Source of the DNA: Nocardia sp. NBC_00565
Lineage (GTDB): Bacteria; Actinomycetota; Actinomycetes; Mycobacteriales; Mycobacteriaceae
Assembly: GCF_036345915.1 (NCBI RefSeq)
Contig: NZ_CP107785.1
Location: 7,192,001-7,256,000, forward strand
DNA length: 64,000 nucleotides
Direction: 5' to 3'
Position numbers and translations under genes: made by a program. The notes under the pieces are model-generated. The model saw only the letters and a program-made list of their open reading frames with translations, did no database searches and was not told the origin of the DNA. Of the stretch, positions 1-64,000 are shown piece after piece; positions within the stretch are counted from its first letter, which is position 1; every line of letters starts with the position of its first letter.

Positions 1-383
1 CGCTGCTCGAGCACCGCAAGCAGCGCAGGACGGCCAACGCGGCGGGCACCGGCCCGCCGGCCGGCCACCTGAGCACCGGCGAACCGACCTCGATTCGCTC
101 GGCGTTCGCCGCGGGCCTGGTGTCGTGCATGTTCAACCCGAAGGTCGGACTGTTCTACCTGGCGGTGCTGCCGCAATTCCTCACCGACGTCACCTTCCTG
201 AACACCCTCGCCCTCGGCGCCATCGAATGCACCGTCGCCGCGGTGGAGATGATCCTGCTCGCCGTGCTGGCCTCACGGGCGGTCGCCATGCTGCGCCGCC
301 CGCAGGTCCGCGACCGGCTCGAGCAGATCAGTGCGGCCATCCTCGCCGCCCTCGGCATCGGCACCGCCGCCTCGGCCGCGTAA
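1..383 (+). CDS. LysE/RhtB-family amino acid exporter, C-terminal part
   Basis: The reading frame is open from the window edge to the TAA at 381-383, so the start lies outside. The visible part has the LysE-family motif CMFNPKVGLFYLAVLPQF, followed by two hydrophobic membrane segments. LysE-family proteins export amino acids or related metabolites across the inner membrane; the substrate cannot be told from this part. Partial only because the window cuts it. Confidence 0.8.
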   Translation, partial: LLEHRKQRRTANAAGTGPPAGHLSTGEPTSIRSAFAAGLVSCMFNPKVGLFYLAVLPQFLTDVTFLNTLALGAIECTVAAVEMILLAVLASRAVAMLRRPQVRDRLEQISAAILAALGIGTAASAA

Positions 384-442
384 TCCGTTACGCGCCTTGT
401 CGACAGCCGTCTCCGATCGCCGGCAAGACGCACACAACAGCA

Positions 443-594
443 CTATTTCGGCTGAACCTCCTTGCGCCACAGCAGCAGTGACGCGATCAGCGAGACAACC
501 GCCGCAGCAGTCAGCCACCAGAAGGCCTGCCGGAACCCGGCATCGGCCGGCAGCCCGGCGTCGGCCGCGCGGTACAGCACCACCGCCAGCAATC
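443..594 (-). pseudogene. C-terminal remnant of an MFS (DHA2-like) drug exporter
   Basis: The complement reads a frame ending FRQAFWWLTAAAVVSLIAS then LLLWRKEVQPK and a TAG at 443-445. This is the last membrane helix and basic tail typical of 14-helix MFS exporters. The frame meets a stop just upstream (near 592) and no more of the transporter is present. Only about 48 codons survive. It lies divergent to the MarR gene, so the regulator may once have controlled it. Confidence 0.55.
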
Positions 595-599
595 ACCGA

Positions 600-1022
600 A
601 TGCCCGCCGACCACATTCACCCCCGCGGCCTGCTCCGCTTCCCGACCTACGCGCTCGGCAGGCTGCACAAGGCCGTACACGCCGAGATGGGCACATCACT
701 GCGCGACCACTGGGTGCTGGTCTGCCTGGAGGAATTCGACGATCTGTCCCAGCAGCAGGTCGCCATCGCCCTCGGCATCGACCGCAGCGAGGTGGTCCGG
801 CTGATCGACGGCCTGGAGCAGGCCGGTTTCGTGGTCCGCACCCGCGATTCCGTGGACCGCCGCAGGTACCGGCTCTCCATCACCAAGGCCGGACGGGCCG
901 AGCGCCGCAAGACCGATGAACTCATCGAGCAGGCCGCCGAGCGGGTGCTGCATCGACTCGATGACGAGGAACGGCAAACCCTGCATCGCCTGGCACTAAA
1001 AGCGCTCGGCGAAGACATCTGA
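600..1022 (+). CDS. MarR-family transcriptional regulator
   Basis: This 140-residue winged-helix protein starts at the ATG at 600, because the longer upstream frame runs through the MFS remnant. It shows the MarR recognition helix and wing: QQVAIALGIDRSEVVRLIDG, then RDSVDRRRYRLSITKAG. MarR proteins are dimeric repressors that usually respond to small aromatic ligands and control adjacent exporters or enzymes. The adjacent divergent exporter is only a remnant, so the regulator may be an orphan. Confidence 0.85.
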   Translation: MPADHIHPRGLLRFPTYALGRLHKAVHAEMGTSLRDHWVLVCLEEFDDLSQQQVAIALGIDRSEVVRLIDGLEQAGFVVRTRDSVDRRRYRLSITKAGRAERRKTDELIEQAAERVLHRLDDEERQTLHRLALKALGEDI

Positions 1023-1174
1023 GCCTGCCCGCCGCAACCCCCAAAGACCGACCGCCCGGTTCTGTCAGCGACAACAATCCGATACCGCAGGTACCGTAGA
1101 CACTTGGTCACCGTGGCGTTTGCCCATTGGTAACCCTCTTGTGAAACAACTTCGGGGAAGCGTTAGGCAGGTCT

Positions 1175-4100
1175 ATGAGAGGTGGGCAGGACGTGATGCT
1201 GCAGCCGCAGGTCGACGCCGCGGCGGACCAGGACCCGGCAGCCGGGCTCCCGACGTCCGATCCCCTGCTCCGCGCCACCCTCGCGGCGCAGGCCAGGACC
1301 CTCGTCGACATCCTGAACAGCACCGCGACCGCCCATCCCGAGGCGCCCGCGATCGATGACGGCCGGGTGGTGCTCAACTACACCGAATTGCTGGCCGAGA
1401 TCGACGCCGGGGTCGTCCGATTGACCGCGGCCGGAGTGCGGCCGGGCGACCGCGTCGGCGTGCGCCTGCCATCCGGTACGCATGAGCTTTACGTCACTAT
1501 CCTGGCCATCCTGTTCGCCGGTGCGGCCTACGTACCGGTCGACGCGGATGACCCGCAGGAGCGTGCCCGACTGGTCTTCGGCGAAGCCCGAGTTACCGCT
1601 ATCGCAACCGCGGCGGGCATCGAGCCGACGGTGGCCGCCGCCGAGCGGCCCGATGACGAAACCGAACCGGCCACCGACAGCGCCTCGACCGTGCGCCCGA
1701 CGCCCACCGACGACGCCTGGATCATCTTCACCTCCGGCTCCACCGGCACCCCGAAAGGCGTTGCGGTCACCCATCGCAATGCCGCCGCATTCGTCGATGC
1801 CGAGGCGCGGCTGTTCCTGCCGGAGGCTCCGATCGGCCCCGGCGACCGCGTCCTGGCCGGACTCTCGGTCGCCTTCGACGCCTCCTGCGAAGAGATGTGG
1901 CTGGCCTGGCGCAACGGCGCCTGCCTGGTGCCCGCGCCCCGCGCGCTGGTGCGTACCGGCGCGGATCTGGGCCCCTGGCTGGTCCGCCGCGAAATCAGCA
2001 TCGTCTCGACGGTGCCCACGCTGGCCGCGACCTGGCCCGTCGAGGCGCTCGACTCGGTCCGCCTGCTGATCTTCGGCGGTGAGGCAGTGCCGCCCGAACT
2101 CGCCGAACGCCTTGCCGGAAGCCCCGCGGCGCGAGCGACGGGCTCGGAGGAGGCAGTTCGGGGCCGTCGACGCGGTACTCCGCAGGGTATACACGCACAC
2201 GCATGGCCCCGCGAATCCGACTCGGATTCGGATCGTGAGGTGTGGAATACCTACGGGCCCACCGAAGCGACAGTGGTTGCCTGTGCGGCTCTGCTGGACG
2301 GTAGTTTCCCGGTCCGGATCGGCCTGCCGCTGGACGGCTGGGATCTGACCGTCATCGACGCCGCCGGAAATCCGGTGGCCGAGGGCGAATCCGGCGAACT
2401 CGTGATCGGCGGCGTCGGCCTGGCCCGCTACCTCGATCCGGCCAAGGACGCCGAAAAGTACGCTCCCCTACCGTCACTCGGCTGGGAACGCGCCTACCGC
2501 AGCGGCGATCTGGTCCGCAACGACAGCGCGGGCCTGATCTTCCTCGGCCGCGCCGACGATCAGATCAAACTCGGCGGCCGACGCATCGAACTGGGCGAAA
2601 TCGATAACGCACTCCAGCATCTACCCAGCGTCACCGGCGCGGCCGCCGCAATCCGAACCACCAAGGCGGGCAATAAGATCCTGGTCGGCTATCTGACCGG
2701 AACCGCGCCCGATTTCGACCTGTCCGCGGCCAGAACCCGACTCGCCGAACAACTCCCGGCGCCTCTGGTCCCCAGGCTCGCCATCGTCGCCGACCTGCCC
2801 ACCCGCACCTCGGGCAAGGTCGATCGCGACGCCCTGCCCTGGCCGCTGCCGAACGACACCGAAACCGGAAACCTCGACCTCACCGACACCGAGCAATGGA
2901 TTGCCGGACTGTGGGATTCGATTCTGGGCGCCCAAATCACCGGTCCCGACACCGACTTCTTCGACCTCGGCGGCGGCTCACTCGCGGCCGCCCAATTGGT
3001 CACCGCCCTGCGCGAACGCTATCCGCGCATCGCCGTCGCCGACCTCTACGACCACCCCCGCCTCGGCGCACTCGCCGAACTACTCGACGAAACCGCGCCG
3101 ACCGCCGCGGTCGAGCCCCGCATCGTGCGCCCCACCCCGCGCAGCGCCCAATGGGCCCAGGTGCTGGCCACCATTCCGCTGACCACCCTGACCGGATTGC
3201 AGTGGCTCACCTGGCTGGCCATCGTCGGCAATATCGCGGGCTGGTCCGGCTCGCTGCCATGGCTGCCGCGCCTGTCGTGGTGGTGGACCCTGGCCGCCTT
3301 CCTGCTCTTCATCTCCCCGCCCGGCCGCATGGCGATCTGCGCGACCGGCGCCAGAGTGCTGCTGCGCGGGATAAGGCCCGGCAGTTACCCGCGCGGCGGT
3401 TCGGTGCATCTGCGGCTGTGGGCGGCGGTCCGGCTCTCCGAGGCCAGCGGCGCCGAAAGCCTGTCCGGCGCACCGTGGATGGTGCCATTCGCGCGGGCGC
3501 TCGGCGCGAAGATCGGCACCGGTATCGATCTGCACACACTGCCGCCGGTGACCGGCATGCTCGAACTCGGCGACGGCTGCAGTGTGGAACCCGAGGTCGA
3601 TCTGTCGGGTTACTGGATCGATGGCGATATCGTGCACATCGGGCCGATCACCATCGGACCGGGCGCGGTGATCGGTGCGCGCTCGATCCTGCTGCCCGGC
3701 ACCAAAATCGGCAAGAACGCCGAAATCGCACCGGGCTCTTCGGTATCGGGCAAGGTCAAGGCCGAACAGGAGTGGGCGGGCTCGCCCGCGGCGAAGGTCG
3801 GCAAGGCACCGCACCGTTGGCCCGATCACACCCCCGACAGGGCCGCGCACTGGGTCGCGATCTTCGGTGTGACCTCGATGGTGTTGGCGGCCATGCCCAT
3901 TCTCGGCCTGGCCTCCGGTGGCGCTTTCATCGCCTGGTTCATCCGCGACGCCCGCACCCTCGCCGGCGCACTCGGCCGTGGCTTCGCGATCCTGCCGGTC
4001 GCCACTCTGCTCAGCCTGTCGGTGTACGCCGTGGCAACGGTGCTCGCGGTACGGCTGCTCAGCATCGGACTCACCGAGGGCCATCATCCGGTTCGCAGCC

Positions 4101-5266
4101 GGGTCGGCTGGCAGGTCTGGGCCACCGAGCGCCTGCTGGATTCGGCGCGCACCTTCCTGTTCCCGCTCTACGCCAGCCTGCTGACCCCGGTGTGGCTGCG
4201 CCTGCTCGGCGCGAAGATCGGTAAGAGCGTCGAAGCGTCCACGGTGCTACTGCTGCCCAAATTCACCACCGTCGCCGATGGCGCGTTCCTCGCCGACGAC
4301 ACCATGATCGCCAGTTACGAACTCGGCGGCGGCTGGCTGCGCATCGGTGAGGCGAAGGTCGGCAAACGCGCGTTCCTCGGCAACTCCGGTATGACCGCAC
4401 CCGGTCGACGGGTACCGAAGAACGGTCTGGTCGCGGTGCTTTCGGCCGCGCCGTCGAAGGCGAAGGCGGGTTCGTCCTGGCTCGGCAGTCCGCCGGTTCG
4501 GCTGCGCCGCGCCGCCGAGTCCGGCGATACCGAACGCACCTTCGACCCGTCGCCGCGACTGAAGATGTTCCGCGGCATCGTCGAAACCTGCCGCCTCATC
4601 CCGGTATTGGTGACCTTCGCCATAGGTCTCGGCGTGCTGTTCACGCTGGCCTGGATCGCGGAGTCGGCGGGCTACCTGGTCGCCGCCCTGCTGTGTGGTC
4701 TGGTACTGATGGCCGCGGGCGCTATCGCGGGCGCCAGCGCGGTCACCGCGAAGTGGTTGCTGGTCGGCCGAATCGACGCCGACGAGCATCCGCTGTGGAG
4801 TTCGTTCGTGTGGCGCAACGAGGTTGCCGACACCTTCGTCGAAACCGTTGCCGCGCCGTGGTTCGCGCGGGCCGCCACGGGTACTCCGGTGCTGAACCTC
4901 TGGCTCCGAGGACTCGGCGCGAAGATCGGGCGCGGGGTATGGTGCGAGTCCTATTGGCTACCGGAGGCGGACCTGGTGACACTCGGTGACGGCGCGACCG
5001 TGGAACGGGGCTGCGTAGTGCAGACCCACCTGTTCCACGATCGGATCATGGCTATGGACACCGTCACCCTCGGCGCCGGCGCGACTCTGGGCCCGCACTG
5101 CGTCGCCCTGCCCGCCGCGAGCATCGGCGACGGCGCGACCATCGGCCCCGCATCGCTGGTCATGCGTGGTGACACCGTGCCGCCGTCCACTCGCTGGTGG
5201 GGAAATCCGATCGCGCCGTGGTCAAGTGAGACGCCGAGCCTTAGCGAGGCCGGAGCAGCCTCCTGA
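1175..5266 (+). CDS. Pls/PosA-type single-module nonribosomal peptide synthetase with membrane domains
   Basis: This 1363-residue enzyme has an adenylation domain (about 40-555) with FTSGSTGTPKGVAVTH (185-200), NTYGPTEATVV (358-368), YRSGDLV (441-447) and SGKVDRDAL (546-554). A carrier domain follows with the phosphopantetheine motif DLGGGSL (597-603). The rest has about six membrane segments and three hexapeptide-repeat, left-handed-helix modules near 775-860, 1010-1090 and 1240-1345. This is the layout of poly-lysine synthetase and its relatives, which make isopeptide homopolymers or short peptides at the membrane. An unusual 30-residue insert lies between core motifs near 320-352. Its stop overlaps the next start by one base. 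The product is unknown. Confidence 0.85.
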   Translation: MRGGQDVMLQPQVDAAADQDPAAGLPTSDPLLRATLAAQARTLVDILNSTATAHPEAPAIDDGRVVLNYTELLAEIDAGVVRLTAAGVRPGDRVGVRLPSGTHELYVTILAILFAGAAYVPVDADDPQERARLVFGEARVTAIATAAGIEPTVAAAERPDDETEPATDSASTVRPTPTDDAWIIFTSGSTGTPKGVAVTHRNAAAFVDAEARLFLPEAPIGPGDRVLAGLSVAFDASCEEMWLAWRNGACLVPAPRALVRTGADLGPWLVRREISIVSTVPTLAATWPVEALDSVRLLIFGGEAVPPELAERLAGSPAARATGSEEAVRGRRRGTPQGIHAHAWPRESDSDSDREVWNTYGPTEATVVACAALLDGSFPVRIGLPLDGWDLTVIDAAGNPVAEGESGELVIGGVGLARYLDPAKDAEKYAPLPSLGWERAYRSGDLVRNDSAGLIFLGRADDQIKLGGRRIELGEIDNALQHLPSVTGAAAAIRTTKAGNKILVGYLTGTAPDFDLSAARTRLAEQLPAPLVPRLAIVADLPTRTSGKVDRDALPWPLPNDTETGNLDLTDTEQWIAGLWDSILGAQITGPDTDFFDLGGGSLAAAQLVTALRERYPRIAVADLYDHPRLGALAELLDETAPTAAVEPRIVRPTPRSAQWAQVLATIPLTTLTGLQWLTWLAIVGNIAGWSGSLPWLPRLSWWWTLAAFLLFISPPGRMAICATGARVLLRGIRPGSYPRGGSVHLRLWAAVRLSEASGAESLSGAPWMVPFARALGAKIGTGIDLHTLPPVTGMLELGDGCSVEPEVDLSGYWIDGDIVHIGPITIGPGAVIGARSILLPGTKIGKNAEIAPGSSVSGKVKAEQEWAGSPAAKVGKAPHRWPDHTPDRAAHWVAIFGVTSMVLAAMPILGLASGGAFIAWFIRDARTLAGALGRGFAILPVATLLSLSVYAVATVLAVRLLSIGLTEGHHPVRSRVGWQVWATERLLDSARTFLFPLYASLLTPVWLRLLGAKIGKSVEASTVLLLPKFTTVADGAFLADDTMIASYELGGGWLRIGEAKVGKRAFLGNSGMTAPGRRVPKNGLVAVLSAAPSKAKAGSSWLGSPPVRLRRAAESGDTERTFDPSPRLKMFRGIVETCRLIPVLVTFAIGLGVLFTLAWIAESAGYLVAALLCGLVLMAAGAIAGASAVTAKWLLVGRIDADEHPLWSSFVWRNEVADTFVETVAAPWFARAATGTPVLNLWLRGLGAKIGRGVWCESYWLPEADLVTLGDGATVERGCVVQTHLFHDRIMAMDTVTLGAGATLGPHCVALPAASIGDGATIGPASLVMRGDTVPPSTRWWGNPIAPWSSETPSLSEAGAAS

Positions 5267-6621
5267 TGGCGGGCAAGTACTACGAAGAGCCCGTGGACGA
5301 ATACCTACCGCAGAACGGAAATTGGGGCTACCGGGTTTCGCGGTACGAACTCGAGCTCACTTATAAGGTCGCCAGCAACCGCTTGGCAGGCCGAGCCGAG
5401 ATCACTGCGGTGACTACCGCCGTCCGCGACCGTTTCATGCTCGACCTGTCCCAGTCGCTCACCGTGTCCAAGGTGTTCGTCAACGGCACCAAGGCCGCGA
5501 AATACACCCATCAGCGCGGCAAGCTAGTCATCACACCACAGCACCGGATCCCGTCGGGCGGGGTGCTCGGGCTGGTCATCCAATACGCCGGGCTGCCGAA
5601 GCCGGTGCGCGGACCGTGGGGCGAGGTCGGCTGGGAGGAACTGACCGAGGGCGCGCTGGTGGCCAGCCAGCCCAACGGTGCCGCGTCCTGGTTCCCCTGC
5701 GATGACCACCCGAGTTCCAAAGCCAGCTACCGGATTTCGATCACCACCGATACCCCGTACTACGCACTCGCCAACGGCACCTTGGTGCGCAAGCAGACCA
5801 AGGCCAGTCAGACCACCTGGGTCTACGAGCAGCCCGAACCGATGTCGAGCTATTTGGCGACCATCCAGATCGGCCCGTACCGCAAGCACCGCATCGACGC
5901 CCCACACGGTCCGGTGCCGATGCAGGCCATCGTCCCGGCCCGGCTGCGCGCCAACTTCGACCACGACTTCGAGCGCCAACCGCAGATGATGGAGCTCTTC
6001 ACCGAGAAGTTCGGCCCGTATCCGTTCGAGGGGTACACGGTCGTGGTCACCGACGACGAACTGGAAATCCCCATCGAGGCACAGGGCATCTCCATCTTCG
6101 GCGCCAACCATTGCGACGGCCACCGCGGCGCGGAACGCCTTGTCGCACACGAACTCGCGCACCAATGGTTCGGCAACAGCCTCACCATCTGGCAGTGGCG
6201 CGACATCTGGCTACACGAAGGCTTCGCCTGTTACGCCGAATGGATCTGGTCCGAAGCCGCGGGCGGGCCCACCGCGGACCAATTGGCCCGCGCCGCGCGG
6301 CACAACCTGTCCCGGGAACCGCAGGACATCATCATCGGCGACCCCGGCCCGCGACGTATGTTCGACGACCGCGTGTACAAACGCGGCGCGCTCACCCTGC
6401 ATACCCTGCGCCTGGAACTCGGCGAACTCGCCTTCTGGGATCTGCTGCGCGAGTGGACGATTCGCTACCGGCACGGCTCGGTCACCACGGAGGAATTCAC
6501 CGATCTGGCGGGCCACTACAGTCTGGTGCCGCTGCGCCCGCTGTGGGATGCGTGGCTGCTCAGCGAACCGCTGCCGCAACTGCCGCCCTCCGGCGGGCAG
6601 GTCAACACGACATCGCACTGA
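5266..6621 (+). CDS. M1-family zinc aminopeptidase
   Basis: The 451-residue protein has the gluzincin motif HELAH (295-299) and the third zinc ligand Glu at about 318 in LHEGFACYAEW. The substrate-binding GAMEN motif is replaced by IEAQG (271-275). It is short for M1 enzymes (usual 600-900) and lacks the long C-terminal helical domain, as in the cold-active/short M1 group. TGATG overlap with the synthetase stop implies coupled translation, so a role in processing or turning over the synthetase product is an inference. No signal peptide is seen. Confidence 0.88.
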   Translation: MAGKYYEEPVDEYLPQNGNWGYRVSRYELELTYKVASNRLAGRAEITAVTTAVRDRFMLDLSQSLTVSKVFVNGTKAAKYTHQRGKLVITPQHRIPSGGVLGLVIQYAGLPKPVRGPWGEVGWEELTEGALVASQPNGAASWFPCDDHPSSKASYRISITTDTPYYALANGTLVRKQTKASQTTWVYEQPEPMSSYLATIQIGPYRKHRIDAPHGPVPMQAIVPARLRANFDHDFERQPQMMELFTEKFGPYPFEGYTVVVTDDELEIPIEAQGISIFGANHCDGHRGAERLVAHELAHQWFGNSLTIWQWRDIWLHEGFACYAEWIWSEAAGGPTADQLARAARHNLSREPQDIIIGDPGPRRMFDDRVYKRGALTLHTLRLELGELAFWDLLREWTIRYRHGSVTTEEFTDLAGHYSLVPLRPLWDAWLLSEPLPQLPPSGGQVNTTSH

Positions 6622-6628
6622 GGTGCCC

Positions 6629-6817
6629 TCAGAAGACCAGGTAGCGCACGGCCAGTTCTTCGACCAACGGATCGTCATCGGCGACACTGTTCAGCACATC
6701 GAGATCGGACTCGATCGAGATCAGGCGCGGGTCGTCCGGTTCCGAGTCGGGAGTGCCGTCCTCGGCGAGCTGGCGTAATAGCTTCGCCCGGATCCGTTGC
6801 TTCAGCGAGTCAGTCAT
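6629..6817 (-). CDS. small acidic hypothetical protein
   Basis: This 62-residue protein starts MTDSLKQRIRAKLLRQLAED and ends EELAVRYLVF. It is acidic in the middle and has no membrane segment. It is convergent with the aminopeptidase and begins about 10 bases downstream of the DUF2752 stop on the same strand, so the two may be co-transcribed. I do not recognise a characterised family. Confidence 0.6.
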   Translation of the reverse strand: MTDSLKQRIRAKLLRQLAEDGTPDSEPDDPRLISIESDLDVLNSVADDDPLVEELAVRYLVF

Positions 6818-6826
6818 GATCGAACA

Positions 6827-7360
6827 CTAAACCGGCGTGAGCCACGTCCCCCACGGCGTATTGCGCAGCACCGTATAGCCGGTGAGCACCGCGATGAACA
6901 GCCACAACGTGGTGCGGTTGCCCCGCGGCAGGCGCATTCGCTCACCGCGCCAGGCCCGCAACGACCAGTCGCCGATCCACAACACGAACGCCAGGAACAG
7001 TGGCAGCACGAGCAGATTGCTGTGCACCGCATCGAGAATCCGGCCGTCGGTGAGGTTGTGCACACCCCGCATGCCACCACAGCCCGGGCAGTAGAACCCC
7101 GTCAACGCGTAGACCGGGCAGATGCCGTAGGAGCCTTCGCTGTGTGGATCGCGCAAGTGCAGCAAGACCACGGCCCCGATGCCGATACTCGCGGCCACCA
7201 GCGGCCAGCCCATGGCGCGCAAGCCGGTGCGCCCGGCCCGCTCCGGTTGCCCGGCAGGCTCCGGGTTTACCGCTGGCTCCGGGTTCGCGCCCGGTTCCGG
7301 CGCCACATGCGTTGTCTCCACAAGGATCAACGGTAGCCTCGGCCCACCCGATCCCGCCAC
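6827..7360 (-). CDS. DUF2752 membrane protein
   Basis: About 177 residues, with a Pro/Glu-rich N-terminal stretch containing a repeated PEPA-like motif, then three membrane segments. Between the first two is the family signature FYCPGCGGMRG, a CxxCGxxR-type motif. DUF2752 proteins are small membrane proteins of unknown function. The start is uncertain: a GTG at 7360 is used, but a later GTG could serve because no clear ribosome site is seen. Confidence 0.82.
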   Translation of the reverse strand: MAGSGGPRLPLILVETTHVAPEPGANPEPAVNPEPAGQPERAGRTGLRAMGWPLVAASIGIGAVVLLHLRDPHSEGSYGICPVYALTGFYCPGCGGMRGVHNLTDGRILDAVHSNLLVLPLFLAFVLWIGDWSLRAWRGERMRLPRGNRTTLWLFIAVLTGYTVLRNTPWGTWLTPV

Positions 7361-7374
7361 AGCTCAGGGCCGCG

Positions 7375-7446
7375 CTAGTCGGGTTGGGCGAAGCGCAGGG
7401 AATTGCCGAATGGATCGGCCAATTCGAAACCGGGCCCGGACCGCAT
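7375..7446 (-). pseudogene. C-terminal scrap of a VOC/glyoxalase-fold protein
   Basis: The complement reads GFELADPFGNSLRFAQPD and then a stop at 7375-7377. This resembles the last beta strand of bleomycin-resistance/glyoxalase-fold proteins (DPxGN followed by a hydrophobic strand). Only about 23 codons are present and no upstream half is visible in any frame, so it is a decayed fragment. Confidence 0.4.
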
Positions 7447-7532
7447 CGGAAGCCATGCCCGAAATCATCGCACCGCCCACCGACATGATCATTTTCTTCC
7501 AGTGTTTCCGCAGCTAGAGTAGAATTTTTCCC

Positions 7533-7802
7533 GTGGATGCCGCTGGTGTTACCCGGCTCGACGGATTCGGGGTCAGGGCGGCTCGCAAGCTCGAATTCGG
7601 GCATGTGGGCCACTGGTTCGCACCCTCGGACAGCGATTTCTCCGGCTCGGTCGCGGTCGAAATAGACCCCGGAGACGGTTCCTCGGTGGTCGTCTTCGTC
7701 CGCGCCCCCAACCGCCGCGATGTCCCCGACGATTTCCATCCGGACGACCAGGTCTGTCTGGTCATGCCCGAAGACATCGCCGCCTTCCTCACCCCCAGCT
7801 GA
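7533..7802 (+). CDS. hypothetical protein, 89 residues
   Basis: It starts MDAAGVTRLDGFGVRAARKL and contains a beta-rich stretch ending MPEDIAAFLTPS. The frame has normal high-GC third-position use and opens right after a short low-GC leader with a TAGAGTAGAAT sequence that could be a -10 region. No family is recognised. It lies alone between the DUF2752 gene and the hydrolase. Confidence 0.5.
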   Translation: MDAAGVTRLDGFGVRAARKLEFGHVGHWFAPSDSDFSGSVAVEIDPGDGSSVVVFVRAPNRRDVPDDFHPDDQVCLVMPEDIAAFLTPS

Positions 7803-8208
7803 CGCGGCTTTCCCCAGGCTGACCGGCGCACCCCTTCTCGGAATCCGCACCCTCATCGGGTCTGTCGGTTCCGGCAGCTTGTCCTGATGTGCCGGTGGAC
7901 GAGCACACTCCATACCCCTACCAGAGCCACGAAGCCCGCGGCTGTGACGGCGGGCGCGGGATTGCCGGTTCAGGGACAGCGGAATTGGGGGCACGCGGCC
8001 AGGTGTGCGGCGCTAACGGACGCCTCGGTGGCGAACGATACCCAGGTAGAAGTCAGTTGTGCCCGATGTTTCTGCCAGTAAGCACTATTGGCCCGACCTA
8101 ATTTCGGGTATCCACCCGGTAGAGCCAGGATTTCCGCCACTGAGCGCTAGCCCTAGCAAGCATTCTGCTTGCACGGTACGGTGACGGCAGACACAAAGGA
8201 GTGCTCGA
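7803..8208. other. intergenic region with one operator-like palindrome
   Basis: About 400 bases with no convincing gene on either strand. The only structured element is the palindrome at 8156-8172 just before the hydrolase. The minus strand around 7880-7960 can encode one hydrophobic stretch but has no start or ribosome site. Confidence 0.4.
8156..8172. promoter_or_regulatory. perfect inverted repeat, candidate repressor operator
   Basis: The arms GCAAGC and GCTTGC are perfect and separated by ATTCT, 36 bases upstream of the hydrolase ATG. The size and position fit a TetR-type operator. No TetR gene is adjacent, so the regulator would act from elsewhere. Confidence 0.45.
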
Positions 8209-9264
8209 ATGCTGGTCAAGTCGATGAAGACTTTGGCGGAAGTGCGCAGCGATGAACCGTTGACCGCCGCCTATCGCGCCGGACTTCGGTCTCGGACCTA
8301 CCGGACCGCGTCGCTGAACAAGCCAACGGCTGAGCCCGAGATCATCTCGGTGACCACCGCGGACGGTGCCAAGCTCCGGGTCCACGCCTACGGCCCCGCC
8401 GATGGCGAAGTCATCGTGTTGATCCACGGCTGGAGCTGCTGCATCGAGTACTGGAATCCGCAGATCAACGCCTTCGCCGACCGTTACCGCGTGCTCGCCT
8501 ACGACCAGCGCGGCCATGGCGCGAGCACCCTCGGCAGCGCCGGTCCCGGCGCGGACACCCTGGCCGACGACCTCGAGGCCGTCCTGCAAGCCGCCCTCCC
8601 GTTCGGCAAGCGCGCCGTCCTCGTCGGTCACAGCATGGGCGGAATCACCCTGCAGGCGTGGGCATCTCGCTATCCCGAACAGGTCACCCGCCGTGCGTCG
8701 GCCGTGCTCCTGGCCAACACCGCGGCCAGCGATATCCGGTACGAGACCGATCTGCTGCCGCTGCTGAACAAGCCGCTCATGCTGGCCAAACGACCGTTGA
8801 CCGTACTGGGCGCCAGCGTGCGTGTCCCGCTCGTCGTCGCGGAAACCGTACTCACCGCACCGGTTCCGCTGCCGGGCGGTTGGCCGGTCAGCGCGGTCTT
8901 CAAGGCCCGCGTGATGTCCAAGTCCGCCACCCGCGAGGAGGTGGACTTCGCGCTGGGCATCATCCGCTCGTGTCGTCCGCTCACCCGTGGCCTGCACGCC
9001 GCCGCCCTTGCCGCCCTGGACCTCGGCGATGCCGCCGCGCACCTGACGGTCCCGACCACCGTCATCGCGGGCGCCGAAGACCATCTGCTGCCCGAGCGTA
9101 TGTCCCGCCCGATCGTCGAAACCCTGTCCCGCACCGGCCATCTCGCCGACTACCAGGTCTGGCCCACCGGCCACCTCGGCAATATCGAAGCCGCCGACCG
9201 TTTCAACGCCCTGCTCGCCGCCGTGGCCTCCGCCGCCAGCAGCCCCGAGGCCGCCGTGGGCTGA
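8209..9264 (+). CDS. alpha/beta-fold hydrolase
   Basis: This 351-residue protein has the oxyanion motif HGWSC, the conserved YDQRGHGAS and the nucleophile elbow GHSMGG with the serine near residue 142. The acid is in AGAEDHLLP and the histidine in WPTGHLGNIE. An AAAGGAG ribosome site precedes the ATG at 8209. The family includes esterases, lipases and C-C hydrolases; the substrate cannot be assigned. The palindrome just upstream suggests local repression. Confidence 0.85.
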   Translation: MLVKSMKTLAEVRSDEPLTAAYRAGLRSRTYRTASLNKPTAEPEIISVTTADGAKLRVHAYGPADGEVIVLIHGWSCCIEYWNPQINAFADRYRVLAYDQRGHGASTLGSAGPGADTLADDLEAVLQAALPFGKRAVLVGHSMGGITLQAWASRYPEQVTRRASAVLLANTAASDIRYETDLLPLLNKPLMLAKRPLTVLGASVRVPLVVAETVLTAPVPLPGGWPVSAVFKARVMSKSATREEVDFALGIIRSCRPLTRGLHAAALAALDLGDAAAHLTVPTTVIAGAEDHLLPERMSRPIVETLSRTGHLADYQVWPTGHLGNIEAADRFNALLAAVASAASSPEAAVG

Positions 9265-9450
9265 CGACTTCTGGGGCTGGTCAACGGCACCCGGCCCCAG
9301 AGGACGCCCCTGCATCTGGGGTCACTATCGCCGAACGCGTGCGCCTGCACGACCTGGGCTTCGTCATCCTCGCCGACTACCAGGTCATCACCGACCGCGA
9401 AGAAATCGCCCGGTCCACGACAGCGTCCTCTTCAACAAGGCCTCGACTAA

Positions 9451-9475
9451 AATATCATCATCAATCTGATATATT
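9451..9475. promoter_or_regulatory. putative GntR operator upstream of the CitE-like gene
   Basis: Half-sites aaATATCA (to 9457) and TGATATAT (9467-9474) flank 9 bases. The same half-sites with the same 9-base gap occur upstream of the GntR gene at 11584-11608. It lies 37 bases upstream of the GTG start of the lyase, in a locally AT-rich patch. Confidence 0.65.
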
Positions 9476-9511
9476 AACTGTCGTCGATTTCGTTGAAGGG
9501 AAGTACCACCA

Positions 9512-10471
9512 GTGACGACACGCCCCACCCGTCCCCGGCGCACCACCCTGGCGGTACCAGGATCGAGCCAGAAGATGATCGACAAGGCTCGCGACCTCCC
9601 CGCGGACGCCGTATTCCTCGATCTCGAGGACGCGTGCGCGCCCGCGGCGAAGGCGGACGGTCGCAAGATCATCGCGAGTGCTCTCAATGCGGGCGGATTC
9701 GGCGACAAGATACGCACGGTCCGGGTCAACGACTGGACAACGCCGTGGACTTATGCGGATGTCATCGACGTAGTCGGCAACGCGGGCGCGAATCTGGACT
9801 GTGTGATGCTGCCCAAGACGCGTAGCGCTTCCGACGTCGTGGCGCTGGATCTGCTGCTCACACAGGTCGAGAAGGCTGAGGGACTCGAGGTCGGACGCAT
9901 CGGCCTCGATGTGCAGATCGAGAATGCCGCAGGGCTGCTGGCGGTGGAGGCCATCGCCACTGCCAGCCCGCGTATCGAGACGATCGTCTTCGGCCCCGCT
10001 GATTTCATGGCATCGATTCAGATGAAGACTTTGGTGGTCGGCGAGCAACCGCCGGGATACGACGTCGGCGACGCCTACCACCACATTTTGATGACCATCT
10101 TGATGGTGGCCCGTGCCCATGATCTGCAGGCCATCGACGGCCCGTATCTCGCCATCAAGGATCTCGCGGGTTTGCGGCGGGTCGCGCAACGCTCTGCCGC
10201 ATTGGGATTCGACGGGAAATGGGCGCTGCACCCGACCCAAATCGATGTACTCAACGAGATCTACAGTCCGCGCCAGACCGATTACGACCATGCGGAGAAC
10301 ATCCTCGACGCCTATGCCTGGCACACTTCCCAGGCCGGCGGTCACCGCGGCGCAGCGATGCTGGGCGATGAAATGATCGATGAAGCGTCCCGCAAGATGG
10401 CGCTGGTCGTCTCGGCGAAGGGCCGAGCGGCGGGAATGTCGCGTACCGAAATCTGGCGGCCGGCCGAATAA
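9512..10471 (+). CDS. HpcH/HpaI aldolase / CitE-like CoA-ester lyase
   Basis: The 319-residue protein starts at GTG 9512 after a GAAGGGAAG ribosome site. Family motifs are VFLDLEDACAP (acidic metal region), RVND, MLPKTRS, DVQIENAAGL and FGPADFMASI. The C-terminus carries KWALHPTQIDVLNEIYSP, the CitE-like signature. Relatives are malyl-CoA, citramalyl-CoA or similar lyases that cleave a beta-hydroxyacyl-CoA. It stands alone, without citrate lyase alpha or gamma subunits. The shared operator predicts repression by the GntR protein encoded downstream on the other strand. Confidence 0.87.
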   Translation: MTTRPTRPRRTTLAVPGSSQKMIDKARDLPADAVFLDLEDACAPAAKADGRKIIASALNAGGFGDKIRTVRVNDWTTPWTYADVIDVVGNAGANLDCVMLPKTRSASDVVALDLLLTQVEKAEGLEVGRIGLDVQIENAAGLLAVEAIATASPRIETIVFGPADFMASIQMKTLVVGEQPPGYDVGDAYHHILMTILMVARAHDLQAIDGPYLAIKDLAGLRRVAQRSAALGFDGKWALHPTQIDVLNEIYSPRQTDYDHAENILDAYAWHTSQAGGHRGAAMLGDEMIDEASRKMALVVSAKGRAAGMSRTEIWRPAE

Positions 10472-10485
10472 CCGGCCATCGCCGT

Positions 10486-10722
10486 GCCGCAGTCTCGGCC
10501 GAGCAATTCCGGAGTGCGTTTCGAGGCCATCCGGGCGGCGTTTCGCTGATCACCGCCGACACCGGCCGGCCGGTCGCGCTGACGGCGACCTCGGTCGCCT
10601 CGGTCAGCGTCGACCCACCGGCGCTGACGTTCTCGGTGTCCGAACAGTCATCGAGCGCACCCACACTGCGACAGGCACCGACTCCCGCATCGCCTGATAA
10701 GAGCCGCCTACCCGGACGATGA
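10486..10722 (+). pseudogene. N-terminal fragment of a flavin reductase-like protein
   Basis: The frame reads EQFRSAFRGHPGGVSLITAD, then PVALTATSVASVSVDPPALT and FSVSEQSSSAPTLR. This matches the start of the flavin reductase (FMN-binding split-barrel) family, which typically reduces flavin for a partner monooxygenase. The frame has no start codon in front and ends after about 78 codons inside the GntR gene's 3' end, so both ends are damaged. Confidence 0.6.
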
Positions 10723-11418
10723 TCCGAGTTCTTGTTCGGCCAAGCGCGCACTCAGCAGTTCGGCCGCGGCGCGGAAGTGTTCCTCGGTGATGGTGCGAGC
10801 GGCGACCGAATCGCCCTTCGCGAGGGCGGCGACGAGCAGCTCGTGATCGTCGATAGAGCACGGCACCCGTTCCGGGAAGAGTTCGAAGAAGCGCCGTGGG
10901 ACCATCCGTCCGGCGTCGCCCAGCATCCCCTGCAGCCGCGCCGACCCGCAGGCCCTGTTGATCTCCCGGTGAAACAGCCAGTTCAACGTGGCGACATCGT
11001 CGCCGACCTGCGCGGCGATACGGATCTCGCGATGCAGTTCGCGAACCCGCAACAACTGACGCGGCACAATCTTCTGCGCCGCCCACTGCGCAGCTACTCC
11101 CGACAACGCGGCCATCAAGGTGAAGTTCTCCAAAGTCGCCTCGGCCGAGACACCGATCACGGTAATTCCGCTCCGCTGCGCGACCCGGACCAGACCTTCC
11201 TGCGCCAGCACAAGGCATGCCTCGCGCACCGGCGTGCGACTGGTACCGAACTCCTGCGCGGTGGCGTCCAGATCGATCCGGGAATCCCGGGCGAGCTCGC
11301 CGGCGAGAATGCGCTCACGCAGCGCATCCGCCAGACGCTCGCGTTCGGTGCGGGGTCCGTTGCCGGTGTCGTCGACCTCACCGACGGGCCAGGGGCCACG
11401 GGCGGCCTCGTCTGTCAT
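10708..11418 (-). CDS. GntR-family regulator, FadR/FCD subfamily
   Basis: The ATG at 11418 is preceded by AGGAG at good spacing, so it is preferred over the upstream GTG. The 236-residue protein has an N-terminal winged helix (TAQEFGTSRTPVREACLVLA, typical of GntR) and an all-helical FCD domain with metal-type histidines in LFHREIN and the C-terminal ITEEHFRAA. FCD regulators bind organic acids or CoA-linked ligands. Its own upstream region and that of the CitE-like gene carry the same operator, so it probably autoregulates and controls the lyase. Confidence 0.88.
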   Translation of the reverse strand: MTDEAARGPWPVGEVDDTGNGPRTERERLADALRERILAGELARDSRIDLDATAQEFGTSRTPVREACLVLAQEGLVRVAQRSGITVIGVSAEATLENFTLMAALSGVAAQWAAQKIVPRQLLRVRELHREIRIAAQVGDDVATLNWLFHREINRACGSARLQGMLGDAGRMVPRRFFELFPERVPCSIDDHELLVAALAKGDSVAARTITEEHFRAAAELLSARLAEQELGSSSG

Positions 11419-11583
11419 CGGCCACTCCTGCCTCGACACCGCAGCAGCGATTCCGCGTCCGACCGCGCATCAACCCGGGGAAACACCACCGCTCCACACC
11501 CGCTCTCTGTAGGGCAACACCATACAAGCAGCCGCCTCGATCACCTCCCGACGAAGCGCTTGACAACACTGCCCGCCGCTTAA

Positions 11584-11608
11584 ATATATCAGCCATATTT
11601 TGATATAT
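11584..11608. promoter_or_regulatory. putative GntR operator upstream of its own gene
   Basis: ATATATCA and TGATATAT are perfect inverted arms separated by 9 bases in an AT-rich patch. Arms and spacing match the element at 9451-9475. It is about 165 bases upstream of the GntR start. Confidence 0.65.
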
Positions 11609-11611
11609 CAC

Positions 11612-12021
11612 TTGGATAGGGCCCTGACATTCACCCCCCAGATCCGACCGCATGACCATGGTTGCCTTCATGCAGGCAGTCGCCGGTGCCCCGATTCTCC
11701 GATAGCGCCGGCATCATCGGCGGACCCGGAACTCGGCGAACACCACGCACGTGTGGACACCAACTTCAAACCCCGAGTCACCTACCCCGGTGACTTCTGG
11801 CACTACGCCCGAATCCTTACCGCCGCGAGAATGGTCGGAAGGCGGTACTCGCGCAGGTTCCCGAGGCGAGAAACCGGCCGTGACCGCAACTGCACAGGCC
11901 TCGGTCCGGACGAAACTCGGCAGAAATAGGTATGTATCCGGGTAGTTCCACCGTCGTGGTCGGGCGCCGAAGAGGACACCCTTGGCGGGACAGCATTCAT
12001 AGCTATCGCGCCGAGGTTTCC
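11612..12021. other. intergenic region, no gene seen
   Basis: About 410 bases between the GntR operator and the DUF35 gene. Several frames are open on both strands, but none has a ribosome site, recognisable motif or consistent codon use. Confidence 0.4.
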
Positions 12022-12810
12022 ATGTCCGAACACACATACGAATCCAGCGACGACCCCACCGGGGCCAAATCCGTATTGATGATTCGGCGCTGTGGGCGCT
12101 GCGACAAGTTGTTTCCGCCGCTGACCGCCGAGTGTTCGACGTGTCGGTCCTGGAATCTCGAGTGGGCGCCATCGTCTGGACTCGGTTCGATCGTGTCATG
12201 GCGGCTGGTGCACCGCAGTGTGGGCCGTCCGCACGCTCAGGTGGTGCCATTGACGATCGCCATTGTGGAACTCGACGAGGGTCCGTGGATGTACGCGACG
12301 ATCGAAGGGGACGTCCCACCGCAGGCGGATCAGCCGATCCGCGTGCGATTCGAGCCACGTCCTCGGGTAGATCGCTTCCCGGTGTTCACTATCTGCCCCG
12401 CGGCGCCCGGTTCCGACGATGGCGTTCGTCCCGCGTCGCAGTGCCGGAGCGCTTGGAACGATGTGCGGTCTACCCGTCGTCCTGATGCCGAGCATCGATA
12501 CGACGCGTCGTGGGTCCGGACATCGCTTCGCCAGTCTGATCTCATGGCTGCCGCGAAGTCTGTCGACACGGCGGCGAAGTCCATGCTCGATTTCGCGATC
12601 CGCTGGGCACCCTTCGGCGGCGCCACGGCCAGCGAGTTGCTCGTGACCTACGGTGTGACCCGTCGGCGGTTCTTGCAGATGGTGGACGAGGCGCTGCACC
12701 CACGGCGCACCGATAACGTCAATGTGCGCGGGCTGAAGCGCCATTTGCAGGACTCGCTGGCGCAGGCGTGGCGGATGCAATCTACCGCGTTCTCGGCCGG
12801 TAGCGCCTGA
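12022..12810 (+). CDS. DUF35 Zn-ribbon/OB-fold protein with an extra C-terminal domain
   Basis: The N-terminal half (about 1-130) has a rubredoxin-like zinc ribbon (RRCGRCDKLFPP, then ECSTCRSWN) followed by an OB-fold, as in DUF35 proteins that partner thiolases and acyl-CoA enzymes. The C-terminal 90 residues (DFAIRWAPFGGATASELLVT onwards) resemble short DUF3263-like helical proteins, with VTYGVTRRRFLQMVDEAL. The middle is low in recognisable fold and could mark a fusion or deletion scar. The start at 12022 is chosen because the upstream frame lacks conservation signs. Confidence 0.7.
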   Translation: MSEHTYESSDDPTGAKSVLMIRRCGRCDKLFPPLTAECSTCRSWNLEWAPSSGLGSIVSWRLVHRSVGRPHAQVVPLTIAIVELDEGPWMYATIEGDVPPQADQPIRVRFEPRPRVDRFPVFTICPAAPGSDDGVRPASQCRSAWNDVRSTRRPDAEHRYDASWVRTSLRQSDLMAAAKSVDTAAKSMLDFAIRWAPFGGATASELLVTYGVTRRRFLQMVDEALHPRRTDNVNVRGLKRHLQDSLAQAWRMQSTAFSAGSA

Positions 12811-12942
12811 TGTAGACATCTAGAACTCGGGGCGCGGACGGGCGGACCGTTCACCTTCGTTGGGGATACGCTGGGCATTAGCGAAAGGTGAGCGCATGGT
12901 GCCCGGTGCTCGCGTATATGCCGAGTGGATTGCCTGCCGCTG

Positions 12943-15900
12943 ATGACAGCTGATGATCCGCTCCGGACCCGCCGCGATGTGATGACACCCGTCACGGCTG
13001 ATTTGAGTGCGTCCGGGTTCGAGGACGCCGAAGAGGTCGGGCACGGTGGTTTTGGTGCGGTGTATCGCTGCAGGCAGGTGGTGTTGGATCGCACGGTGGC
13101 GGTGAAGGTGCTGACCGCCGAGCTGGACGAGGACAACCAGGCGCGGTTCTTGCGCGAGCAGCGGGCGATGGGCCGGCTGACCGGGCATCCGAACATCGTG
13201 CCTGTGCTGCAGGTGGGTGTCACCGCGAGTGGGCGGCCGTATCTGGTGATGCCGTATTACCCGTTGGATTCGCTGGATGCGTGGATCCGCCGGCAGGGCC
13301 CGTTGCCGGTGGAGACCGTGTTGTGGATCGGGGTGAGGATCGCTGGTGCGCTCGAGAACGCGCACCAGTTCGGAATTGTGCATCGCGATGTGAAGCCGGG
13401 AAATATTCTGCTCACCGATTATGGCGAGCCGGCGTTGACCGATTTCGGTATCGCGCGCATCGCCGACGCATTCCAGACGAGTGCGGGCACCCTGACCGGG
13501 TCCCCGGCATTCACCGCACCCGAGGCACTCGACGGCGATACCCCCACACCGGCCGCTGATGTCTACGGGCTGGGTGCGACCCTGTTCGCCGCGCTCACCG
13601 GGCATGCCGCGTTCGAACGCGGCAGCGGTGAGCAGGTGGTGGCTCAGTTCCTGCGGATCACCAGCCAGCCGGTGCCGGATCTGCGGGAAAGCGGCATTCC
13701 CGATGACGTGTCGGCCGTGGTGGAATCGGCGATGAGCCGGGACCCGCGGCAGCGGCCGTCGGCGGCCGCGGTGGGCGAGGCCATCGGGCAGGTACAGCTG
13801 CGCCACGGATACCCGGTCGGTGAGATGGCGCTGCACGTGACACCGGCCCGCGGGCTGCTGGACCACCTGTCACCGATGCGGGTATCGGCCCCGTCGCCGA
13901 GGGCGGGAGGTCGCGGCAACACCGGCGATCTGCCGCTCGAGCTGACCAGTTTCGTCGACCGCCGCACCGAGACGTCGGAGGTGAAGAATCTGTTGTCCAC
14001 CTCCCGGTTGGTGACGTTGACCGGGATCGGTGGTGTCGGTAAGACCCGGCTGGCGCTGCGGGCGGCGGCGCATGCTCGGCGCGATTTCGCCGATGGGGTG
14101 TGGGTAATCGAGCTGGCCGACGTGCGCGACCCGGCACTGCTGGTCGATGTCGTGGCGGCCACCCTGGGCCTGCTGGACCAGCCCGACCGGCCATTGCTCG
14201 ACGTTCTGGTCCATTTCCTGAGCTCGCGGGAAATGCTGCTGGTGCTCGACAACTGCGAGCAAGTGGTGGAGGCCTCGGCGGAGCTGGTCGAGACGTTGCT
14301 GGTGACTTGTCCGAGTCTGCGGATTCTCGTCACCAGCCGCGAGCCGCTCGACATCGCCGGGGAAGTAATGGTGCGGGTGTTGCCGCTGCCGGTCCCGGAT
14401 CCCGACCGGGAGCCGGCGTTGCGAGGACTGCCCAAATACGACGCTGTGACTTTGTTCGCTGACCGCGCCGCAGCCGTGGTGCCGGGCTTCGAACTCTCCG
14501 AGGACAACAAGACCACTGTGGCCCGGATCTGTTCCCGGCTGGACGGGTTGCCGCTGGCGATCGAACTCGCGGCGGCGCGGATGCGCGCCATGTCACCCGA
14601 TCAGATCCTGCAGCGGCTCACCGACCGGTACGCGCTGCTCACTCGCAGTAGTCGCACCGCGCCGGCGCGGCAACAGACGCTGCGGTGGTGTATCGACTGG
14701 AGCTATGAGTTGTGCACGCCGGTCGAGCAGCGGATGTGGGCCCGGTTATCGGTGTTCGCCGGCGGCTTCGAGCTCGATGCCGCCGAGCAGGTATGCGGTG
14801 CCGACCTGGCGCCGGAGAATCTGCTCGATGTGCTGTCCGGACTGGTGGACAAGTCGATTGTGATCCGGGAGGTAGAGGTATCGGATGCAGCCGTGCGCTT
14901 TCGGATGTTCGAGACCGTGCGCGACTACGGGCGGGAGAAGCTGCAGGGGACCGACGAAGACCGGGATCTGCGTCGACGACACCGCGACTGGTACCAGCGA
15001 TTGGCTACGGATGCGGAGGCGGGATGGATCAGCGACCGACAGCTCGACTTACTCGCTCGGCTCGAGCGCGAACAACCGAATCTCCGGGACGTGCTCGAGT
15101 CCTGCCTTGCCGACGACAGTGCGGAGGCCGCCGACGCCGGGCTGCGCATCGCCGCCGCACTATTTCTGTTCTGGAGCTTTCGGGGCCAGTACAGCGAAGG
15201 CCGGCGCTGGCTCGACCGTGTCCTCGCCCACCCCGCCGCACACTCGATACCCGATCGCGTCAAAGCACTGCATACCAGCACGATCATGGCGGCGGTACAG
15301 GGCGACCTGCGCCGCGCGGCCACCTTCGTGGAGCAGGCACGCGCGCTCGCCGGACAGGACCCCGCTCCCACAATCCAGGCGCTGGCCGCGTCCGCCGAGG
15401 GCGCCCTGGCAATGTATCGAGGTGAACTCGATCGGGCGGTATCCACGCTTCGACCCACCCTCGAGGTGTTCGAATCGAGCAGGCCCCGGTATCTGTATTT
15501 GGCTGCGTTGTCCCTCCTCGGTTGGGCATACGCAGGCCAGGGCGATACAAGGCGGGCGATCGAATATCACGAGCAAATACGTTCCATCACCGAAGCGTGC
15601 GGCGAATCGCTGTTTCGGTCGACAACGCTGTGGGGGATGGGCGTTATCACGTGGCAGCGAAGGGAGCCGTCCCACGCACAAGAGTTGCTGCTGGAATCGC
15701 TGCGAATCAACCGGCGCGTACACAGCTCGTTCGTCGCGGCGCTCGACCTCGAGGGGCTGGCCTGGACTGTCGCCGATGGCAATGGCGAGCGTGCGGCCGT
15801 TCTGATGGGTGCCGCGGAAAATCTGTTGCGGTCCACCGCCGGTGTCGCGACTTTTCTCCAGGATCTATCCCACTTTCACGACGAATCCGAGCGCACGGTG

Positions 15901-16227
15901 CGTCGCGCGCTCGGTGACCGCGGGTTCGATGCGGCCTTCCGGCGCGGCCAGGCCATGGGAATGGACGCTGCGGTGGCCTACGCCCTCGGGGAGGAACCGC
16001 CAACCGTCACGCCGCCCGCCGCAGGACTGAAATTGACCAAGCGTGAACGGCAGGTCGCCGATCTTGTCGCCCAAGGACTCACCAACAAGCAGATCGCCGC
16101 GAAACTGGTGCTCTCGCAACGCACCGCACAGGGCCACGTCGAACACATCCTGAGCAAACTCGGATTCACCTCCCGCACCCAGATCGCGGCCTGGATCGTC
16201 GACGAGACCCAGCAAGAGAGTTCTTGA
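12943..16227 (+). CDS. Ser/Thr protein kinase fused to STAND ATPase and LuxR domain (PknK-like)
   Basis: This protein of about 1094 residues has a kinase domain (about 24-285) with a glycine loop, Lys in AVKVL (55), HRDVKPGN (147-154) and DFG (167-169). An NTPase domain carries the Walker A GIGGVGKT (361-368) and LVLDNCEQ. A helical/TPR-like region follows, and a C-terminal LuxR helix-turn-helix starts near 1031 (LTKRERQVADLVAQGLTNKQ). All kinase catalytic residues are present. The architecture matches PknK/AfsK-like transcription regulators whose phosphorylation tunes DNA binding. Start codons at 12925 (GTG), 12943 and 12982 are possible. The magnesium transporter lies immediately downstream. 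Confidence 0.88.
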   Translation: MTADDPLRTRRDVMTPVTADLSASGFEDAEEVGHGGFGAVYRCRQVVLDRTVAVKVLTAELDEDNQARFLREQRAMGRLTGHPNIVPVLQVGVTASGRPYLVMPYYPLDSLDAWIRRQGPLPVETVLWIGVRIAGALENAHQFGIVHRDVKPGNILLTDYGEPALTDFGIARIADAFQTSAGTLTGSPAFTAPEALDGDTPTPAADVYGLGATLFAALTGHAAFERGSGEQVVAQFLRITSQPVPDLRESGIPDDVSAVVESAMSRDPRQRPSAAAVGEAIGQVQLRHGYPVGEMALHVTPARGLLDHLSPMRVSAPSPRAGGRGNTGDLPLELTSFVDRRTETSEVKNLLSTSRLVTLTGIGGVGKTRLALRAAAHARRDFADGVWVIELADVRDPALLVDVVAATLGLLDQPDRPLLDVLVHFLSSREMLLVLDNCEQVVEASAELVETLLVTCPSLRILVTSREPLDIAGEVMVRVLPLPVPDPDREPALRGLPKYDAVTLFADRAAAVVPGFELSEDNKTTVARICSRLDGLPLAIELAAARMRAMSPDQILQRLTDRYALLTRSSRTAPARQQTLRWCIDWSYELCTPVEQRMWARLSVFAGGFELDAAEQVCGADLAPENLLDVLSGLVDKSIVIREVEVSDAAVRFRMFETVRDYGREKLQGTDEDRDLRRRHRDWYQRLATDAEAGWISDRQLDLLARLEREQPNLRDVLESCLADDSAEAADAGLRIAAALFLFWSFRGQYSEGRRWLDRVLAHPAAHSIPDRVKALHTSTIMAAVQGDLRRAATFVEQARALAGQDPAPTIQALAASAEGALAMYRGELDRAVSTLRPTLEVFESSRPRYLYLAALSLLGWAYAGQGDTRRAIEYHEQIRSITEACGESLFRSTTLWGMGVITWQRREPSHAQELLLESLRINRRVHSSFVAALDLEGLAWTVADGNGERAAVLMGAAENLLRSTAGVATFLQDLSHFHDESERTVRRALGDRGFDAAFRRGQAMGMDAAVAYALGEEPPTVTPPAAGLKLTKRERQVADLVAQGLTNKQIAAKLVLSQRTAQGHVEHILSKLGFTSRTQIAAWIVDETQQESS

Positions 16228-16313
16228 CCGCACTCCCGGATTGGACGAGTCACCCCCGTCGGTATGGCTCTGGTGCTATCACGGAGGAGACTTCATCGCG
16301 TGAGGAGGCCGAC

Positions 16314-17297
16314 ATGGACGTCCGGTTCATCTCCGACGGCGGTGTGCGTGCATATCCGGCGACCGACCTGAAGGGCTTGCTCGACCGGCCCGACGGACTG
16401 GTCTGGGTGGACGTCCCGACCTGGGACGATCAAGCCGCCCACGCGTTGACCGACATCTTCGGATTTCATCCCCTCGCCATCCGGGACTCGATGAACCGCA
16501 ACCAGGTGCCCAAAGTGCACCGGTACGCGGACCACATGTTCCTGGTGCTGCACGCACCGCAGTCGGGGGCGCACGGGCACGTGCATTACGTCGAACTCGA
16601 CCAGTTCATCGGCGACCGTTACCTCGTGACGGTGCACGGACCGCTGAATCCGGCGATCGACCAGTCGACCGCGATGGTCGAGGTAGCTGCTGTGCTCGGC
16701 CGCCTGGAATCGGGCAAGCTCCAGCCCGCCAACGCATTCGAACTGTCCCACGCCCTGCTCGCCGCGCTGACCGCGCGAATGCGGACCTACACCGCCGAGC
16801 TGACCAAGGACGTCTGGAAACTCGAACAGCAAGTCACCGCCGGACATCTCGGCAATCCGGAAACCTTCCTCGACGAGATGTTCCGGGCCCGGCACGGCCT
16901 GCTGACGGTCCGCACCATGGCTGCGCTGAGCCACGCACTGTACGGCCGAATGGTCACCATCGAGGCGTTCGGCACCGGCACGGGGCAGCAGCTGCTGCTC
17001 GACGCAGTCGATCAGTTCGAGCACCTGACGGTGATGGCCGACAGCCAAAAGGATTACCTGCAGGGCACGATCGAGTTCTATCAGGCACGCACGAACACCA
17101 AGATGACCATCGCGGCCGAGCGGCTCGCCGTCATCGCCGCCATCACGCTGCCGATCACTGCCCTGTCGTCCATCATCGGCATGAACCTGATCGTGAACGA
17201 ACGAACCCAATGGATCTGGCTGGCCCTGGCCCTGCTCGTGATGCTCGCGATATCGACGTACCTGCTCATCTGGGCGAAACGCAAAGGCTGGTTCTGA
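16314..17297 (+). CDS. corA: CorA-family magnesium/cobalt transporter
   Basis: The ATG at 16314 follows AGGAGG at five bases. The 327-residue protein has a cytoplasmic alpha/beta N-terminal domain, a long coiled helix and two C-terminal membrane helices. The selectivity motif GMN is present in SIIGMNLIVNE between them. The C-terminus is basic (WAKRKGWF), as is normal for CorA. It carries divalent cations inward as a pentamer. It is 86 bases downstream of the kinase/LuxR gene, so co-transcription is possible. Confidence 0.92.
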   Translation: MDVRFISDGGVRAYPATDLKGLLDRPDGLVWVDVPTWDDQAAHALTDIFGFHPLAIRDSMNRNQVPKVHRYADHMFLVLHAPQSGAHGHVHYVELDQFIGDRYLVTVHGPLNPAIDQSTAMVEVAAVLGRLESGKLQPANAFELSHALLAALTARMRTYTAELTKDVWKLEQQVTAGHLGNPETFLDEMFRARHGLLTVRTMAALSHALYGRMVTIEAFGTGTGQQLLLDAVDQFEHLTVMADSQKDYLQGTIEFYQARTNTKMTIAAERLAVIAAITLPITALSSIIGMNLIVNERTQWIWLALALLVMLAISTYLLIWAKRKGWF

Positions 17298-17321
17298 CCC
17301 CTCGCCGTCCGCGGTGTTGCC

Positions 17322-17609
17322 CTATTTACTCGGCGTGGATGTTGGCTGGTTGATGGTCGTAAAGTATTGAGCGGCGGCCATAATGGCGATCGGTGCCGAC
17401 ACCAGCAAAGTCCCGACGATGGTACCCAGTGGTCCGAGGACGAGCATGCCACCGACGCAGCCGATGACAGCCGCCGGGATGAAGGCGCCGAACAGGCCGA
17501 TGATGGCGGCCGAAGCGACTGTGGCACCGGCGATTCCGCCCAATATGCAGCCAACCGCGGCGCCGCCGATGGTGCCGATGGTGCCGCCCATCTGCATGGT
17601 GGTGGTCAT
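17322..17609 (-). CDS. glycine-rich membrane protein, probably N-terminally truncated
   Basis: The 95-residue frame begins MTTTMQMGGTIGTIGGAAVG and has two long Gly/Ala-rich hydrophobic segments resembling glycine-zipper membrane proteins. The frame continues upstream without a start codon for about 25 more sensible codons (containing WKSEYEREQAAWNR), then meets a stop near 17687. The native protein was probably longer and this may be a 5'-truncated gene using an internal ATG. No function known. Confidence 0.5.
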   Translation of the reverse strand: MTTTMQMGGTIGTIGGAAVGCILGGIAGATVASAAIIGLFGAFIPAAVIGCVGGMLVLGPLGTIVGTLLVSAPIAIMAAAQYFTTINQPTSTPSK

Positions 17610-17684
17610 GCGGTTCCAGGCCGCTTGTTCGCGTTCGTACTCGGACTTCCAGGGGGCTTGGATTCGAACGTAGGCGCGGCAACC

Positions 17685-17864
17685 TTACTTGCGGTGCCGT
17701 CCGGGGCGAGAAGGTAGTGCCGGAGCGAGGGGTGGTAGCTGAGTCGTATCGGCCAGCGGGTCAACGCGTAGCGTCGCGATGAAGTGGTCCACGGAGGTGA
17801 AGCCCGCGGCGTGGACGTGTGAGAGGAGTTCGACTGCGGGGGCTGTTGCGTCGGTTCGCTTCAT
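17685..17864 (-). CDS. small hypothetical protein, 59 residues
   Basis: An AAAGGGAG ribosome site sits five bases from the ATG at 17864. The protein starts MKRTDATAPAVELLSHVHAA and ends in a Pro/Arg-rich tail. No membrane segment or family is recognised. Its upstream region contains the histidine-kinase fragment on the other strand. Confidence 0.5.
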   Translation of the reverse strand: MKRTDATAPAVELLSHVHAAGFTSVDHFIATLRVDPLADTTQLPPLAPALPSRPGRHRK

Positions 17865-18027
17865 ACTGGCTCCCTTTGCCAGGCTGATGATGGTGGCACA
17901 GCGACAGGGAGTCGGTCTCCAGCCAGGAGCTCCCTGTCCGGTACAGCGAACGGCGGCTATGTGGGTGCGCCTGCCGCCTATGGCCTTCCGATTCACCGGA
18001 ACGAGCAGAATCGTAGCGAATGCATGG

Positions 18028-18170
18028 CTATCACGGGGCGGTTTGCAGACTCGCGCGCGGTGCGCAACCTGCTCGACAACGCCACTCACTACGCCACCAC
18101 CATCACCGTCCGCCTCCGACGCGACGATCGCCACGCCCACATCGAGATCGCCGACGACGGACCCGGCTAG
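18028..18170 (+). pseudogene. fragment of a histidine kinase ATPase domain
   Basis: The frame reads RAVRNLLDNATHYATTITVR, then HIEIADDGPG and a stop. That is the N-box and the start of the G1 box of a sensor histidine kinase. The ATPase domain stops right after DDGPG, and the phospho-acceptor His region is absent upstream. About 40 recognisable codons remain. No response regulator lies nearby. Confidence 0.65.
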
Positions 18171-18207
18171 CCGTTGCGCCGTCGTGGTGACGGCGCCACA
18201 GTTGCAG

Positions 18208-18828
18208 TCAGACCGATTCGGGTACACGCAGATGCGCGAGCGCCAATTCGAACTCACCGCCGTCGATCACATCGGCACCGGATCGACGGCTGGCGTCGGC
18301 CCGCAGCGAGGCAGCCTGGTCACGGTTGCGAATCATCGACTCGGCGCCGTCGTAGGTGACACAAGAGACGGCGCGCCCGGACGCCCTGTTGACCATGAGG
18401 CTCGCACTGCAGAACCCCTCGAGCGTCTCCATTTCCGACAGGAACTGGGACCGGTAGGCCTCGATGGCCGCGTCGAGCCGTTCCGGGTCGGTCTTGACCC
18501 AGGCAGCGCGGACACAGGCACCCTGCCGCGAACGGTGATCGCGATGCAGGACTGCGATCTCCCATTCCTCGACCTGGGCGCCGCCGCCGAATATCTCGGC
18601 GACGCGATCGCGAATCGGGCGAACCCGCTCGGCGCTAGCGCGCATCGCCTCCTCCGATTCCCACGCGCTCGTGGCGATGCACCGGCCGAGCTGCCGATCG
18701 ACCAGCAAAGACAGCCCGACACAGCCCGTGATGTCGGCCAACACCGGCATCACGTCGTCACGCACATGCGCAATCCCGGCATCAATAGCGGAGAGTCGCG
18801 CCTGAATTGTGGTGGAGCGTGCGTACAC
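18208..18828 (-). CDS. antibiotic-biosynthesis-monooxygenase-like (ABM) two-repeat protein
   Basis: The GTG at 18828 follows a G-rich ribosome site and gives about 206 residues. The two halves are similar to each other: each has a [16 protein letters not shown] or [20 protein letters not shown] strand and a SAWES or TYDGAE element followed by an arginine-rich helix. This is the dimeric alpha/beta-barrel pattern of ABM-domain proteins fused as a tandem. Such proteins range from monooxygenases to stress proteins, so the function is not assigned. Confidence 0.65.
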
Positions 18829-18960
18829 GACCCCACCCCCTCTCGGCTCGGAGGCGGCGCCCCGGTGGCGCCACCGGTGCCATTCACACTGCTCCTCCGC
18901 AGACAGCCACGCAATAGCAGGTGCCTGGTGCACTCGGTTCGGCCGTCGGTCCACCCGGTC

Positions 18961-18999
18961 CCGATGTATTTGAACGACTTATTGATCCGCGCCGTTAAA
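18961..18999 (-). pseudogene. very short tyrosine-integrase scrap
   Basis: The complement encodes [12 protein letters not shown]. This aligns with GVRINKAFKYTDTG in the integrase fragment at 45987-46400, and the DNA is also similar there. Only about 12 codons match, so it is a small scar of the same integrase family. Confidence 0.4.
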
Positions 19000-19069
19000 A
19001 CACCTCCGAAATTCGTCAGAGGGCCGTTAGGACAGTTCGTCCCCGGCGGAGCGCGAAATAGCTTGGCTT

Positions 19070-19720
19070 GTGGGCATTTTGGGGTTCACTTGGGCTGATG
19101 CGGGGGCGTTTGCCGGTGGTGCGTTGGGTGGTGCTTTTCTCGGTCCGCCGGGAGCGATGCTCGGATCGGCGGTGGGCTCTTACACGGGTGCCGCGTGGGG
19201 GGATGGGCAGAGCACCGGTGCGGCGATGGAAGAAGCCATGGTTTCAGGTATCGGTGCCGCGGGCGGCGCATGGGCGACCAATCTGGCCGGGAAACTCCTG
19301 ACGGACGGGATCGGTTCGGCGGCAACGAAACTACTGTCCAATGGCGCCGCACGCAGGGTGGACACGGCCGCCGGGAAAGTCCTGCTGCCGTGGAACAAGC
19401 ACGACGGCGGGCCAGTGGCCGCACTCGGTGGCGCCCTTGGTGGGTACCGGCCGTATCGGCGTTCGCCATGCTCGCCGCGGGCATGCCACACGACGCAACC
19501 AGCTGCGCGTCACTGCAATGGACCCGCTCACGAGACGCTCCCGACCGGCAGCGCGCGACGACATCGTCATGAACACGACCGCCCCAACTCACCCGATAAG
19601 CCACTGTCCGGGCCACCGAGCCGGAGACCCGGTGTCCACCTGCCCGGACACGCACAGCCCGCCTACCCGGAAGTCCCAGTGACCGTTGCCAAATGTTCGG
19701 GTTGTGGGCGCGCCGGATGA
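19070..19720 (+). CDS. glycine-zipper-like hypothetical protein, possibly frameshifted at its end
   Basis: From GTG 19070 the first 130 residues are Gly/Ala rich (AGAFAGGALGGAFLGPPGAM and similar), typical of glycine-zipper membrane or channel-forming segments, then VLLPWNKHDGGP. After about residue 125 the composition turns arginine/proline-rich. Another frame there reads WVPAVSAFAMLAAGMPH, which fits the earlier part better, so a frameshift near 19440 is likely. Function unknown; a toxin-like role is only a guess. Confidence 0.45.
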   Translation: MGILGFTWADAGAFAGGALGGAFLGPPGAMLGSAVGSYTGAAWGDGQSTGAAMEEAMVSGIGAAGGAWATNLAGKLLTDGIGSAATKLLSNGAARRVDTAAGKVLLPWNKHDGGPVAALGGALGGYRPYRRSPCSPRACHTTQPAARHCNGPAHETLPTGSARRHRHEHDRPNSPDKPLSGPPSRRPGVHLPGHAQPAYPEVPVTVAKCSGCGRAG

Positions 19721-19894
19721 GTTACGAGGCACCTGAGATCAGTTGTCCCATTGACAGGGTAGGGTCTGCCGAAAGGTTCGAGTGCTGGTCCCGTATCGAA
19801 CCTCCTGCGCCGGTAGACACTTCGAGTCCCGGTGTCGCGAGCGATCTATTTTTGACGGAACAGTCTGTGTCGGTAACTATTCGACTGGAGTGCT

Positions 19895-20569
19895 ATGACC
19901 AGGAAATATCTGAGGGGTACTGCAGCGCTCACCGCGGTGGTCGGTGTAGCGACCATTGGCATTGCCAACGCACCCACCAATGCGGCACCTGGAGAAGTCG
20001 ATGCCGGTGGCATGCACGTCGTCGCAGCGGTGGACACGAACGATATCGTCCCAGCCGGGGGCGATATAGCAACGGGAGTCCCGTTCGTGCACGCCGTCAA
20101 AGTGTCCGGAAATTACTCGGTGTCTGTCGACGGCATTCCATCCGTTCGCAGCGGAGAAATTGCGATCGGATACCTGATCGGCTGCGCCGTGGATCTCTCC
20201 AACGGCGTATCCGTCGGGATTGCGCCGGCCGTCGGCGTCAGCGCGGGTTACGCACCCTCGGTCGCGTTGACCCTTGGCTCGTCGCCCAGCCTCACTATCG
20301 CAGCTCAACCGAATGTCGGCGTCAATGCCGGTGTCGCCGGATCGATCCAGGTAACGCTCGCACCGGGGAACGTCACGGCGGCGATTATCGGTGTAGCCAG
20401 CCTGGATCAGGACGTAACGTTCCCCTACACGTACGGTCACACCAACACGCCACTGAACATCAGCTCATGCATGACCCCTGCATCAGCCATGCCGTTCATC
20501 ACCGTGCGCACCGACGGTACCAACGGAAGCGCCCAGACAACCGGCTATGGAACACAATTCACGTTTTAG
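19895..20569 (+). CDS. MspA-family porin
   Basis: The 224-residue protein has an N-terminal signal peptide (hydrophobic AALTAVVGVATIGIANA, Ala-rich cleavage region). The mature part is rich in beta strands, with GCAVDLSNGVSVGIAPAVGV, typical of MspA porins. These form octameric channels in the mycolic-acid outer membrane for small hydrophilic solutes. Length agrees with the family. It stands alone with its own upstream region. Confidence 0.87.
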   Translation: MTRKYLRGTAALTAVVGVATIGIANAPTNAAPGEVDAGGMHVVAAVDTNDIVPAGGDIATGVPFVHAVKVSGNYSVSVDGIPSVRSGEIAIGYLIGCAVDLSNGVSVGIAPAVGVSAGYAPSVALTLGSSPSLTIAAQPNVGVNAGVAGSIQVTLAPGNVTAAIIGVASLDQDVTFPYTYGHTNTPLNISSCMTPASAMPFITVRTDGTNGSAQTTGYGTQFTF

Positions 20570-20752
20570 GGGACACCCGCCGCGCAACCGTGCGGTCAGC
20601 GTCTCGTCGCCGACCACCATCTGCACTGAGGCCCTGGCCGCGTTGAGTTGGGCAGCAGACCACCGACACCCACGTGTCGTCCGGAAGTCGCTGAGCGCAG
20701 GCCAGGGCCTACTCGGTGCGCTCGGATTCACCGTGGCACATGGCCTGTACTG

Positions 20753-22693
20753 CTAGACCTCGATTCGCGAACCCATGATGACGGTTCGTTCGCCGGGCAG
20801 GCCGAAATACTCGGCGGCATCAGCGGTGATGTAGGAGGTGGCGATGAACAGGCTCTTGCGCCATTGCGCCATCGTCGGTTCGGTCCCCTTCGTCAGTTCG
20901 ATCTTCGACAGGAAGTAGGAGGCGTCGTCGACCGAAATCCGGCCTTCGGTTTTCGCCGGGTCGAGCAGGCGCAGGGTATTCGGGACGTTCGGTGTCTCCA
21001 TGTACCCGAAATATGCGTTGACGTGGATGATTCCGTCCTCGGAGTAGCCCAGCGGGTCGATCTCGGTCCGCTGCGCGTCCGGTACCCGCGGCACCGGCAG
21101 CGTGATGATCGACAGGATCACCACGTGTTCGTGCAGCACGCGATTGTGCTCGACGTTGGCCCGCATCGCCAGCGGGGCGGTCTCCTTGCCTCGGTTGAGG
21201 AATACCGCGGTGCCCGGGATCCGCAGCAGCGGCGGCCGATAGTCCTGCAACTGGTCGACGAAGGCGCGCAGCGGACCTTCCACCTGCGCTCGCGCTCGGG
21301 TGACGACGTCGCGACCACGCGCCCAGGTGGTCATCACGGTGAAGGCGGTGAGCCCGATCAGCAGCGGCAACCACGCACCGTGCACCAGCTTGGTCATGTT
21401 CGCCGCCAGGAACAGCACGTCGACCACCAACAAGGGGATGGCACCGAGCAGGACGAGCCACAGCGGGATGCGCCACTTGGTGCGGGCGATGTAGAAGAAC
21501 AACAGCGTCGTGATGGTGATCGTCGCCGTCACCGCCATGCCGAACGCGAATGCCAACGCCGCCGAACTGCGGAAGGCGAACACCAGCGTGATCACCGACA
21601 CCATCAGCACCCAGTTGATCCACGGCACGTAGATCTGTCCGATCGTTGATTCCGAGGTGTGCGCGACTCGCAACCTCGGCAGGTAACCGAGCTGGGCCGC
21701 CTGCGAGGCCACCGAGAACGCGCCGGTGATCACCGCTTGTGAGGCGATCACCGTCGCGGCGGTCGCAAGCAGCACCATCGGCAACCGCGCCCAGCCGGGT
21801 GCGAGCAGAAAGAACGGGCTGTCCACGGCGCTCTCGTCACCGAGCAGCAGCGCACCCTGGCCGAAGTAGCTCAGCACACATGCGGGTAGCACGAGCCCGA
21901 GCCAGCCGCGAGTGATCGCCTTCCTGCCGAAATGACCCATGTCGGCATAGAGCGCCTCCGCACCGGTGACCGAGAGCACGACCGCGGCCAACGCGAAGAA
22001 CGCAATTCCGAAGTGCCCGAACATGAAGCTCAGCGCATAGGTCGGCGAGAGCGCCTTCAGGATCTCCGGATGCTCGGCGATCCCTGCGACCCCGCATGCA
22101 CCGATCGATACGAACCAGACGATCATCACCGGTCCGAACAGCCGACCGACCGCCGCCGTGCCACGGCGCTGGACCGCGAACAGCCCGACGATGATCACCA
22201 CCGTGATCGGCACGATCAGCTCTGCCAATCCCGGCTCGACAACCTTCAGTCCCTCCACCGCGGATAGCACCGAGATCGCGGGAGTGATCATGCTGTCGCC
22301 GAAGAACAGTGCGGCGCCGAAGATACCGAGCCCGGCCAGCACCGCGGCCACCCGACCACCTCGTCCCCCACCCAGTCGCCGCAGCAGCGTGATCAGCGCC
22401 ATGATCCCACCCTCACCGTCGTTGTCGGCGCGCATCACCAACAAGACGTAGGTCACGGTGACGATGATCATCACCGACCAGAAGATCAGCGACACAACGC
22501 CATACACGTTGTCGGTGCTGATCGGCACCGGGTGCGGGTCGTTCGGATTGAAGACGGTCTGCAGGGTGTAGATCGGGCTGGTTCCGATATCACCGAACAC
22601 GACGCCGAGCGCGCCGACCACAATCGCGGCCCGAACGGGTCCGCCGCCGCCCGCCGCGTGCGTCGACGGACTTACTTCGGCCTCTGTGTCCAT
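20753..22693 (-). CDS. kup: KUP-family potassium uptake protein
   Basis: The ATG at 22693 is preceded by GAGGAG at six bases. The 646-residue protein begins after a short acidic tail with GALGVVFGDIGTSPIYTLQT, the KUP signature, and has about 12 membrane helices followed by a cytoplasmic C-terminal domain ending YFGLPGERTVIMGSRIEV. KUP proteins import potassium with protons. No riboswitch was recognised upstream. Confidence 0.93.
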   Translation of the reverse strand: MDTEAEVSPSTHAAGGGGPVRAAIVVGALGVVFGDIGTSPIYTLQTVFNPNDPHPVPISTDNVYGVVSLIFWSVMIIVTVTYVLLVMRADNDGEGGIMALITLLRRLGGGRGGRVAAVLAGLGIFGAALFFGDSMITPAISVLSAVEGLKVVEPGLAELIVPITVVIIVGLFAVQRRGTAAVGRLFGPVMIVWFVSIGACGVAGIAEHPEILKALSPTYALSFMFGHFGIAFFALAAVVLSVTGAEALYADMGHFGRKAITRGWLGLVLPACVLSYFGQGALLLGDESAVDSPFFLLAPGWARLPMVLLATAATVIASQAVITGAFSVASQAAQLGYLPRLRVAHTSESTIGQIYVPWINWVLMVSVITLVFAFRSSAALAFAFGMAVTATITITTLLFFYIARTKWRIPLWLVLLGAIPLLVVDVLFLAANMTKLVHGAWLPLLIGLTAFTVMTTWARGRDVVTRARAQVEGPLRAFVDQLQDYRPPLLRIPGTAVFLNRGKETAPLAMRANVEHNRVLHEHVVILSIITLPVPRVPDAQRTEIDPLGYSEDGIIHVNAYFGYMETPNVPNTLRLLDPAKTEGRISVDDASYFLSKIELTKGTEPTMAQWRKSLFIATSYITADAAEYFGLPGERTVIMGSRIEV

Positions 22694-23107
22694 GGTGCAC
22701 TCCTCGTATTGCGGGTTCGCACCATATCGTGCCGGGTACGCCGCGGTGTTGCTGGAATGACGCGGCGGATCGACGGCCGCGATACAACTCTCATCGGACC
22801 GGAAATCCTGGGCACATAAACCCCGGCATGCCACCGACACCCCTCACCTGCGGTATCGGATGCTCACGACCCGGCACAGCAGCAGACCGGCGTTCGACGA
22901 AAATCGGTTGGTCGGTGAGGTCCCGAAGAACGGGCGGGCCTCACCACTGCGATACAGCGATACCGGGCCGCTCGGTAGTCGCCACAAGCTGGTTCTTCAC
23001 GAAATCTTGACTGCGACCAGGGGCGATCAGCGATCTACGCTGAAATGACAGGAAGGCATGTCGCCTACCGGACCACATGCTCGAACCCCGATGCCGAGGG
23101 GCTGGTC
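22694..23107. other. divergent intergenic region between kup and a small membrane protein
   Basis: About 410 bases. No gene, tRNA or recognisable c-di-AMP riboswitch was found on either strand. A longer in-frame extension of kup to 22840 lacks conserved sequence and a ribosome site. Confidence 0.35.
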
Positions 23108-23269
23108 ATGAACGCCATCAGTCAACCTAGTGTTTGGGCCGCTCAACCGGTGGATCTGCCTATCTACAGCACCACCGCGGTCGCCATCGGCACCGCGATC
23201 CTGCTGATCACCATCGTGCTGATCACCGCCGCAGTGCTCCTGGCCGCCCGAACCGGGCGGCAAAAGTAA
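23108..23269 (+). CDS. small single-span membrane protein
   Basis: The ATG at 23108 follows GAGGGG. The 53-residue product is MNAISQPSVWAAQP, a long hydrophobic helix (TAVAIGTAILLITIVLITAA) and a basic end RTGRQK. It is predicted to be a bitopic membrane peptide. An upstream ATG at 23045 would add 21 residues without better features. Function unknown. Confidence 0.5.
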   Translation: MNAISQPSVWAAQPVDLPIYSTTAVAIGTAILLITIVLITAAVLLAARTGRQK

Positions 23270-23375
23270 TGCCCGACCACGGCACCGCACCGCCTTTCAT
23301 GCCCGTACGACCAAACGCGAGCAGCCCGCCGACTGAACTGCCCGGATAGCGATGCCGCAGGCAGAGCTGAACGAG

Positions 23376-23651
23376 CTACGCCTCAGCGATGCGGTCACCG
23401 AAATCGCGCGCCAGCACGGCCCGGGCATGAGCATGGGCCACCAGCAATCCCGCTTCCCGACGTAACCGACGGAGTTCACGGCGCCGCTCGCCGGACCCGG
23501 CCGTAGCTTCGAGTTCCTGGTCCAAGAGCCCGAGGGCACGCCACAGGCCACCTACCTGCTCGACGGTCGCCCCGTCGAGCAGACTTCTCGCCTCAGCGAT
23601 GAGTTGGGACAGTCGACCTTCCAGGCCGAGCCGACGTTCCAGACCGAGCAT
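23376..23651 (-). CDS. hypothetical helical protein, 91 residues
   Basis: The ATG at 23651 follows GGAGG. The sequence is helical and charged: MLGLERRLGLEGRLSQLIAE, then ERRRELRRLRREAGLLVAHA, suggesting a short coiled coil. No family recognised. Its upstream region holds a nested inverted repeat (23773-23827). Confidence 0.5.
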   Translation of the reverse strand: MLGLERRLGLEGRLSQLIAEARSLLDGATVEQVGGLWRALGLLDQELEATAGSGERRRELRRLRREAGLLVAHAHARAVLARDFGDRIAEA

Positions 23652-23772
23652 TTCGCCTCCCGAGCGCGCACAGCTGTATGTCCACCGTCGGCGGCACCGA
23701 AGCCTGCTCCGCTGGTATCGCTGCCCAGCTTCCGCAGGTCTTCCGCACTGTGGCCGTTGGCTCCGCCGATCC

Positions 23773-23827
23773 ATCAAGCCACACTTATTGCGCCGTTAAA
23801 TAACGGTACATCAGATTATGGCTTGAT
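23773..23827. repeat. nested inverted repeat in AT-rich DNA
   Basis: Outer arms ATCAAGCC (23773-23780) and GGCTTGAT (23820-23827) enclose a perfect inner palindrome CCGTTA-AA-TAACGG (23793-23806), with 12 and 13 bases between. The layout is almost symmetric. It could be a regulatory site, a recombination site or a mobile-element end. Confidence 0.55.
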
Positions 23828-24133
23828 AGAAGGCGTTCCCCGCGGCCATGCGCCGCTCCGGAGCGTCGGCGGAAGTGTTGACCGACAACGAGTCGTCGCC
23901 CCACTGATCAGCGCATTCGCGCGAACCGCGGCCACGCTGCATGCCCGCGGCGATCAGGGTTGAAGATCCAGCAACGGCCGAATCAACTCCGCCCCTTTAC
24001 AGCTCAGCCAGTTCCGGAAGCTCATCAATTCCGGGTGCAGTGAACGCAGTTCGTCGATATCGACGTCGGGGTAGCAGCATGGTGAGCCCGGTCACCAAGT
24101 TCGACCGGCTGCTGTCGCGCCCGGAAGGAGCCT
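23828..24133. other. intergenic region, no gene seen
   Basis: No frame shows a ribosome site plus recognisable motifs. A short plus frame near 24080-24130 (KFDRLLSRPEG) ends quickly and may be debris. Confidence 0.35.
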
Positions 24134-24604
24134 CTAACTTTCTCCGTTTTCAGCGCTCCCTGCATGCCGGTCGGCGTATATGCCGTGGAGCATGCCGGTG
24201 GCCTGGCCGATCTCGATGAGGTAGCCGTCTGGGTCGCGGAGATAACACCGGATCTCAGCTTTGCGGTCGAGTGGTTCGGTGAGGAATTGTGCCCCTTTGG
24301 CTTTGGCGTCGGAGTAGAACGCGGCGATGTCGGCGACCCGCACGTTCAAGAATGACGAGATTGGATCACCTGGTTCCGGGGGAGCCAGAATGACATCGGG
24401 CTTGTCCGGGGTCGGGCCGCCGCCCGGGTTCATGATGATCCAGCTGTTGGCGACCTTGACGATGGCCGGGTTCTCCTCCAGCACGACCCGGCCGCCGAAA
24501 ATTTCGGCGTAGAAATCTCGGGAGCGAGCCACGTCGCGCACGGTCAGGAAATGCGTCAGGAGCAGTCCCAGTTCGGGAGCAGGTAGGTCGTTCCGATTGG
24601 TCAC
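24134..24604 (-). CDS. VOC (glyoxalase/bleomycin-resistance) family protein
   Basis: The GTG at 24604 overlaps the stop of the DUF5996 gene by four bases (GTGA) and has a GGAGGGA site, so translation is coupled. The 156-residue product has the paired beta-alpha-beta motifs: LTHFLTVRDVARSRDFYAEI and, near the end, CYLRDPDGYLIEIGQATG. VOC members include dioxygenases, lyases and binding proteins; the substrate is unknown. Confidence 0.85.
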   Translation of the reverse strand: MTNRNDLPAPELGLLLTHFLTVRDVARSRDFYAEIFGGRVVLEENPAIVKVANSWIIMNPGGGPTPDKPDVILAPPEPGDPISSFLNVRVADIAAFYSDAKAKGAQFLTEPLDRKAEIRCYLRDPDGYLIEIGQATGMLHGIYADRHAGSAENGES

Positions 24605-25578
24605 GATTCCCTCCGCGGGTTCAGTGTTCGCTGTTTCTGGTTCCACCGGTGCGGATCGCATTCGAGTGCTGCTCGGTCCCACTTGCCGCGTTCGGCGGCC
24701 GCTTGATAGGTGGTGTGCAGGAATTCCAGCAGGGTTCGTTCCGGATCTGCGGCAGTGCGTACCGCCTCGTAGGGCAGCAGAAACTGGCCGTTGTCGACGC
24801 TGTAGAAGGCGTGCCGAGGACCGACCGGATAGTCGGCGAAGCCGTCGGGTTCGGGATAGGCGTAGGCGTAGAAGGCGCCTTCGTCACCGCCACCCGGCCA
24901 GAAACCGCAACTACTCAACTCGTGGGAGTAGCCCTCCACCATCACCCAATCACCACAGTTGGGCGCGCCGCCCGGATGCTTCGGCGCGGCGCGGCCGGAG
25001 AACCTGGTACAGGCCAGATCCATGGCTCCCCAGAAGAACTGCACCGGGCTCACCTTGCCGATGAAATACGAGCGAAATTCGCTCATTACTCGATGGGCCG
25101 CGACGAGTTGGCGCCAGAACAGATGCACGGCGTCGCGATCATAGGAAGCATGCTCGTAGTCGTCGGCGAACGGGATCGCAGGATCGACCTCGTTGGGCTT
25201 CGCCTGAATTTCTACCGCAATGCCGAGCTCGTCGAGCGCACCCATTGTTTCGGCATAGAAATCTGCGACCGGCTTGGGTTCGAGCGCGACCTGACGGGCG
25301 TCGCCATCACTGGCTCGTATGTGCAACCGATGCTCGGTGAAGTCGAACTCGATGTCGAACACACCGGCCTCGTAGGGCATCGCGGAGGTGGTCAAACCCC
25401 GCGGGCTGACGTAGAGGGTGACCTGCCACCAGTGGTTGATCATCGGCGCGTTAGCGAGTCGAATCTTGCCGATGATCTGGGTCCACATGTGCACCGTGTC
25501 GCGGGTAGCGGTCCACTCCTCGACCCGCAACCGCGGCCAGCGCGACGACGCGATCTCCGCGCGAGTGGTCTCGGCCAT
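24601..25578 (-). CDS. DUF5996 family protein
   Basis: The ATG at 25578 follows GGAGGAGG. The 325-residue protein has the family features: SSRWPRLRVEEWTATRDTVH near the N-terminus, INHWWQVTLYVSPRGL, and the C-terminal EGYSHELSSCGFWPGG. DUF5996 proteins are widespread and uncharacterised. It is the first gene of a two-gene operon with the VOC protein. Confidence 0.83.
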   Translation of the reverse strand: MAETTRAEIASSRWPRLRVEEWTATRDTVHMWTQIIGKIRLANAPMINHWWQVTLYVSPRGLTTSAMPYEAGVFDIEFDFTEHRLHIRASDGDARQVALEPKPVADFYAETMGALDELGIAVEIQAKPNEVDPAIPFADDYEHASYDRDAVHLFWRQLVAAHRVMSEFRSYFIGKVSPVQFFWGAMDLACTRFSGRAAPKHPGGAPNCGDWVMVEGYSHELSSCGFWPGGGDEGAFYAYAYPEPDGFADYPVGPRHAFYSVDNGQFLLPYEAVRTAADPERTLLEFLHTTYQAAAERGKWDRAALECDPHRWNQKQRTLNPRRES

Positions 25579-25735
25579 CAGGCCTCCTCCGTCCGTCCGT
25601 CGGTTTCGGTGCCGGTCGCGGCGCGGATTCTGCAACCATGCCGTGGCGCCGCGGGCGTCGGCCCGGCGGCCGGCGGTCGGGTTTCGGCGACATGAAGGGT
25701 GAAATCAATTGCACCAGTGCGGAATCGGGTGCGCA

Positions 25736-26143
25736 CTACGGCACGGTGAACTTCTTTGCCTGTCCGGAGACCACGGTGCCGTTGCGGTCGACGAGCGCCA
25801 CCCGCACCTGCGCCTCGGAACCCGAGGTCAGGGGTGGCTGGCTGGGGTCCACCGTCAGGGGGACGGTGGCGCTCTGCGGGGAACCGTTGCAGTCGATGGA
25901 GTTCTGGGCGCCCTGGGCAGCGGGACGGTCGGCGTTGGGGTCGCCCATCATCGCCTGAATGCTCGCCACCCCGGCGGAGTCGTCGCAGCTGTAGTCGACT
26001 CGGACCATGTTCGATCCGGCACCGGTGATGTCGAGAGTCGCGGCGGCGAGCGCGGGAGCGGCAGCCACCACCGAGGCCGCGGCCATCGCGGTGAAGAAAG
26101 CCGCGATGCGGGCAGGGCGAAGAGAGTTCGGGGTAGTCATCAT
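25736..26143 (-). CDS. secreted hypothetical protein
   Basis: The 135-residue protein starts with a signal peptide (ARIAAFFTAMAAASVVAAAP and ALA cleavage). The mature part is a small beta-rich domain with two cysteines (DYSCDD and NSIDCNG), which could form a disulphide. An AGGAGG site lies 11 bases from the first ATG. Its fold resembles small Ig-like actinobacterial secreted proteins; the function is unknown. Confidence 0.7.
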   Translation of the reverse strand: MMTTPNSLRPARIAAFFTAMAAASVVAAAPALAAATLDITGAGSNMVRVDYSCDDSAGVASIQAMMGDPNADRPAAQGAQNSIDCNGSPQSATVPLTVDPSQPPLTSGSEAQVRVALVDRNGTVVSGQAKKFTVP

Positions 26144-26334
26144 GGAGCTTCGTTCCTCCTGTGTGGCGGACATAGATCGCGGAACACAACGGGAAGAGAC
26201 GCGGTACGCATCGCACCGCCAGCATCCATGGTCCAACCCTTTGCCCGCTGCGGTGGGAAAACCGCTCGAATGGCGCGTCGCGGCGGTGTGCACCTGGGTG
26301 AGCTTCGTCGCCAGCGCCGAGCCCGGTGCCGAGG

Positions 26335-26493
26335 ATTACCATGCGCAAAATTGCGGGACACACCCATCACCCGAGCGATCGTCTTGATCGGCATGCCCTC
26401 TGACCGGCGCAAACGACGAATCTCAGCCCAATCCCGCCACGGCTGGCATCCCTTTGTCCTCCCTGGCTCGGTTAGAGCCAGGGTCACCGACAT
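26335..26493 (-). pseudogene. N-terminal remnant of an IS21-family transposase (IstA)
   Basis: The complement reads WRDWAEIRRLRRSEGMPIKT then IARVMGVSRN, the helix-turn-helix at the start of IS21 IstA proteins. After SRN the frame shifts; a weak continuation (DAPFERFSHRSG) is visible in another frame. The DDE domain and IstB are absent, and no terminal repeats were found. Confidence 0.65.
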
Positions 26494-26587
26494 AGGGTCG
26501 GTTTTCAGATGCCACGCGGGGGTCAGTACGGGCTATCGACAAATATCAAATGTCGTTGCGGCCATATCCGAAAAATAGCTGATAAGA

Positions 26588-28783
26588 ATGCGTCCCATGA
26601 TAGAGACTGCCTCCAGCGAATTGATAGTTCGGCAGGCCGACTCGAATGACCGAACGTATATCGCGCGGCCTGCGCGGGCGGAATTTCGGGCTGACGTCGA
26701 GGGGCTGCGCGCGGTCGCGGTGCTGGCCGTCGTTGTCTTTCATGCGGGTGCGCAGGGTGTCAGTGGCGGGTTTGTCGGTGTCGATGTTTTCTTCGTCATC
26801 TCCGGGTTTCTCATCACCGGAATGTTGTGGCGTGAGGTGGCGGTTACCGGCACGATCGGGCTTGCGCGGTTCTATGGCGCTCGGGCGCGCAGGTTGCTAC
26901 CTGCTGCGGGCATCGTGCTGGTGGCGACCGCGGTTGGTGCGGCGATGCTGTTGCCTCCGTTGCAGGCCCGCGAGGTGCTCGGCGACGGGATTGCCAGTGC
27001 GTTGTACGCGGGAAATTATCGGCTTGCCCTGCAAGGCACCGACTATCTCGCCGCCGATGCGCCGCCTTCGCCGTTTCAGCACTACTGGTCGCTCGGGGTG
27101 GAGGAGCAGTTCTATTTGGTGTGGCCTGCGCTGATCATCGGCATCGCCTGGTTTGCGCAGCGCCGCCGCAGGCCAGGAGCGGACGCCTCGCCGGTTCCGT
27201 ATCTGCTTGTCCTCACGGTAGTTGCCGCGGTGTCGTTCGCGGTTTCGCTGGCCTGGACCAGCACGCTGCCGTCGCTGGCGTTCTTCGCGCTACCCGCACG
27301 GGCGTGGGAGCTGGCTGTCGGTGGCATCGTGGCGCTCTCGGTCCCCGTATGGCGCCGATTTCCGGCACCGCTGGCCACCGTCGCCGGGTGGCTAGGGCTG
27401 GCATTGATCGTCCTGAGTTGCACCCACTTGGACGGGCGGACACCGTATCCCGGTACCGCGGCGCTGCTGCCCGTGCTGGGCGCCGCGTTGATCGTCGCCG
27501 CGGGCTGTGCCGGACCCTGGCTGGGAGTCGGTCGCGCATTGTCGGCGGCTCCGCTGCGGGCGCTCGGTCGTCTTTCGTACTCCTGGTATCTCTGGCACTG
27601 GCCGGTGCTGCTGCTCGCGCCACGGCTGGTCGGTCACCCGCTCGATGCGGTCGGCTCGGTGGGCGCGGTCGTCACGGCCGGTGGCCTCGCCATGCTCACA
27701 CTGTGGTTCGTCGAGGATCCCGCCCGTTTTGCGGCGCCGCTGCGGCGTTCGGCCACGCTGAGCCTCGCCGGCGGCGGTGTCGTCACCGCGGTCGCCGTCA
27801 TCGTTGGGGTGGTGCTGCTCATGCTCGTGCCCGTCCCGGTGGGCCGTGGAGCGGCGGCCGAGGCCCTTACCGTGGTGGCGGCGCCAGACGCGCCGCCGTC
27901 GGAAGCCCTCGATCCGCACGACGCGGCGGTTCAACAGCTGACCGCGCAGGTGCAGGTCGCCGTCGCGGCATCGGCCGAATCGCATTCGGTTCCGTCGAAT
28001 CTTTCCCCGGCGCTCGCCGACGCGCCTGCCGACAAAGCGGCGGTGTTCGGAAACGGTTGCGTGCGTTCCTGGCTCGATGTCGGGCAGCCCGAGTGCGCTT
28101 CGGGCGATCTCGGCTCGACAAGCATGGTGGCACTGGTGGGCGACTCGCACGCCGCGATGTGGAGCCCGGCGTTCGAGCAGATCGCCGAGCAGCGGCATTG
28201 GCGCCTGGAAACGATGAGCAAGGTCACCTGCCCGCTGATGGAACTGCCCATCACCAGCCCTTACCTGGGCCGGGAGTACACCGAATGTGTGCAGTGGCGT
28301 CATCAGATCCTGGCCCGGCTGCAGGCCGAACATCCGCGGCTGATCGTGCTGAGCATGTCCCGGCGGTACGGCGGCGACTTCGGGTTCACCACCTACGACC
28401 AAGCCTGGATCGATAGCCTGTCCCACCTGACCACACAGCTGCGGGCGACCGGCGCGAATGTCCTTGTTCTCGGGCCGATTCCGGATCCGCACACCACCGT
28501 GCCGACCTGCCTATCCGACCATCTGGACGACGCGCTGGTCTGCTCCCCGCCACGGCCGGTCGCCGTGAACGACGCGGGCATCGCAGCCGAACGGGCCGCG
28601 ACGACGACGGGCGACGGGCAGTACGCCGACCTCACCGCGCTGTTCTGTACCACTGACCGCTGCCCGCTCATCACCCGCGACAACCTGATCTACCGGGACG
28701 ACAATCACATGACGGTCACCTACGCCAAGTCGCTCGCGCCGATCGTTGCCGCGCTGGCCGAGCGCTCGCTCGCCCGCGACTGA
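26588..28783 (+). CDS. OafA-like membrane acyltransferase with C-terminal SGNH domain
   Basis: This 731-residue protein has an acyltransferase-3 domain with about ten membrane helices: FRADVEGLRAVAVLAVVVFH, GVDVFFVISGFLITG and HYWSLGVEEQFYLVWP. A linker leads to an extracytoplasmic SGNH hydrolase domain with GDSHAAMW near residue 517 and the catalytic DDNH near 703. The fusion acetylates or acylates cell-surface polysaccharide, peptidoglycan or secreted glycolipids. It is alone, with no glycan gene beside it. Confidence 0.9.
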   Translation: MRPMIETASSELIVRQADSNDRTYIARPARAEFRADVEGLRAVAVLAVVVFHAGAQGVSGGFVGVDVFFVISGFLITGMLWREVAVTGTIGLARFYGARARRLLPAAGIVLVATAVGAAMLLPPLQAREVLGDGIASALYAGNYRLALQGTDYLAADAPPSPFQHYWSLGVEEQFYLVWPALIIGIAWFAQRRRRPGADASPVPYLLVLTVVAAVSFAVSLAWTSTLPSLAFFALPARAWELAVGGIVALSVPVWRRFPAPLATVAGWLGLALIVLSCTHLDGRTPYPGTAALLPVLGAALIVAAGCAGPWLGVGRALSAAPLRALGRLSYSWYLWHWPVLLLAPRLVGHPLDAVGSVGAVVTAGGLAMLTLWFVEDPARFAAPLRRSATLSLAGGGVVTAVAVIVGVVLLMLVPVPVGRGAAAEALTVVAAPDAPPSEALDPHDAAVQQLTAQVQVAVAASAESHSVPSNLSPALADAPADKAAVFGNGCVRSWLDVGQPECASGDLGSTSMVALVGDSHAAMWSPAFEQIAEQRHWRLETMSKVTCPLMELPITSPYLGREYTECVQWRHQILARLQAEHPRLIVLSMSRRYGGDFGFTTYDQAWIDSLSHLTTQLRATGANVLVLGPIPDPHTTVPTCLSDHLDDALVCSPPRPVAVNDAGIAAERAATTTGDGQYADLTALFCTTDRCPLITRDNLIYRDDNHMTVTYAKSLAPIVAALAERSLARD

Positions 28784-29039
28784 ACCCGGTGCGCGCGATC
28801 GAAATCGGGTCCTCCGGCCCGAGCTGATCAGGATCGCGGCGCCGCGCAGGCCTCCGGTCCGGCGGCACTGAACGATCCGTCAGAAGGACTGGGCCGCAAT
28901 CAACCCCGACACGATCACCTCACCAGCCGAACCCGCCTCGCCGCCACCACCATCCGCGCCCGCCGCGCCAGATTCGCAGCACAGTCACCCTCGTCGTCCC
29001 GCGCGAGTCGTCGTGACATGTTCATGACCACTGCAAGAG

Positions 29040-29642
29040 TCAGCGTAGGCGGGTAAGGATGGTGGCGGCGACGCCAATGGTCTTGGCGCACACATCCCAA
29101 TCGACGCCGGTGGATATCCCGGGGACCGCGATCCCGAGGTGGAACGATCCGCCGGAAAGCACCGATACTTGGACACCGCAGCTGCCGTTGCGGCCGTCGG
29201 GACGGACGCTGGGCGCCAACACGGCGCGGTGACCATCGATGGCGATCTGCTGCTCGAGCGGAACACGAACTTTACGCTCAGCGAGGTCGGTGAGGTCGCT
29301 GGTATTCGGTGCGAATCCGATAGTGAAGCTGCCAGAAACAGAGGTTTGCACGGAGAACCAGGAACAGGCCGGCAGCGCGCGTGGGGGCATTGCGGCACTG
29401 GGTGTGGGTTCGAGGACGAGGCGAGCAATGTCGTCGGCATCGAGCGCGCTGCACGGATGGTAGGTGAGATCGGCCATGGTCCATGGTTGCGGCGGTACTG
29501 GGGCGACCGGCGGGGCCGCGATGCTCGACGACGACGCAGCCGCCGACTGTGCGTGGTTATCGGTCTCGCATCCGGCCACCACCATCGCGGCGGTGGCCAC
29601 CCCGACCATCCACCAGCCGCGGGCACACGAAAAGATCGGCAT
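29040..29642 (-). CDS. DUF3558 lipoprotein
   Basis: The 200-residue protein has a lipoprotein signal with lipobox MVVAGC, a Ser/Pro-rich linker and a DUF3558 domain: YHPCSALDADDIARLVL, RALPACSWFS and a final TKIxG-type stretch (CAKTIGVAATILTRL). DUF3558 lipoproteins are common in Nocardia and mycobacteria and are of unknown function. Its 5' end overlaps the tail of the broken P450 by 86 bases. Confidence 0.85.
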   Translation of the reverse strand: MPIFSCARGWWMVGVATAAMVVAGCETDNHAQSAAASSSSIAAPPVAPVPPQPWTMADLTYHPCSALDADDIARLVLEPTPSAAMPPRALPACSWFSVQTSVSGSFTIGFAPNTSDLTDLAERKVRVPLEQQIAIDGHRAVLAPSVRPDGRNGSCGVQVSVLSGGSFHLGIAVPGISTGVDWDVCAKTIGVAATILTRLR

Positions 29643-30777
29643 CGCTCATCCCTCCCGGCACCGATTCCACCAAACCATTCAGCGGCTGTCCAGAAGGGGG
29701 CGAATCTTTACAGCTACCGGGATTAAGGATGATCTTCGCGTTCTCCGGCACACGATACGGACCCAGGAGATCGGGCTCGACGGTGCTGCGGAACCAGATC
29801 GGGAACGCCGGATGCAAGCGGAACGCCTCATCGATGACGCGCCGCCCGTACTCCAGCTGTGGAAGCTCCGCGAAGGTGGGTCGCTCCCCGGTCGCGACCC
29901 GATCGAGCTCGGCGACCATCGTCTCGACTACATCGGGGTGGTGTGCCAGTTCGTAGGCGGCCCAGGTCAATCCGGTGGCGGTCGTCTCGTAACCCGCCAT
30001 GAACAACGTGAAGATCTCGTCGCGCAACTGCTGATCGCTCATCCGCTCACCGGAGTCTGCGTCCTGCGCGGCTAGCAGCAGCCCGAGCATGTCTTCGTGT
30101 TCGACGCCGCCGGCCCGGCGTTCCTCGATGAGTCCATAGACCTCCGCGTCCAGAGCCGCTACCGCACGGCGATAGCGGACCGCACCCGGCAGTGGAAACC
30201 AGTTGGGCAGGAAGAACGTCCACACCTTCGACGCCAGCCCCACAAACACCTCGGAGGTGAGCTCGCGCAGCCGTTCCACTCGCTCGGCATCGATCGAGGT
30301 GCTGAACAGCACGCCCAGTACGATCTCGACGTTGAGTTCGATGCACTCGTCTAGGAAGTTCACCGGACCGGCGCTGTCCGCCCACCGTTTTACGGCACGG
30401 TCGAGGCATGCCGAGATGTGTTCCTCCATCAACTGCAGTTGACGAGCGTGGAAGGCCGGTTGCATGAGCCGCCGCTGCTGTTTCCACAGGTCACCTTCAC
30501 TGGTGACCAGCCCGTTTCCCAGTGCGGCGCGGAACGGCTCCATCATCGAACCTTTGACATAGTTCGCCGCGTTGGTCTGCAGGATTCGGCGCACGTAGTC
30601 CGGGTGGCTGACGATGTAGGTTTCGAGGGGCCCGGCACCGAGTCGGACCAAGCCGTCATGGCGGGCTGCGGAGTCCATGACGAAACGGAACGGATCGCGG
30701 AACAGACCCAGCCGGATGCCAGTGGATGGTGGTGCTTCGGACGTCGTCGGTTCGGGACTTGTCGAAGATCGCGTCAT
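29557..30777 (-). pseudogene. cytochrome P450 truncated before the heme-binding loop
   Basis: The frame encodes a good P450 up to about residue 351: I-helix AGYETTATG (261-269), K-helix ExxR in DEAFRLHP (317-320) and YRVPENAKIIL (341-351). The following PERF region, Cys-ligand loop and L-helix are missing. The last 55 residues are unrelated and overlap the DUF3558 gene in another frame. Without the cysteine ligand it cannot bind heme normally. The break is near 29724. Confidence 0.82.
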
Positions 30778-30999
30778 CTTCTCGTATTTCTCTCGCTACA
30801 CCTGAGATCGGCAAGCTCGCATACGAATCCCGCCGCGCTGTCAGGGCGACCGAGCTAGTGCCACGCCGCACCCGCGAAAAGCATAGGCCGCCAGCTCGAT
30901 CCGCAACCGGAGAACCTTCAGGTAGACGGGATAATTTCCCGTCCGCCAATCCGCACTCGCTCGCCGCTGCGACGGTAGGAGGGCCGTTGGGAAGCAAGT

Positions 31000-31275
31000 A
31001 CTACCTGTTCCCCCAGGGAGGCTGCGCGGTTCCGGGCCAGCACAGCGTCGCGGGGATGCCGATCGCAGTGGCGATCGGGCCGACCCCGGCCTGGCTGATC
31101 AGTTGGGCGGCAAGCGATCCCAGCTCGGTGAAGGAGTTGATACGCGACAGCACAGCGGCATCGACATGGCGCTGCCGCAGGGTTCTCCACAGCACGTTCG
31201 AAACTGTCGTACCGGCACCGGCGAGCAGACATAGCACCGCTACCCCGGCGATCGTGCAACTGGCCGCATCACCGT
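31000..31275 (-). pseudogene. C-terminal fragment of an MFS transporter
   Basis: The complement reads IAGVAVLCLLAGAGTTVSNV, LWRTLRQRHVDAAVLSRINS and FTELGSLAAQLISQAGVGPI. This matches the 10th-11th helices of drug-exporter MFS proteins (the loop LSRVNSFxELGSLAxxPLG). The rest of the transporter is absent and flanking frames are unrelated. Confidence 0.6.
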
Positions 31276-31575
31276 TCGGTTCCCGGGGGATCGGAACGAT
31301 CGCACGCAGCAGTGCGCCAGTAGCGGCTCGCCGCCGTGCTGGCCTATTGCGAAGGAGTCCTGGTTGGGTCGCCGGGCGTGGCCGGCAATACGTTTCGCCG
31401 TGGCGGGCCGAGACTGTCGAAACGTTGCCACGCATGGGGATTCGACATCGAACCGGCGCTATACCATCATGGCCGTTCCGGCCGGAACCAGGTAACGCGC
31501 TCTCCGGAATAGCGACTCGGCACGGACTCCGTGCTAGGTCCCCGCAGTGCACCCAAATTGTATGGAGTTCCATTC

Positions 31576-32865
31576 TTGAGTACGCCGCCGCCCCAAACCC
31601 ATCCCCAATCGTGCCCGGTCTTCCACGGCTCGCCGTTCGATTCCGATGACCCGCGGGTGCCGATGCATGCGCCGGAATTCGCCGCCGATCCGCACCACGC
31701 CTACCGCGAAATGCGAAGGCAGTATGGCTCTTTGGCGCCTGTCGAGCTAGCGCCGGGGGTACCCGCCACGTTGGTGATCGGTTACCACACAGCGGTGCGG
31801 ATCCTCAACGATCCTGAGCACTTCCCCGCCGACCCGCGCACCTGGCAGAAGACCGTCCCCGCCGACTGCCCCATCCTCCCGCTTGTGGAGTGGCGTCCTA
31901 TCGGGAGTAAAAGCGCCGGGCTCGATTTGGTGCGCTACCGGCAGGCCATCACCGCGAGCATCGACACAATAGATCTGTATGCGCTCCACCGCATTGTGGA
32001 GGAGATCGCCATCCCGCTGGTCAACACCTTCTGCCAGGACGGTACCGCCGATCTGATCAGCCAGTACGTGTTCCCGCTGGTGTTCGAGGTCGTCAATACC
32101 CTGCTCGGCTGCCCGCCGCAAATAGGGCAGCGCCTCGCCGCGGGTACGGCCGCGATCGTCGAGGGTGTCGATGCCGACAACGGCAACAAGATGTTGTTCG
32201 AGGCGCTGCTGGAATTGGTGGCGCTCAAACGGGCCGAACCCGGAAACGACATCACCACAGTGCTGCTGCGGCATCCAGCCGAACTCGATGAACTGGAGGT
32301 GGTCCACAACGTCGCGGCAGTCTACGGCACGGGGATCGAATTCCTGCTGAACTTGATCGTCAACACCCTGCTGGTGATCCTCACCGACGATCGGTTCGGT
32401 GGCAGCGTGATGGGCGGGAACCTCTGTTCGCGCGAGGCTCTGGACGAGGTCTTGTTCAACGACCCGCCGCTAGCGAACCTCCTGATCAGCTACCCCCGTC
32501 AGCCAATCCTCGTCGACAATGTCTGGCTGCCCGCACACCAGCCGATCGTCATCAGCATGGTGGCATGCAACAACGACCCCGCGATCAGGACGGAGGATCT
32601 GTCGGGCAATCGCGCACACTTGGCATGGGGCATCGGCCCGCACGCCTGCCCAGCGCAATCGGCCGCCTACCTGATCGCTCAGGACGCCATCGATCAGATT
32701 CTCGACGCGCTGCCCGAGATGCGGCTGGACACAACGACCGGCGCACCGACCTGGCGGCCGGGCCCCTTCCACCGAGCCCTGACCGCACTGCCGGTAACGT
32801 TCCCACCCTCTGCTCCATTGAACGTGTACGGCGAATCGGCTGTCCAGCCAGCCGTCCGTTCGTGA
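31576..32865 (+). CDS. cytochrome P450
   Basis: The protein of about 429 residues starts at TTG 31576 (STPPPQTHPQSCPVFHG). The heme loop is HLAWGIGPHACPAQSA, with the cysteine ligand. The I-helix is atypical: VYGTGIEFLLN has no AGxxT motif. The ExxR-like region is also weak (NDPPLANLLISYPRQP), so this is a divergent P450 and may not be a standard monooxygenase. A truncated sister copy lies at 35315-35563, and an AraC regulator stands between them. Confidence 0.8.
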   Translation: MSTPPPQTHPQSCPVFHGSPFDSDDPRVPMHAPEFAADPHHAYREMRRQYGSLAPVELAPGVPATLVIGYHTAVRILNDPEHFPADPRTWQKTVPADCPILPLVEWRPIGSKSAGLDLVRYRQAITASIDTIDLYALHRIVEEIAIPLVNTFCQDGTADLISQYVFPLVFEVVNTLLGCPPQIGQRLAAGTAAIVEGVDADNGNKMLFEALLELVALKRAEPGNDITTVLLRHPAELDELEVVHNVAAVYGTGIEFLLNLIVNTLLVILTDDRFGGSVMGGNLCSREALDEVLFNDPPLANLLISYPRQPILVDNVWLPAHQPIVISMVACNNDPAIRTEDLSGNRAHLAWGIGPHACPAQSAAYLIAQDAIDQILDALPEMRLDTTTGAPTWRPGPFHRALTALPVTFPPSAPLNVYGESAVQPAVRS

Positions 32866-32949
32866 TCGACACGCAACCCGAACAGCTAGCGGGCCATTGG
32901 GAGGTCAGACGCGGCGGTTCTCGGCGGTCAGGAACGTTGTTCCAGGCCA

Positions 32950-33759
32950 TCACCGGCCGCTGTGGTGGTCCGACATCGCCGTGCGGATCGCGGCGGTGAA
33001 GGCATCCGGGGCCTCGATGTGCACAAGGTGGCCCGCGCCGGGAATCACCTCGGTGCGGATCGATGGCACGGCGCCGGTGATCCGCCGGTGCACCTTGTGG
33101 AAGAAGACGTTGCTGTTCGCGCCGATCAGGAAGGTCACGGGGACCTCGATGTCCTTGATCCTGCGCATCGGGAAGTGCTCGAACATCGCACCGAACGGAT
33201 GTGGGTCGAGTTCGGCCAAGATGTTGCTCGCGTGGGCACGGATCATGTTCTGTTGGTGTTCGGACAGCGCCTGGAACGACGCCTCGCCGGCCACAACGCG
33301 GAAGAAGATCTCGGCGCTCTTTTCGGGCTTCCCGCGTAGCTGGGCCCATTTGGCCCGTCCGATCATGCCCAGCGAACCTGCCGTCGGATGCCGCAGACCG
33401 TGCAGCGGCGGCTCCACCACGATCAGCCGCTGCACCAGGTCGGGACGGTCGGCGGTCAGCGCCAGCGCGATATTGCCGCCCGAACTCCAGCCGACCACGC
33501 TGGCCGGGCCCGCGGCCACCTGCTCGAGCAGGAAAACCGCATCGGCCACGTGGCGGCGGTAGTCGCGCACCGGCGCGTGCGTCGACGCGCCATAGCCGCG
33601 CCGATCATAGGCAATGACGCGGTGTCCGTCCGTCGTCAGGTCATCGATAGTCCGACCCCAGATCGCGGCCGGTACACCCGACCCGTGAATCAGCAGCAAC
33701 GCTTGCCCGGATCCGCGCACATCGTAAGCAAGGTCCACGCCCTCGTGGGCAAGGAACAT
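32950..33759 (-). CDS. alpha/beta-fold hydrolase
   Basis: The ATG at 33759 has AAGGAG nine bases upstream, so it is preferred over the ATG at 33783. The 269-residue protein has LLLIHGSG (oxyanion), YDRRGYGAS, the nucleophile elbow GWSSGG and the catalytic histidine in PGAGHLVHIEAP. It fits the epoxide-hydrolase/haloperoxidase-like branch. Convergent with the P450. Confidence 0.88.
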   Translation of the reverse strand: MFLAHEGVDLAYDVRGSGQALLLIHGSGVPAAIWGRTIDDLTTDGHRVIAYDRRGYGASTHAPVRDYRRHVADAVFLLEQVAAGPASVVGWSSGGNIALALTADRPDLVQRLIVVEPPLHGLRHPTAGSLGMIGRAKWAQLRGKPEKSAEIFFRVVAGEASFQALSEHQQNMIRAHASNILAELDPHPFGAMFEHFPMRRIKDIEVPVTFLIGANSNVFFHKVHRRITGAVPSIRTEVIPGAGHLVHIEAPDAFTAAIRTAMSDHHSGR

Positions 33760-34170
33760 GTGCGCCAACTCCTTTTCGATCATCGGCTCGAGGTGACAGT
33801 GGTCCGCGCGACCGCGGGCTGGTCGGCAATCTATTCGAGGTTTCCGATCCGCGTACCGTCACGGCTGGGAAGTCACTCCTTCAGGACGCGCCCAGTGCCA
33901 TGAGGTCGTACCGGTCCGGCCAGGTGGCGTGCTCGCTCGGTGGCGTCGGCCCATGATGGCCACTCGCGCTTCCGCAGGGGAAACCGTTCGGAATGACGGC
34001 GAGCAGGCGTACCCCAACTCGGTGTGTCGTAGCCGATCGCCGCGATTTTCCGAGGTGTCACTGATCGGTGCGGATTCACTATTTGTGGGATTCTCGTGAG
34101 AGTGCCTGGACGATCCTGCCAGGCGTGACGTAAACGCTGGATGTCGTTCAGAATCGGACGAGGTGTCACT
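33760..34170. other. intergenic region between hydrolase and AraC gene
   Basis: About 410 bases divergent between the hydrolase and the AraC regulator. No intact gene is seen. A short minus-strand frame ending near 33884 looks like debris of unknown origin. Confidence 0.35.
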
Positions 34171-35130
34171 ATGAGGTATTCCGAGCTGACGGTGGACGAT
34201 GTAGAGACTTGGACTGAACTCTGTGACAGTTTCGTTCCGATGGCTCAGCGGTATCGCGATCCCCACAGCTGGTGGGCTCGTCTGACCGTTCAAGAAACGA
34301 CCGCATACAACGTGTTGCGGTGGGATCAGCGGGGAGACCGGGTCGCACTACGCACGCCATCGCTTGTGCGGAAGGTTCCCGGTGACGACTTCTATTGGAT
34401 AGTCTTTCCTGAACAGGGGATATTCGCTGTTCATAAGAGCGATGCCCTAACGCACGTCCCGCCGCGCCACGCTGCGCTGGTGGGTCTGGACCAGGTGTGT
34501 CAGGTGTATCTCCCGGCTTCGACGGCACTTGTCCTCAAAGTCCCGCGGGACGAGATCGATCACCGAGTGCCGCTTGATGAGCCCCGCCGAGTGGTGTTCG
34601 ACATGGGTTGTGGCCTGGGGCGAGTCGTGCAGGGGATCATCCGCGATGTCCATGCCGAACAATCGGCTCTGACCGATCGCGAGTTCAATGCGGTCTGTGA
34701 CCGCGTCAGCGAACTGTTGTGCATGATGGCCATGGGCGACATGTCCCCACAGCGGGCTCATCTGGCCGAGACTACGGAGGTCATTCGGCGCTACGTGCGG
34801 GAGAATGTCGGTGTCGCCGACCTTCGGTTGCCCGCAGTTGCGCGAGCGCTCGGCTGGTCGCCTCGGCAGTTGCGGTTGGCGTTGGAGCAAGCAGGCACCA
34901 CATACCGTGCGGTACGCCAAGACGAGGCGATGCGTGCGGCCCGCGGCATGTTGGAGCAGCAGGGACCGCTGGCGATTGCGATCAGCGAGGTGGCCGCGCG
35001 CAGTGGATTCACCGTGAACTGGTTCTCCACCGCGTTCAAGGTTCGCTATGGCGAAACACCACGCGACTTCCGGAAGCGTCGATGGGCCGAGTCGGCCGAC
35101 AGTTCGAGCGCGGTAACGCTGCCGGACTGA
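34171..35130 (+). CDS. AraC-family transcriptional regulator
   Basis: The 319-residue protein starts at ATG 34171. An N-terminal AraC-like ligand-binding domain is followed by a C-terminal double helix-turn-helix: LRLPAVARALGWSPRQLRLA and AISEVAARSGFTVNWFSTAF. It lies between an intact P450 and a P450 fragment, so regulation of a P450 is likely by context. Confidence 0.88.
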   Translation: MRYSELTVDDVETWTELCDSFVPMAQRYRDPHSWWARLTVQETTAYNVLRWDQRGDRVALRTPSLVRKVPGDDFYWIVFPEQGIFAVHKSDALTHVPPRHAALVGLDQVCQVYLPASTALVLKVPRDEIDHRVPLDEPRRVVFDMGCGLGRVVQGIIRDVHAEQSALTDREFNAVCDRVSELLCMMAMGDMSPQRAHLAETTEVIRRYVRENVGVADLRLPAVARALGWSPRQLRLALEQAGTTYRAVRQDEAMRAARGMLEQQGPLAIAISEVAARSGFTVNWFSTAFKVRYGETPRDFRKRRWAESADSSSAVTLPD

Positions 35131-35314
35131 ATGAGCCTGGCGCTCGCATTGCCTGTTTCGAGTTAAGGAATTGTGCTTCTGGATTCCGTTGCGGGGCAGG
35201 GAATCCGTGTATCGACAATCCGATGAGCATCCTCGATCACACTAAGAGGGCGATCCATCAGCCCACGTTGGCTCGCCCACTGGGTCGGATGTCTGTTCCA
35301 GCGTATGGAGTTAT

Positions 35315-35563
35315 TTGTTGAGCTCACCGCAGTCCTCGGCACACACCGAAATCTGTCCGGTCGCACATGGTTCACCGGTCTACACCGATGGTCCACGTAT
35401 ATCGCTGCATTCCCCCGGGCTCGCCTCGGATCCGCACCGCATCTACCGCGAGATGCGCAACCGATTCGCTCTCGGCGCCCACAGCCCAGTAGGCATGGGC
35501 CGCACAGGCGCGACCGGTCAACGCATACGAACCGGGGTTACACCGGAAGCAATTCAGGAGTAG
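35315..35563 (+). pseudogene. N-terminal fragment of a second P450, sister of the one at 31576
   Basis: The reading frame starts at TTG 35315/35318 and encodes HTEICPVAHGSPVYTD and ASDPHRIYREMRNRF, closely matching the start of the intact P450 (CPVFHGSPFDSD, DPHHAYREMRRQY). TATGGAGTT precedes both starts by a similar distance. After about residue 60 the sequence diverges and ends at 35563; the I-helix and heme loop are absent. Confidence 0.72.
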
Positions 35564-35661
35564 GTGCCGGTATCAAATCTCGGGACTGACGTCACAGTCC
35601 ACCGGGCTCGGGCCTTCCGACGCCGCGTAAAGCCGTACATAGTGAACTGAGGGAAACACGG

Positions 35662-36765
35662 ATGAGTACTTTACGGATCAATCCCCGGTGGACTTCCAAA
35701 GCCGCCGCAACAACTATTATCGTGCTCTTCGGTTCTGCCATGCCGTCGGCCTCCGCCGACATCAGCGGCGACGGGTACACACTCGTCGAGTACGCGGTCA
35801 CGAGCACCCTGGCGGAGCCGTGCAATGTGCAGGGCATCTCGAACAGATACCTGTGGGAGATCGAGCAGGAGGCGCGAGTTCTCGGCCGGATCGACCTCGA
35901 GACCGGGAACATCGTGAAGATCCAGCTGCCGCCTGTGACACTACCCGAGATGAATATCACTGTTGAACTACCCGGCCTGCTTTCGGCGGGACCGTGTGAC
36001 ATTGCCCTCGGCGGCGATGGAAAACTGTGGTTCAACGATCAGTACAACAACTCGGTTGGCTGGATCGATCCGATATCACCGGACGGAATTCACGAAATTA
36101 GCCTCCCCACTCCGCTGGCACTGCCGATGAGCCTGGCCACCGGCGCCGACGGGAATATCTACATCACCGAAACCGCGGCAAACAAGGTAGCCAAAGTCGA
36201 CGTCGCCACCCACAAGGTCGATGAATTTCCAGTGCCGACACCAATTTCCGGGCTCATCGGCGGAACTGCTGGCCAGGATGGTGCGCACTGGTTCGTCGAG
36301 ATGGCAGGCAACAAACTCTTGTCCATGGACTACGCCACCAACGCCATGCAGGAATATCCTATCCCGACCCCTAACAGCCTGCCGTTTGTCGTCCGCTCCT
36401 ACGAAGGCAGCATCTGGTTCACCGAATCCGGGGTCAACGCGATTGGCCGTTTCGATCCACGCAGCGGAGAGTTCAGCCAGGTACCCCTGCCGACAGCGGC
36501 GTCGGTACCCATCGGGCTGGCGCGGGGGGTGGATGGGGACCTGTACACCGATGAGAGCATCGGCGGCAAGATCGCCCGCATCGACCCGAGCACGATGAGC
36601 ACCATCGCCGAGTACCCGATCCCGTCCCCGCAGTCATTCCCCGACGAAATCAAACTCGGCCCAGACGGAGCAATCTGGGTGCCGGAGCTACTCAATGGGA
36701 AGATCGCCCGTCTGTGGGTCAATTCATGGGGAGCCGACCCCGGGTTCCCGCACGCGCCGTCATGA
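35662..36765 (+). CDS. secreted Vgb-like beta-propeller protein
   Basis: An AGGGAAACACGG leader precedes the ATG at 35662. The 367-residue protein has a signal peptide (TTIIVLFGSAMPSASA) and repeated propeller blades of the type GxDGxIWFTExxxNxIGRxDP, for example GADGNIYITETAANKVAKVD and EGSIWFTESGVNAIGRFDPR. These are hallmarks of the virginiamycin B lyase (streptogramin lyase)-like family. Most environmental members are not antibiotic lyases, so resistance is not claimed. Confidence 0.82.
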   Translation: MSTLRINPRWTSKAAATTIIVLFGSAMPSASADISGDGYTLVEYAVTSTLAEPCNVQGISNRYLWEIEQEARVLGRIDLETGNIVKIQLPPVTLPEMNITVELPGLLSAGPCDIALGGDGKLWFNDQYNNSVGWIDPISPDGIHEISLPTPLALPMSLATGADGNIYITETAANKVAKVDVATHKVDEFPVPTPISGLIGGTAGQDGAHWFVEMAGNKLLSMDYATNAMQEYPIPTPNSLPFVVRSYEGSIWFTESGVNAIGRFDPRSGEFSQVPLPTAASVPIGLARGVDGDLYTDESIGGKIARIDPSTMSTIAEYPIPSPQSFPDEIKLGPDGAIWVPELLNGKIARLWVNSWGADPGFPHAPS

Positions 36766-36879
36766 CGGCCCGACCTATTTCTTGTGCCTTCTTGGATCGG
36801 GTTTTATCGGGGCGTGCGAGCGGGGCGCAATGATGTCGTGCTCGTCGCGACCCGACTATCCGACGTCCTGCTGCTCGAG

Positions 36880-37032
36880 CACCTTCGCAACACCTCGGTA
36901 TCACTCATGCTCGCACGCGGCATGCCCCCACACATCGTCGCCGCCTGGCACGGCCACGCAATCTCACTATCCATCTACAGCGACGCACAACCCGACGACC
37001 TGAAAGCCGCCGGAGCCGCGCTCTTCGAATGA
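36880..37032 (+). pseudogene. C-terminal fragment of a tyrosine-type integrase
   Basis: The frame reads LRNTSVSLMLARGMPPHIVA, AWHGHAISLSIYSDAQPDDL and then KAAGAALFE and a stop. This is the C-terminal catalytic part of phage/island integrases: HxxR-like region, WHGH and the tyrosine YSD. The N-terminal domain and first catalytic arginine are missing. The fragment lies just left of the island attachment site. Confidence 0.65.
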
Positions 37033-37298
37033 CCCGAAGCCAACGCTCTCGAGCATTGGCACACTGAGAATGCCGAACACCATCCTCGACGGAGCAGAAC
37101 CGGCCTCCGACCTCGAGCCGCTGCGACGCGCGGAATCAAACGGTCAAGAGCGGGGCCTTCGTGCGTGAACGCTGTGGTCGGCGAACCGACCGGTAGTGCG
37201 GCCGCCGCGCCTTTTGTCACCACGCACGAAATCCCTGCGATAACCTGGAGATTCGGACTACCGGGACCAACCGGGGTCGGCGGTTGGGGGACCTACAG
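37033..37298. other. intergenic region between integrase scrap and DUF6082 gene
   Basis: No gene found; short, with no palindrome or ribosome site apart from the start region of the DUF6082 gene. Confidence 0.35.
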
Positions 37299-38126
37299 AT
37301 GAGCATCAGCTCCCGTCGGCACGTCTGGCTTCGCCGGGGTGTCGGTTGGCTGGATCACAGGAGTACTCGACATATTGCCCTCGGCGCGATGGTCGTCACC
37401 GGCGTGGTTGCGGTGCTCTTGTCGCCGCTTCTGCTTCTGCTGCTGCCGACGCCAGACGGCGTGGACTGGGGCCGACTGCGCGAAGTCAGCCAAACCTACG
37501 GGGCGACATCGACAATCGTGTCGACACTCGCTCTCTGCGGAGTTGCGGCTTCCCTGTTCATACAGGCCCAACAGTTCAAGGCGGGCCGATTCGAGACGGT
37601 ACGCCGCTACCACCTGGACTTGAACCGAATCGCGCTGGAAGACCCGACGATCTACGCGCCGTGTATCGGCAAGCTTGTTGAACCACCTGGAATCGAGGCT
37701 CGCCAGTTCTATTACACCGCCACGTGGATGCGGTACGGCCTGATGGGCTATGAAGTTGGCGTGGTCAGCGAACAGTCGCTACGAGACGATGTGCTCGGCA
37801 CTCTATTCAGTAGCGAGATCGGTCGCGACTACTGGACTCAAACAGAGCCACTATGGGGGGTGACGTCGAGTTACAACCGCCGGACGCGGGCCTTCAAACG
37901 CATCGTCGACGACGAATATCAAAGGGCCGTAGCCACCGGACCGCCGCCGATTACGTGGGCTTCGATCCGCGCCTCACAACAGACAGCCGTTCCCCAGGAA
38001 CCGCCCAGTTCCCACGAACGAACCAACTGGCTCACGCCCGGCCGCGTCGCCCTCACCACTCTCGGCGCTGGCGTCGCGCTCGGCGTCGCGATCTCGAGAG
38101 CGAGCCTCAGCCGCTTTGAGCGGTGA
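37299..38126 (+). CDS. DUF6082 family membrane protein
   Basis: The start ATG at 37299 is preferred over the TTG at 37284. The 275-residue protein has two N-terminal membrane helices (IALGAMVVTGVVAVLLSPLL and TIVSTLALCGVAASLFIQAQ) and a soluble domain with RYHLDLNRIAL and MRYGLMGYEVGVVSEQSLR, typical of DUF6082. A third hydrophobic stretch lies at the C-terminus. Function unknown. Confidence 0.8.
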   Translation: MSISSRRHVWLRRGVGWLDHRSTRHIALGAMVVTGVVAVLLSPLLLLLLPTPDGVDWGRLREVSQTYGATSTIVSTLALCGVAASLFIQAQQFKAGRFETVRRYHLDLNRIALEDPTIYAPCIGKLVEPPGIEARQFYYTATWMRYGLMGYEVGVVSEQSLRDDVLGTLFSSEIGRDYWTQTEPLWGVTSSYNRRTRAFKRIVDDEYQRAVATGPPPITWASIRASQQTAVPQEPPSSHERTNWLTPGRVALTTLGAGVALGVAISRASLSRFER

Positions 38127-38242
38127 AGTTGTTCCAAGAACTGCTACACGACCCAGCCGCCGTCCTGGGGCCCTGTCCGGATTCGCCGGGGTTCGGCTTC
38201 CGTAGGCCGACGAGCCACAATCGCGCCCGGCAGGCACCCCAG

Positions 38243-38446
38243 CTAGTCGGTCTCGACAGCTGGCGGCTGGTCGGCGGGCACGAGTCGCGCGATATCGGTG
38301 GACCAAGGGTAGATGCCCGGCCGTGATTCACCCACCGCCTCGACGAGCGCGCGGCTCAGGTCGCCGTCGACGCCGATCTCGAGCACGCGGAACACGTCGA
38401 CGCCACCTGCGACGAGGTGAACTAGGGAGCCTTCTTCGATTGCCAC
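38243..38446 (-). CDS. small hypothetical protein
   Basis: The GTG at 38446 starts a 67-residue acidic protein with VDVFRVLEIGVDGDLSRALV and GIYPWSTDIARLVPADQPPA. The composition is consistent with coding, but no ribosome site is obvious. Unknown function. It may belong to the left flank of the island. Confidence 0.4.
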   Translation of the reverse strand: MAIEEGSLVHLVAGGVDVFRVLEIGVDGDLSRALVEAVGESRPGIYPWSTDIARLVPADQPPAVETD

Positions 38447-38647
38447 GCGCGCAGACTAGCTGAACAGACCGACAGGTTTGGTTACCAGCGACCACGTCCG
38501 CGGGCCATGACCAGCGCGCGATCCATGACCGGATTCGCTCCGGGTGGGGCACAACCGTCGAGTTCATTCGCTGGTTCGACGGTCTCAGCGATCATCGAAA
38601 CCTTGACAGCATCTGAACCTGAGTCAGCCATCCCACTGTTCCAGGTA

Positions 38648-38833
38648 CTAGACACGGGAACCAACCTGGGCGGCGGTCATTCGCGACACATACAACCCGA
38701 ACGCGCGTAGCAGGCCTTCAAGACGCTCGTGACGTCTCCGCGCATGTTCCTCTTCGGTAACGCCGACACGCACACTGCACGTATATCGAATCTGCGTCGG
38801 ATACCAGAAAGGCCCCTGCACACGCTTCCGCAT
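38648..38833 (-). CDS. small hypothetical protein next to the attachment site
   Basis: The 61-residue frame (MRKRVQGPFWYPTQIRYTCS start, EEEHARRRHERLEGLLRAFG middle) ends at 38648. It starts 17 bases left of the left attachment copy. It could be a real gene cut by the island insertion or a spurious frame. Confidence 0.3.
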   Translation of the reverse strand: MRKRVQGPFWYPTQIRYTCSVRVGVTEEEHARRRHERLEGLLRAFGLYVSRMTAAQVGSRV

Positions 38834-38850
38834 GTCAGAGGCCCTTGGAT

Positions 38851-38898
38851 TGGAGCCGCCTGGGGGAATCGAACCCCCGACCTTTTCATTACGAGTGA
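38851..38898 (-). repeat. left attachment site (attL-type copy of tRNA-Thr 3' end)
   Basis: The 48 bases are identical to the tRNA-Thr 3' part including T-arm and acceptor. Identity ends exactly in the anticodon arm region, after GAGTGA. Sequence on both sides differs, as expected for a recombination core. Confidence 0.88.
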
Positions 38899-39100
38899 CC
38901 CCGGAGGCGGGCTTTGGTGTCCAGCTAGCATCGTCCAGTCCAGGTCAGCGGCTTTTCATGTCCCGCTGGTGTCGCTGCGTTCGGCCGGTACCTGCCCGTC
39001 TTGGCACACTGGCGGCACGGTGAAACGGCCCCTGACCTACCCTCAGCCACCGCCTTGGATGGTCAGCGCTAGATATCGGATTGCTACGACCACACAAGGC

Positions 39101-39121
39101 TGTAACACAAATTGCGTTACA
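39101..39121. promoter_or_regulatory. operator of the toxin-antitoxin pair
   Basis: A 21-base near-perfect palindrome with arms TGTAAC and GTTACA ends nine bases before the antitoxin ATG. It agrees with autoregulation by ribbon-helix-helix antitoxins. A GGAG ribosome site follows directly. Confidence 0.6.
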
Positions 39122-39129
39122 CTGGAGAT

Positions 39130-39354
39130 ATGGGAACCCTGAACGTACGAACCGATGACGCGATGGAAAAAGCGCTGGTGGAACTTACTGCGGCACGTCA
39201 CTCTTCCCGGTCCGAAGCTGTCCGCTACGCCCTGCTGCAAACCTACAAGCAACTGCTATTGCAGCAGGCCAACGCCGATGCGCAGCGACTCGCAGACGAC
39301 CCCGACGACCAGGCCGAGATGCTGGCAATCCAGCGGTTCATGGGCGTGGCGTGA
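39130..39354 (+). CDS. ribbon-helix-helix antitoxin
   Basis: The 74-residue protein begins MGTLNVRTDDAMEKALVELT, then SRSEAVRYALL, the CopG/RHH DNA-binding pattern, with an extended C-terminal helix. It overlaps the toxin GTG by four bases (GTGA). Antitoxins neutralise the toxin and repress the operon. The palindrome immediately upstream supports this. Confidence 0.83.
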   Translation: MGTLNVRTDDAMEKALVELTAARHSSRSEAVRYALLQTYKQLLLQQANADAQRLADDPDDQAEMLAIQRFMGVA

Positions 39355-39671
39355 TCTTCCGGGGAGCGATCTACGAGATCAAGGCTCTCCCCGGCGCACG
39401 TGGGCACGAACAGCAGGGCCGCCGCTACGCCGTCATCATCCAATCCGATCGGTTCGCATCCAGCACCGTGATAGTCGCCATGACATCCACCAGCGCCGGA
39501 CCGGCTGTGTACCGACCCGAAATCGAATTCGACGGCACCAAGACCCGCATCCTCGCCGACCAGCTCTACACGGTGTCACCCGAACGCCTCGGCGACTTCA
39601 AAGGCAGCCTCGACGGTAACGAGATAGCCGAACTAGACCGCGCCCTCATGCTGAAACTCGGCCTGCTATAG
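39351..39671 (+). CDS. MazF/PemK-family toxin
   Basis: The 106-residue protein starts at GTG 39351. It has IFRGAIYEIKALPGARGHEQ, RRYAVIIQSD and VIVAMTSTSAGP followed by RILADQLYTVSPERLG, matching the MazF/PemK fold. MazF toxins are sequence-specific ribonucleases. Both genes look intact, so the pair may stabilise the island. Confidence 0.85.
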   Translation: MIFRGAIYEIKALPGARGHEQQGRRYAVIIQSDRFASSTVIVAMTSTSAGPAVYRPEIEFDGTKTRILADQLYTVSPERLGDFKGSLDGNEIAELDRALMLKLGLL

Positions 39672-39922
39672 CTCATCTGGCCCAACCGCCCCGATCGCTC
39701 TCGGCCGAATCGGCCTTGCCCCTTCGAGGCAAAGGGGACCGATGGCCAGTCAGTCAGCAGTTCGTACTCCCACGCGGCTCGAAGCTGCGGAAGCTTCCTT
39801 TCCAGAGCGTCCGGAACGGCCGAGCAGGCGCAGACGCAGGCACGCGGCTTGTCAGCAGGCGATCGTTGACCAGTGCTCGCAGATGTCGCGTGGCGCCCCC
39901 AGGGTGGCGTCGGCTCGGCCCG

Positions 39923-40130
39923 AGCGCGCACGTTCTGCCGCAGTTCCGCAATATCCTGCGCACCGCTCTACCCGGAAGTATCGACGCCACCGTGGATGCC
40001 GACGACGTCTTCGACATGCTCATCGGCGCCATCTGGACCCGAATCGGCATCCTCACCGTCACGTCGCGACACCGTCCGATAGAGCGGATCGTCGACATGA
40101 TCTGCCGCCTGCTGCGGCCGTGTCGGCTGC
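39923..40130 (+). pseudogene. C-terminal fragment of a TetR-family regulator
   Basis: The frame reads LPQFRNILRTALPGSIDATV, DADDVFDMLIGAIWTRIGIL and IERIVDMICRLLRP, the TetR C-terminal ligand domain end. The DNA-binding half is missing; upstream frames are unrelated. Confidence 0.6.
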
Positions 40131-40134
40131 AGTT

Positions 40135-40320
40135 CTACCGGCGGCAGTTGGGGTCGAAGACCAGGCACAGCGCTGACAGCGCCTCACGGAGGGCGCGGTG
40201 ATAGGTGTTCATGCCCCTGCGTTCGGACTCGATCAGACCGGCTTTCTTCAGCTGACCGAGGTGGTGCTCACCGTCGACTCGGCCAGTCCGACCACGCCAG
40301 CGAGATCGCCGGTTTTCCTC
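40135..40320 (-). pseudogene. ArsR-family regulator fragment with a frameshift
   Basis: The complement reads HLGQLKKAGLIESERRGMNT and ends ALSALCLVFDPNCRR and a stop at 40135. The upstream frame (GDLAGVVGLAESTVST) is offset by one base near the recognition helix. ArsR repressors use such helix-turn-helix segments; the C-terminal cysteine resembles the CMT-type metal sensors. Only the C-terminal half is in frame. Confidence 0.6.
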
Positions 40321-40322
40321 GG

Positions 40323-40628
40323 TATTACGAGGGCATGGGCTTCGAATGGGCCCGTCCGACCTCGTTCGCGGACCCGATGTTCAGCCTCGGCGAGGACCTG
40401 CACTATTACGGCGTCGACCACACCCCCTCATACCTGTGGAACTCCGCCACCTGGGAGAACTCCGAGGCACTGCTGGAGTACCTGCCGATCGTTATGTCCG
40501 GTCCCGACGGATGGGACGGCAACGAGACGATTCGGCGCGCGATCGAGATTCGCGAGGGCCGGGTCCAGAACCTACGGATCCTCTCGTTCCAGGGACGCGC
40601 TGCGGCCTACCCGTACGCGGTCGTCTGA
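40323..40628 (+). pseudogene. C-terminal fragment of an N5-carboxyethyl-ornithine-synthase-like / alanine-dehydrogenase-like enzyme
   Basis: The frame has GEDLHYYGVDHTPSYLWNSA, TWENSEALLEYLPIVMSGPD and TIRRAIEIREGRVQN, resembling the C-terminus of the NAD(P)-dependent carboxyethylornithine synthase/saccharopine dehydrogenase family. The Rossmann and catalytic parts are missing. It is next to the broken ArsR, so this may be a mixed remnant. Confidence 0.5.
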
Positions 40629-40787
40629 CCGGGCTGGTGCACCAGCATTCACCGTCCCGATACAACAGCGCTTTTCGTGTCGTCCGCTGTTGCACGCCAT
40701 GGATCGGCCGGGCATGATCACGACCAGCCAGGATTCGAACTCAACGGGCTTGTTGTACAACAGTTCTGACCGGCGATAGAACAGGCA

Positions 40788-40931
40788 TTAGGTCACCATC
40801 ACGCTTTCGCCGACCCTCGGCCTATCGGTAGCGTCGATCAGCCGCGGGCTATGCGCCTCGATGCCTTCCACATACGAGGTCCCCCACCAGCTGATCCAGA
40901 AGTGCTGTTCCTGAACATGATTGGTTGCCAT
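40788..40931 (-). CDS. 47-residue hypothetical protein
   Basis: The ATG at 40931 follows GAGGAGG. The product begins MATNHVQEQHFWISWWGTSY and is rich in aromatic residues. Clear ribosome site and compact frame support a real small gene. Function unknown. Confidence 0.5.
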   Translation of the reverse strand: MATNHVQEQHFWISWWGTSYVEGIEAHSPRLIDATDRPRVGESVMVT

Positions 40932-40980
40932 GACGGGTGCCTCCTCGCTGATCTCGCGGGTGTTCGTCGGAGTCACTACT

Positions 40981-41223
40981 GCCCGGGTTCAGCTGTCCGT
41001 CATGGAGGTACGCGACACCGCTGTCCGTCCGAGCTTGTAGAGCAACGGCCACCCGATCCCAGACATAGGGACGCCGCCGTTGTTGCGCTTGCTCCAAATC
41101 GCAGAACTCGTAGGTGTCGAGTTCGCCATCTGCGATCCGGAGTGCCGCAACCTGGTCGGCGGATAGGCGACCCCCGTCGAAGATGAACATCAAAGAGTCG
41201 TCCCAAGGGTGAACAAACACCAT
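40981..41223 (-). pseudogene. Nudix hydrolase C-terminal fragment
   Basis: The frame includes LMFIFDGGRLSADQVAALRI, DTYEFCDLEQAQQRRRPYVW and YLHDGQLNPG, matching the C-terminal half of an actinobacterial Nudix hydrolase. The Nudix box is absent. The reading frame runs on without its own stop into the small-protein gene. Confidence 0.55.
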
Positions 41224-41400
41224 AGTGGCAATAGGCGCGCCCGAACGGCGCTGCGCGCCTATACGTTCCACGCGTCGTGAACAACGAACCCATCGACGTA
41301 GTCCAGGCGGCTTTCGAAGCTCACGCCATGCACTACCTTCTGCCACCGCGAGTCCATGAGACGACACGGAGGTCTATGACCGAGCGGCGGGCGCCGCTGG

Positions 41401-42618
41401 TCAGGGTTCGAGGTCCGGGCCCGATAGCCGCCGAGCGATCAACCAGACCCCGCCGACTACGAGCAGGGCGAACAGCATCAGTGCACCGCCGAAGACCAAC
41501 AGGATCTGGACCCGGTCGCCCACGCCAAGATTCCCGTTCAACGTGATATTCAGTGAGCCGACCGCGAAGGCGATGATCGCGGCGAACAGCGTCACCAACT
41601 CCACCGCTTGGATCATCGAGCGTCGCACCGAGCCGAGGACACCGGCTAGCGCCTGTTCATGCCGGTCGATTCGATCCTGCTGGGCAGCGGCATGGCGCGC
41701 GATGGTGCGACCGTTCAGGATGACGAGGCGTTGGTTGGTGAATTGTTCGAGCAGCAGTTCGTGGCTTCCGCGCCAGCCGACCGCGGGCAGGCGGTCCAAC
41801 GCCTGGTCGATACTTTCCAGTGCGCCATCGTGGTCGCCGCACAGGAACTGACCGGTGGCCAGGCGGTAGTAGAACATGAAATCACCCGGGTACGCGGTCA
41901 GCGCCTCGGCCGCCGTGGTGCGCAGCAACTCACCCTGCTCCTCGAACGGCACACTCACCGCCAACCCGTTGAGGACGACATCAACCGTCGCTCGAGTCCG
42001 TCCCGGCGCCTGCCACGCCTGGTCGAACAGGGTGCGCGCATACCGCTCGGTGACCTGACGGCTACCGAATGCGGCGAAGGCCCGCAACGCGGTGAACAGC
42101 GGGGCATCACGATGCGATCCAGCAGCCAACGCCAGCGGAGATGATTCCAGGAATTGGTGAAGCTCGTCGAAGCAGAGGTTCGCGCGCAGCTTTCCCGAGT
42201 GGTAGAGGGTCGCGAAAAACGCACGGCTGCAATCACTATCGTGCCCGGCGATCACATCAGCGGTGGTATCGGCGATCTCACCGGCGGACTCTACCGAGTC
42301 GCGGGTGATGAAGCCATAACCCAGCGCCCACTTCTCCCGCACCGCCGCCTGAAACCCCGCCGCGACATGCACACCCAGCCACGCCGCGCACTCTGCGGCG
42401 GTATGCAAAGTCGGCTGCTCTCGGAACCGCAAATTCCAGTAACGATCCGCGCAGATCAGATACGGATCAGTGTCGAAATCGGCGGAACCGACGACGAACT
42501 GCGGCTCGATACGCTCCCGGATGTAGCCGCGCGCGTAGACATCACAGTCCCGATCCAGGTCACGAGACGACGACCCACGCAACGCACCGAGCGCGGACTC
42601 GATCACCGCATGATCCAT
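41401..42618 (-). CDS. hypothetical TPR-like protein with two C-terminal membrane helices
   Basis: The 405-residue protein has a helical N-terminal part (about 1-290) with FYYRLATGQFLCGDHDGALE, a tetratricopeptide-like pair, and two hydrophobic helices near 335-395 (MIQAVELVTLFAAIIAFAVG and ILLVFGGALMLFALLVVGGV). It is divergent from a family-2 glycosyltransferase with a short shared intergenic region of about 90 bases. The role is unknown; an anchored scaffold or sensor is a guess. Both genes are intact, so they are the real cargo of the island. Confidence 0.6.
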   Translation of the reverse strand: MDHAVIESALGALRGSSSRDLDRDCDVYARGYIRERIEPQFVVGSADFDTDPYLICADRYWNLRFREQPTLHTAAECAAWLGVHVAAGFQAAVREKWALGYGFITRDSVESAGEIADTTADVIAGHDSDCSRAFFATLYHSGKLRANLCFDELHQFLESSPLALAAGSHRDAPLFTALRAFAAFGSRQVTERYARTLFDQAWQAPGRTRATVDVVLNGLAVSVPFEEQGELLRTTAAEALTAYPGDFMFYYRLATGQFLCGDHDGALESIDQALDRLPAVGWRGSHELLLEQFTNQRLVILNGRTIARHAAAQQDRIDRHEQALAGVLGSVRRSMIQAVELVTLFAAIIAFAVGSLNITLNGNLGVGDRVQILLVFGGALMLFALLVVGGVWLIARRLSGPDLEP

Positions 42619-42711
42619 AATCTCCCCTGCCTCCCAACGAGATCCGAACGATCCTGCCCACTACCTACCACACCACAGGCGCACTCGTCGGGATCTGGCA
42701 CACTTGCCGCC

Positions 42712-43479
42712 ATGCGGGTAGAGGTCGTGACAGCAGTACACGGCGCCTACGCCCGGTTCCTCCCCGATGCCTGGCGCTCGCTACGTGCCCAAACCCACCC
42801 CGACTGGCACTGGCTCATCCAAGCCGACGGCACCGCCGCTGATGTGCTCGGCCCGCTGCAGGACTGCGGTGCCACCACCGACTCACGAGTCACCCTCGCA
42901 GTCAACGGAACTCGCGAAGGCCCCGCCGTCACCCGCAATATCGCACTCGGCCGCGCGAGCGCACCACTGATCCAAAACCTCGACGCCGACGACGAACTCG
43001 AACCGACCGCGCTACGCTCGCTGGCCACGGCCCTGACTGCCCATCCCGAAGCAGGATTCGCCGTCGGCCCGGCCCGCGACCTGCTGGCCTCCGGCGACCT
43101 GATCGAGTTTCCTCTCTCCTTCCCACCCGGTCCCATTCCCCGGGGCGCGCTCGTTGACTCCTGGATCACCGAACCACACGAATATCGCCTACCCATCCAC
43201 CCGGCAGGCGTGATGTGGCGGCGTGAACTGCTCCTCATGGCAGGCGGCTGGACCGCGATACACAACATGGAGGACACCGGATTACTCATGTCCGCATCCG
43301 CAATGGCTCCCGGCATCGCCATCGACACCGTCACACTGCGCTACCGCAAACACCTTGCTCAGCGTTCCACAAAAACGTCCAGCTTCGAGGGGGGGGGGGA
43401 GCAAATTACGCTAATTCGCAATCGCGCGGCACTACTACTCGCCGGACCCTCATGGCATCCGCGATACCCCCAGCGATAA
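42712..43479 (+). CDS. family 2 glycosyltransferase
   Basis: The ATG at 42712 starts a 255-residue protein with the GT-A fold start RVEVVTAVHGAYARFLPDAW, DWHWLIQADG, and the DxD-type LIQNLDADDELEP. The acceptor region has HNMEDTGLLM. It adds a sugar to an unknown acceptor. An 11-G run at 43389-43399 lies in its 3' part; as sequenced the frame is open (EGGGE). Confidence 0.85.
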   Translation: MRVEVVTAVHGAYARFLPDAWRSLRAQTHPDWHWLIQADGTAADVLGPLQDCGATTDSRVTLAVNGTREGPAVTRNIALGRASAPLIQNLDADDELEPTALRSLATALTAHPEAGFAVGPARDLLASGDLIEFPLSFPPGPIPRGALVDSWITEPHEYRLPIHPAGVMWRRELLLMAGGWTAIHNMEDTGLLMSASAMAPGIAIDTVTLRYRKHLAQRSTKTSSFEGGGEQITLIRNRAALLLAGPSWHPRYPQR

Positions 43480-44252
43480 TGGCTCATGCCTACGCCACAT
43501 CCGATCGTGGTGCACAAACGCCGAATGCGGGCCGTTGGTGGCCCAAGCACGCCGCCACAGCACCCGATGCCCGAACCCGCCGGGCCAAATGCATCGAGAT
43601 TCATCGGCGCGACCTGCCCGATGCCATTCGGCCCCCACTCTCAAAAGATTCGTGATGTCCATCAGAGGACTGGCTCAATGAACAATCCAGTGAAACGGAC
43701 ACGGTCCAAACCTTCGCATCCAATGCGCGAGCGCCCCTGCCCCTGCGGCGCGCGACCGTCTCAGACGACTTTGTGGTCGGCAAGCGCCCAAGTGGGGTTC
43801 TCTCGTCGACCGAGCCGTGGTGGTCAATTGTCTCACCACCGAGTGCGTTCGATCCCGCGTTCGTCCCGGCCGCGTGCTTCCCGACCTGCCCGTGTTGTCC
43901 CATTGTGCGGCTCCGGACCGCGAACCACTTCCCCCGGCAGCGGCGTCGACTGAAGCACGCGCGCCACATCGGCAGGTACACCACGTTCGATCATGGTCCG
44001 GACTCCCCGGATTTCGGACGGACACGTCGCGAATCGGCCGCTACCAGCTGGCCGAAATGTGGTGGCAATGGGCCGGTTTCGGCTACGCAGCAACGCCGAA
44101 GCATGGGCGGACGCAGACCCGGTCGCACAAATCGATCCAGACTTCGTGTTGCGACCCGACGCGCGTTCTGGACGGCCCACGGCTGTCGCCGCGCCTTGCG
44201 GCTCGTAGCGGAGTACATTGAGAATTGTCTTTGACAAGTGTCACTCGAACGC
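43480..44252. other. intergenic region without a recognised gene
   Basis: About 770 bases between the glycosyltransferase and the cutinase promoter. Many overlapping frames are open on both strands, as expected from GC content, but none carries a motif I recognise. Probably decayed cargo. Confidence 0.4.
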
Positions 44253-44260
44253 CTCACAAT
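44231..44260 (+). promoter_or_regulatory. putative promoter of the cutinase gene
   Basis: TTGACA at 44231-44236 is followed at 18 bases by CACAAT (44255-44260), four of six matches to TATAAT. The -10 element lies inside the first palindrome (44253-44268), so a bound repressor would occlude it. Confidence 0.5.
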
Positions 44261-44300
44261 GACGTGAGGGCCGAGGAAGCACTTCTCACAACGGCGTGAG
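44253..44300. promoter_or_regulatory. two tandem CTCAC-N6-GTGAG palindromes
   Basis: Perfect arms CTCAC and GTGAG are found at 44253-44268 and again at 44285-44300, 32 bases apart (about three helical turns), ending 11 bases before the cutinase ATG. The repetition on one face of the helix suggests a cooperative dimer-binding repressor. Confidence 0.65.
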
Positions 44301-44311
44301 AGGTGAGGAAA

Positions 44312-44962
44312 ATGGGCGACCGAAAGGTGGTTCTGTTCAACAAGTGGCGGATGGCATCGGCATTCGCGGTCTTACTGACCGCAGCGAGTGCGGTGATCGG
44401 TCCGCACGCGGCGGCACAATCGTGTGCCGCGGTGGATTTGGTGGTGGCCAGGGGGACCCAGGAACCCGGGTACCTCGGAAACTTCGTCGGTGATCCACTG
44501 TATGTCGCGCTGCGTGCGGCGCTCCCGGTGAGCGTGGTTGCGTATCCGGTGAACTACCCTGCGAATCCGACGGATCCGTCGTCGGTGGGTACGGGTAGCG
44601 CCGATCTGGTCGCACACGTCGCTGATCAAGCCGTGGCATGCCCGGACGAGGAGTTCATCCTGGTCGGCTACTCGCTGGGCGCGGGCGTGGTACACGCAGC
44701 ACTCGGCACCGGTATCGTCGCCGGACTTCCGGGCGTGGTGCAGCTGCCCGGCGATCTCGTCGACCGCGTGGCCGTCGTACTGCTCTTCGGTGACCCGCTG
44801 CGTCTGATCGGGTGGAGCGTTCCCGACCAGTACCTGGACCGCACCGCCGATTTCTGCGCGGCCGGTGACCCGGTCTGTGGCGGCGGCACCGACCCCGAGG
44901 CGCATGCCCACTACAGCGATTTCATCGGTGCCGCAGTGGGATTCAGCGCCGCGCGTTTCTAG
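44312..44962 (+). CDS. cutinase-family serine esterase
   Basis: ATG 44312 follows AGGTGAGG. The 216-residue protein has a signal peptide (ASAFAVLLTAASAVIGPHAA), the N-terminal CAAVDLVVARGTQEPGYLG, the nucleophile elbow GYSLGAG and the Asp/His region DPVCGGG and AHAHYSDF. Cysteines for the two disulphides are present. Cutinases hydrolyse polyester or lipid esters outside the cell. Tight operator control is suggested by the tandem palindromes. Confidence 0.9.
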   Translation: MGDRKVVLFNKWRMASAFAVLLTAASAVIGPHAAAQSCAAVDLVVARGTQEPGYLGNFVGDPLYVALRAALPVSVVAYPVNYPANPTDPSSVGTGSADLVAHVADQAVACPDEEFILVGYSLGAGVVHAALGTGIVAGLPGVVQLPGDLVDRVAVVLLFGDPLRLIGWSVPDQYLDRTADFCAAGDPVCGGGTDPEAHAHYSDFIGAAVGFSAARF

Positions 44963-44965
44963 CAT

Positions 44966-45748
44966 TCGGCCGGGCTCCGCGTGCCGCCATCGCGGTCAAT
45001 TCCTCGCGCCCGAAGAAGAGCCGGGCATCGTCCACGATGAACGAGTCCAAACCCTGGTACGGACACGGCGAATCTCCCGCAGGCCGGGGTCGGCGGTGTC
45101 GAGGTCACCGATCGGCACGATCACCCGACCGGTGTCGGCGGTCGGCAGCTTGGCCTGGTATCCGTCGACAGCCGCGAGCTCGTCGCGGCTGCCGATCCGC
45201 CCGGTGACGAAGGTCTCCGATTGCAGCCGCCGCACGCGCAGGCTGCCCCGCGGCCCTGAGGCCCGCCGAATCTCGTTGAGCACCACGGCGAAAGCTGCAC
45301 CGAGCGGGCCGTCCACGACGTAGGGCACGGGACCGCGCTCGCTGTTGAGGGACCAGAGCACCGCACCGCCTGCGGTGTCGACCGCGGTCCGTACCCAGGC
45401 GCGCCGCAGTTGTTCTGCAAATGTGGTGTCGGCGGCGAACAGGCTCATCCGGCGGCGATCCGGGACAAGCCCACTGGGGCCGTCCGGGATCAGTTCGGCG
45501 TGCAGCTTGGCAGCCGCGCCTCTGCCGTTGGGATAGGCGAAGAGAACGCCGAGTTGCTGTCCGAACTTCCGCGGCCGACCCTGTGCCGCGAGATGGAGAA
45601 GACACGTCGCGACGGTGAGTTTCACCGCATCGGAAGCATCGAGATCTTGGAGCAGATCCACGGCGGGCCACGATATTGGCCTCCACCAATGTTGTTGTCG
45701 CCCTGGGTGATACCGGACGAGCGACTGCACCAAACGAACACCGCCGTC
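44966..45748 (-). pseudogene. Lon-like protease domain plus start of an nSTAND NTPase, frameshifted
   Basis: The main frame to 44996 includes GGAVLWSLNSERGPVPYVVD, GPLGAAFAVVLNEIRR and GRIGSRDELAAVDGYQAKL, resembling Lon/S16-like domains seen in actinobacterial STAND proteins. The usual Ser of a GxSLGAAF motif is not seen (GPLGAAF). A one-base shift near 45080 yields AGDSPCPYQGLDSFIVDDAR and LFFGREELTAMA, the canonical start of nSTAND1 NTPases. The NTPase body is missing after about 44970, where the cutinase gene ends. The gene is therefore doubly broken. Confidence 0.65.
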
Positions 45749-45986
45749 ACGAATGACAGACGGAACCATCCACATTGTGCGCCCAACGCTTGGAGGCACA
45801 GTAACCGGTGGCACTCTCTGGTGTTCTCAACTGCTCAGTGCTGTTCGAGGTGAAGCAGCACGAAAACCCCTTGTCGACGCGCTATTCCGTAATCGGCATG
45901 ATGGACATCGCCCACACCTCCTAGGAGCCTCCAACTGATACCTATCGGCGGTCTTGCTTATGGTGTGCGTGTGGCGCTGAAGGATC

Positions 45987-46400
45987 TCACAAGACGCTGT
46001 CGTCGCGGCGATCAACCTTACCCGCTAGCCGGTCGACCACGATGTTGCCGCGATCGTCGACCTCGACCAGCTCACGCAGGGCGGGCAGAAGCGCTTCCTG
46101 ATAGAAGTACGCCGCACGAATCGGAGTACCACGACGGGTGTGGAATAACAGCGCGTCGTGCGGGCGATCCAGATCCAACAACTCGAGGGTCTCGAACGGG
46201 ACGTTCACCGTCCGCACACCCCGCTTGGTCTTCGGCGGACCCAACCGCCACCCAGTGTCGGTGTACTTGAACGCCTTATTGATCCGCACCCCACCGGTAT
46301 CCCTATTGACATCACCCACGGTCAAGGCGCCGACCTCGCTGGGTCGGGCCATCGACGCGAGGCAGAACTCCGTCTGGGCATGCCAGCGGCCACAGCATTC
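45987..46400 (-). pseudogene. tyrosine integrase fragment (middle catalytic part)
   Basis: The complement reads FCLASMARPSEVGALTVGDV, VRINKAFKYTDTGWRLG and KRGVRTVNVPFETLELLDLD. This is the first half of the catalytic domain with the active-site arginine in ARPSEVGAL. The C-terminal HxxR and tyrosine are absent; the frame stops at 45987. It lies 0.85 kb from the tRNA attachment site, the expected spot for an island integrase. Confidence 0.7.
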
Positions 46401-46623
46401 GATATGAGCCGTCGACGATGGATGGATCAGAGCGGCCCGCGCGGCGGCGCGCCCCCGTGGTCATCGTCGTCGCCCTCAAAATGCGTGTGCCATCACGGTA
46501 GCGGGATCGGACGACTCCCATACAACCTCTGATCGCGAACAGTCACAACCGGCTTGGGAGAACCGACAGTGATACTGCCCGCGATGACTGTTCGGTGGCG
46601 CCTGTCAATCGGTAGTGGTCTAA

Positions 46624-47112
46624 GAAAGATTCAGTGACAGAACGAATTTCGGTTCGCGTTGTGCCGCCGAAGTGCCCAGCGTGTTGCCCATCACGAGCCG
46701 CGGCTCGTGATCAGGGGAATCGGCTGTCGCGGTGCGGAGTACCACTAGTCCGTCATCGTCGCGGACGCAGATGAGGTCCGCGCACATCGCGACGGACGTG
46801 GGGGGTCGATCGTCGCCGGATTTCGAGCAGCGTCCGTTGGCGCGGCGGATCGATGACGCGCACCGTATCGTCCTGGTCACCGACGATCAGCAGGGGTCGC
46901 CGATCTGTGATCCATCCGATGTCCACCGCGGTGATGCGGGCGGTGCCGGTGCATCGCACCGGTTTCCATAGCGTTGTTTCGGCCCCGGCATCCCAGGCAT
47001 GGATGGCGTTGTCCTGGTCCGCGACCACTACCACGGACGGGCCATGGGGTCGTGGGACTCTCCCGGCCGCTGACACACCGAATGTGCCAGACAGTACCAC
47101 CCAACACGCATA
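46624..47112 (-). pseudogene. WD40-repeat C-terminal fragment, frameshifted
   Basis: The complement reads VVVVADQDNAIHAWDAGAET, ITAVDIGWITDRRPLLIVGD and QDDTVRVIDPPRQRTLLEIR, two WD-like blades. After about 46800 the frame shifts; the next frame reads CADLICVRDDDGLVVLRTAT and continues to LNLS and a stop. Such WD40 tails follow NTPase domains in large STAND conflict proteins. No N-terminal part is adjacent. Confidence 0.6.
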
Positions 47113-47244
47113 CATTCAGCCCGTCAGCGCCTGCGCGCTCCCCCAAATCGAGGCGACTCTTCCCACCCGTTGGCACACCCTTGGCACACTGGGTATCCCG
47201 TGCAACGTACGCAGATCACCGAAATAGCCTATGACCTGGGAAAA

Positions 47245-47320
47245 TGGAGCCGCCTGGGGGAATCGAACCCCCGACCTTTTCATTACGAGTGAAGCGCTCT
47301 ACCGACTGAGCTAAGGCGGC
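47245..47320 (-). tRNA. tRNA-Thr (anticodon CGT)
   Basis: The complement folds as a 76-base cloverleaf: acceptor GCCGCCT/AGGCGGC, D-arm GCTC/GAGC, anticodon loop CTCGTAA giving CGT, T-arm GGGGG/CCCCC with TTCGATT, and encoded CCA. The 3' 48 bases equal the left attachment copy. The gene is intact and sits at the island's right end, next to holB as in mycobacteria. Confidence 0.95.
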
Positions 47321-47394
47321 GTGCCTTTCGGCTTCGCGAGTCTATCGTCTCGATGGGCGGATCGCGAAAACGGGTGGTCACCCGGCGCCGATCG

Positions 47395-48600
47395 TCAGGC
47401 GGATTGGGCGGACATGAGGGTGGCGACCATAGCGGCGAGGGCGAAGCGAGGTTTGACGTTGATGTCGAGGGCTTCGCGGCAGGCGAGGACGGCCTCGATG
47501 GAGCGGAGCAGGCCCTCGGGGCGAACTCGGTCGGCGAGGTCGTGGATCTGGTCGGACATATCGGGGTGGGTGAGGGCGACGCCGGAACCGTTGCGGGCGG
47601 CACCGAAACGGATGGCGAGCGCGTCACGGTAGACGCCTGCGACGTCGATGAGGGCACGGTCCAGCGCATCTCGACCGGTGCGGGTGGCACGGGATTTCTG
47701 CCTGCGCTCCAAATCCTTGAGCACACCGGCCGAGCCGCGCGTCGCACCCGCGGCGCCTTTGCCGGTGCCGCCCGCTCCGAGTGCGGTTGCCAACTCGTCG
47801 CGTTCCCGTTCGTCACGGGCCGCGCTCATCTGCTTGGCCTCGTCGTCGGCGGACTTCACCAATTCGTCGGCCGCCGCATAGGCCGCACCCGGCCGCGTAA
47901 CCGCGGACACCAGCGCCAACGCCCGCTGGCGGCGGGCCCGAGCCTCTTCGTCGGTAGCCAGTCGCCGGGCCCGCCCGACGTGACCGCCGCTCACCGAGGC
48001 CGCCCACGTGGCGGTCTTCTCATCGAGCTCGTCGCGCTCCCGCAGTACCTGCGCGATGGCGGGCACCGAGGGCGTCACCAGATGCACATGCCGACAGCGC
48101 GACCGCAGTGTCACTGAGATGTCCTCCGGATCGACCGACGGCGCACACAGCAGGAAGACCGTCCGATCCGGCGGCTCCTCGACCACCTTCAACAGCACAT
48201 TGCCCGCCGCCTCGGTCAACCGATCGGCATCCTCGATGAGCACCACCTGCCACCGACCAGTGCTCGGCCGCCGCGAGGCGATCTGCACGATCTCGCGCAT
48301 CTCCTTGGTGCTGATGCTCAGCCCCTCCGGAATCACCCGCCGCACATCACCATGCGTCCCCGCCATCGTGGTCGTACACGCATGGCAACGCCCACACCCC
48401 GGCGTCCCCTCGTCGGTGCATTGCAGCGCAGCCGCAAAGCACAGTGCCGCAACAGATCTCCCCGATCCCGGTGGTCCGGTGAACAGCCACGAATGCGTCA
48501 TCGCCCCATTGCCCGTCCCCCCACGAGCGGCAACCGAGGCAGCCGTCAATTCCGACTCGACCGCATCCTGGCCGACCAGCCGATCGAAGACACCCGCCAC
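47395..48600 (-). CDS. holB: DNA polymerase III subunit delta'
   Basis: The GTG at 48600 starts a 401-residue clamp-loader subunit beginning VAGVFDRLVGQDAVESELTA. It has a Walker A-like GPPGSGRS, a zinc-binding module (CGRCHAC) and the VLIEDADRLTEAAGNVLLKV motif. The sensor RSRCRHV is present. It functions in the gamma complex loading the beta sliding clamp. The C-terminal helical domain is standard. Confidence 0.9.
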   Translation of the reverse strand: MAGVFDRLVGQDAVESELTAASVAARGGTGNGAMTHSWLFTGPPGSGRSVAALCFAAALQCTDEGTPGCGRCHACTTTMAGTHGDVRRVIPEGLSISTKEMREIVQIASRRPSTGRWQVVLIEDADRLTEAAGNVLLKVVEEPPDRTVFLLCAPSVDPEDISVTLRSRCRHVHLVTPSVPAIAQVLRERDELDEKTATWAASVSGGHVGRARRLATDEEARARRQRALALVSAVTRPGAAYAAADELVKSADDEAKQMSAARDERERDELATALGAGGTGKGAAGATRGSAGVLKDLERRQKSRATRTGRDALDRALIDVAGVYRDALAIRFGAARNGSGVALTHPDMSDQIHDLADRVRPEGLLRSIEAVLACREALDINVKPRFALAAMVATLMSAQSA

Positions 48601-48737
48601 GCCGTACACCCTAACCGCCCCCACCGACACGATCCCGCTGAGCCGCCTCGCACACCCACCGGCAGCGGCGGCCCGATCAACCGCGAGCTCGACTGATCGG
48701 GATGCAGCCCGAGCCTGCGCCCCGTCTCGGCGCCGAA

Positions 48738-49241
48738 TCAAGCTCGCTGGTAGGTGGTGTTGGCGCCGTCGAGGGCCTCGCGGAGGATGTCGGCGTGGCC
48801 GCTGTGGTGGGTGATTTCGCGCAGGATGTGCAGGATCGTGAAGCGGACCGTCCACCACACGCGGTCGGGCGTCCACGGTGTGGTCGGCGTCGGGATGGAT
48901 GTGCTGAGATCGGGCTCGGTTCGAATCAGCTTCGCGGTTGCTTCGGCGACCTGATCCCAGGTGGCCAGTAGTCCGGCGACCGTCTCGTCAGGCGCCATTA
49001 CGTACTCGCCGTCGAATTTCGATGCGTCCAGCTCGGCGGTCTCGTCCCGTTCGACGATGACCGTGGCCCAGTGCCGCTCACAGTTCACGATGTGATGCAG
49101 GAGTCCGCCGAGGGTCAGTTCGCTCACCGTGGTGCGCTGCCGCGCCTGCTCATCGTCGATGCCGCGCAGCGTGATTCGGAACAGGTCGCGCTGGCCGGCG
49201 AGGGCGAGGATGAGATCTTCGCGTTCCCGGTCGATGGTCAT
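48738..49241 (-). CDS. DinB/DUF664 family protein
   Basis: The ATG at 49241 is preceded by AAAGGGG. The 167-residue protein has a four-helix DinB-like fold with LTLGGLLHHIVNCERHW and the metal-like ITHHSGHADILRE. DUF664/DinB proteins are often thiol- or metal-dependent transferases. It is convergent with holB and separate from topA. Confidence 0.82.
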   Translation of the reverse strand: MTIDREREDLILALAGQRDLFRITLRGIDDEQARQRTTVSELTLGGLLHHIVNCERHWATVIVERDETAELDASKFDGEYVMAPDETVAGLLATWDQVAEATAKLIRTEPDLSTSIPTPTTPWTPDRVWWTVRFTILHILREITHHSGHADILREALDGANTTYQRA

Positions 49242-49345
49242 GGTGCCCCTTTGCGGTCGAGCGTCGATACGGGGCGAGGCTACGGCATATTCGGCAGCAT
49301 CCAGCAGAAAGCGCCGGTCAGCCCGTGCCGACCGGCGCAATACCG

Positions 49346-52213
49346 TCAGGACTTCTTCGCGGCCGTTTTCTTGGCGACGGTCTTCTTGGTCGCCGTGGCT
49401 TTGGCCGCGGTCTTCTTCGCGGCCGTGGCCTTCTTGGCCGGCGTCTTCTTCGCCGCCGCCTTCTTGGCCGTCTTCTTCACCGGACCACGCGCACGCCGAT
49501 CCGCGAGCAGTTCCGAGGCCCGCGCGTCGGTGATCGACTCGACCTCGTCGCCCTTGCGCAGGCTGGCATTGGTCTCGCCGTCGGTGACGTACGGACCGAA
49601 TCGCCCGTCCTTGATCACCATCGGCTTGCCGGTGGCGGCATCGTTCCCGAGCTCGCGCAGCGCCGCCGCACTCGCCGCCTGCCGCCCGCGCCGCTTGGGC
49701 TCGGCGTAGATCTTCAACGCCTCGTCCAGTGTCACGGTGAAGATTTGATCCTCGTTGAGCAGCGAACGAGAATCCGCGCCCTTCTTCAGATATGGGCCGT
49801 AGCGCCCGTTCTGGGCGGTGATCTCGTCACCGGAGACCGGATCCGCGCCCACAACACGCGGCAGCGACAACAACTTCAGCGCGTCGTCGAGCGTAATCGA
49901 CGCCAGATCCATGTCTTTGAACAGCGACCCGGTCCGCGGCTTCGGCGTCGCAGCCTTTTTCGCGGTCTTCTTGGCGGGCGCCGGTGCGTCCTCGGTCGGT
50001 GGCTCCGGCAGGATCTCGGTGACGTAGGGCCCGAAACGTCCTTCCTTGGCGACGATTTCGTGTCCGGTCGCCGGATCCGTCCCCAGTGAACGTCCCTCCT
50101 GCGGCGTCGAGAACAGCTTCTCGGCGACCTCGGGGGTCAGCTCGTCCGGCGGCAGATCATCGGGCAGATTCGCCCGCTGCGAGATCGAATCCCCTTCCGG
50201 GTCATCGGGATTGACGACCATCCGCTCCAGATACGGCCCGAACCGGCCGACCCGCACCACCACGTCGCGCCCCTCGTCGTCGACGAAGAGCTTGATCGAG
50301 TTGACCTCGCGGGCGTCGATATCGTCGAGCCGCTCGCCGACCATCTTCTTCAGACCGCCCGAGCGCGCGACCGATCCCTCGACCCCGTGATCGCCACCGA
50401 AATAGAAGCTGGACAACCAATTTCCGCGTTGCTCACGCCCACCGGCGATGGCATCGAGGTCGTCCTCCATCGCGGCGGTGAAGTCGAAGTCGACCAGTCG
50501 ACCGAAATAGGCCTCCAGCAGACCGACCACCGCGAACGCGACCCACGACGGCACCAGCGCACTGCCGCGCTTGTACACGTAACCGCGGTCCAGAATCGTC
50601 TTGATAATCGACGAATACGTCGACGGCCGACCGATGCCGAGTTCTTCGAGCGTCTTGATCAACGAAGCTTCGGTATAGCGCGCGGGCGGATTCGTGCTGT
50701 GCCCATCGGGATTGAGCTCCACCGCGGTGACGCGCTCGCCCTCGTCGAGTGCGGGCAGCCGGGATTCGGCGTCGTCGGACTGACCGCCCGCCTCCTCGTC
50801 CACACTCTCGACATAGGCCTTGAGGAAGCCGGGGAAGGTGATGGTCCGCCCGGAGGCCGAGAAGACGCATTCCTCACCGGTACCAGCGACGCCGGTGATC
50901 CGCAGCGTCAATGTGGTGCCCCTGGCATCGGCCATCTGCGAGGCGACCGTGCGCTGCCAGATCAGCTCGTAGAGCCGGAATTCGTCGTTGTCCAACCGCG
51001 CGTGCAGCTGACCCGGCGTCGCGAAGGTATCGCCGGCCGGACGGATCGCCTCGTGTGCCTCCTGCGCGTTCTTCACCTTGCGGGTGTACTGACGCGGCGT
51101 CGGATGCACATATTCGGCGCCGTACAGCTGGGTCGCCTGCGACCTGGCCGCGGCGATCGCCGACTCCGACAGCGTGGTCGAGTCGGTACGCATATAGGTG
51201 ATGTAGCCGTTCTCGTACAACCGCTGCGCGACCCGCATGGTGCGCTCGGCGTTGAACCGCAGCTTGCGGCCCGCCTCCTGCTGCAGCGTCGAGGTCATGA
51301 ACGGCGCATACGGCTTGCGCGTGTACGGCTTGGACTCCGCGGAGGAGACCACCAGGTCCGCGCCCTCGAGCGCCTCGGCGAGTCGACGGGCGTAGGTCTC
51401 GTCGAGGACGACGACACCGTTGCCCTTCAGCTGCCCGTCCGGACCGAAGTCCCGGCCGGCGGCGACCCTGGTGCCATCGACGCTGACCAGCCGCGCCCCG
51501 AAGGTGCGCGGATTGGTGGCATCGCCGTTCTCCCCGCCCGCGTCGAGCTTCGCCGCGATATCCCAGTACTCCGCGGAGCGGAATGCCATCCGCTCGCGCT
51601 CGCGCTGCACGATCACCCTGGTCGCGACCGACTGCACCCGGCCCGCCGACAACCGCGGCATGACCTTCTTCCACAGCACGGGACTGACCTCGTACCCGTA
51701 CAACCGGTCCAGGATGCGCCGGGTCTCCTGCGCGTCGACCAGATCGTTGTCCAGATCGCGGGTATCGGCGGCGGCGGCCAGGATGGCGGGTTCGGTGATC
51801 TCGTGGAACACCATGCGCCGCACCGGCACCTTCGGCTTCAACGTCTCGAGCAGATGCCACGCGATGGCCTCGCCCTCGCGGTCGGGGTCGGTGGCGAGGT
51901 AGAGCTCGTCGGCGTCCTGCAACAGACTCTTGAGCTCGGAGACCTTGGCCTTCTTATCCGGGCTCACCACATAGATCGGCTCGAAGTCGTTGTCGACGTC
52001 GACGCCGAGACGCGCCCAGGACTGCCCCTTGTACTTGGCCGGAACGTCCGCCGCACCACGCGGCAGATCCCGGATATGACCGACCGAGGCCTCGACCGTG
52101 TAATTGCGGCCCAGGTAGGGCGCGATTTTGCGGGCCTTGGTCGGGGACTCGACGATCACGAGACGACGCAGGGGACGGCCCTGGTCGGCTGCACCGCGGT
52201 CTCGTGTTGCCAC
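49346..52213 (-). CDS. topA: type IA DNA topoisomerase I
   Basis: This protein of about 955 residues starts probably at GTG 52213 (GTG 52225 also possible). Features are the Toprim start RRLVIVESPTKARKIAPYLG, the DxD acid motif DPDREGEA, the catalytic tyrosine in YITYMRTDS, several zinc-less C-terminal repeats (GRFGPYV, RYGPYLK) and a Lys/Ala-rich tail of about 45 residues. The enzyme relaxes negative supercoils. No stop or insertion is seen. Confidence 0.95.
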   Translation of the reverse strand: MATRDRGAADQGRPLRRLVIVESPTKARKIAPYLGRNYTVEASVGHIRDLPRGAADVPAKYKGQSWARLGVDVDNDFEPIYVVSPDKKAKVSELKSLLQDADELYLATDPDREGEAIAWHLLETLKPKVPVRRMVFHEITEPAILAAAADTRDLDNDLVDAQETRRILDRLYGYEVSPVLWKKVMPRLSAGRVQSVATRVIVQRERERMAFRSAEYWDIAAKLDAGGENGDATNPRTFGARLVSVDGTRVAAGRDFGPDGQLKGNGVVVLDETYARRLAEALEGADLVVSSAESKPYTRKPYAPFMTSTLQQEAGRKLRFNAERTMRVAQRLYENGYITYMRTDSTTLSESAIAAARSQATQLYGAEYVHPTPRQYTRKVKNAQEAHEAIRPAGDTFATPGQLHARLDNDEFRLYELIWQRTVASQMADARGTTLTLRITGVAGTGEECVFSASGRTITFPGFLKAYVESVDEEAGGQSDDAESRLPALDEGERVTAVELNPDGHSTNPPARYTEASLIKTLEELGIGRPSTYSSIIKTILDRGYVYKRGSALVPSWVAFAVVGLLEAYFGRLVDFDFTAAMEDDLDAIAGGREQRGNWLSSFYFGGDHGVEGSVARSGGLKKMVGERLDDIDAREVNSIKLFVDDEGRDVVVRVGRFGPYLERMVVNPDDPEGDSISQRANLPDDLPPDELTPEVAEKLFSTPQEGRSLGTDPATGHEIVAKEGRFGPYVTEILPEPPTEDAPAPAKKTAKKAATPKPRTGSLFKDMDLASITLDDALKLLSLPRVVGADPVSGDEITAQNGRYGPYLKKGADSRSLLNEDQIFTVTLDEALKIYAEPKRRGRQAASAAALRELGNDAATGKPMVIKDGRFGPYVTDGETNASLRKGDEVESITDARASELLADRRARGPVKKTAKKAAAKKTPAKKATAAKKTAAKATATKKTVAKKTAAKKS

Positions 52214-52496
52214 CGGCGAATACACCTTTCCTTATCGACCCGCGCTGCGCTTTTTCGCGCTGTGCGCGGCTGGGGCAAGCGGCGGCGACGGCTGGACGTT
52301 GCCACCAGACACGTTTATACCTTGACGCGACGTGTGGCCGAGCGCTTGCGACTCGAACCACAGAGCGTACGCGCGTCACTGCTGATCAGTATGCAGTGCC
52401 TATCGCGTAGCGGCCGCAGGGCTGACCGTTTCGAGCGCCCTGCAAGCAGTCGCTAGCGGCGATGCCCGTCGGTTTTTGTGTCTTACCCCAGATATA

Positions 52497-52536
52497 GCTC
52501 GTCCCTCACCTCCGTTACCGGCGGTGAGGGACGAGC
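52497..52536. terminator. strong hairpin after cspA
   Basis: A perfect 14-bp stem (GCTCGTCCCTCACC and its complement) encloses a 12-base loop. It sits between the cspA 3' end and the topA start; no clear T-run follows, as is common for actinobacterial terminators. Confidence 0.7.
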
Positions 52537-52551
52537 GGCTTGTTTCGTCGC

Positions 52552-52758
52552 TCAGCTGAGCGCGCGAACTCCGGTGGCCTGCGGGCCCTTTGTGCCCTGG
52601 CCAACCTCGAACTCGACCTTCTGGTTCTCCTCGAGGGTGCGGAAGCCCGACCCCTGGATCTCGGAGTAGTGGACGAAGACGTCAGCGGAGCCGTCCTCGG
52701 GCGCGATGAAGCCGAACCCCTTCTCCGCGTTGAACCACTTCACAGTTCCCTGTGCCAT
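52552..52758 (-). CDS. cspA: cold-shock protein
   Basis: The 68-residue protein has the RNP1 [11 protein letters not shown] and RNP2 VFVHYSEI motifs. AGAAGGAACAG precedes the ATG. It binds single-stranded RNA/DNA and acts as an RNA chaperone. A 5' leader of more than 100 bases upstream could carry cold-responsive structure. Confidence 0.95.
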
Positions 52759-53194
52759 TCTGTTCCTTCTCTTTTCTTACCGGAACGGCGGACAAGTAGG
52801 TTCATCCACCGGGTCCGTTCCGACCGTTGTACTGTTGGTTCCCCCTGCAGGAAAGCACCAAGCACACCGTTCGCAACATCGATCCTGCTGACGGTTTGGA
52901 CTTTAGATCCGTCCCTCGAACACAGAAGCTTGCGACCAGGAACCAGTGAACCATGTCTTCGAGCAATTCAACAGTCGAGTTACCGACAATTTGCAAAAAA
53001 GTTGATCTTGCGAATGCGCAGGTGAGGGACACATTGCCGGAATCCAGACGAGCGGTTCGTTTGCTTCCTGATAACCGAGCCAGCGTCTGGCAAACGGCCT
53101 GTGACCCAGGTCGCTATTTGGTATCGAAATGGCAGGCAGGACTTCCAAAGCGCACACGTTTCACACTTTCCTCGCGTGTCGCGGAGCCCGAGTC
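52759..53194. other. divergent regulatory region of cspA and helicase
   Basis: About 430 bases between two divergent genes. Contains AT-rich stretches (e.g. around 52990) but no gene. It holds the cspA leader and both promoters; no consensus pair is scored confidently. Confidence 0.4.
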
Positions 53195-55576
53195 GTGAAT
53201 CCGACCGAACCGATGACGCGGGCACAACCCAGCAACGGCCCGAGTTATGGGGGATCGTTGCTGAATCGTGTCCTGAATGGCGTCCCCGACGGCGACCCCC
53301 GCCTGACCCATGTCGTCGAGCTCCCGGCACGGCCCGCGGCCACCACTACCTGGCCCGATTGGGCCGCATCCGATGTCGTCACCGCACTGCGCGCCGTCGG
53401 AGTGGCGGCGCCGTGGACGCACCAGACCCGCACCGCCGACCTCGCCGCGAGCGGCCGGCACGTCGTCGTCAGCACCGGAACAGCATCCGGGAAATCATTG
53501 GGCTACCAGCTGCCGGTGCTCACCGCGCTGCGGGAAGATCCACTCGCCACCGCGCTTTATCTCGCGCCGACCAAGGCATTGGGCGCCGACCAGCTGCGCG
53601 CAATGGCGGAATTGACCCATGAGGGGCCGTTGCGGGATGTCCATCCGGCCACCTACGACGGCGACACCCCGGCCGAGGTGCGGCAATGGGTGCGCGCGAA
53701 TGCTCGATTGATCCTCACCAACCCCGACATGCTGCACATCGGCATGCTGCGCTCACATCAGCGCTGGGCCAGGGTGCTGCGCAGGCTGCGTTATGTCGTG
53801 GTAGACGAATGCCACGCCTACCGCGGCGTATTCGGCTCGCATGTGGCGCTGGTACTGCGCAGACTGCGGCGGATCGCGGCGCACTACGGCGCGGACCCCG
53901 TATTCATATTGTGTTCGGCGACCACGGCCGAGCCCGCCGCCGCCGCGTCTCGGCTGATCGGCGCACCGTGCGTCGCGGTCACCGAGGACGGGTCGCCGCA
54001 GGGCTCGCGCACCATCGCACTGTGGGAACCGCCCCTGTTGACTACGCTGACCGGCGAAAACGGTGCGCCGGTGCGGCGATCGGCAACCTCGGAGGCGGCG
54101 CGGATCATGGCCGACCTGGTGGTCGAAGGCGCGCGCACGCTCGCGTTCGTCAGGTCGCGGCGGGCCGCCGAGCTGACCGCGATCGAGGCGCGCAGGCTGC
54201 TCGCCGAGGTCGATCCCGCGCTCAGCGAGCGTGTCGCCGCTTATCGGGCGGGTTATCTCGCCGAGGATCGGCGCGATCTCGAGGCAGCGCTCTCGGATGG
54301 GTCGCTGCTCGGGGCGGCCACCACCAACGCGCTGGAGCTCGGGGTCGATATCGCGGGGCTGGACGCCGTTGTGATCTCGGGTTTTCCCGGCACGGTCGCC
54401 TCGTTCTGGCAGCAGGCTGGGCGCGCGGGGCGACGCACGCAGGGATCGCTGGTACTGCTCGTGGCCAGGGACGATCCACTCGATACCTTCCTGGTGCACC
54501 ACCCGGAGGCACTGCTGGACAAGCCGGTCGAGGCCACCATCACCGATCCACGCAATCCCTATGTATTGGGACCGCAATTGCTCTGCGCCGCACTGGAGCT
54601 GCCGCTCACCGACGGGGAGGTCGATGCGCTCGGCGCTCGTGAGGTGCTCACTGATCTCGCAGGTCAGGGCTTGATTCGGCGGCGTACGGCCGCCGTACGG
54701 GACGGCAGCGCGCGCTGGTTCGCAACGGCGGAGGCGCAGCCGCATGACGCCGTCGACGTGCGCGGGGGCATCGGCACGCCGATCGCCATCGTGGATGGCG
54801 AGACCGGCAGGCTGCTCGGTACCGCCGATGCCGGGCGAGCGCGGGCAACGCTGCACGAAGGGGCGGTTCACCTGCATCAAGGCGATACCTATGTGGTCGA
54901 TGAGCTGGATCTCGATGGCGGGGTCGCGATCGTGCACGACGGCGATCCCGGCTGGACGACCAGCGCCAGGCAGGTCACCTCCATTGCGGTCGACGCGGTG
55001 ACCGAACAGCGCCGCCACGGCCGGGTGACCACCGCATTGGCGCAGGTACGGGTCACCAGTCAGGTGATCGGCTACCTGCGCACGCTGCGTACCGGCGAGG
55101 TGCTGGATCTAGTGGAGCTGGACCTGCCCGAGCAGACGCTGCCGACCCGCGCGGTGCTGTACACCGTGACACCGGAACTGCTCGGCGCGGCGGATCTGGA
55201 TACGCCGCGGGTGCCCGGCGCGCTGCACGCCGCCGAACATGCCGCGATCGGCCTGTTGCCGCTGGTCGCGACGTGCGATCGGTGGGATATCGGCGGCGTT
55301 TCCACCGCTGAGCACCCGGACACCGGACTGCCGACGGTCTTCGTCTATGACGGACAGCCGGGTGGTGCGGGCTTCGCCGAGCGCGGATTCGCGCAACTGC
55401 GTCGCTGGTTGTCGGCGACGCTCGCGGTGATCGAGACCTGTACCTGCGCTGTCGGCTGCCCGTCCTGCGTGCAATCACCCAAGTGCGGCAACGGCAACCA
55501 CCCGCTGGACAAGGCGGGCGCGGCACGCCTGCTCGGCGCGATCCTGGGCGAATTGGCCGCCGACGCGGGCGACTGA
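53195..55576 (+). CDS. DEAD/DEAH helicase with DUF1998 domain (Hrq1/YprA-like)
   Basis: The GTG at 53195 follows GGAG; ATG 53213 is also possible. The 793-residue protein has motif I (TGTASGKSLGYQLPV), DECH (VVVDECHAY), motif III SATT, motif VI QQAGRAGR and the C-terminal DUF1998 with Cys cluster CTCAVGCPSCVQSPKCG. Hrq1-type helicases unwind DNA 3' to 5' and act in DNA repair. In mycobacteria the homolog sits at the same place, next to cspA. Confidence 0.92.
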   Translation: MNPTEPMTRAQPSNGPSYGGSLLNRVLNGVPDGDPRLTHVVELPARPAATTTWPDWAASDVVTALRAVGVAAPWTHQTRTADLAASGRHVVVSTGTASGKSLGYQLPVLTALREDPLATALYLAPTKALGADQLRAMAELTHEGPLRDVHPATYDGDTPAEVRQWVRANARLILTNPDMLHIGMLRSHQRWARVLRRLRYVVVDECHAYRGVFGSHVALVLRRLRRIAAHYGADPVFILCSATTAEPAAAASRLIGAPCVAVTEDGSPQGSRTIALWEPPLLTTLTGENGAPVRRSATSEAARIMADLVVEGARTLAFVRSRRAAELTAIEARRLLAEVDPALSERVAAYRAGYLAEDRRDLEAALSDGSLLGAATTNALELGVDIAGLDAVVISGFPGTVASFWQQAGRAGRRTQGSLVLLVARDDPLDTFLVHHPEALLDKPVEATITDPRNPYVLGPQLLCAALELPLTDGEVDALGAREVLTDLAGQGLIRRRTAAVRDGSARWFATAEAQPHDAVDVRGGIGTPIAIVDGETGRLLGTADAGRARATLHEGAVHLHQGDTYVVDELDLDGGVAIVHDGDPGWTTSARQVTSIAVDAVTEQRRHGRVTTALAQVRVTSQVIGYLRTLRTGEVLDLVELDLPEQTLPTRAVLYTVTPELLGAADLDTPRVPGALHAAEHAAIGLLPLVATCDRWDIGGVSTAEHPDTGLPTVFVYDGQPGGAGFAERGFAQLRRWLSATLAVIETCTCAVGCPSCVQSPKCGNGNHPLDKAGAARLLGAILGELAADAGD

Positions 55577-55907
55577 CCAGTCCAGTGAGGACGCCCATTC
55601 GATTCGTGACAGCGCCGACCCCCGAATGTGATCACTTGTCCACCTGGCGGGGTGATCACCAGCGGCGATGGGCGCCGATCGGCGTGCCGTAGCCGGCGGA
55701 CCCAGGCGTGTCGGGTCGCCGAATAAAGAGGAATAGATTCATGTTAACTGGGGTATTGCCACGGACTTTAGCGCCCGACGTGCGGATTCATTCGGACGTC
55801 TTCCGCGGTTACTAAGTAAATTGATGCAATACCCGCAATTAATCGATCATCCGAATTACCGAATCCCGCACTGTGATGTACCACTGGCGTGCGTATGTGC
55901 GCATGAG
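55577..55907. other. low-GC intergenic region
   Basis: About 330 bases. The part around 55720-55870 is notably AT-rich compared with the genome, with no gene or clear palindrome. It separates the helicase from the convergent Tad cluster. Confidence 0.4.
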
Positions 55908-56378
55908 TCACATCCCATCTTCGACAGGTCCGGCGCGAGCAACCGCGCGAACAGTCCGCTTTCCGAACAGACCCATTGGTACATTCCTTTCAACAGTGAC
56001 AGTCGCATCCCACTGCACCACCGCGCACTCCTGTACTCGCGCTCCCATCCGTTGCGCAATCTCCTCCGCCGCGACACATCCGACATCGGCCCCGCGTTCC
56101 AATTCCCCCGCCGCCGCCAATGCCGCCAGATCCGCCGCGGCCTGTACTCGGTGCCGAGCCACAACCGCCACCCCGACCTGAGCGATCAGCAACGTCACCC
56201 CGATCAGCGCCGCCAGCGCCATACAGGCGAATACCGTCGCAACCCCCTGATCCGCGCGGATACGCCGTATCGCCTTCGGTGCCGCCCCACCTTGTCGGAG
56301 CGGCACCTCTATACCCGTCAGCTCCGCCGTGCCTACAGGCGCGATGCGCACTCGCCCCTGCCCGCGGCCGTCGGTCAC
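55908..56378 (-). CDS. TadG/Rv3654c-like membrane-anchored protein
   Basis: The GTG at 56378 overlaps the tadE stop by four bases (GTGA). The 156-residue protein has a single N-terminal membrane helix (VATVFACMALAALIGVTLLI) and a small extracellular domain with two cysteines (VGCVAAEEIA and QECAVVQW). It resembles the last gene of mycobacterial Tad-like clusters, Rv3654c. Its role in pilus/secretion assembly is inferred from position. Confidence 0.82.
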   Translation of the reverse strand: MTDGRGQGRVRIAPVGTAELTGIEVPLRQGGAAPKAIRRIRADQGVATVFACMALAALIGVTLLIAQVGVAVVARHRVQAAADLAALAAAGELERGADVGCVAAEEIAQRMGARVQECAVVQWDATVTVERNVPMGLFGKRTVRAVARAGPVEDGM

Positions 56379-56689
56379 GGCTCGGCTCCTGGTTCCCGAA
56401 TGGCAATGGCCTCGGCGCGCAACTCCAGTAACGGCAGCAGGGGTGAGCGGGCGGTGACTGCCGCGACCACCCGATCACCCTCGCTGCGCAGCGAGATGTC
56501 GGCGGCGGGCGGCGCCACCCGCCGCGCCGCCGACACCGCATTCGCTTGATCGCCGCGGGCGGCGAGCCGGGCCGCTTCGCGGGCGGCGTCGACACAGCGC
56601 ACCTGCGTCGAGGCCGCGAGCAAGGCGCCGACGCACAGCACCACCGCGATCACGATGGCAGCGAGCGCGATCGCCGCCTCAACCGTCAC
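56375..56689 (-). CDS. TadE-like pseudopilin
   Basis: The earliest plausible start is GTG 56689, giving VTVEAAIALAAIVIAVVLCV, a TadE-type helix. About 104 residues follow with AREAARLAARGDQANAVSAA. An in-frame region upstream (THLGDDLGA) may extend the protein, but no start codon is present there. TadE-like proteins are minor pilins of Flp pili. Confidence 0.78.
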   Translation of the reverse strand: MTVEAAIALAAIVIAVVLCVGALLAASTQVRCVDAAREAARLAARGDQANAVSAARRVAPPAADISLRSEGDRVVAAVTARSPLLPLLELRAEAIAIREPGAEP

Positions 56690-56751
56690 CGCACCCAGGT
56701 CGTCACCGAGATGCGTTGTACCGCAACAGTTCGATCGACGATCACCATTGC

Positions 56752-56973
56752 CTACACGGCGGTGTTCAGTGCCTTGTCGATGATCTTCGTCAGCGCGTTC
56801 ACGATGCTGTCCCCGGTCACCACCCCATAGAGCACGGCTCCGAACGCCGCGGCCGCAATGGTCCCGATCGCATATTCCGCCGTGCTCATCCCGTCGTCGG
56901 CGACCACGGCCCGCAACAGCCGCGCCCGCACCTCTATACCGACAGCGCTCAGCCGATCCCGCACCTTCCCCAT
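56752..56973 (-). CDS. DUF4244 Flp-pilin-like protein
   Basis: The 73-residue protein starts MGKVRDRLSAVGIEVRARLL and contains a membrane segment (GMSTAEYAIGTIAAAAFGAV) typical of DUF4244. The GMSTAEYA/IGT pattern resembles Flp pilin prepilin cleavage. It probably forms the pilin of the neighbouring Tad system. An alternative GTG at 56979 is two codons upstream. Confidence 0.85.
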   Translation of the reverse strand: MGKVRDRLSAVGIEVRARLLRAVVADDGMSTAEYAIGTIAAAAFGAVLYGVVTGDSIVNALTKIIDKALNTAV

Positions 56974-57090
56974 TCGCACCGATTTCCCCTCTCTCTTCGG
57001 CCAACGCGGCCGTTCCGCGCCGACACACTCTTTCCGGGCGTGGACTCTGCGGGTCGGCGCCTCCCCGCTGCGCTCTTCCCGCCTCGACGG

Positions 57091-57355
57091 GGCACGCCCA
57101 GCCGGGCTCGGTCTTGCTCCGCTCAGCACTGCGACGCCATGTCGAGCACAGCTCAATGCGGCCAGGACGTACACGACCGGGCCCGAGGCCACCGCGCCCA
57201 CCACCGAGCAACCAAACCCAGCCCGGCTCGGTCTTGCTCCGCTCAGCACCGCGACACCATGTCGACCGCGACTCAACGCGACCAGGCCGTACACGACCGG
57301 GCCCGAGGCCACCGCGCCCACCACCGAGCGACCGAGCGCAGTCCGGCTCGCCGCT
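57091..57355. repeat. 120-bp tandem repeat between DUF4244 and tadC genes
   Basis: Direct comparison of rows shows the block around GGCTCGGTCTTGCTCCGCTC repeating exactly 120 bases later, with a third partial copy after another 120. On the minus strand each unit encodes about 40 residues (VVGAVASGPVVYG... with a GARPS end). The stretch lies in the 500-base gap between two Tad genes and has no ribosome site, so it is probably noncoding. Confidence 0.75.
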
Positions 57356-57477
57356 GCCTCGCTCCGCGTCGCGTAGCCGTCTGGTTTTCGACCTTGCGCC
57401 CGCCGATCCGGCACCTTGCAGTTCTGGCCATAGCAGGCCAGCGCTATCGCGCCCGGCTTTGTCGTGGTCTCGTGTGC

Positions 57478-58095
57478 TCACAGGAGTCCACCGCCGAGCA
57501 CGTGGCCTGCCAGGCCGATCACCACGGGGACGATGCCGAGGCAGACGAAGGCGGGGAGGAAACAGAGGCCGAGGGGGCCGCCGATCAGGACGCCGGCGCG
57601 TTCGGCGCGGGCGGCGGCCGCATCCTCTACACCGCTGCGGCGCTGCTCGGCCAGTTCGCCGACGGCGGAGGCAAGGGAGGCGCCCGATCGTGCCGAGCGC
57701 CGCGCCATGCGTGCTAGCGAATCGACTTCCTCGGCACCGGGCCGGCCTGCGCCGTCCTGCGCCACTTGATTCCACGCCGTCGCCGCATCCGCCCCTAATG
57801 CCAGCAGATCGGCCGCCCGGCGTAATGCGGCGCCGAGCGCAGCGGGTGCGCCGGGCGCCACCGCACGCGCCGCTGCCGCCATGGGCAAACCTGCCCGAAG
57901 ACATGCGGCGAGCAGATCGAATACCGATGCGACGGCCAGCGGATCGCTGCCGCTGCCGCGTGTCGATGCCGCGGCAACCGGCTGCGGGCTCACCCCTCGT
58001 AGCGCCCGCAACCGTCGACTCACCGCAACCCGTCCGGGCAGCACCACCAACGCAACGGCGAGCAAAAGCACTGGGCCACCGGCAATTTCAACCAT
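57478..58095 (-). CDS. TadC-like type II secretion F-domain protein
   Basis: The ATG at 58095 follows GAAGGGGG. The 205-residue protein has GSF/T2SF features: an N-terminal membrane helix, a cytoplasmic helical region (LLAACLRAGLPMAAAARAVA) and a C-terminal pair of membrane helices (IGGPLGLCFLPAFVCLGIVP). It forms part of the inner-membrane platform of the Tad pilus. Confidence 0.85.
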   Translation of the reverse strand: MVEIAGGPVLLLAVALVVLPGRVAVSRRLRALRGVSPQPVAAASTRGSGSDPLAVASVFDLLAACLRAGLPMAAAARAVAPGAPAALGAALRRAADLLALGADAATAWNQVAQDGAGRPGAEEVDSLARMARRSARSGASLASAVGELAEQRRSGVEDAAAARAERAGVLIGGPLGLCFLPAFVCLGIVPVVIGLAGHVLGGGLL

Positions 58096-58147
58096 TCCCA
58101 ACCCCCTTCACAGGTTGTGCACAACCGACGTGTCGTCGTAATTCGGT

Positions 58148-58939
58148 TCATACGAGGACCTTTCGCGTGATCGCGTCGGTCCACAGCAATCCGGTGCACG
58201 CCAGCGCCGCGCCCAATGGCAGCAGCACGGTTCCCGCACCCGGACCGAGCAGTACGTGCAGTGGCGCGGCACCCATCAGTTGGCCGAGACCGATACCGAG
58301 CAGTGGCAGACCCGCCAGTACCGCGGCAGTGGCGCGCGCACCGGCCAGGGCGGCGGTCGTGCGGGTGCGAAAGCGAATGCGGCCCAGGAGGTCCGTGCGG
58401 GCGGCGGAGAGCAATTCGGCGAGCGCGAGGCCGTGGTTCTCGGCCACCTGCCAGGCGTCGGCGATCCGGGACAGTTCGGCCTCGACGATGGAATCGGGAT
58501 GCCGCAGGCCGTCCGCGCCGGAGCCGCCGAGCCTGCTGCGGGCCGCGCTGACGGCGAACGCGCGCGCCGCCTCGCCACGCGACTCCTGCGCCGCGACCTC
58601 CGCCGCGGCGCTCGGATGGGCCCCCACCCGCAGTTCCCCGATAACGGCCTCGAGCGCGTCGAGCAGATAGGCGCATTCAGTACCGCGCCGCCGGTCCCGG
58701 CTCACCCGCCGAACCCGAAACCCGACCGTCCCGCTGACCAACACCGCCGCAACCAATGGACCAATCCCCACGGCAAGCGCCGCCACTACCGCGACACCAG
58801 CAGCAACCCGAAACACACTGCCACGCCGAGGCTTTCCAGCCTCTCGGGACGCAGCGAACAGTCCAGTGAAACGACGACGCGATACCGAAGCAGGCACCGC
58901 CAGAACCGCACCCGCCAGACACAACAGCGCCGCGATCAT
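58148..58939 (-). CDS. TadB-like type II secretion F-domain protein
   Basis: 263 residues starting MIAALLCLAGAVLAVPASVS, with a cytoplasmic T2SF helical region (LLDALEAVIGELRVGAHPSA) between two membrane pairs. Positioned between tadA and tadC as in mycobacterial Rv3658c. Platform protein of the Tad-like secretion system. Confidence 0.85.
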   Translation of the reverse strand: MIAALLCLAGAVLAVPASVSRRRFTGLFAASREAGKPRRGSVFRVAAGVAVVAALAVGIGPLVAAVLVSGTVGFRVRRVSRDRRRGTECAYLLDALEAVIGELRVGAHPSAAAEVAAQESRGEAARAFAVSAARSRLGGSGADGLRHPDSIVEAELSRIADAWQVAENHGLALAELLSAARTDLLGRIRFRTRTTAALAGARATAAVLAGLPLLGIGLGQLMGAAPLHVLLGPGAGTVLLPLGAALACTGLLWTDAITRKVLV

Positions 58940-59063
58940 CGAGCGAGCCGTTCATGCGGCTGCCGCACCCGCACAGCAGCGAGCGCCGAAAGCTCCAGTA
59001 CCGCAAGCTGGCAAAGAGCCGGTGTTGTTGGCAGGGCATCCGCTGAGCGCACCAGCACTGCGG

Positions 59064-60251
59064 TCATCGGTCGAGCCGTTCGTCGAGTAGGCGGGTGAGG
59101 GTGAGGGCGGCGGGTGTTGGGGCTCCGTCGGCGCGCCAGGCGGCGGTTATGTGTACTCGGCCGTGGTCGTCGCGGGTGACGATGCCGATTTCGCGGAGGC
59201 CGCGGGAGCCGTCGGCTCGACGGTGCACGTGCAGGATGACTTGGACGGCGGCGGCGAGTTGGCTGTGCAGGGCGGCTCGGTCCATGCCGCCCAGAGCCGC
59301 AAGGGCTTCGAGGCGGGCAGGGACCTCGCGCGGGGAATTCGCGTGCACGGTGCCGGCACCACCGTCGTGGCCGGTGTTCAACGCGGTCAGCAGGTCTACG
59401 ACCTCGGCGCCGCGGACCTCGCCGACGACGATTCGGTCGGGGCGCATGCGCAGGGCCTGGCGGACCAGCTCTCGGACGGTCACCGCGCCGACACCCTCCA
59501 CATTCGCGGTGCGCGCGACCAGGCGCACGACGTGGGGATGGGGCGGTGCCAGTTCGGCCGCGTCCTCGACGCAGATGATGCGTTCGTCGGCGGCGACCTT
59601 CGCCAGCAGTCCGGACAGGAGTGTGGTTTTGCCCGCGCCGGTTCCGCCGACCACCAGGAAGGCCAGTCTGGCCCGAATGATCCGCTCCAGCAGCAGTTTC
59701 GCGTCAGCCGGTATCGCGCCCGCCGCGGCAAGCGCGTCCAATCCCTGGGTGGCCGGGCGCAGCACCCGTAGCGATAGGCAGGTGCCGCCATGTGCCACCG
59801 GCGCCAATACCGCGTGTAGCCGGACACCGAACGAATCGCCCAGTGCCCCTTCGCTTCCGGACAACCTGCCGTCCACCCACGGCTGGGCGTCGTCGAGCCG
59901 CCGCCCGGCCGACAGCGCCAGCCGCTGTGCCAACCTGCGCACCGCCGCCTCATCCGGAAAGACAACCGAAGTCCGCTCCAGCCCACGTCCCCGATCGATC
60001 CACACCGCGTCGGGCGCGGTCACCAACACATCGGCGACCCGAGGATCGTGCAACAGCGGCTCCAACAGCCCGGCCCCGGTCATCTCGGTCTGCAACAACC
60101 GCAATGCCCGCAGCAGATCCGTATCGCCGAGCACGCCACCCGCCTCGGCTCGAATAGCGGCCGCCACCTGTGCCGGATCCGGATCCCCCGACGCCCCGGA
60201 CAACCGCTCCCGCACCCGATCCAGCAGCTCAGAGGTAACCAACGCACTCAT
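59064..60251 (-). CDS. TadA-type secretion ATPase
   Basis: The ATG at 60251 overlaps the ssd stop by four bases (ATGA), so translation is coupled. The 395-residue protein has the Walker [10 protein letters not shown], Asp and His boxes ([12 protein letters not shown]), and Walker [16 protein letters not shown]. It hexamerises and powers pilus assembly or export. Length and motifs match TadA/CpaF proteins. Confidence 0.93.
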
Positions 60252-61336
60252 CGCAGTCCCTGCCCGGCCGGAGCGCTGAGCACGCCGAGTACGGCGTCGG
60301 CGGCATCGCGGAGCGGGCCGCGGCGCAGGGTCAAACCGCCGCGTTCGAGCCGAGCGGCGAGGCCGGGCTGAGCTCGAACCGCGGCGAGGAGGGGAAGATC
60401 GAGCACCTCGGCGACCTCGGGACCGCGTAGTCCGCCGGGAGCCGGGCCACGGACTACCAAGCCCTGGTTGGGGTTTCGCTGGCCGATATGGGCCGCGACC
60501 GATTCGGCGGCGGCCACGGCGCGCAGGCGCGCCGGGACGACGAGAACGACCAGGTCGGCCGAGTCGAGCATCTGGTCGGCGTGCGGGCCGCGTTCGCCCG
60601 AGATGTCGCATATCACCAAATCGCCTGCGGCACGGCCTGCTTCGACGACAGCGCGGATCGCGGCGGGACCTATTTCGGTCGGCAAGCGTCCGGCACCGCC
60701 GCGGCCACAGGACAGTACCGCCAGCCCCGGCGCGGCTGCGGGCAGTGCGCTGTGCAGTGCCGCGGCCGAGACCCGACCGTCCTCGATCACCAGATCCGGC
60801 CAGCGCAGCCCCGCCCCGGTTTCAACGCCGAGCAGCAGGTCGAGGCCACCGCCGAGCGGTGCGCCATCGACGAGCACGGTGTCGCGCCGGAACCGCTCGG
60901 CGGCGGATCGCAACGCGGTCGCCGCACCCCCGCTCGCACCCGCGAATGCGACGACCACACCGTCGCCCATGTGGTATTCGGCATGCTCAGCAAACTTCTC
61001 GATAAGCCCAACTGCGGCGCCGGGCAGCGCGATGACGCGCTCGGCGCCGACCGCCGCCGCGGCTTGCCAATTGGTCAACCCGGGTTCCCCGTCGGTCACC
61101 AGCACGATGCCGATCCGCCGCAGATATCCGGCTCCGGCGCAGCCCTTGGCCCCCATTGTGTCGAGGATCACCAGGGGTGCCGCCGCCCAGGCATGTCGCC
61201 CAACCGGCAGCGCACGCTCGTCGAGACCACGTTCCGCGGCCGCCGCGACTCGCCGCACCTCGTCGCGCAGCCGGGTGTCCTGGATGAGCACGAGCGCGGG
61301 CGGCGGCGTGAGTGCCGGGGCGACTTCGATATTCAT
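60248..61336 (-). CDS. ssd: septum site-determining protein Ssd (CpaE/MinD-like)
   Basis: The 362-residue protein resembles Rv3660c Ssd, a MinD/CpaE-like P-loop protein. The deviant Walker region is GASGGAATA, lacking the usual GKT/S, and [10 protein letters not shown] and [14 protein letters not shown] follow. Family knowledge: Ssd affects septum placement and the SOS-type growth state in mycobacteria. It heads the Tad operon. Confidence 0.85.
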
Positions 61337-61762
61337 GCAGGTCAGCGTGCTCGAAGACGAGGCGTAGCAGAAGAGGCGATATGCCGAATGTGGATAACTC
61401 GCGGGGTGTGGATAAATCCGGAGATCCGAAAGCGGGGAAACCTACCCCGAAATAGAGGACGGCCCCAGCCGGGGGGGGAGGAGGCTGGGGCCGTCGGGTT
61501 CAGCCCCGGGGGGTCGGGCTGAACGCGCCTGGACTATGTCCAGGTGCCAGCAATACTACACCCAAGCCCGGGCCACAACGCAAGTCTGTCGTCGGAGAAC
61601 TTTGTGGCCACCACCGGCCCGGCGTCTGCGGGGCAAACTCGCCGAACGACCTCGAGGTGCGGCCCATCCGGCACCGTCCACGCCGCATGCCGATCGGGCG
61701 CAGCCGGACGAGAGACTCGGGCTCGGACGAGCGCGGGCGAGTCCACCGCATATTCTGAACGG
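61337..61762. other. divergent region between ssd and HAD gene, with two hairpins
   Basis: No gene is seen. Two perfect hairpins lie at 61458-61495 and 61498-61524, the second immediately after the first. They could act as terminators, attenuators or protein-binding sites. Confidence 0.5.
61458..61524. promoter_or_regulatory. pair of adjacent perfect hairpins
   Basis: First: 13-bp stem GACGGCCCCAGCC/GGCTGGGGCCGTC (61458-61470 and 61483-61495) around a G-rich loop. Second: 9-bp stem GTTCAGCCC/GGGCTGAAC (61498-61506 and 61516-61524). Confidence 0.65.
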
Positions 61763-62629
61763 GTGACGGCCGATGGCGACCAGACAGAGTTCGCGGACCA
61801 GACGGCACGGGACGTGACGGCAACGAAACGACCGGCGGGCGGCGAACGCGTCGCCGCCTTCTTCGATCTCGACAAGACGGTGATCGCGAAGTCGAGCACC
61901 TACGTGTTCAGTAAGCCCTTCTACGCGCAGGGCCTGCTGAACCGACGTGCGGTGCTCGAAAGCAGCTATGCCCACTTCCTGTTCACGCTGTCGGGCGCCG
62001 ACCACGACCAGATGGAGCGGATGCGCGCCAACCTGACGAATATGGTCGCCGGCTGGGACGTCGAGCAGGTGAAATCCATTGTGGCCGAGACACTCCACGA
62101 ACTCGTCGACCCGCTGATCTACGCCGAGGCCGCCGATCTCATTGCCGACCACAAGATTCGGGGCCACGATGTGGTGATCGTCTCGGCCTCGGGCGAGGAG
62201 ATCGTCGGCCCGATCGCCGAGGTGCTCGGCGCCTCGCATACCGCGGCGACGCGGATGGTGGTCGAGGACGGCCACTACACCGGCGAGGTGGAGTTCTACT
62301 GCTACGGGACCGGCAAGGTGACCGCGATCGAAAAGCTCGCCGCCACTGAGGGTTACGACCTCTCGCGGTGCTACGCGTACTCCGATTCGGTGACCGACGT
62401 GCCGATGCTGAGCGCGGTGGGGCATCCGACCGCGGTGAATCCGGATCGCAATCTGCGACGCGAGGCGGTGGCCAAGGGTTGGCCGATCCTCACCTTCTCC
62501 AACCCGGTATCGCTGTGGGCGCGTTTCCAGACGCCGTCGTCGACCACCCTTGCCGCGACCGCGGCGGTCGGGTTGAGCGCGGTGGTGGCCGGAGCGATCA
62601 GTTACCGGTTGCTGCGGCGACGCCGCTGA
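61763..62629 (+). CDS. HAD-IB family hydrolase (SerB-like phosphatase)
   Basis: The GTG at 61763 gives a 288-residue protein. HAD motif I is AFFDLDKTVIAKSS, motif II in DVVIVSASGEE, motif III/IV near KVTAIEKLA and CYAYSDSVTDVPML. A C-terminal membrane helix (LAATAAVGLSAVVAGAISYR) suggests anchoring. It corresponds to mycobacterial Rv3661, located next to ssd and the Ms1 RNA. Confidence 0.9.
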   Translation: MTADGDQTEFADQTARDVTATKRPAGGERVAAFFDLDKTVIAKSSTYVFSKPFYAQGLLNRRAVLESSYAHFLFTLSGADHDQMERMRANLTNMVAGWDVEQVKSIVAETLHELVDPLIYAEAADLIADHKIRGHDVVIVSASGEEIVGPIAEVLGASHTAATRMVVEDGHYTGEVEFYCYGTGKVTAIEKLAATEGYDLSRCYAYSDSVTDVPMLSAVGHPTAVNPDRNLRREAVAKGWPILTFSNPVSLWARFQTPSSTTLAATAAVGLSAVVAGAISYRLLRRRR

Positions 62630-62790
62630 GCCATTGCTGACCCGTTCGCGGCCGGCTGCCGAGGCTGTTCGCCGGGCGCGGCGGGCAGCTTGCGGGAGCG
62701 TTTGCTGACATAACGCGGAGGGCGTCGCGACCAGGGATTTAACCACGAAACGCCGGTAGACACGCCGTTTATTGAATGTTTTCCCAAGCC

Positions 62791-62819
62791 TTGATGTGAG
62801 GGCTGTCACAGTGTAAAAA
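62791..62819 (+). promoter_or_regulatory. promoter of the Ms1-like RNA
   Basis: TTGATG at 62791-62796 and TAAAAA at 62814-62819 are separated by 17 bases. Transcription would start near 62826. The position and downstream structure suggest a strong housekeeping promoter. Confidence 0.6.
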
Positions 62820-62825
62820 GGTAAC

Positions 62826-63123
62826 TACGGAAGGACGGAAGGCCTGAGCGGAACCAGAAGAGAAGGTTCAGCTCCCCGACCCACCCTTCCCAGCACGGGC
62901 ACCAGGTACCCACGCGGAGCGCGCCGCGACAAGGGCAGAAGCGTTGTGGGCCTGCGAAATACGGGTTTTCGACGGCGAGGGCCTCGCACAGGTTGCGGGG
63001 ATGAACCGCCGGAGTCCGGATTATCGCCGAGGCCGCAGAACACAACCCACCCAGCACGCTTGGTAACCCGGTATCCGTGCTAGCGGGCGGTGAGGTCGTC
63101 AACGACAACGCCGCCCGCTTTGA
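62826..63123 (+). ncRNA. Ms1/MTS2823-like small RNA
   Basis: The region between the HAD gene and the Fic-like gene is GC-rich and structured, and is free of coding signs. A promoter-like pair is 5' and an intrinsic terminator (AGCGGGCGG/CCGCCCGCT) is 3'. The distance, about 300 bases, equals the known length of mycobacterial Ms1/MTS2823, which sits in the same gene order (Rv3661 - RNA - Rv3662c). Ms1 binds the RNA polymerase core during stationary phase. Identification here is from synteny and structure. Confidence 0.7.
63082..63123 (+). terminator. terminator of the Ms1-like RNA
   Basis: Nine-base stem AGCGGGCGG (63082-63090) and CCGCCCGCT (63111-63119), an internal GTCGT/ACGAC pairing, and TTTG just after. 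It faces the convergent Fic-like gene. Confidence 0.65.
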
Positions 63124-63139
63124 TGTGTGCTGGCCCCCT

Positions 63140-63889
63140 TTACGACCCCGACGCCGCCTCGGCGATCGATGTGGCCTCCCGCGCACCATCCTCGAAGGCG
63201 CCGCAGCACAGGATCACCCAGCTGCCCACCGCATCCGGAGCCCCCGAGCCGAACCCGGCCGCCGCATCCAGATACTGCTGACGCCGCCGCAACCAGAACA
63301 CTTCCGGCACACCGAGGCTGTGCGGGTCCAGCCCACTGGACGCCGCGACCAAGCGAGAGGCCGCCCGCGCGACGATGCCGTCGGCCGTACCGAACGGCCG
63401 CAACGCCAGCAGCTCGCCGTGCACGACCGCCGCGATGACCGGCGCGGGCGCACTGGATCCGAGCACCGTCTGCGCCAGCAGGTCGAGCCGTTCGGCCACG
63501 CCACCGTCTCCACGCGGCCGCCCGAGCAGGGTCTCGTCGGTCACCAGATCGGCCGCGGCGAGCAGATGCAGCCGGGCCAGCGCCTGCAGCGGCGCCCGCT
63601 GCCAGGTGCCGACCAGATTCCGCAATGCATCGCCATCGAGCGCCTGCCCGACCCGCAGCGACCCGGCCAGGATCGGGTCCGCGACCCGGCCGTCGGCGGG
63701 CAGCTCGGTACTGGCGCCCTCGATCGCGGCCGATGACCTGGCCGCCCGCACCGCCGCCTCGGCCGCTGTAGTCGGCCAACCCCGCCGGTTCGCCTTGTGC
63801 CGATGCACCGCGGCGAGCGCGTCGCGCGCCTTATCAGCGGCTTCGCGCACACCGGGCAGATCGACAAGCGGCTTCAACGGATCGGTCAC
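63140..63889 (-). CDS. Fic-like / Rv3662c-type protein
   Basis: The 249-residue protein shows a Fic-like arrangement: SSAAIEGAS (inhibitory-helix-like) and HGELLALRPFGTADGIVAR, a degenerate Fic core lacking the canonical HPFxxGNGRxxR. Later RRRQQYLDAAAGFGSGAPDA is conserved in mycobacterial Rv3662c. Because the core is altered, AMP-transfer activity is uncertain. The start is at ATG 63889. Confidence 0.75.
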   Translation of the reverse strand: MTDPLKPLVDLPGVREAADKARDALAAVHRHKANRRGWPTTAAEAAVRAARSSAAIEGASTELPADGRVADPILAGSLRVGQALDGDALRNLVGTWQRAPLQALARLHLLAAADLVTDETLLGRPRGDGGVAERLDLLAQTVLGSSAPAPVIAAVVHGELLALRPFGTADGIVARAASRLVAASSGLDPHSLGVPEVFWLRRRQQYLDAAAGFGSGAPDAVGSWVILCCGAFEDGAREATSIAEAASGS

Positions 63890-64000
63890 CGTGCTGATTT
63901 TGCCGGGCCTGCGGCGCGGCGTGTTCGCGGCCCCCTGGTGTCTCGCGTCCGAGCCGTCGAGACTCGCTCCGTTGTTGTGCCCGGGTAGGTCCGTTCGGGA

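What the first reader, a model, noticed from the sequence alone, without database searches (positions are those of the whole stretch)
38851..47292. Genomic island inserted at tRNA-Thr with matching attachment repeats
A 48-base segment of the tRNA-Thr 3' part is copied exactly at 38851-38898, while the intact gene lies at 47245-47320. Flanking bases differ at both ends, as for a recombination core. The island is 8.4 kb and holds an integrase fragment near the tRNA plus several intact cargo genes. The duplication is directly visible; integration by an integrase is established knowledge for such layouts.
Basis: partly seen in the sequence, partly recalled or inferred. Interest (0 to 1): 0.85.

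Follow-up and report, generated by a model that had tools for sequence, protein, structure and literature searches.

The report
Stranded tRNA island carrying sugar-gene switch
An 8.4-kb block of DNA that likely came from outside sits at a tRNA-Thr gene of a likely Nocardia bacterium with both docking ends present but without the enzyme that likely inserted it, and one of its sugar-transfer genes holds the genome's only run of eleven Gs, which likely flips the end of that protein between alternative forms.

Summary
The repeat is real: 48 bp of the tRNA-Thr(CGT) 3' part is copied exactly 8,394 bp away and nowhere else in the 9.7-Mb genome. The integrase reading needs correction. Both island ends carry TTGGCACAC-type repeats placed nearly as in five other tRNA-Thr islands; two of these keep a full-length integrase. 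That integrase is absent from the island, whose integrase fragment is of another class and lacks its catalytic end. The island works most like a cis-mobilizable element. At least 16 of 150 genomes have paired cores here (truncated listing). The cargo held a surprise: a glycosyltransferase gene contains the genome's only G11 run. Runs of 10-14 G recur at the same codons in six other Nocardia genomes and four of another family, in-frame and out-of-frame; 43 of 120 listed public homologues diverge at that point. This likely is a conserved phase-variation switch. Mobility and switching are untested.

The parts
38851..38898 (.). left attachment core: displaced 48-bp copy of the tRNA-Thr 3' part
47245..47320 (-). 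intact tRNA-Thr(CGT); 47245-47292 is the right attachment core
39001..39009 (+). left arm-type repeat TTGGCACAC, 102 bases after the core (102-104 in G159, G093, G143 and G170, the N. wallacei genome)
47170..47189 (+). two right arm-type repeats TTGGCACAC, 11 bases apart, at -75 and -64 from the core (-67/-56 in relatives)
38749..38850 (.). displaced sequence that adjoins an intact tRNA-Thr in G068, G027, G137, G069; holds a stable hairpin read in the tRNA direction (not listed by the terminator pattern scan)
39112..39354 (+). ribbon-helix-helix antitoxin-like gene (PF01402)
39351..39671 (+). PemK/MazF-like toxin gene (PF02452)
39716..40201 (+). ORF with a weak TetR C-terminal match, below the curated cut-off; probably a remnant
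40327..40781 (+). gene fragment 97.8% identical to a G151 locus; its first 368 bp are 97.3% identical to another place in the own genome
41401..42618 (-). 405-aa protein of a widespread actinobacterial family; relatives are named hypothetical or tetratricopeptide-repeat protein
42712..43479 (+). family-2 glycosyltransferase gene (PF00535), divergent from the 405-aa gene
43389..43399 (+). 11-G tract within the glycosyltransferase gene (codons 226-230), the only G11 or C11 run in the genome
44303..44962 (+). cutinase-family gene (PF01083)
44996..45814 (-). 272-aa ORF, no Pfam, NCBIfam or PADLOC match
46068..46388 (-). tyrosine-integrase fragment of another class (57% to residues 241-347 of the G034 integrase); N- and C-terminal parts not found
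36874..37026 (+). outside the island: 53-aa C-terminal stub of a class-T integrase (81% to G159), followed by an arm repeat at 37056

Best explanation
This is an 8.35-kb island at tRNA-Thr(CGT) that keeps both attachment cores and the arm-type repeats of one integrase class on both sides but carries only a fragment of an integrase of another class, so it likely can no longer move by itself, and its glycosyltransferase gene holds an 11-G tract that likely switches the protein's C-terminal end by slippage. Shown: the core repeat, the arm repeats and their spacing, the absence of the matching integrase from the island, the flank-core-tRNA junction in other genomes, and the G tract with in-frame and out-of-frame lengths in related genes. 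Inferred: a class-T tyrosine integrase recombined the element's core with the tRNA gene; the incoming copy rebuilt the tRNA; the integrase gene was later lost. The element would then behave like a cis-mobilizable element, able to leave only if a class-T integrase arrives; the RHH/PemK pair would help keep it. Also inferred: slipped-strand mispairing of the G run toggles the last ~25 residues of the glycosyltransferase between the conserved end and unrelated tails, likely altering its activity or its interplay with the divergent 405-aa partner.
For: Repeat and uniqueness. Junction in four genomes. TTGGCACAC occurs 4 times in 64 kb, all on + and all at island ends or the older relic; 0 of 100 shuffles reach 4. 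The left arm lies 102-104 bases after the core in five of six class-T islands and at 91/102 (TCGGCAC form) in the sixth. Both island ends match the four class-T islands compared (0 of 200 shuffles each); none of nine islands with other integrases does so (lowest 5 and 6 of 200). The cognate integrase is absent from the island at E<=1; the only class-T-like integrase in the own genome at E<=1e-20 (11 of 41 candidates scored) is 50% identical, has a TGA and lies at tRNA-Val. Tract: unique in 9.7 Mb; lengths 11, 11, 11, 12, 12, 12, 14, 6 in eight of 12 close Nocardia genes, own included, and 10, 12, 10, 10, 7 in five of seven genes of another family. GGG codons at the three tract glycines: 27 of 31, against 23 of 181 at other conserved glycines. 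43 of 120 listed homologues break at residues 222-236, 39 of them with a Gly run; of 27 with a testable tail, 16 match frame +1 or +2 of the conserved tail above shuffles and none matches frame 0 so. The closest public protein differs only by one Gly in the tract.
Against: Arm motifs were picked after looking at the ends, and class T was defined by them, so the end comparison is partly circular; an unbiased shared-8-mer test exceeds all its shuffles in only 5 of 19 islands, the window among them. The window's right arms sit 8 bases further from the core than in relatives, which could impair function. No island with the same interior is known, so loss of the integrase after entry is inferred. 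Four of 12 close Nocardia homologues and two of seven in the other family lack the tract. The genes compared share ancestry, so the codon counts are not independent. Homopolymer lengths are error-prone in assemblies. The tract is close to the C-terminus, so an out-of-frame product keeps the catalytic domain and need not be inactive.
Confidence: 0.7

Rival explanations
1. The island was moved by an integrase of the G034 class, whose fragment it still carries, and the TTGGCACAC repeats are incidental.
For: The fragment lies on the same strand as the G034 integrase, and its homologous residues lie at a similar distance from tRNA-Thr (about 0.86 against 0.74 kb, by arithmetic).
Against: Two forms of the repeat seen by eye at the G034 end are absent from 38001-47400; both ends match class T and not the other classes compared.
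Confidence: 0.1
2. The island is a composite left by tandem insertion of two or more elements at the same tRNA, followed by deletion between them, so that the left and right class-T ends come from different elements.
For: An older class-T relic lies outside at 36874-37064; the left flank itself may be an element end; the interior is a mosaic with a G034-class piece and a fragment near-identical to another locus.
Against: No third core copy was found inside the island; the resemblance to a core near 37113 is not above shuffles.
Confidence: 0.3
3. The G tract is not a switch: it is a neutral or protein-level constraint (three glycines), with sequencing errors making the length differences.
For: Homopolymer errors are common (general knowledge); four of 12 close homologues encode the region without the tract.
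Against: GGG is used at 27 of 31 tract glycines against 23 of 181 elsewhere; other frames of the same tail recur in deposited proteins; no other G11 run exists in the genome.
Confidence: 0.2
4. The G tract acts by transcriptional or ribosomal slippage, making both protein forms in every cell rather than switching between cells.
For: The coding sequence after the tract is kept in some relatives whose tract is out of frame; slippage on runs is known in other systems (recalled).
Against: Length differs between relatives, as expected for DNA slippage; nothing here tests RNA.
Confidence: 0.1

Closest known systems
Cis-mobilizable elements (CIME), as defined in PMC5704250 and PMC7563491 (passages seen)
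   Same: Both attachment sites kept, integration genes lost, sits in a hotspot with other decayed elements.
   Different: CIMEs derive from conjugative or mobilizable elements; class-T relatives here carry excisionase-like, replication- or primase-like and, in G093, phage-head-like genes, and no conjugation gene was recognised among the proteins scanned.
tRNA-gene genomic islands of the Islander kind (PMC4383910, abstract seen)
   Same: Intact tRNA and displaced fragment mark the ends exactly.
   Different: Islander requires an encoded integrase; this island has only a non-matching fragment, so such a filter may drop or mis-assign it.
Actinobacterial AICEs (PMC3218068, passages seen)
   Same: Same host group; integration at tRNA genes, including tRNA-Thr for pSE211-type integrases.
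   Different: No translocase or replication gene was recognised among the island ORFs scanned.
Homopolymeric-tract phase-variable glycosyltransferases such as those of Campylobacter (PMC3068675, passages seen); Neisseria lgt genes and Streptomyces pglX are recalled, from no call
   Same: G run inside a glycosyltransferase gene, lengths in and out of frame.
   Different: Here it is in Actinobacteria, at the same position in two families, and affects only the last ~25 residues.

Membership tests
tRNA-gene genomic island | intact tRNA plus displaced 3' fragment as direct repeat | tested here: met
tRNA-gene genomic island | flank and tRNA contiguous at the core where the island is absent | tested here: met
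   (G068, G027, G137, G069)
tRNA-gene genomic island | encodes an integrase | tested here: not met
   only a 107-residue homologous fragment of another class
Cis-mobilizable element (CIME) | attL and attR retained | tested here: met
   cores and arm repeats on both sides
Cis-mobilizable element (CIME) | integration and transfer genes lost | tested here: met
   no cognate integrase; no excisionase, relaxase or translocase among the 18 island ORFs scanned; 35 class-T cargo proteins give one marginal match, E 0.001 over 33 residues; small ORFs not all scanned
Cis-mobilizable element (CIME) | derived from a conjugative or mobilizable element | tested here: inconclusive
   class-T relatives look satellite- or phage-like rather than conjugative
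Cis-mobilizable element (CIME) | mobilised by an element that integrates next to it | not testable with these tools
   needs an excision experiment
Tyrosine-integrase attachment site with arm-type sites | class-specific short repeats on both sides of the core | tested here: met
   window; two of 17 islands (G158, G160) show their class repeat at one end only
Tyrosine-integrase attachment site with arm-type sites | integrase binds the repeats | not testable with these tools
   needs binding or footprinting
Poly-G phase-variable (contingency) gene | long homopolymer inside the reading frame, rare in the genome | tested here: met
Poly-G phase-variable (contingency) gene | tract length varies, with in-frame and out-of-frame forms | tested here: met
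   between species:
Poly-G phase-variable (contingency) gene | length changes within one strain | tested here: inconclusive
   one otherwise identical public protein is shorter by one Gly in the tract; its source is not shown and read quality is unknown
Poly-G phase-variable (contingency) gene | switch alters a phenotype | not testable with these tools
   no experiment

The most novel reading that the evidence does not exclude
The island's glycosyltransferase, with its divergent 405-aa partner, is one copy of an ancient poly-G phase switch shared by Nocardia, Amycolatopsis-type bacteria and probably Streptomyces, a contingency locus kept at the same three glycine codons across families and here carried by an integrase-free island whose missing integrase can be named from arm repeats that act as a barcode.
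Probability: 0.55. Interest if true: 0.75.

Novelty: new variant of a known kind. Interest (0 to 1): 0.55.

Why it matters
One tRNA gene serves several integrase classes in this genus, using the same core but each with its own arm repeat at similar distances; this lets an island without an integrase be assigned to the enzyme that likely moved it, a group that integrase-requiring island finders leave out. Separately, a poly-G tract kept at the same codons of one glycosyltransferase family across actinobacterial families would be a cheap, testable case of phase variation in high-G+C soil and opportunistic bacteria. My single paper search on this (open-licence papers only) listed two papers, on Campylobacter and Helicobacter, and none holding the word Nocardia; that is no proof of absence.

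Tried and rejected
Rejected: that the integrase fragment in the island is the cognate enzyme. Rejected as unproven: a third, decayed core at about 37113; its alignment score of 19 lies within shuffles (mean 16.4, maximum 28), although the integrase stub and repeat beside it resemble the tRNA-proximal end in G031. A weak core-like hit at 9170-9205 was not followed. Defence-gene scan of ten proteins of the island and its left side: no PADLOC match at E<=0.01. Class-T integrase in phage records: only Rhodococcus phage REQ2 (two records of it), 37% over half the protein; in plasmids: none at E<=1e-20. A PDB profile search gave only general glycosyltransferases over residues 3-132, nothing about the C-terminal end. 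The terminator pattern scan did not list the hairpin left of 38851, though folding finds it. A structure prediction of the glycosyltransferase was asked twice and the machine did not answer, so the C-terminal end has no model. A paper on the Streptomyces Pgl system was not held. Paper searches used: (listings only, save the five papers named in Closest known systems).
Full report
OBSERVATION. The window holds one tRNA gene, tRNA-Thr(CGT), at 47245-47320 on the minus strand. Its 3' 48 bases, from the anticodon arm to the encoded CCA, recur exactly at 38851-38898 in the same orientation. In the 9,711,624-bp genome these two are the only exact copies. The interior 38899-47244 has 63.7% G+C against 68.0% to the right. 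None of 150 genomes of the genus showed the interior as a whole; the longest matches are about 2 kb (where the two best candidates per genome were scored).

EMPTY SITE. Searching 38600-38898 in 150 genomes gave matches that run through the core into the left flank in G068 (150 bp, 86%), G027 (112 bp, 89%), G137 (145 bp of query, 78%) and G069 (85 bp, 87%). In all four the tRNA is intact (0 mismatches to the window's) and no second core lies in the stretch fetched, which reached 2.6, 19.8, 7.1 and 9.8 kb left of the tRNA respectively. The flank folds, in the tRNA's direction of reading, into a stable hairpin with a short U run (z -3.2; 0 of 200 shuffles as stable), while the sequence now next to the tRNA does not (z +0.7); the simple terminator scan does not list the hairpin. 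The island may thus have parted the tRNA from its terminator. A caution: G027 aligns to its relative G001 at 91% up to the tRNA except for about 297 bp directly beside it, and the matching flank lies in those bases. The flank may therefore be the end of an older element rather than native chromosome. The wider region supports layering: in 10 of 20 relative loci the match to the window ends between positions 9197 and 9297 and resumes only at the core, apart from one or two matches under 300 bp; G009 matches parts of 11.9-20.6 kb as well.

A HOTSPOT WITH SEVERAL INTEGRASE CLASSES. In the listing, which is truncated, 16 of 150 genomes (own included) have two core copies on one contig. Of 39 relative loci tested, chosen partly because one search showed a second copy, 17 have further core copies, two of them shorter or weaker (G022, G031). 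The ends of these islands carry short repeats about 11 bases apart, different from island to island but alike in islands whose integrase ends look alike: TTGGCACA, TTAGTTGG, GTGCGGACT, GTGACAA, TGACCACA and CGTGTCG types. Left repeats start mostly 91-147 bases after the core and right repeats 53-89 bases before it; two of 17 islands (G158, G160) show their repeat at one end only. I chose these motifs by eye. In an unbiased count of shared 8-mers between the two ends, 5 of 19 islands, the window's among them, exceed all 200 shuffles.

THE WINDOW'S ISLAND IS CLASS T. TTGGCACAC occurs four times in the 64 kb, at 37056, 39001, 47170 and 47181, all on the plus strand; no shuffle of 100 had four. 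The left repeat is 102 bases after the core, as in G159 (102), G093 (104), G143 (103) and G170 (103); G031 has TCGGCAC forms at 91 and 102. The right repeats are at -75/-64, against -67/-56 in G159, G093, G143 and G140, -67 in G170 and -56 in G031. Both window ends align to the four class-T islands compared better than all 200 shuffles each, and to none of nine other-class islands so; since class T was defined by the repeat, this test is partly circular, though the alignments reach beyond it. Relatives of this integrase with TTGGCAC-like repeats 26-71 bases after the aligned end also sit at tRNA-Pro, tRNA-Ala and tRNA-Val genes, though not every member shows the repeat. Named carriers of relatives include Nocardia miyunensis, N. 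wallacei, N. cyriacigeorgica and Mycolicibacterium species. The genus name of the window rests on such relatives.

THE INTEGRASE IS MISSING. The intact class-T integrase of G159 (457 aa; Pfam Phage_integrase just under its cut-off, PHROG integrase at 2.4e-33) finds nothing in the island at E<=1; its only strong match in the window is a 53-aa C-terminal stub at 36874-37026, outside the island and next to the repeat at 37056. The fragment inside the island, 46068-46388, is 57% identical to residues 241-347 of the G034 integrase, which lies directly beside tRNA-Thr in G034 and is flanked by another repeat seen by eye. In the own genome the one class-T-like integrase at E<=1e-20 is 50% identical, carries a TGA and lies at tRNA-Val. 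Of nine genomes with class-T integrase pieces beside, or class-T ends at, tRNA-Thr (window, G159, G093, G143, G031, G140, G142, G161, G170), two keep a full-length uninterrupted gene; in G142 and G161 no left core and no right repeat was found, and in G140 no left repeat. Class-T relatives carry excisionase-like (just under the cut-off), regulator, replication- or primase-like and, in G093, phage-head-like genes; 35 such proteins give one marginal match in the window's island (E 0.001, 33 residues).

CARGO. An RHH/PemK toxin-antitoxin pair, a 405-aa protein, a family-2 glycosyltransferase, a cutinase-family protein and a 272-aa ORF are open; other stretches look like fragments. A 455-bp piece at 40327-40781 is 97.8% identical to G151, and 368 bp of it 97.3% identical to another place in the own genome.

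THE G TRACT. The glycosyltransferase gene (42712-43479) contains G11 at 43389-43399, coding for part of Phe-Glu-Gly-Gly-Gly-Glu. It is the only G11 or C11 run in the genome. Of the 12 closest Nocardia genes, own included, seven have 11-14 G at the same place (11, 11, 11, 12, 12, 12, 14), one has 6 (and an early stop), and four have interrupted or no runs. In another family, five of the seven genes found in 390 genomes have 10, 12, 10, 10 or 7 G and two have none; L254 of that family has the tail of P0200, named Amycolatopsis suaedae. Lengths of 11 and 14 read on in the Nocardia genes, 12 does not. At the three tract glycines GGG is used 27 times of 31, at other conserved glycines 23 of 181 (related genes, so not independent). 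Among the 120 homologues listed of 156 found, 75 align to the end, 43 break at residues 222-236 and two end at 238 and 241; 39 of the 43 have a run of at least three glycines. Of the 43, four without a Gly run and 12 with tails under nine residues were set aside; of the other 27, 16 match frame +1 or +2 of the conserved tail (eight each) at 5 or fewer of 100 shuffles and 11 are weak, two of these best in frame 0; at least four of the 16 are probably the same genes as my templates. The closest public protein, P0122 (source not shown), equals the window's in every residue but lacks one glycine of the tract. The 405-aa gene and the glycosyltransferase seem to travel together: 47 contig lengths are shared between the two lists of 120, 14 of them under 10 kb, and both genes align as one block in G096, G097, G095 and G029.

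READING. I take the island as a stranded integrative element that works like a cis-mobilizable element but is not filed as one, because its parent may be a phage satellite rather than a conjugative element. I take the G tract as a likely phase switch. Movement, integrase binding, switching within a strain and the sugar made are all untested.

Noticed in passing
window 43389-43399: G11 run inside the glycosyltransferase gene, unique in the genome and recurring at the same codons in other species with in-frame and out-of-frame lengths.
   Followed up: yes
window 36784-37064: C-terminal stub of a class-T integrase plus one TTGGCACAC repeat outside the island: likely the end of an older, decayed element at the same tRNA.
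   Followed up: partly
window 38787-38843: Stable hairpin that adjoins tRNA-Thr in other genomes now lies 8.4 kb away from the intact tRNA gene.
   Followed up: partly
window 40327-40781: Gene fragment almost identical to loci in G151 and elsewhere in the own genome, pointing to recent exchange.
   Followed up: partly
window 35662-36765: Protein resembling the Vgb (streptogramin lyase) family far below the curated cut-off; outside the island.
   Followed up: no
own genome C1:7770029-7771261: Uninterrupted integrase frame of the G034 class (46% and 65% identical in two pieces), target unknown.
   Followed up: no
G017 contig C9 (L010, L039): tRNA-Thr and the sequence that adjoins it on the right in the window lie about 93 kb apart, suggesting insertion or rearrangement on the 5' side of the tRNA.
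   Followed up: no
L213 16144-16281: Several long G or C runs (10-25) near the end of a N. wallacei contig; possibly an assembly artefact.
   Followed up: no
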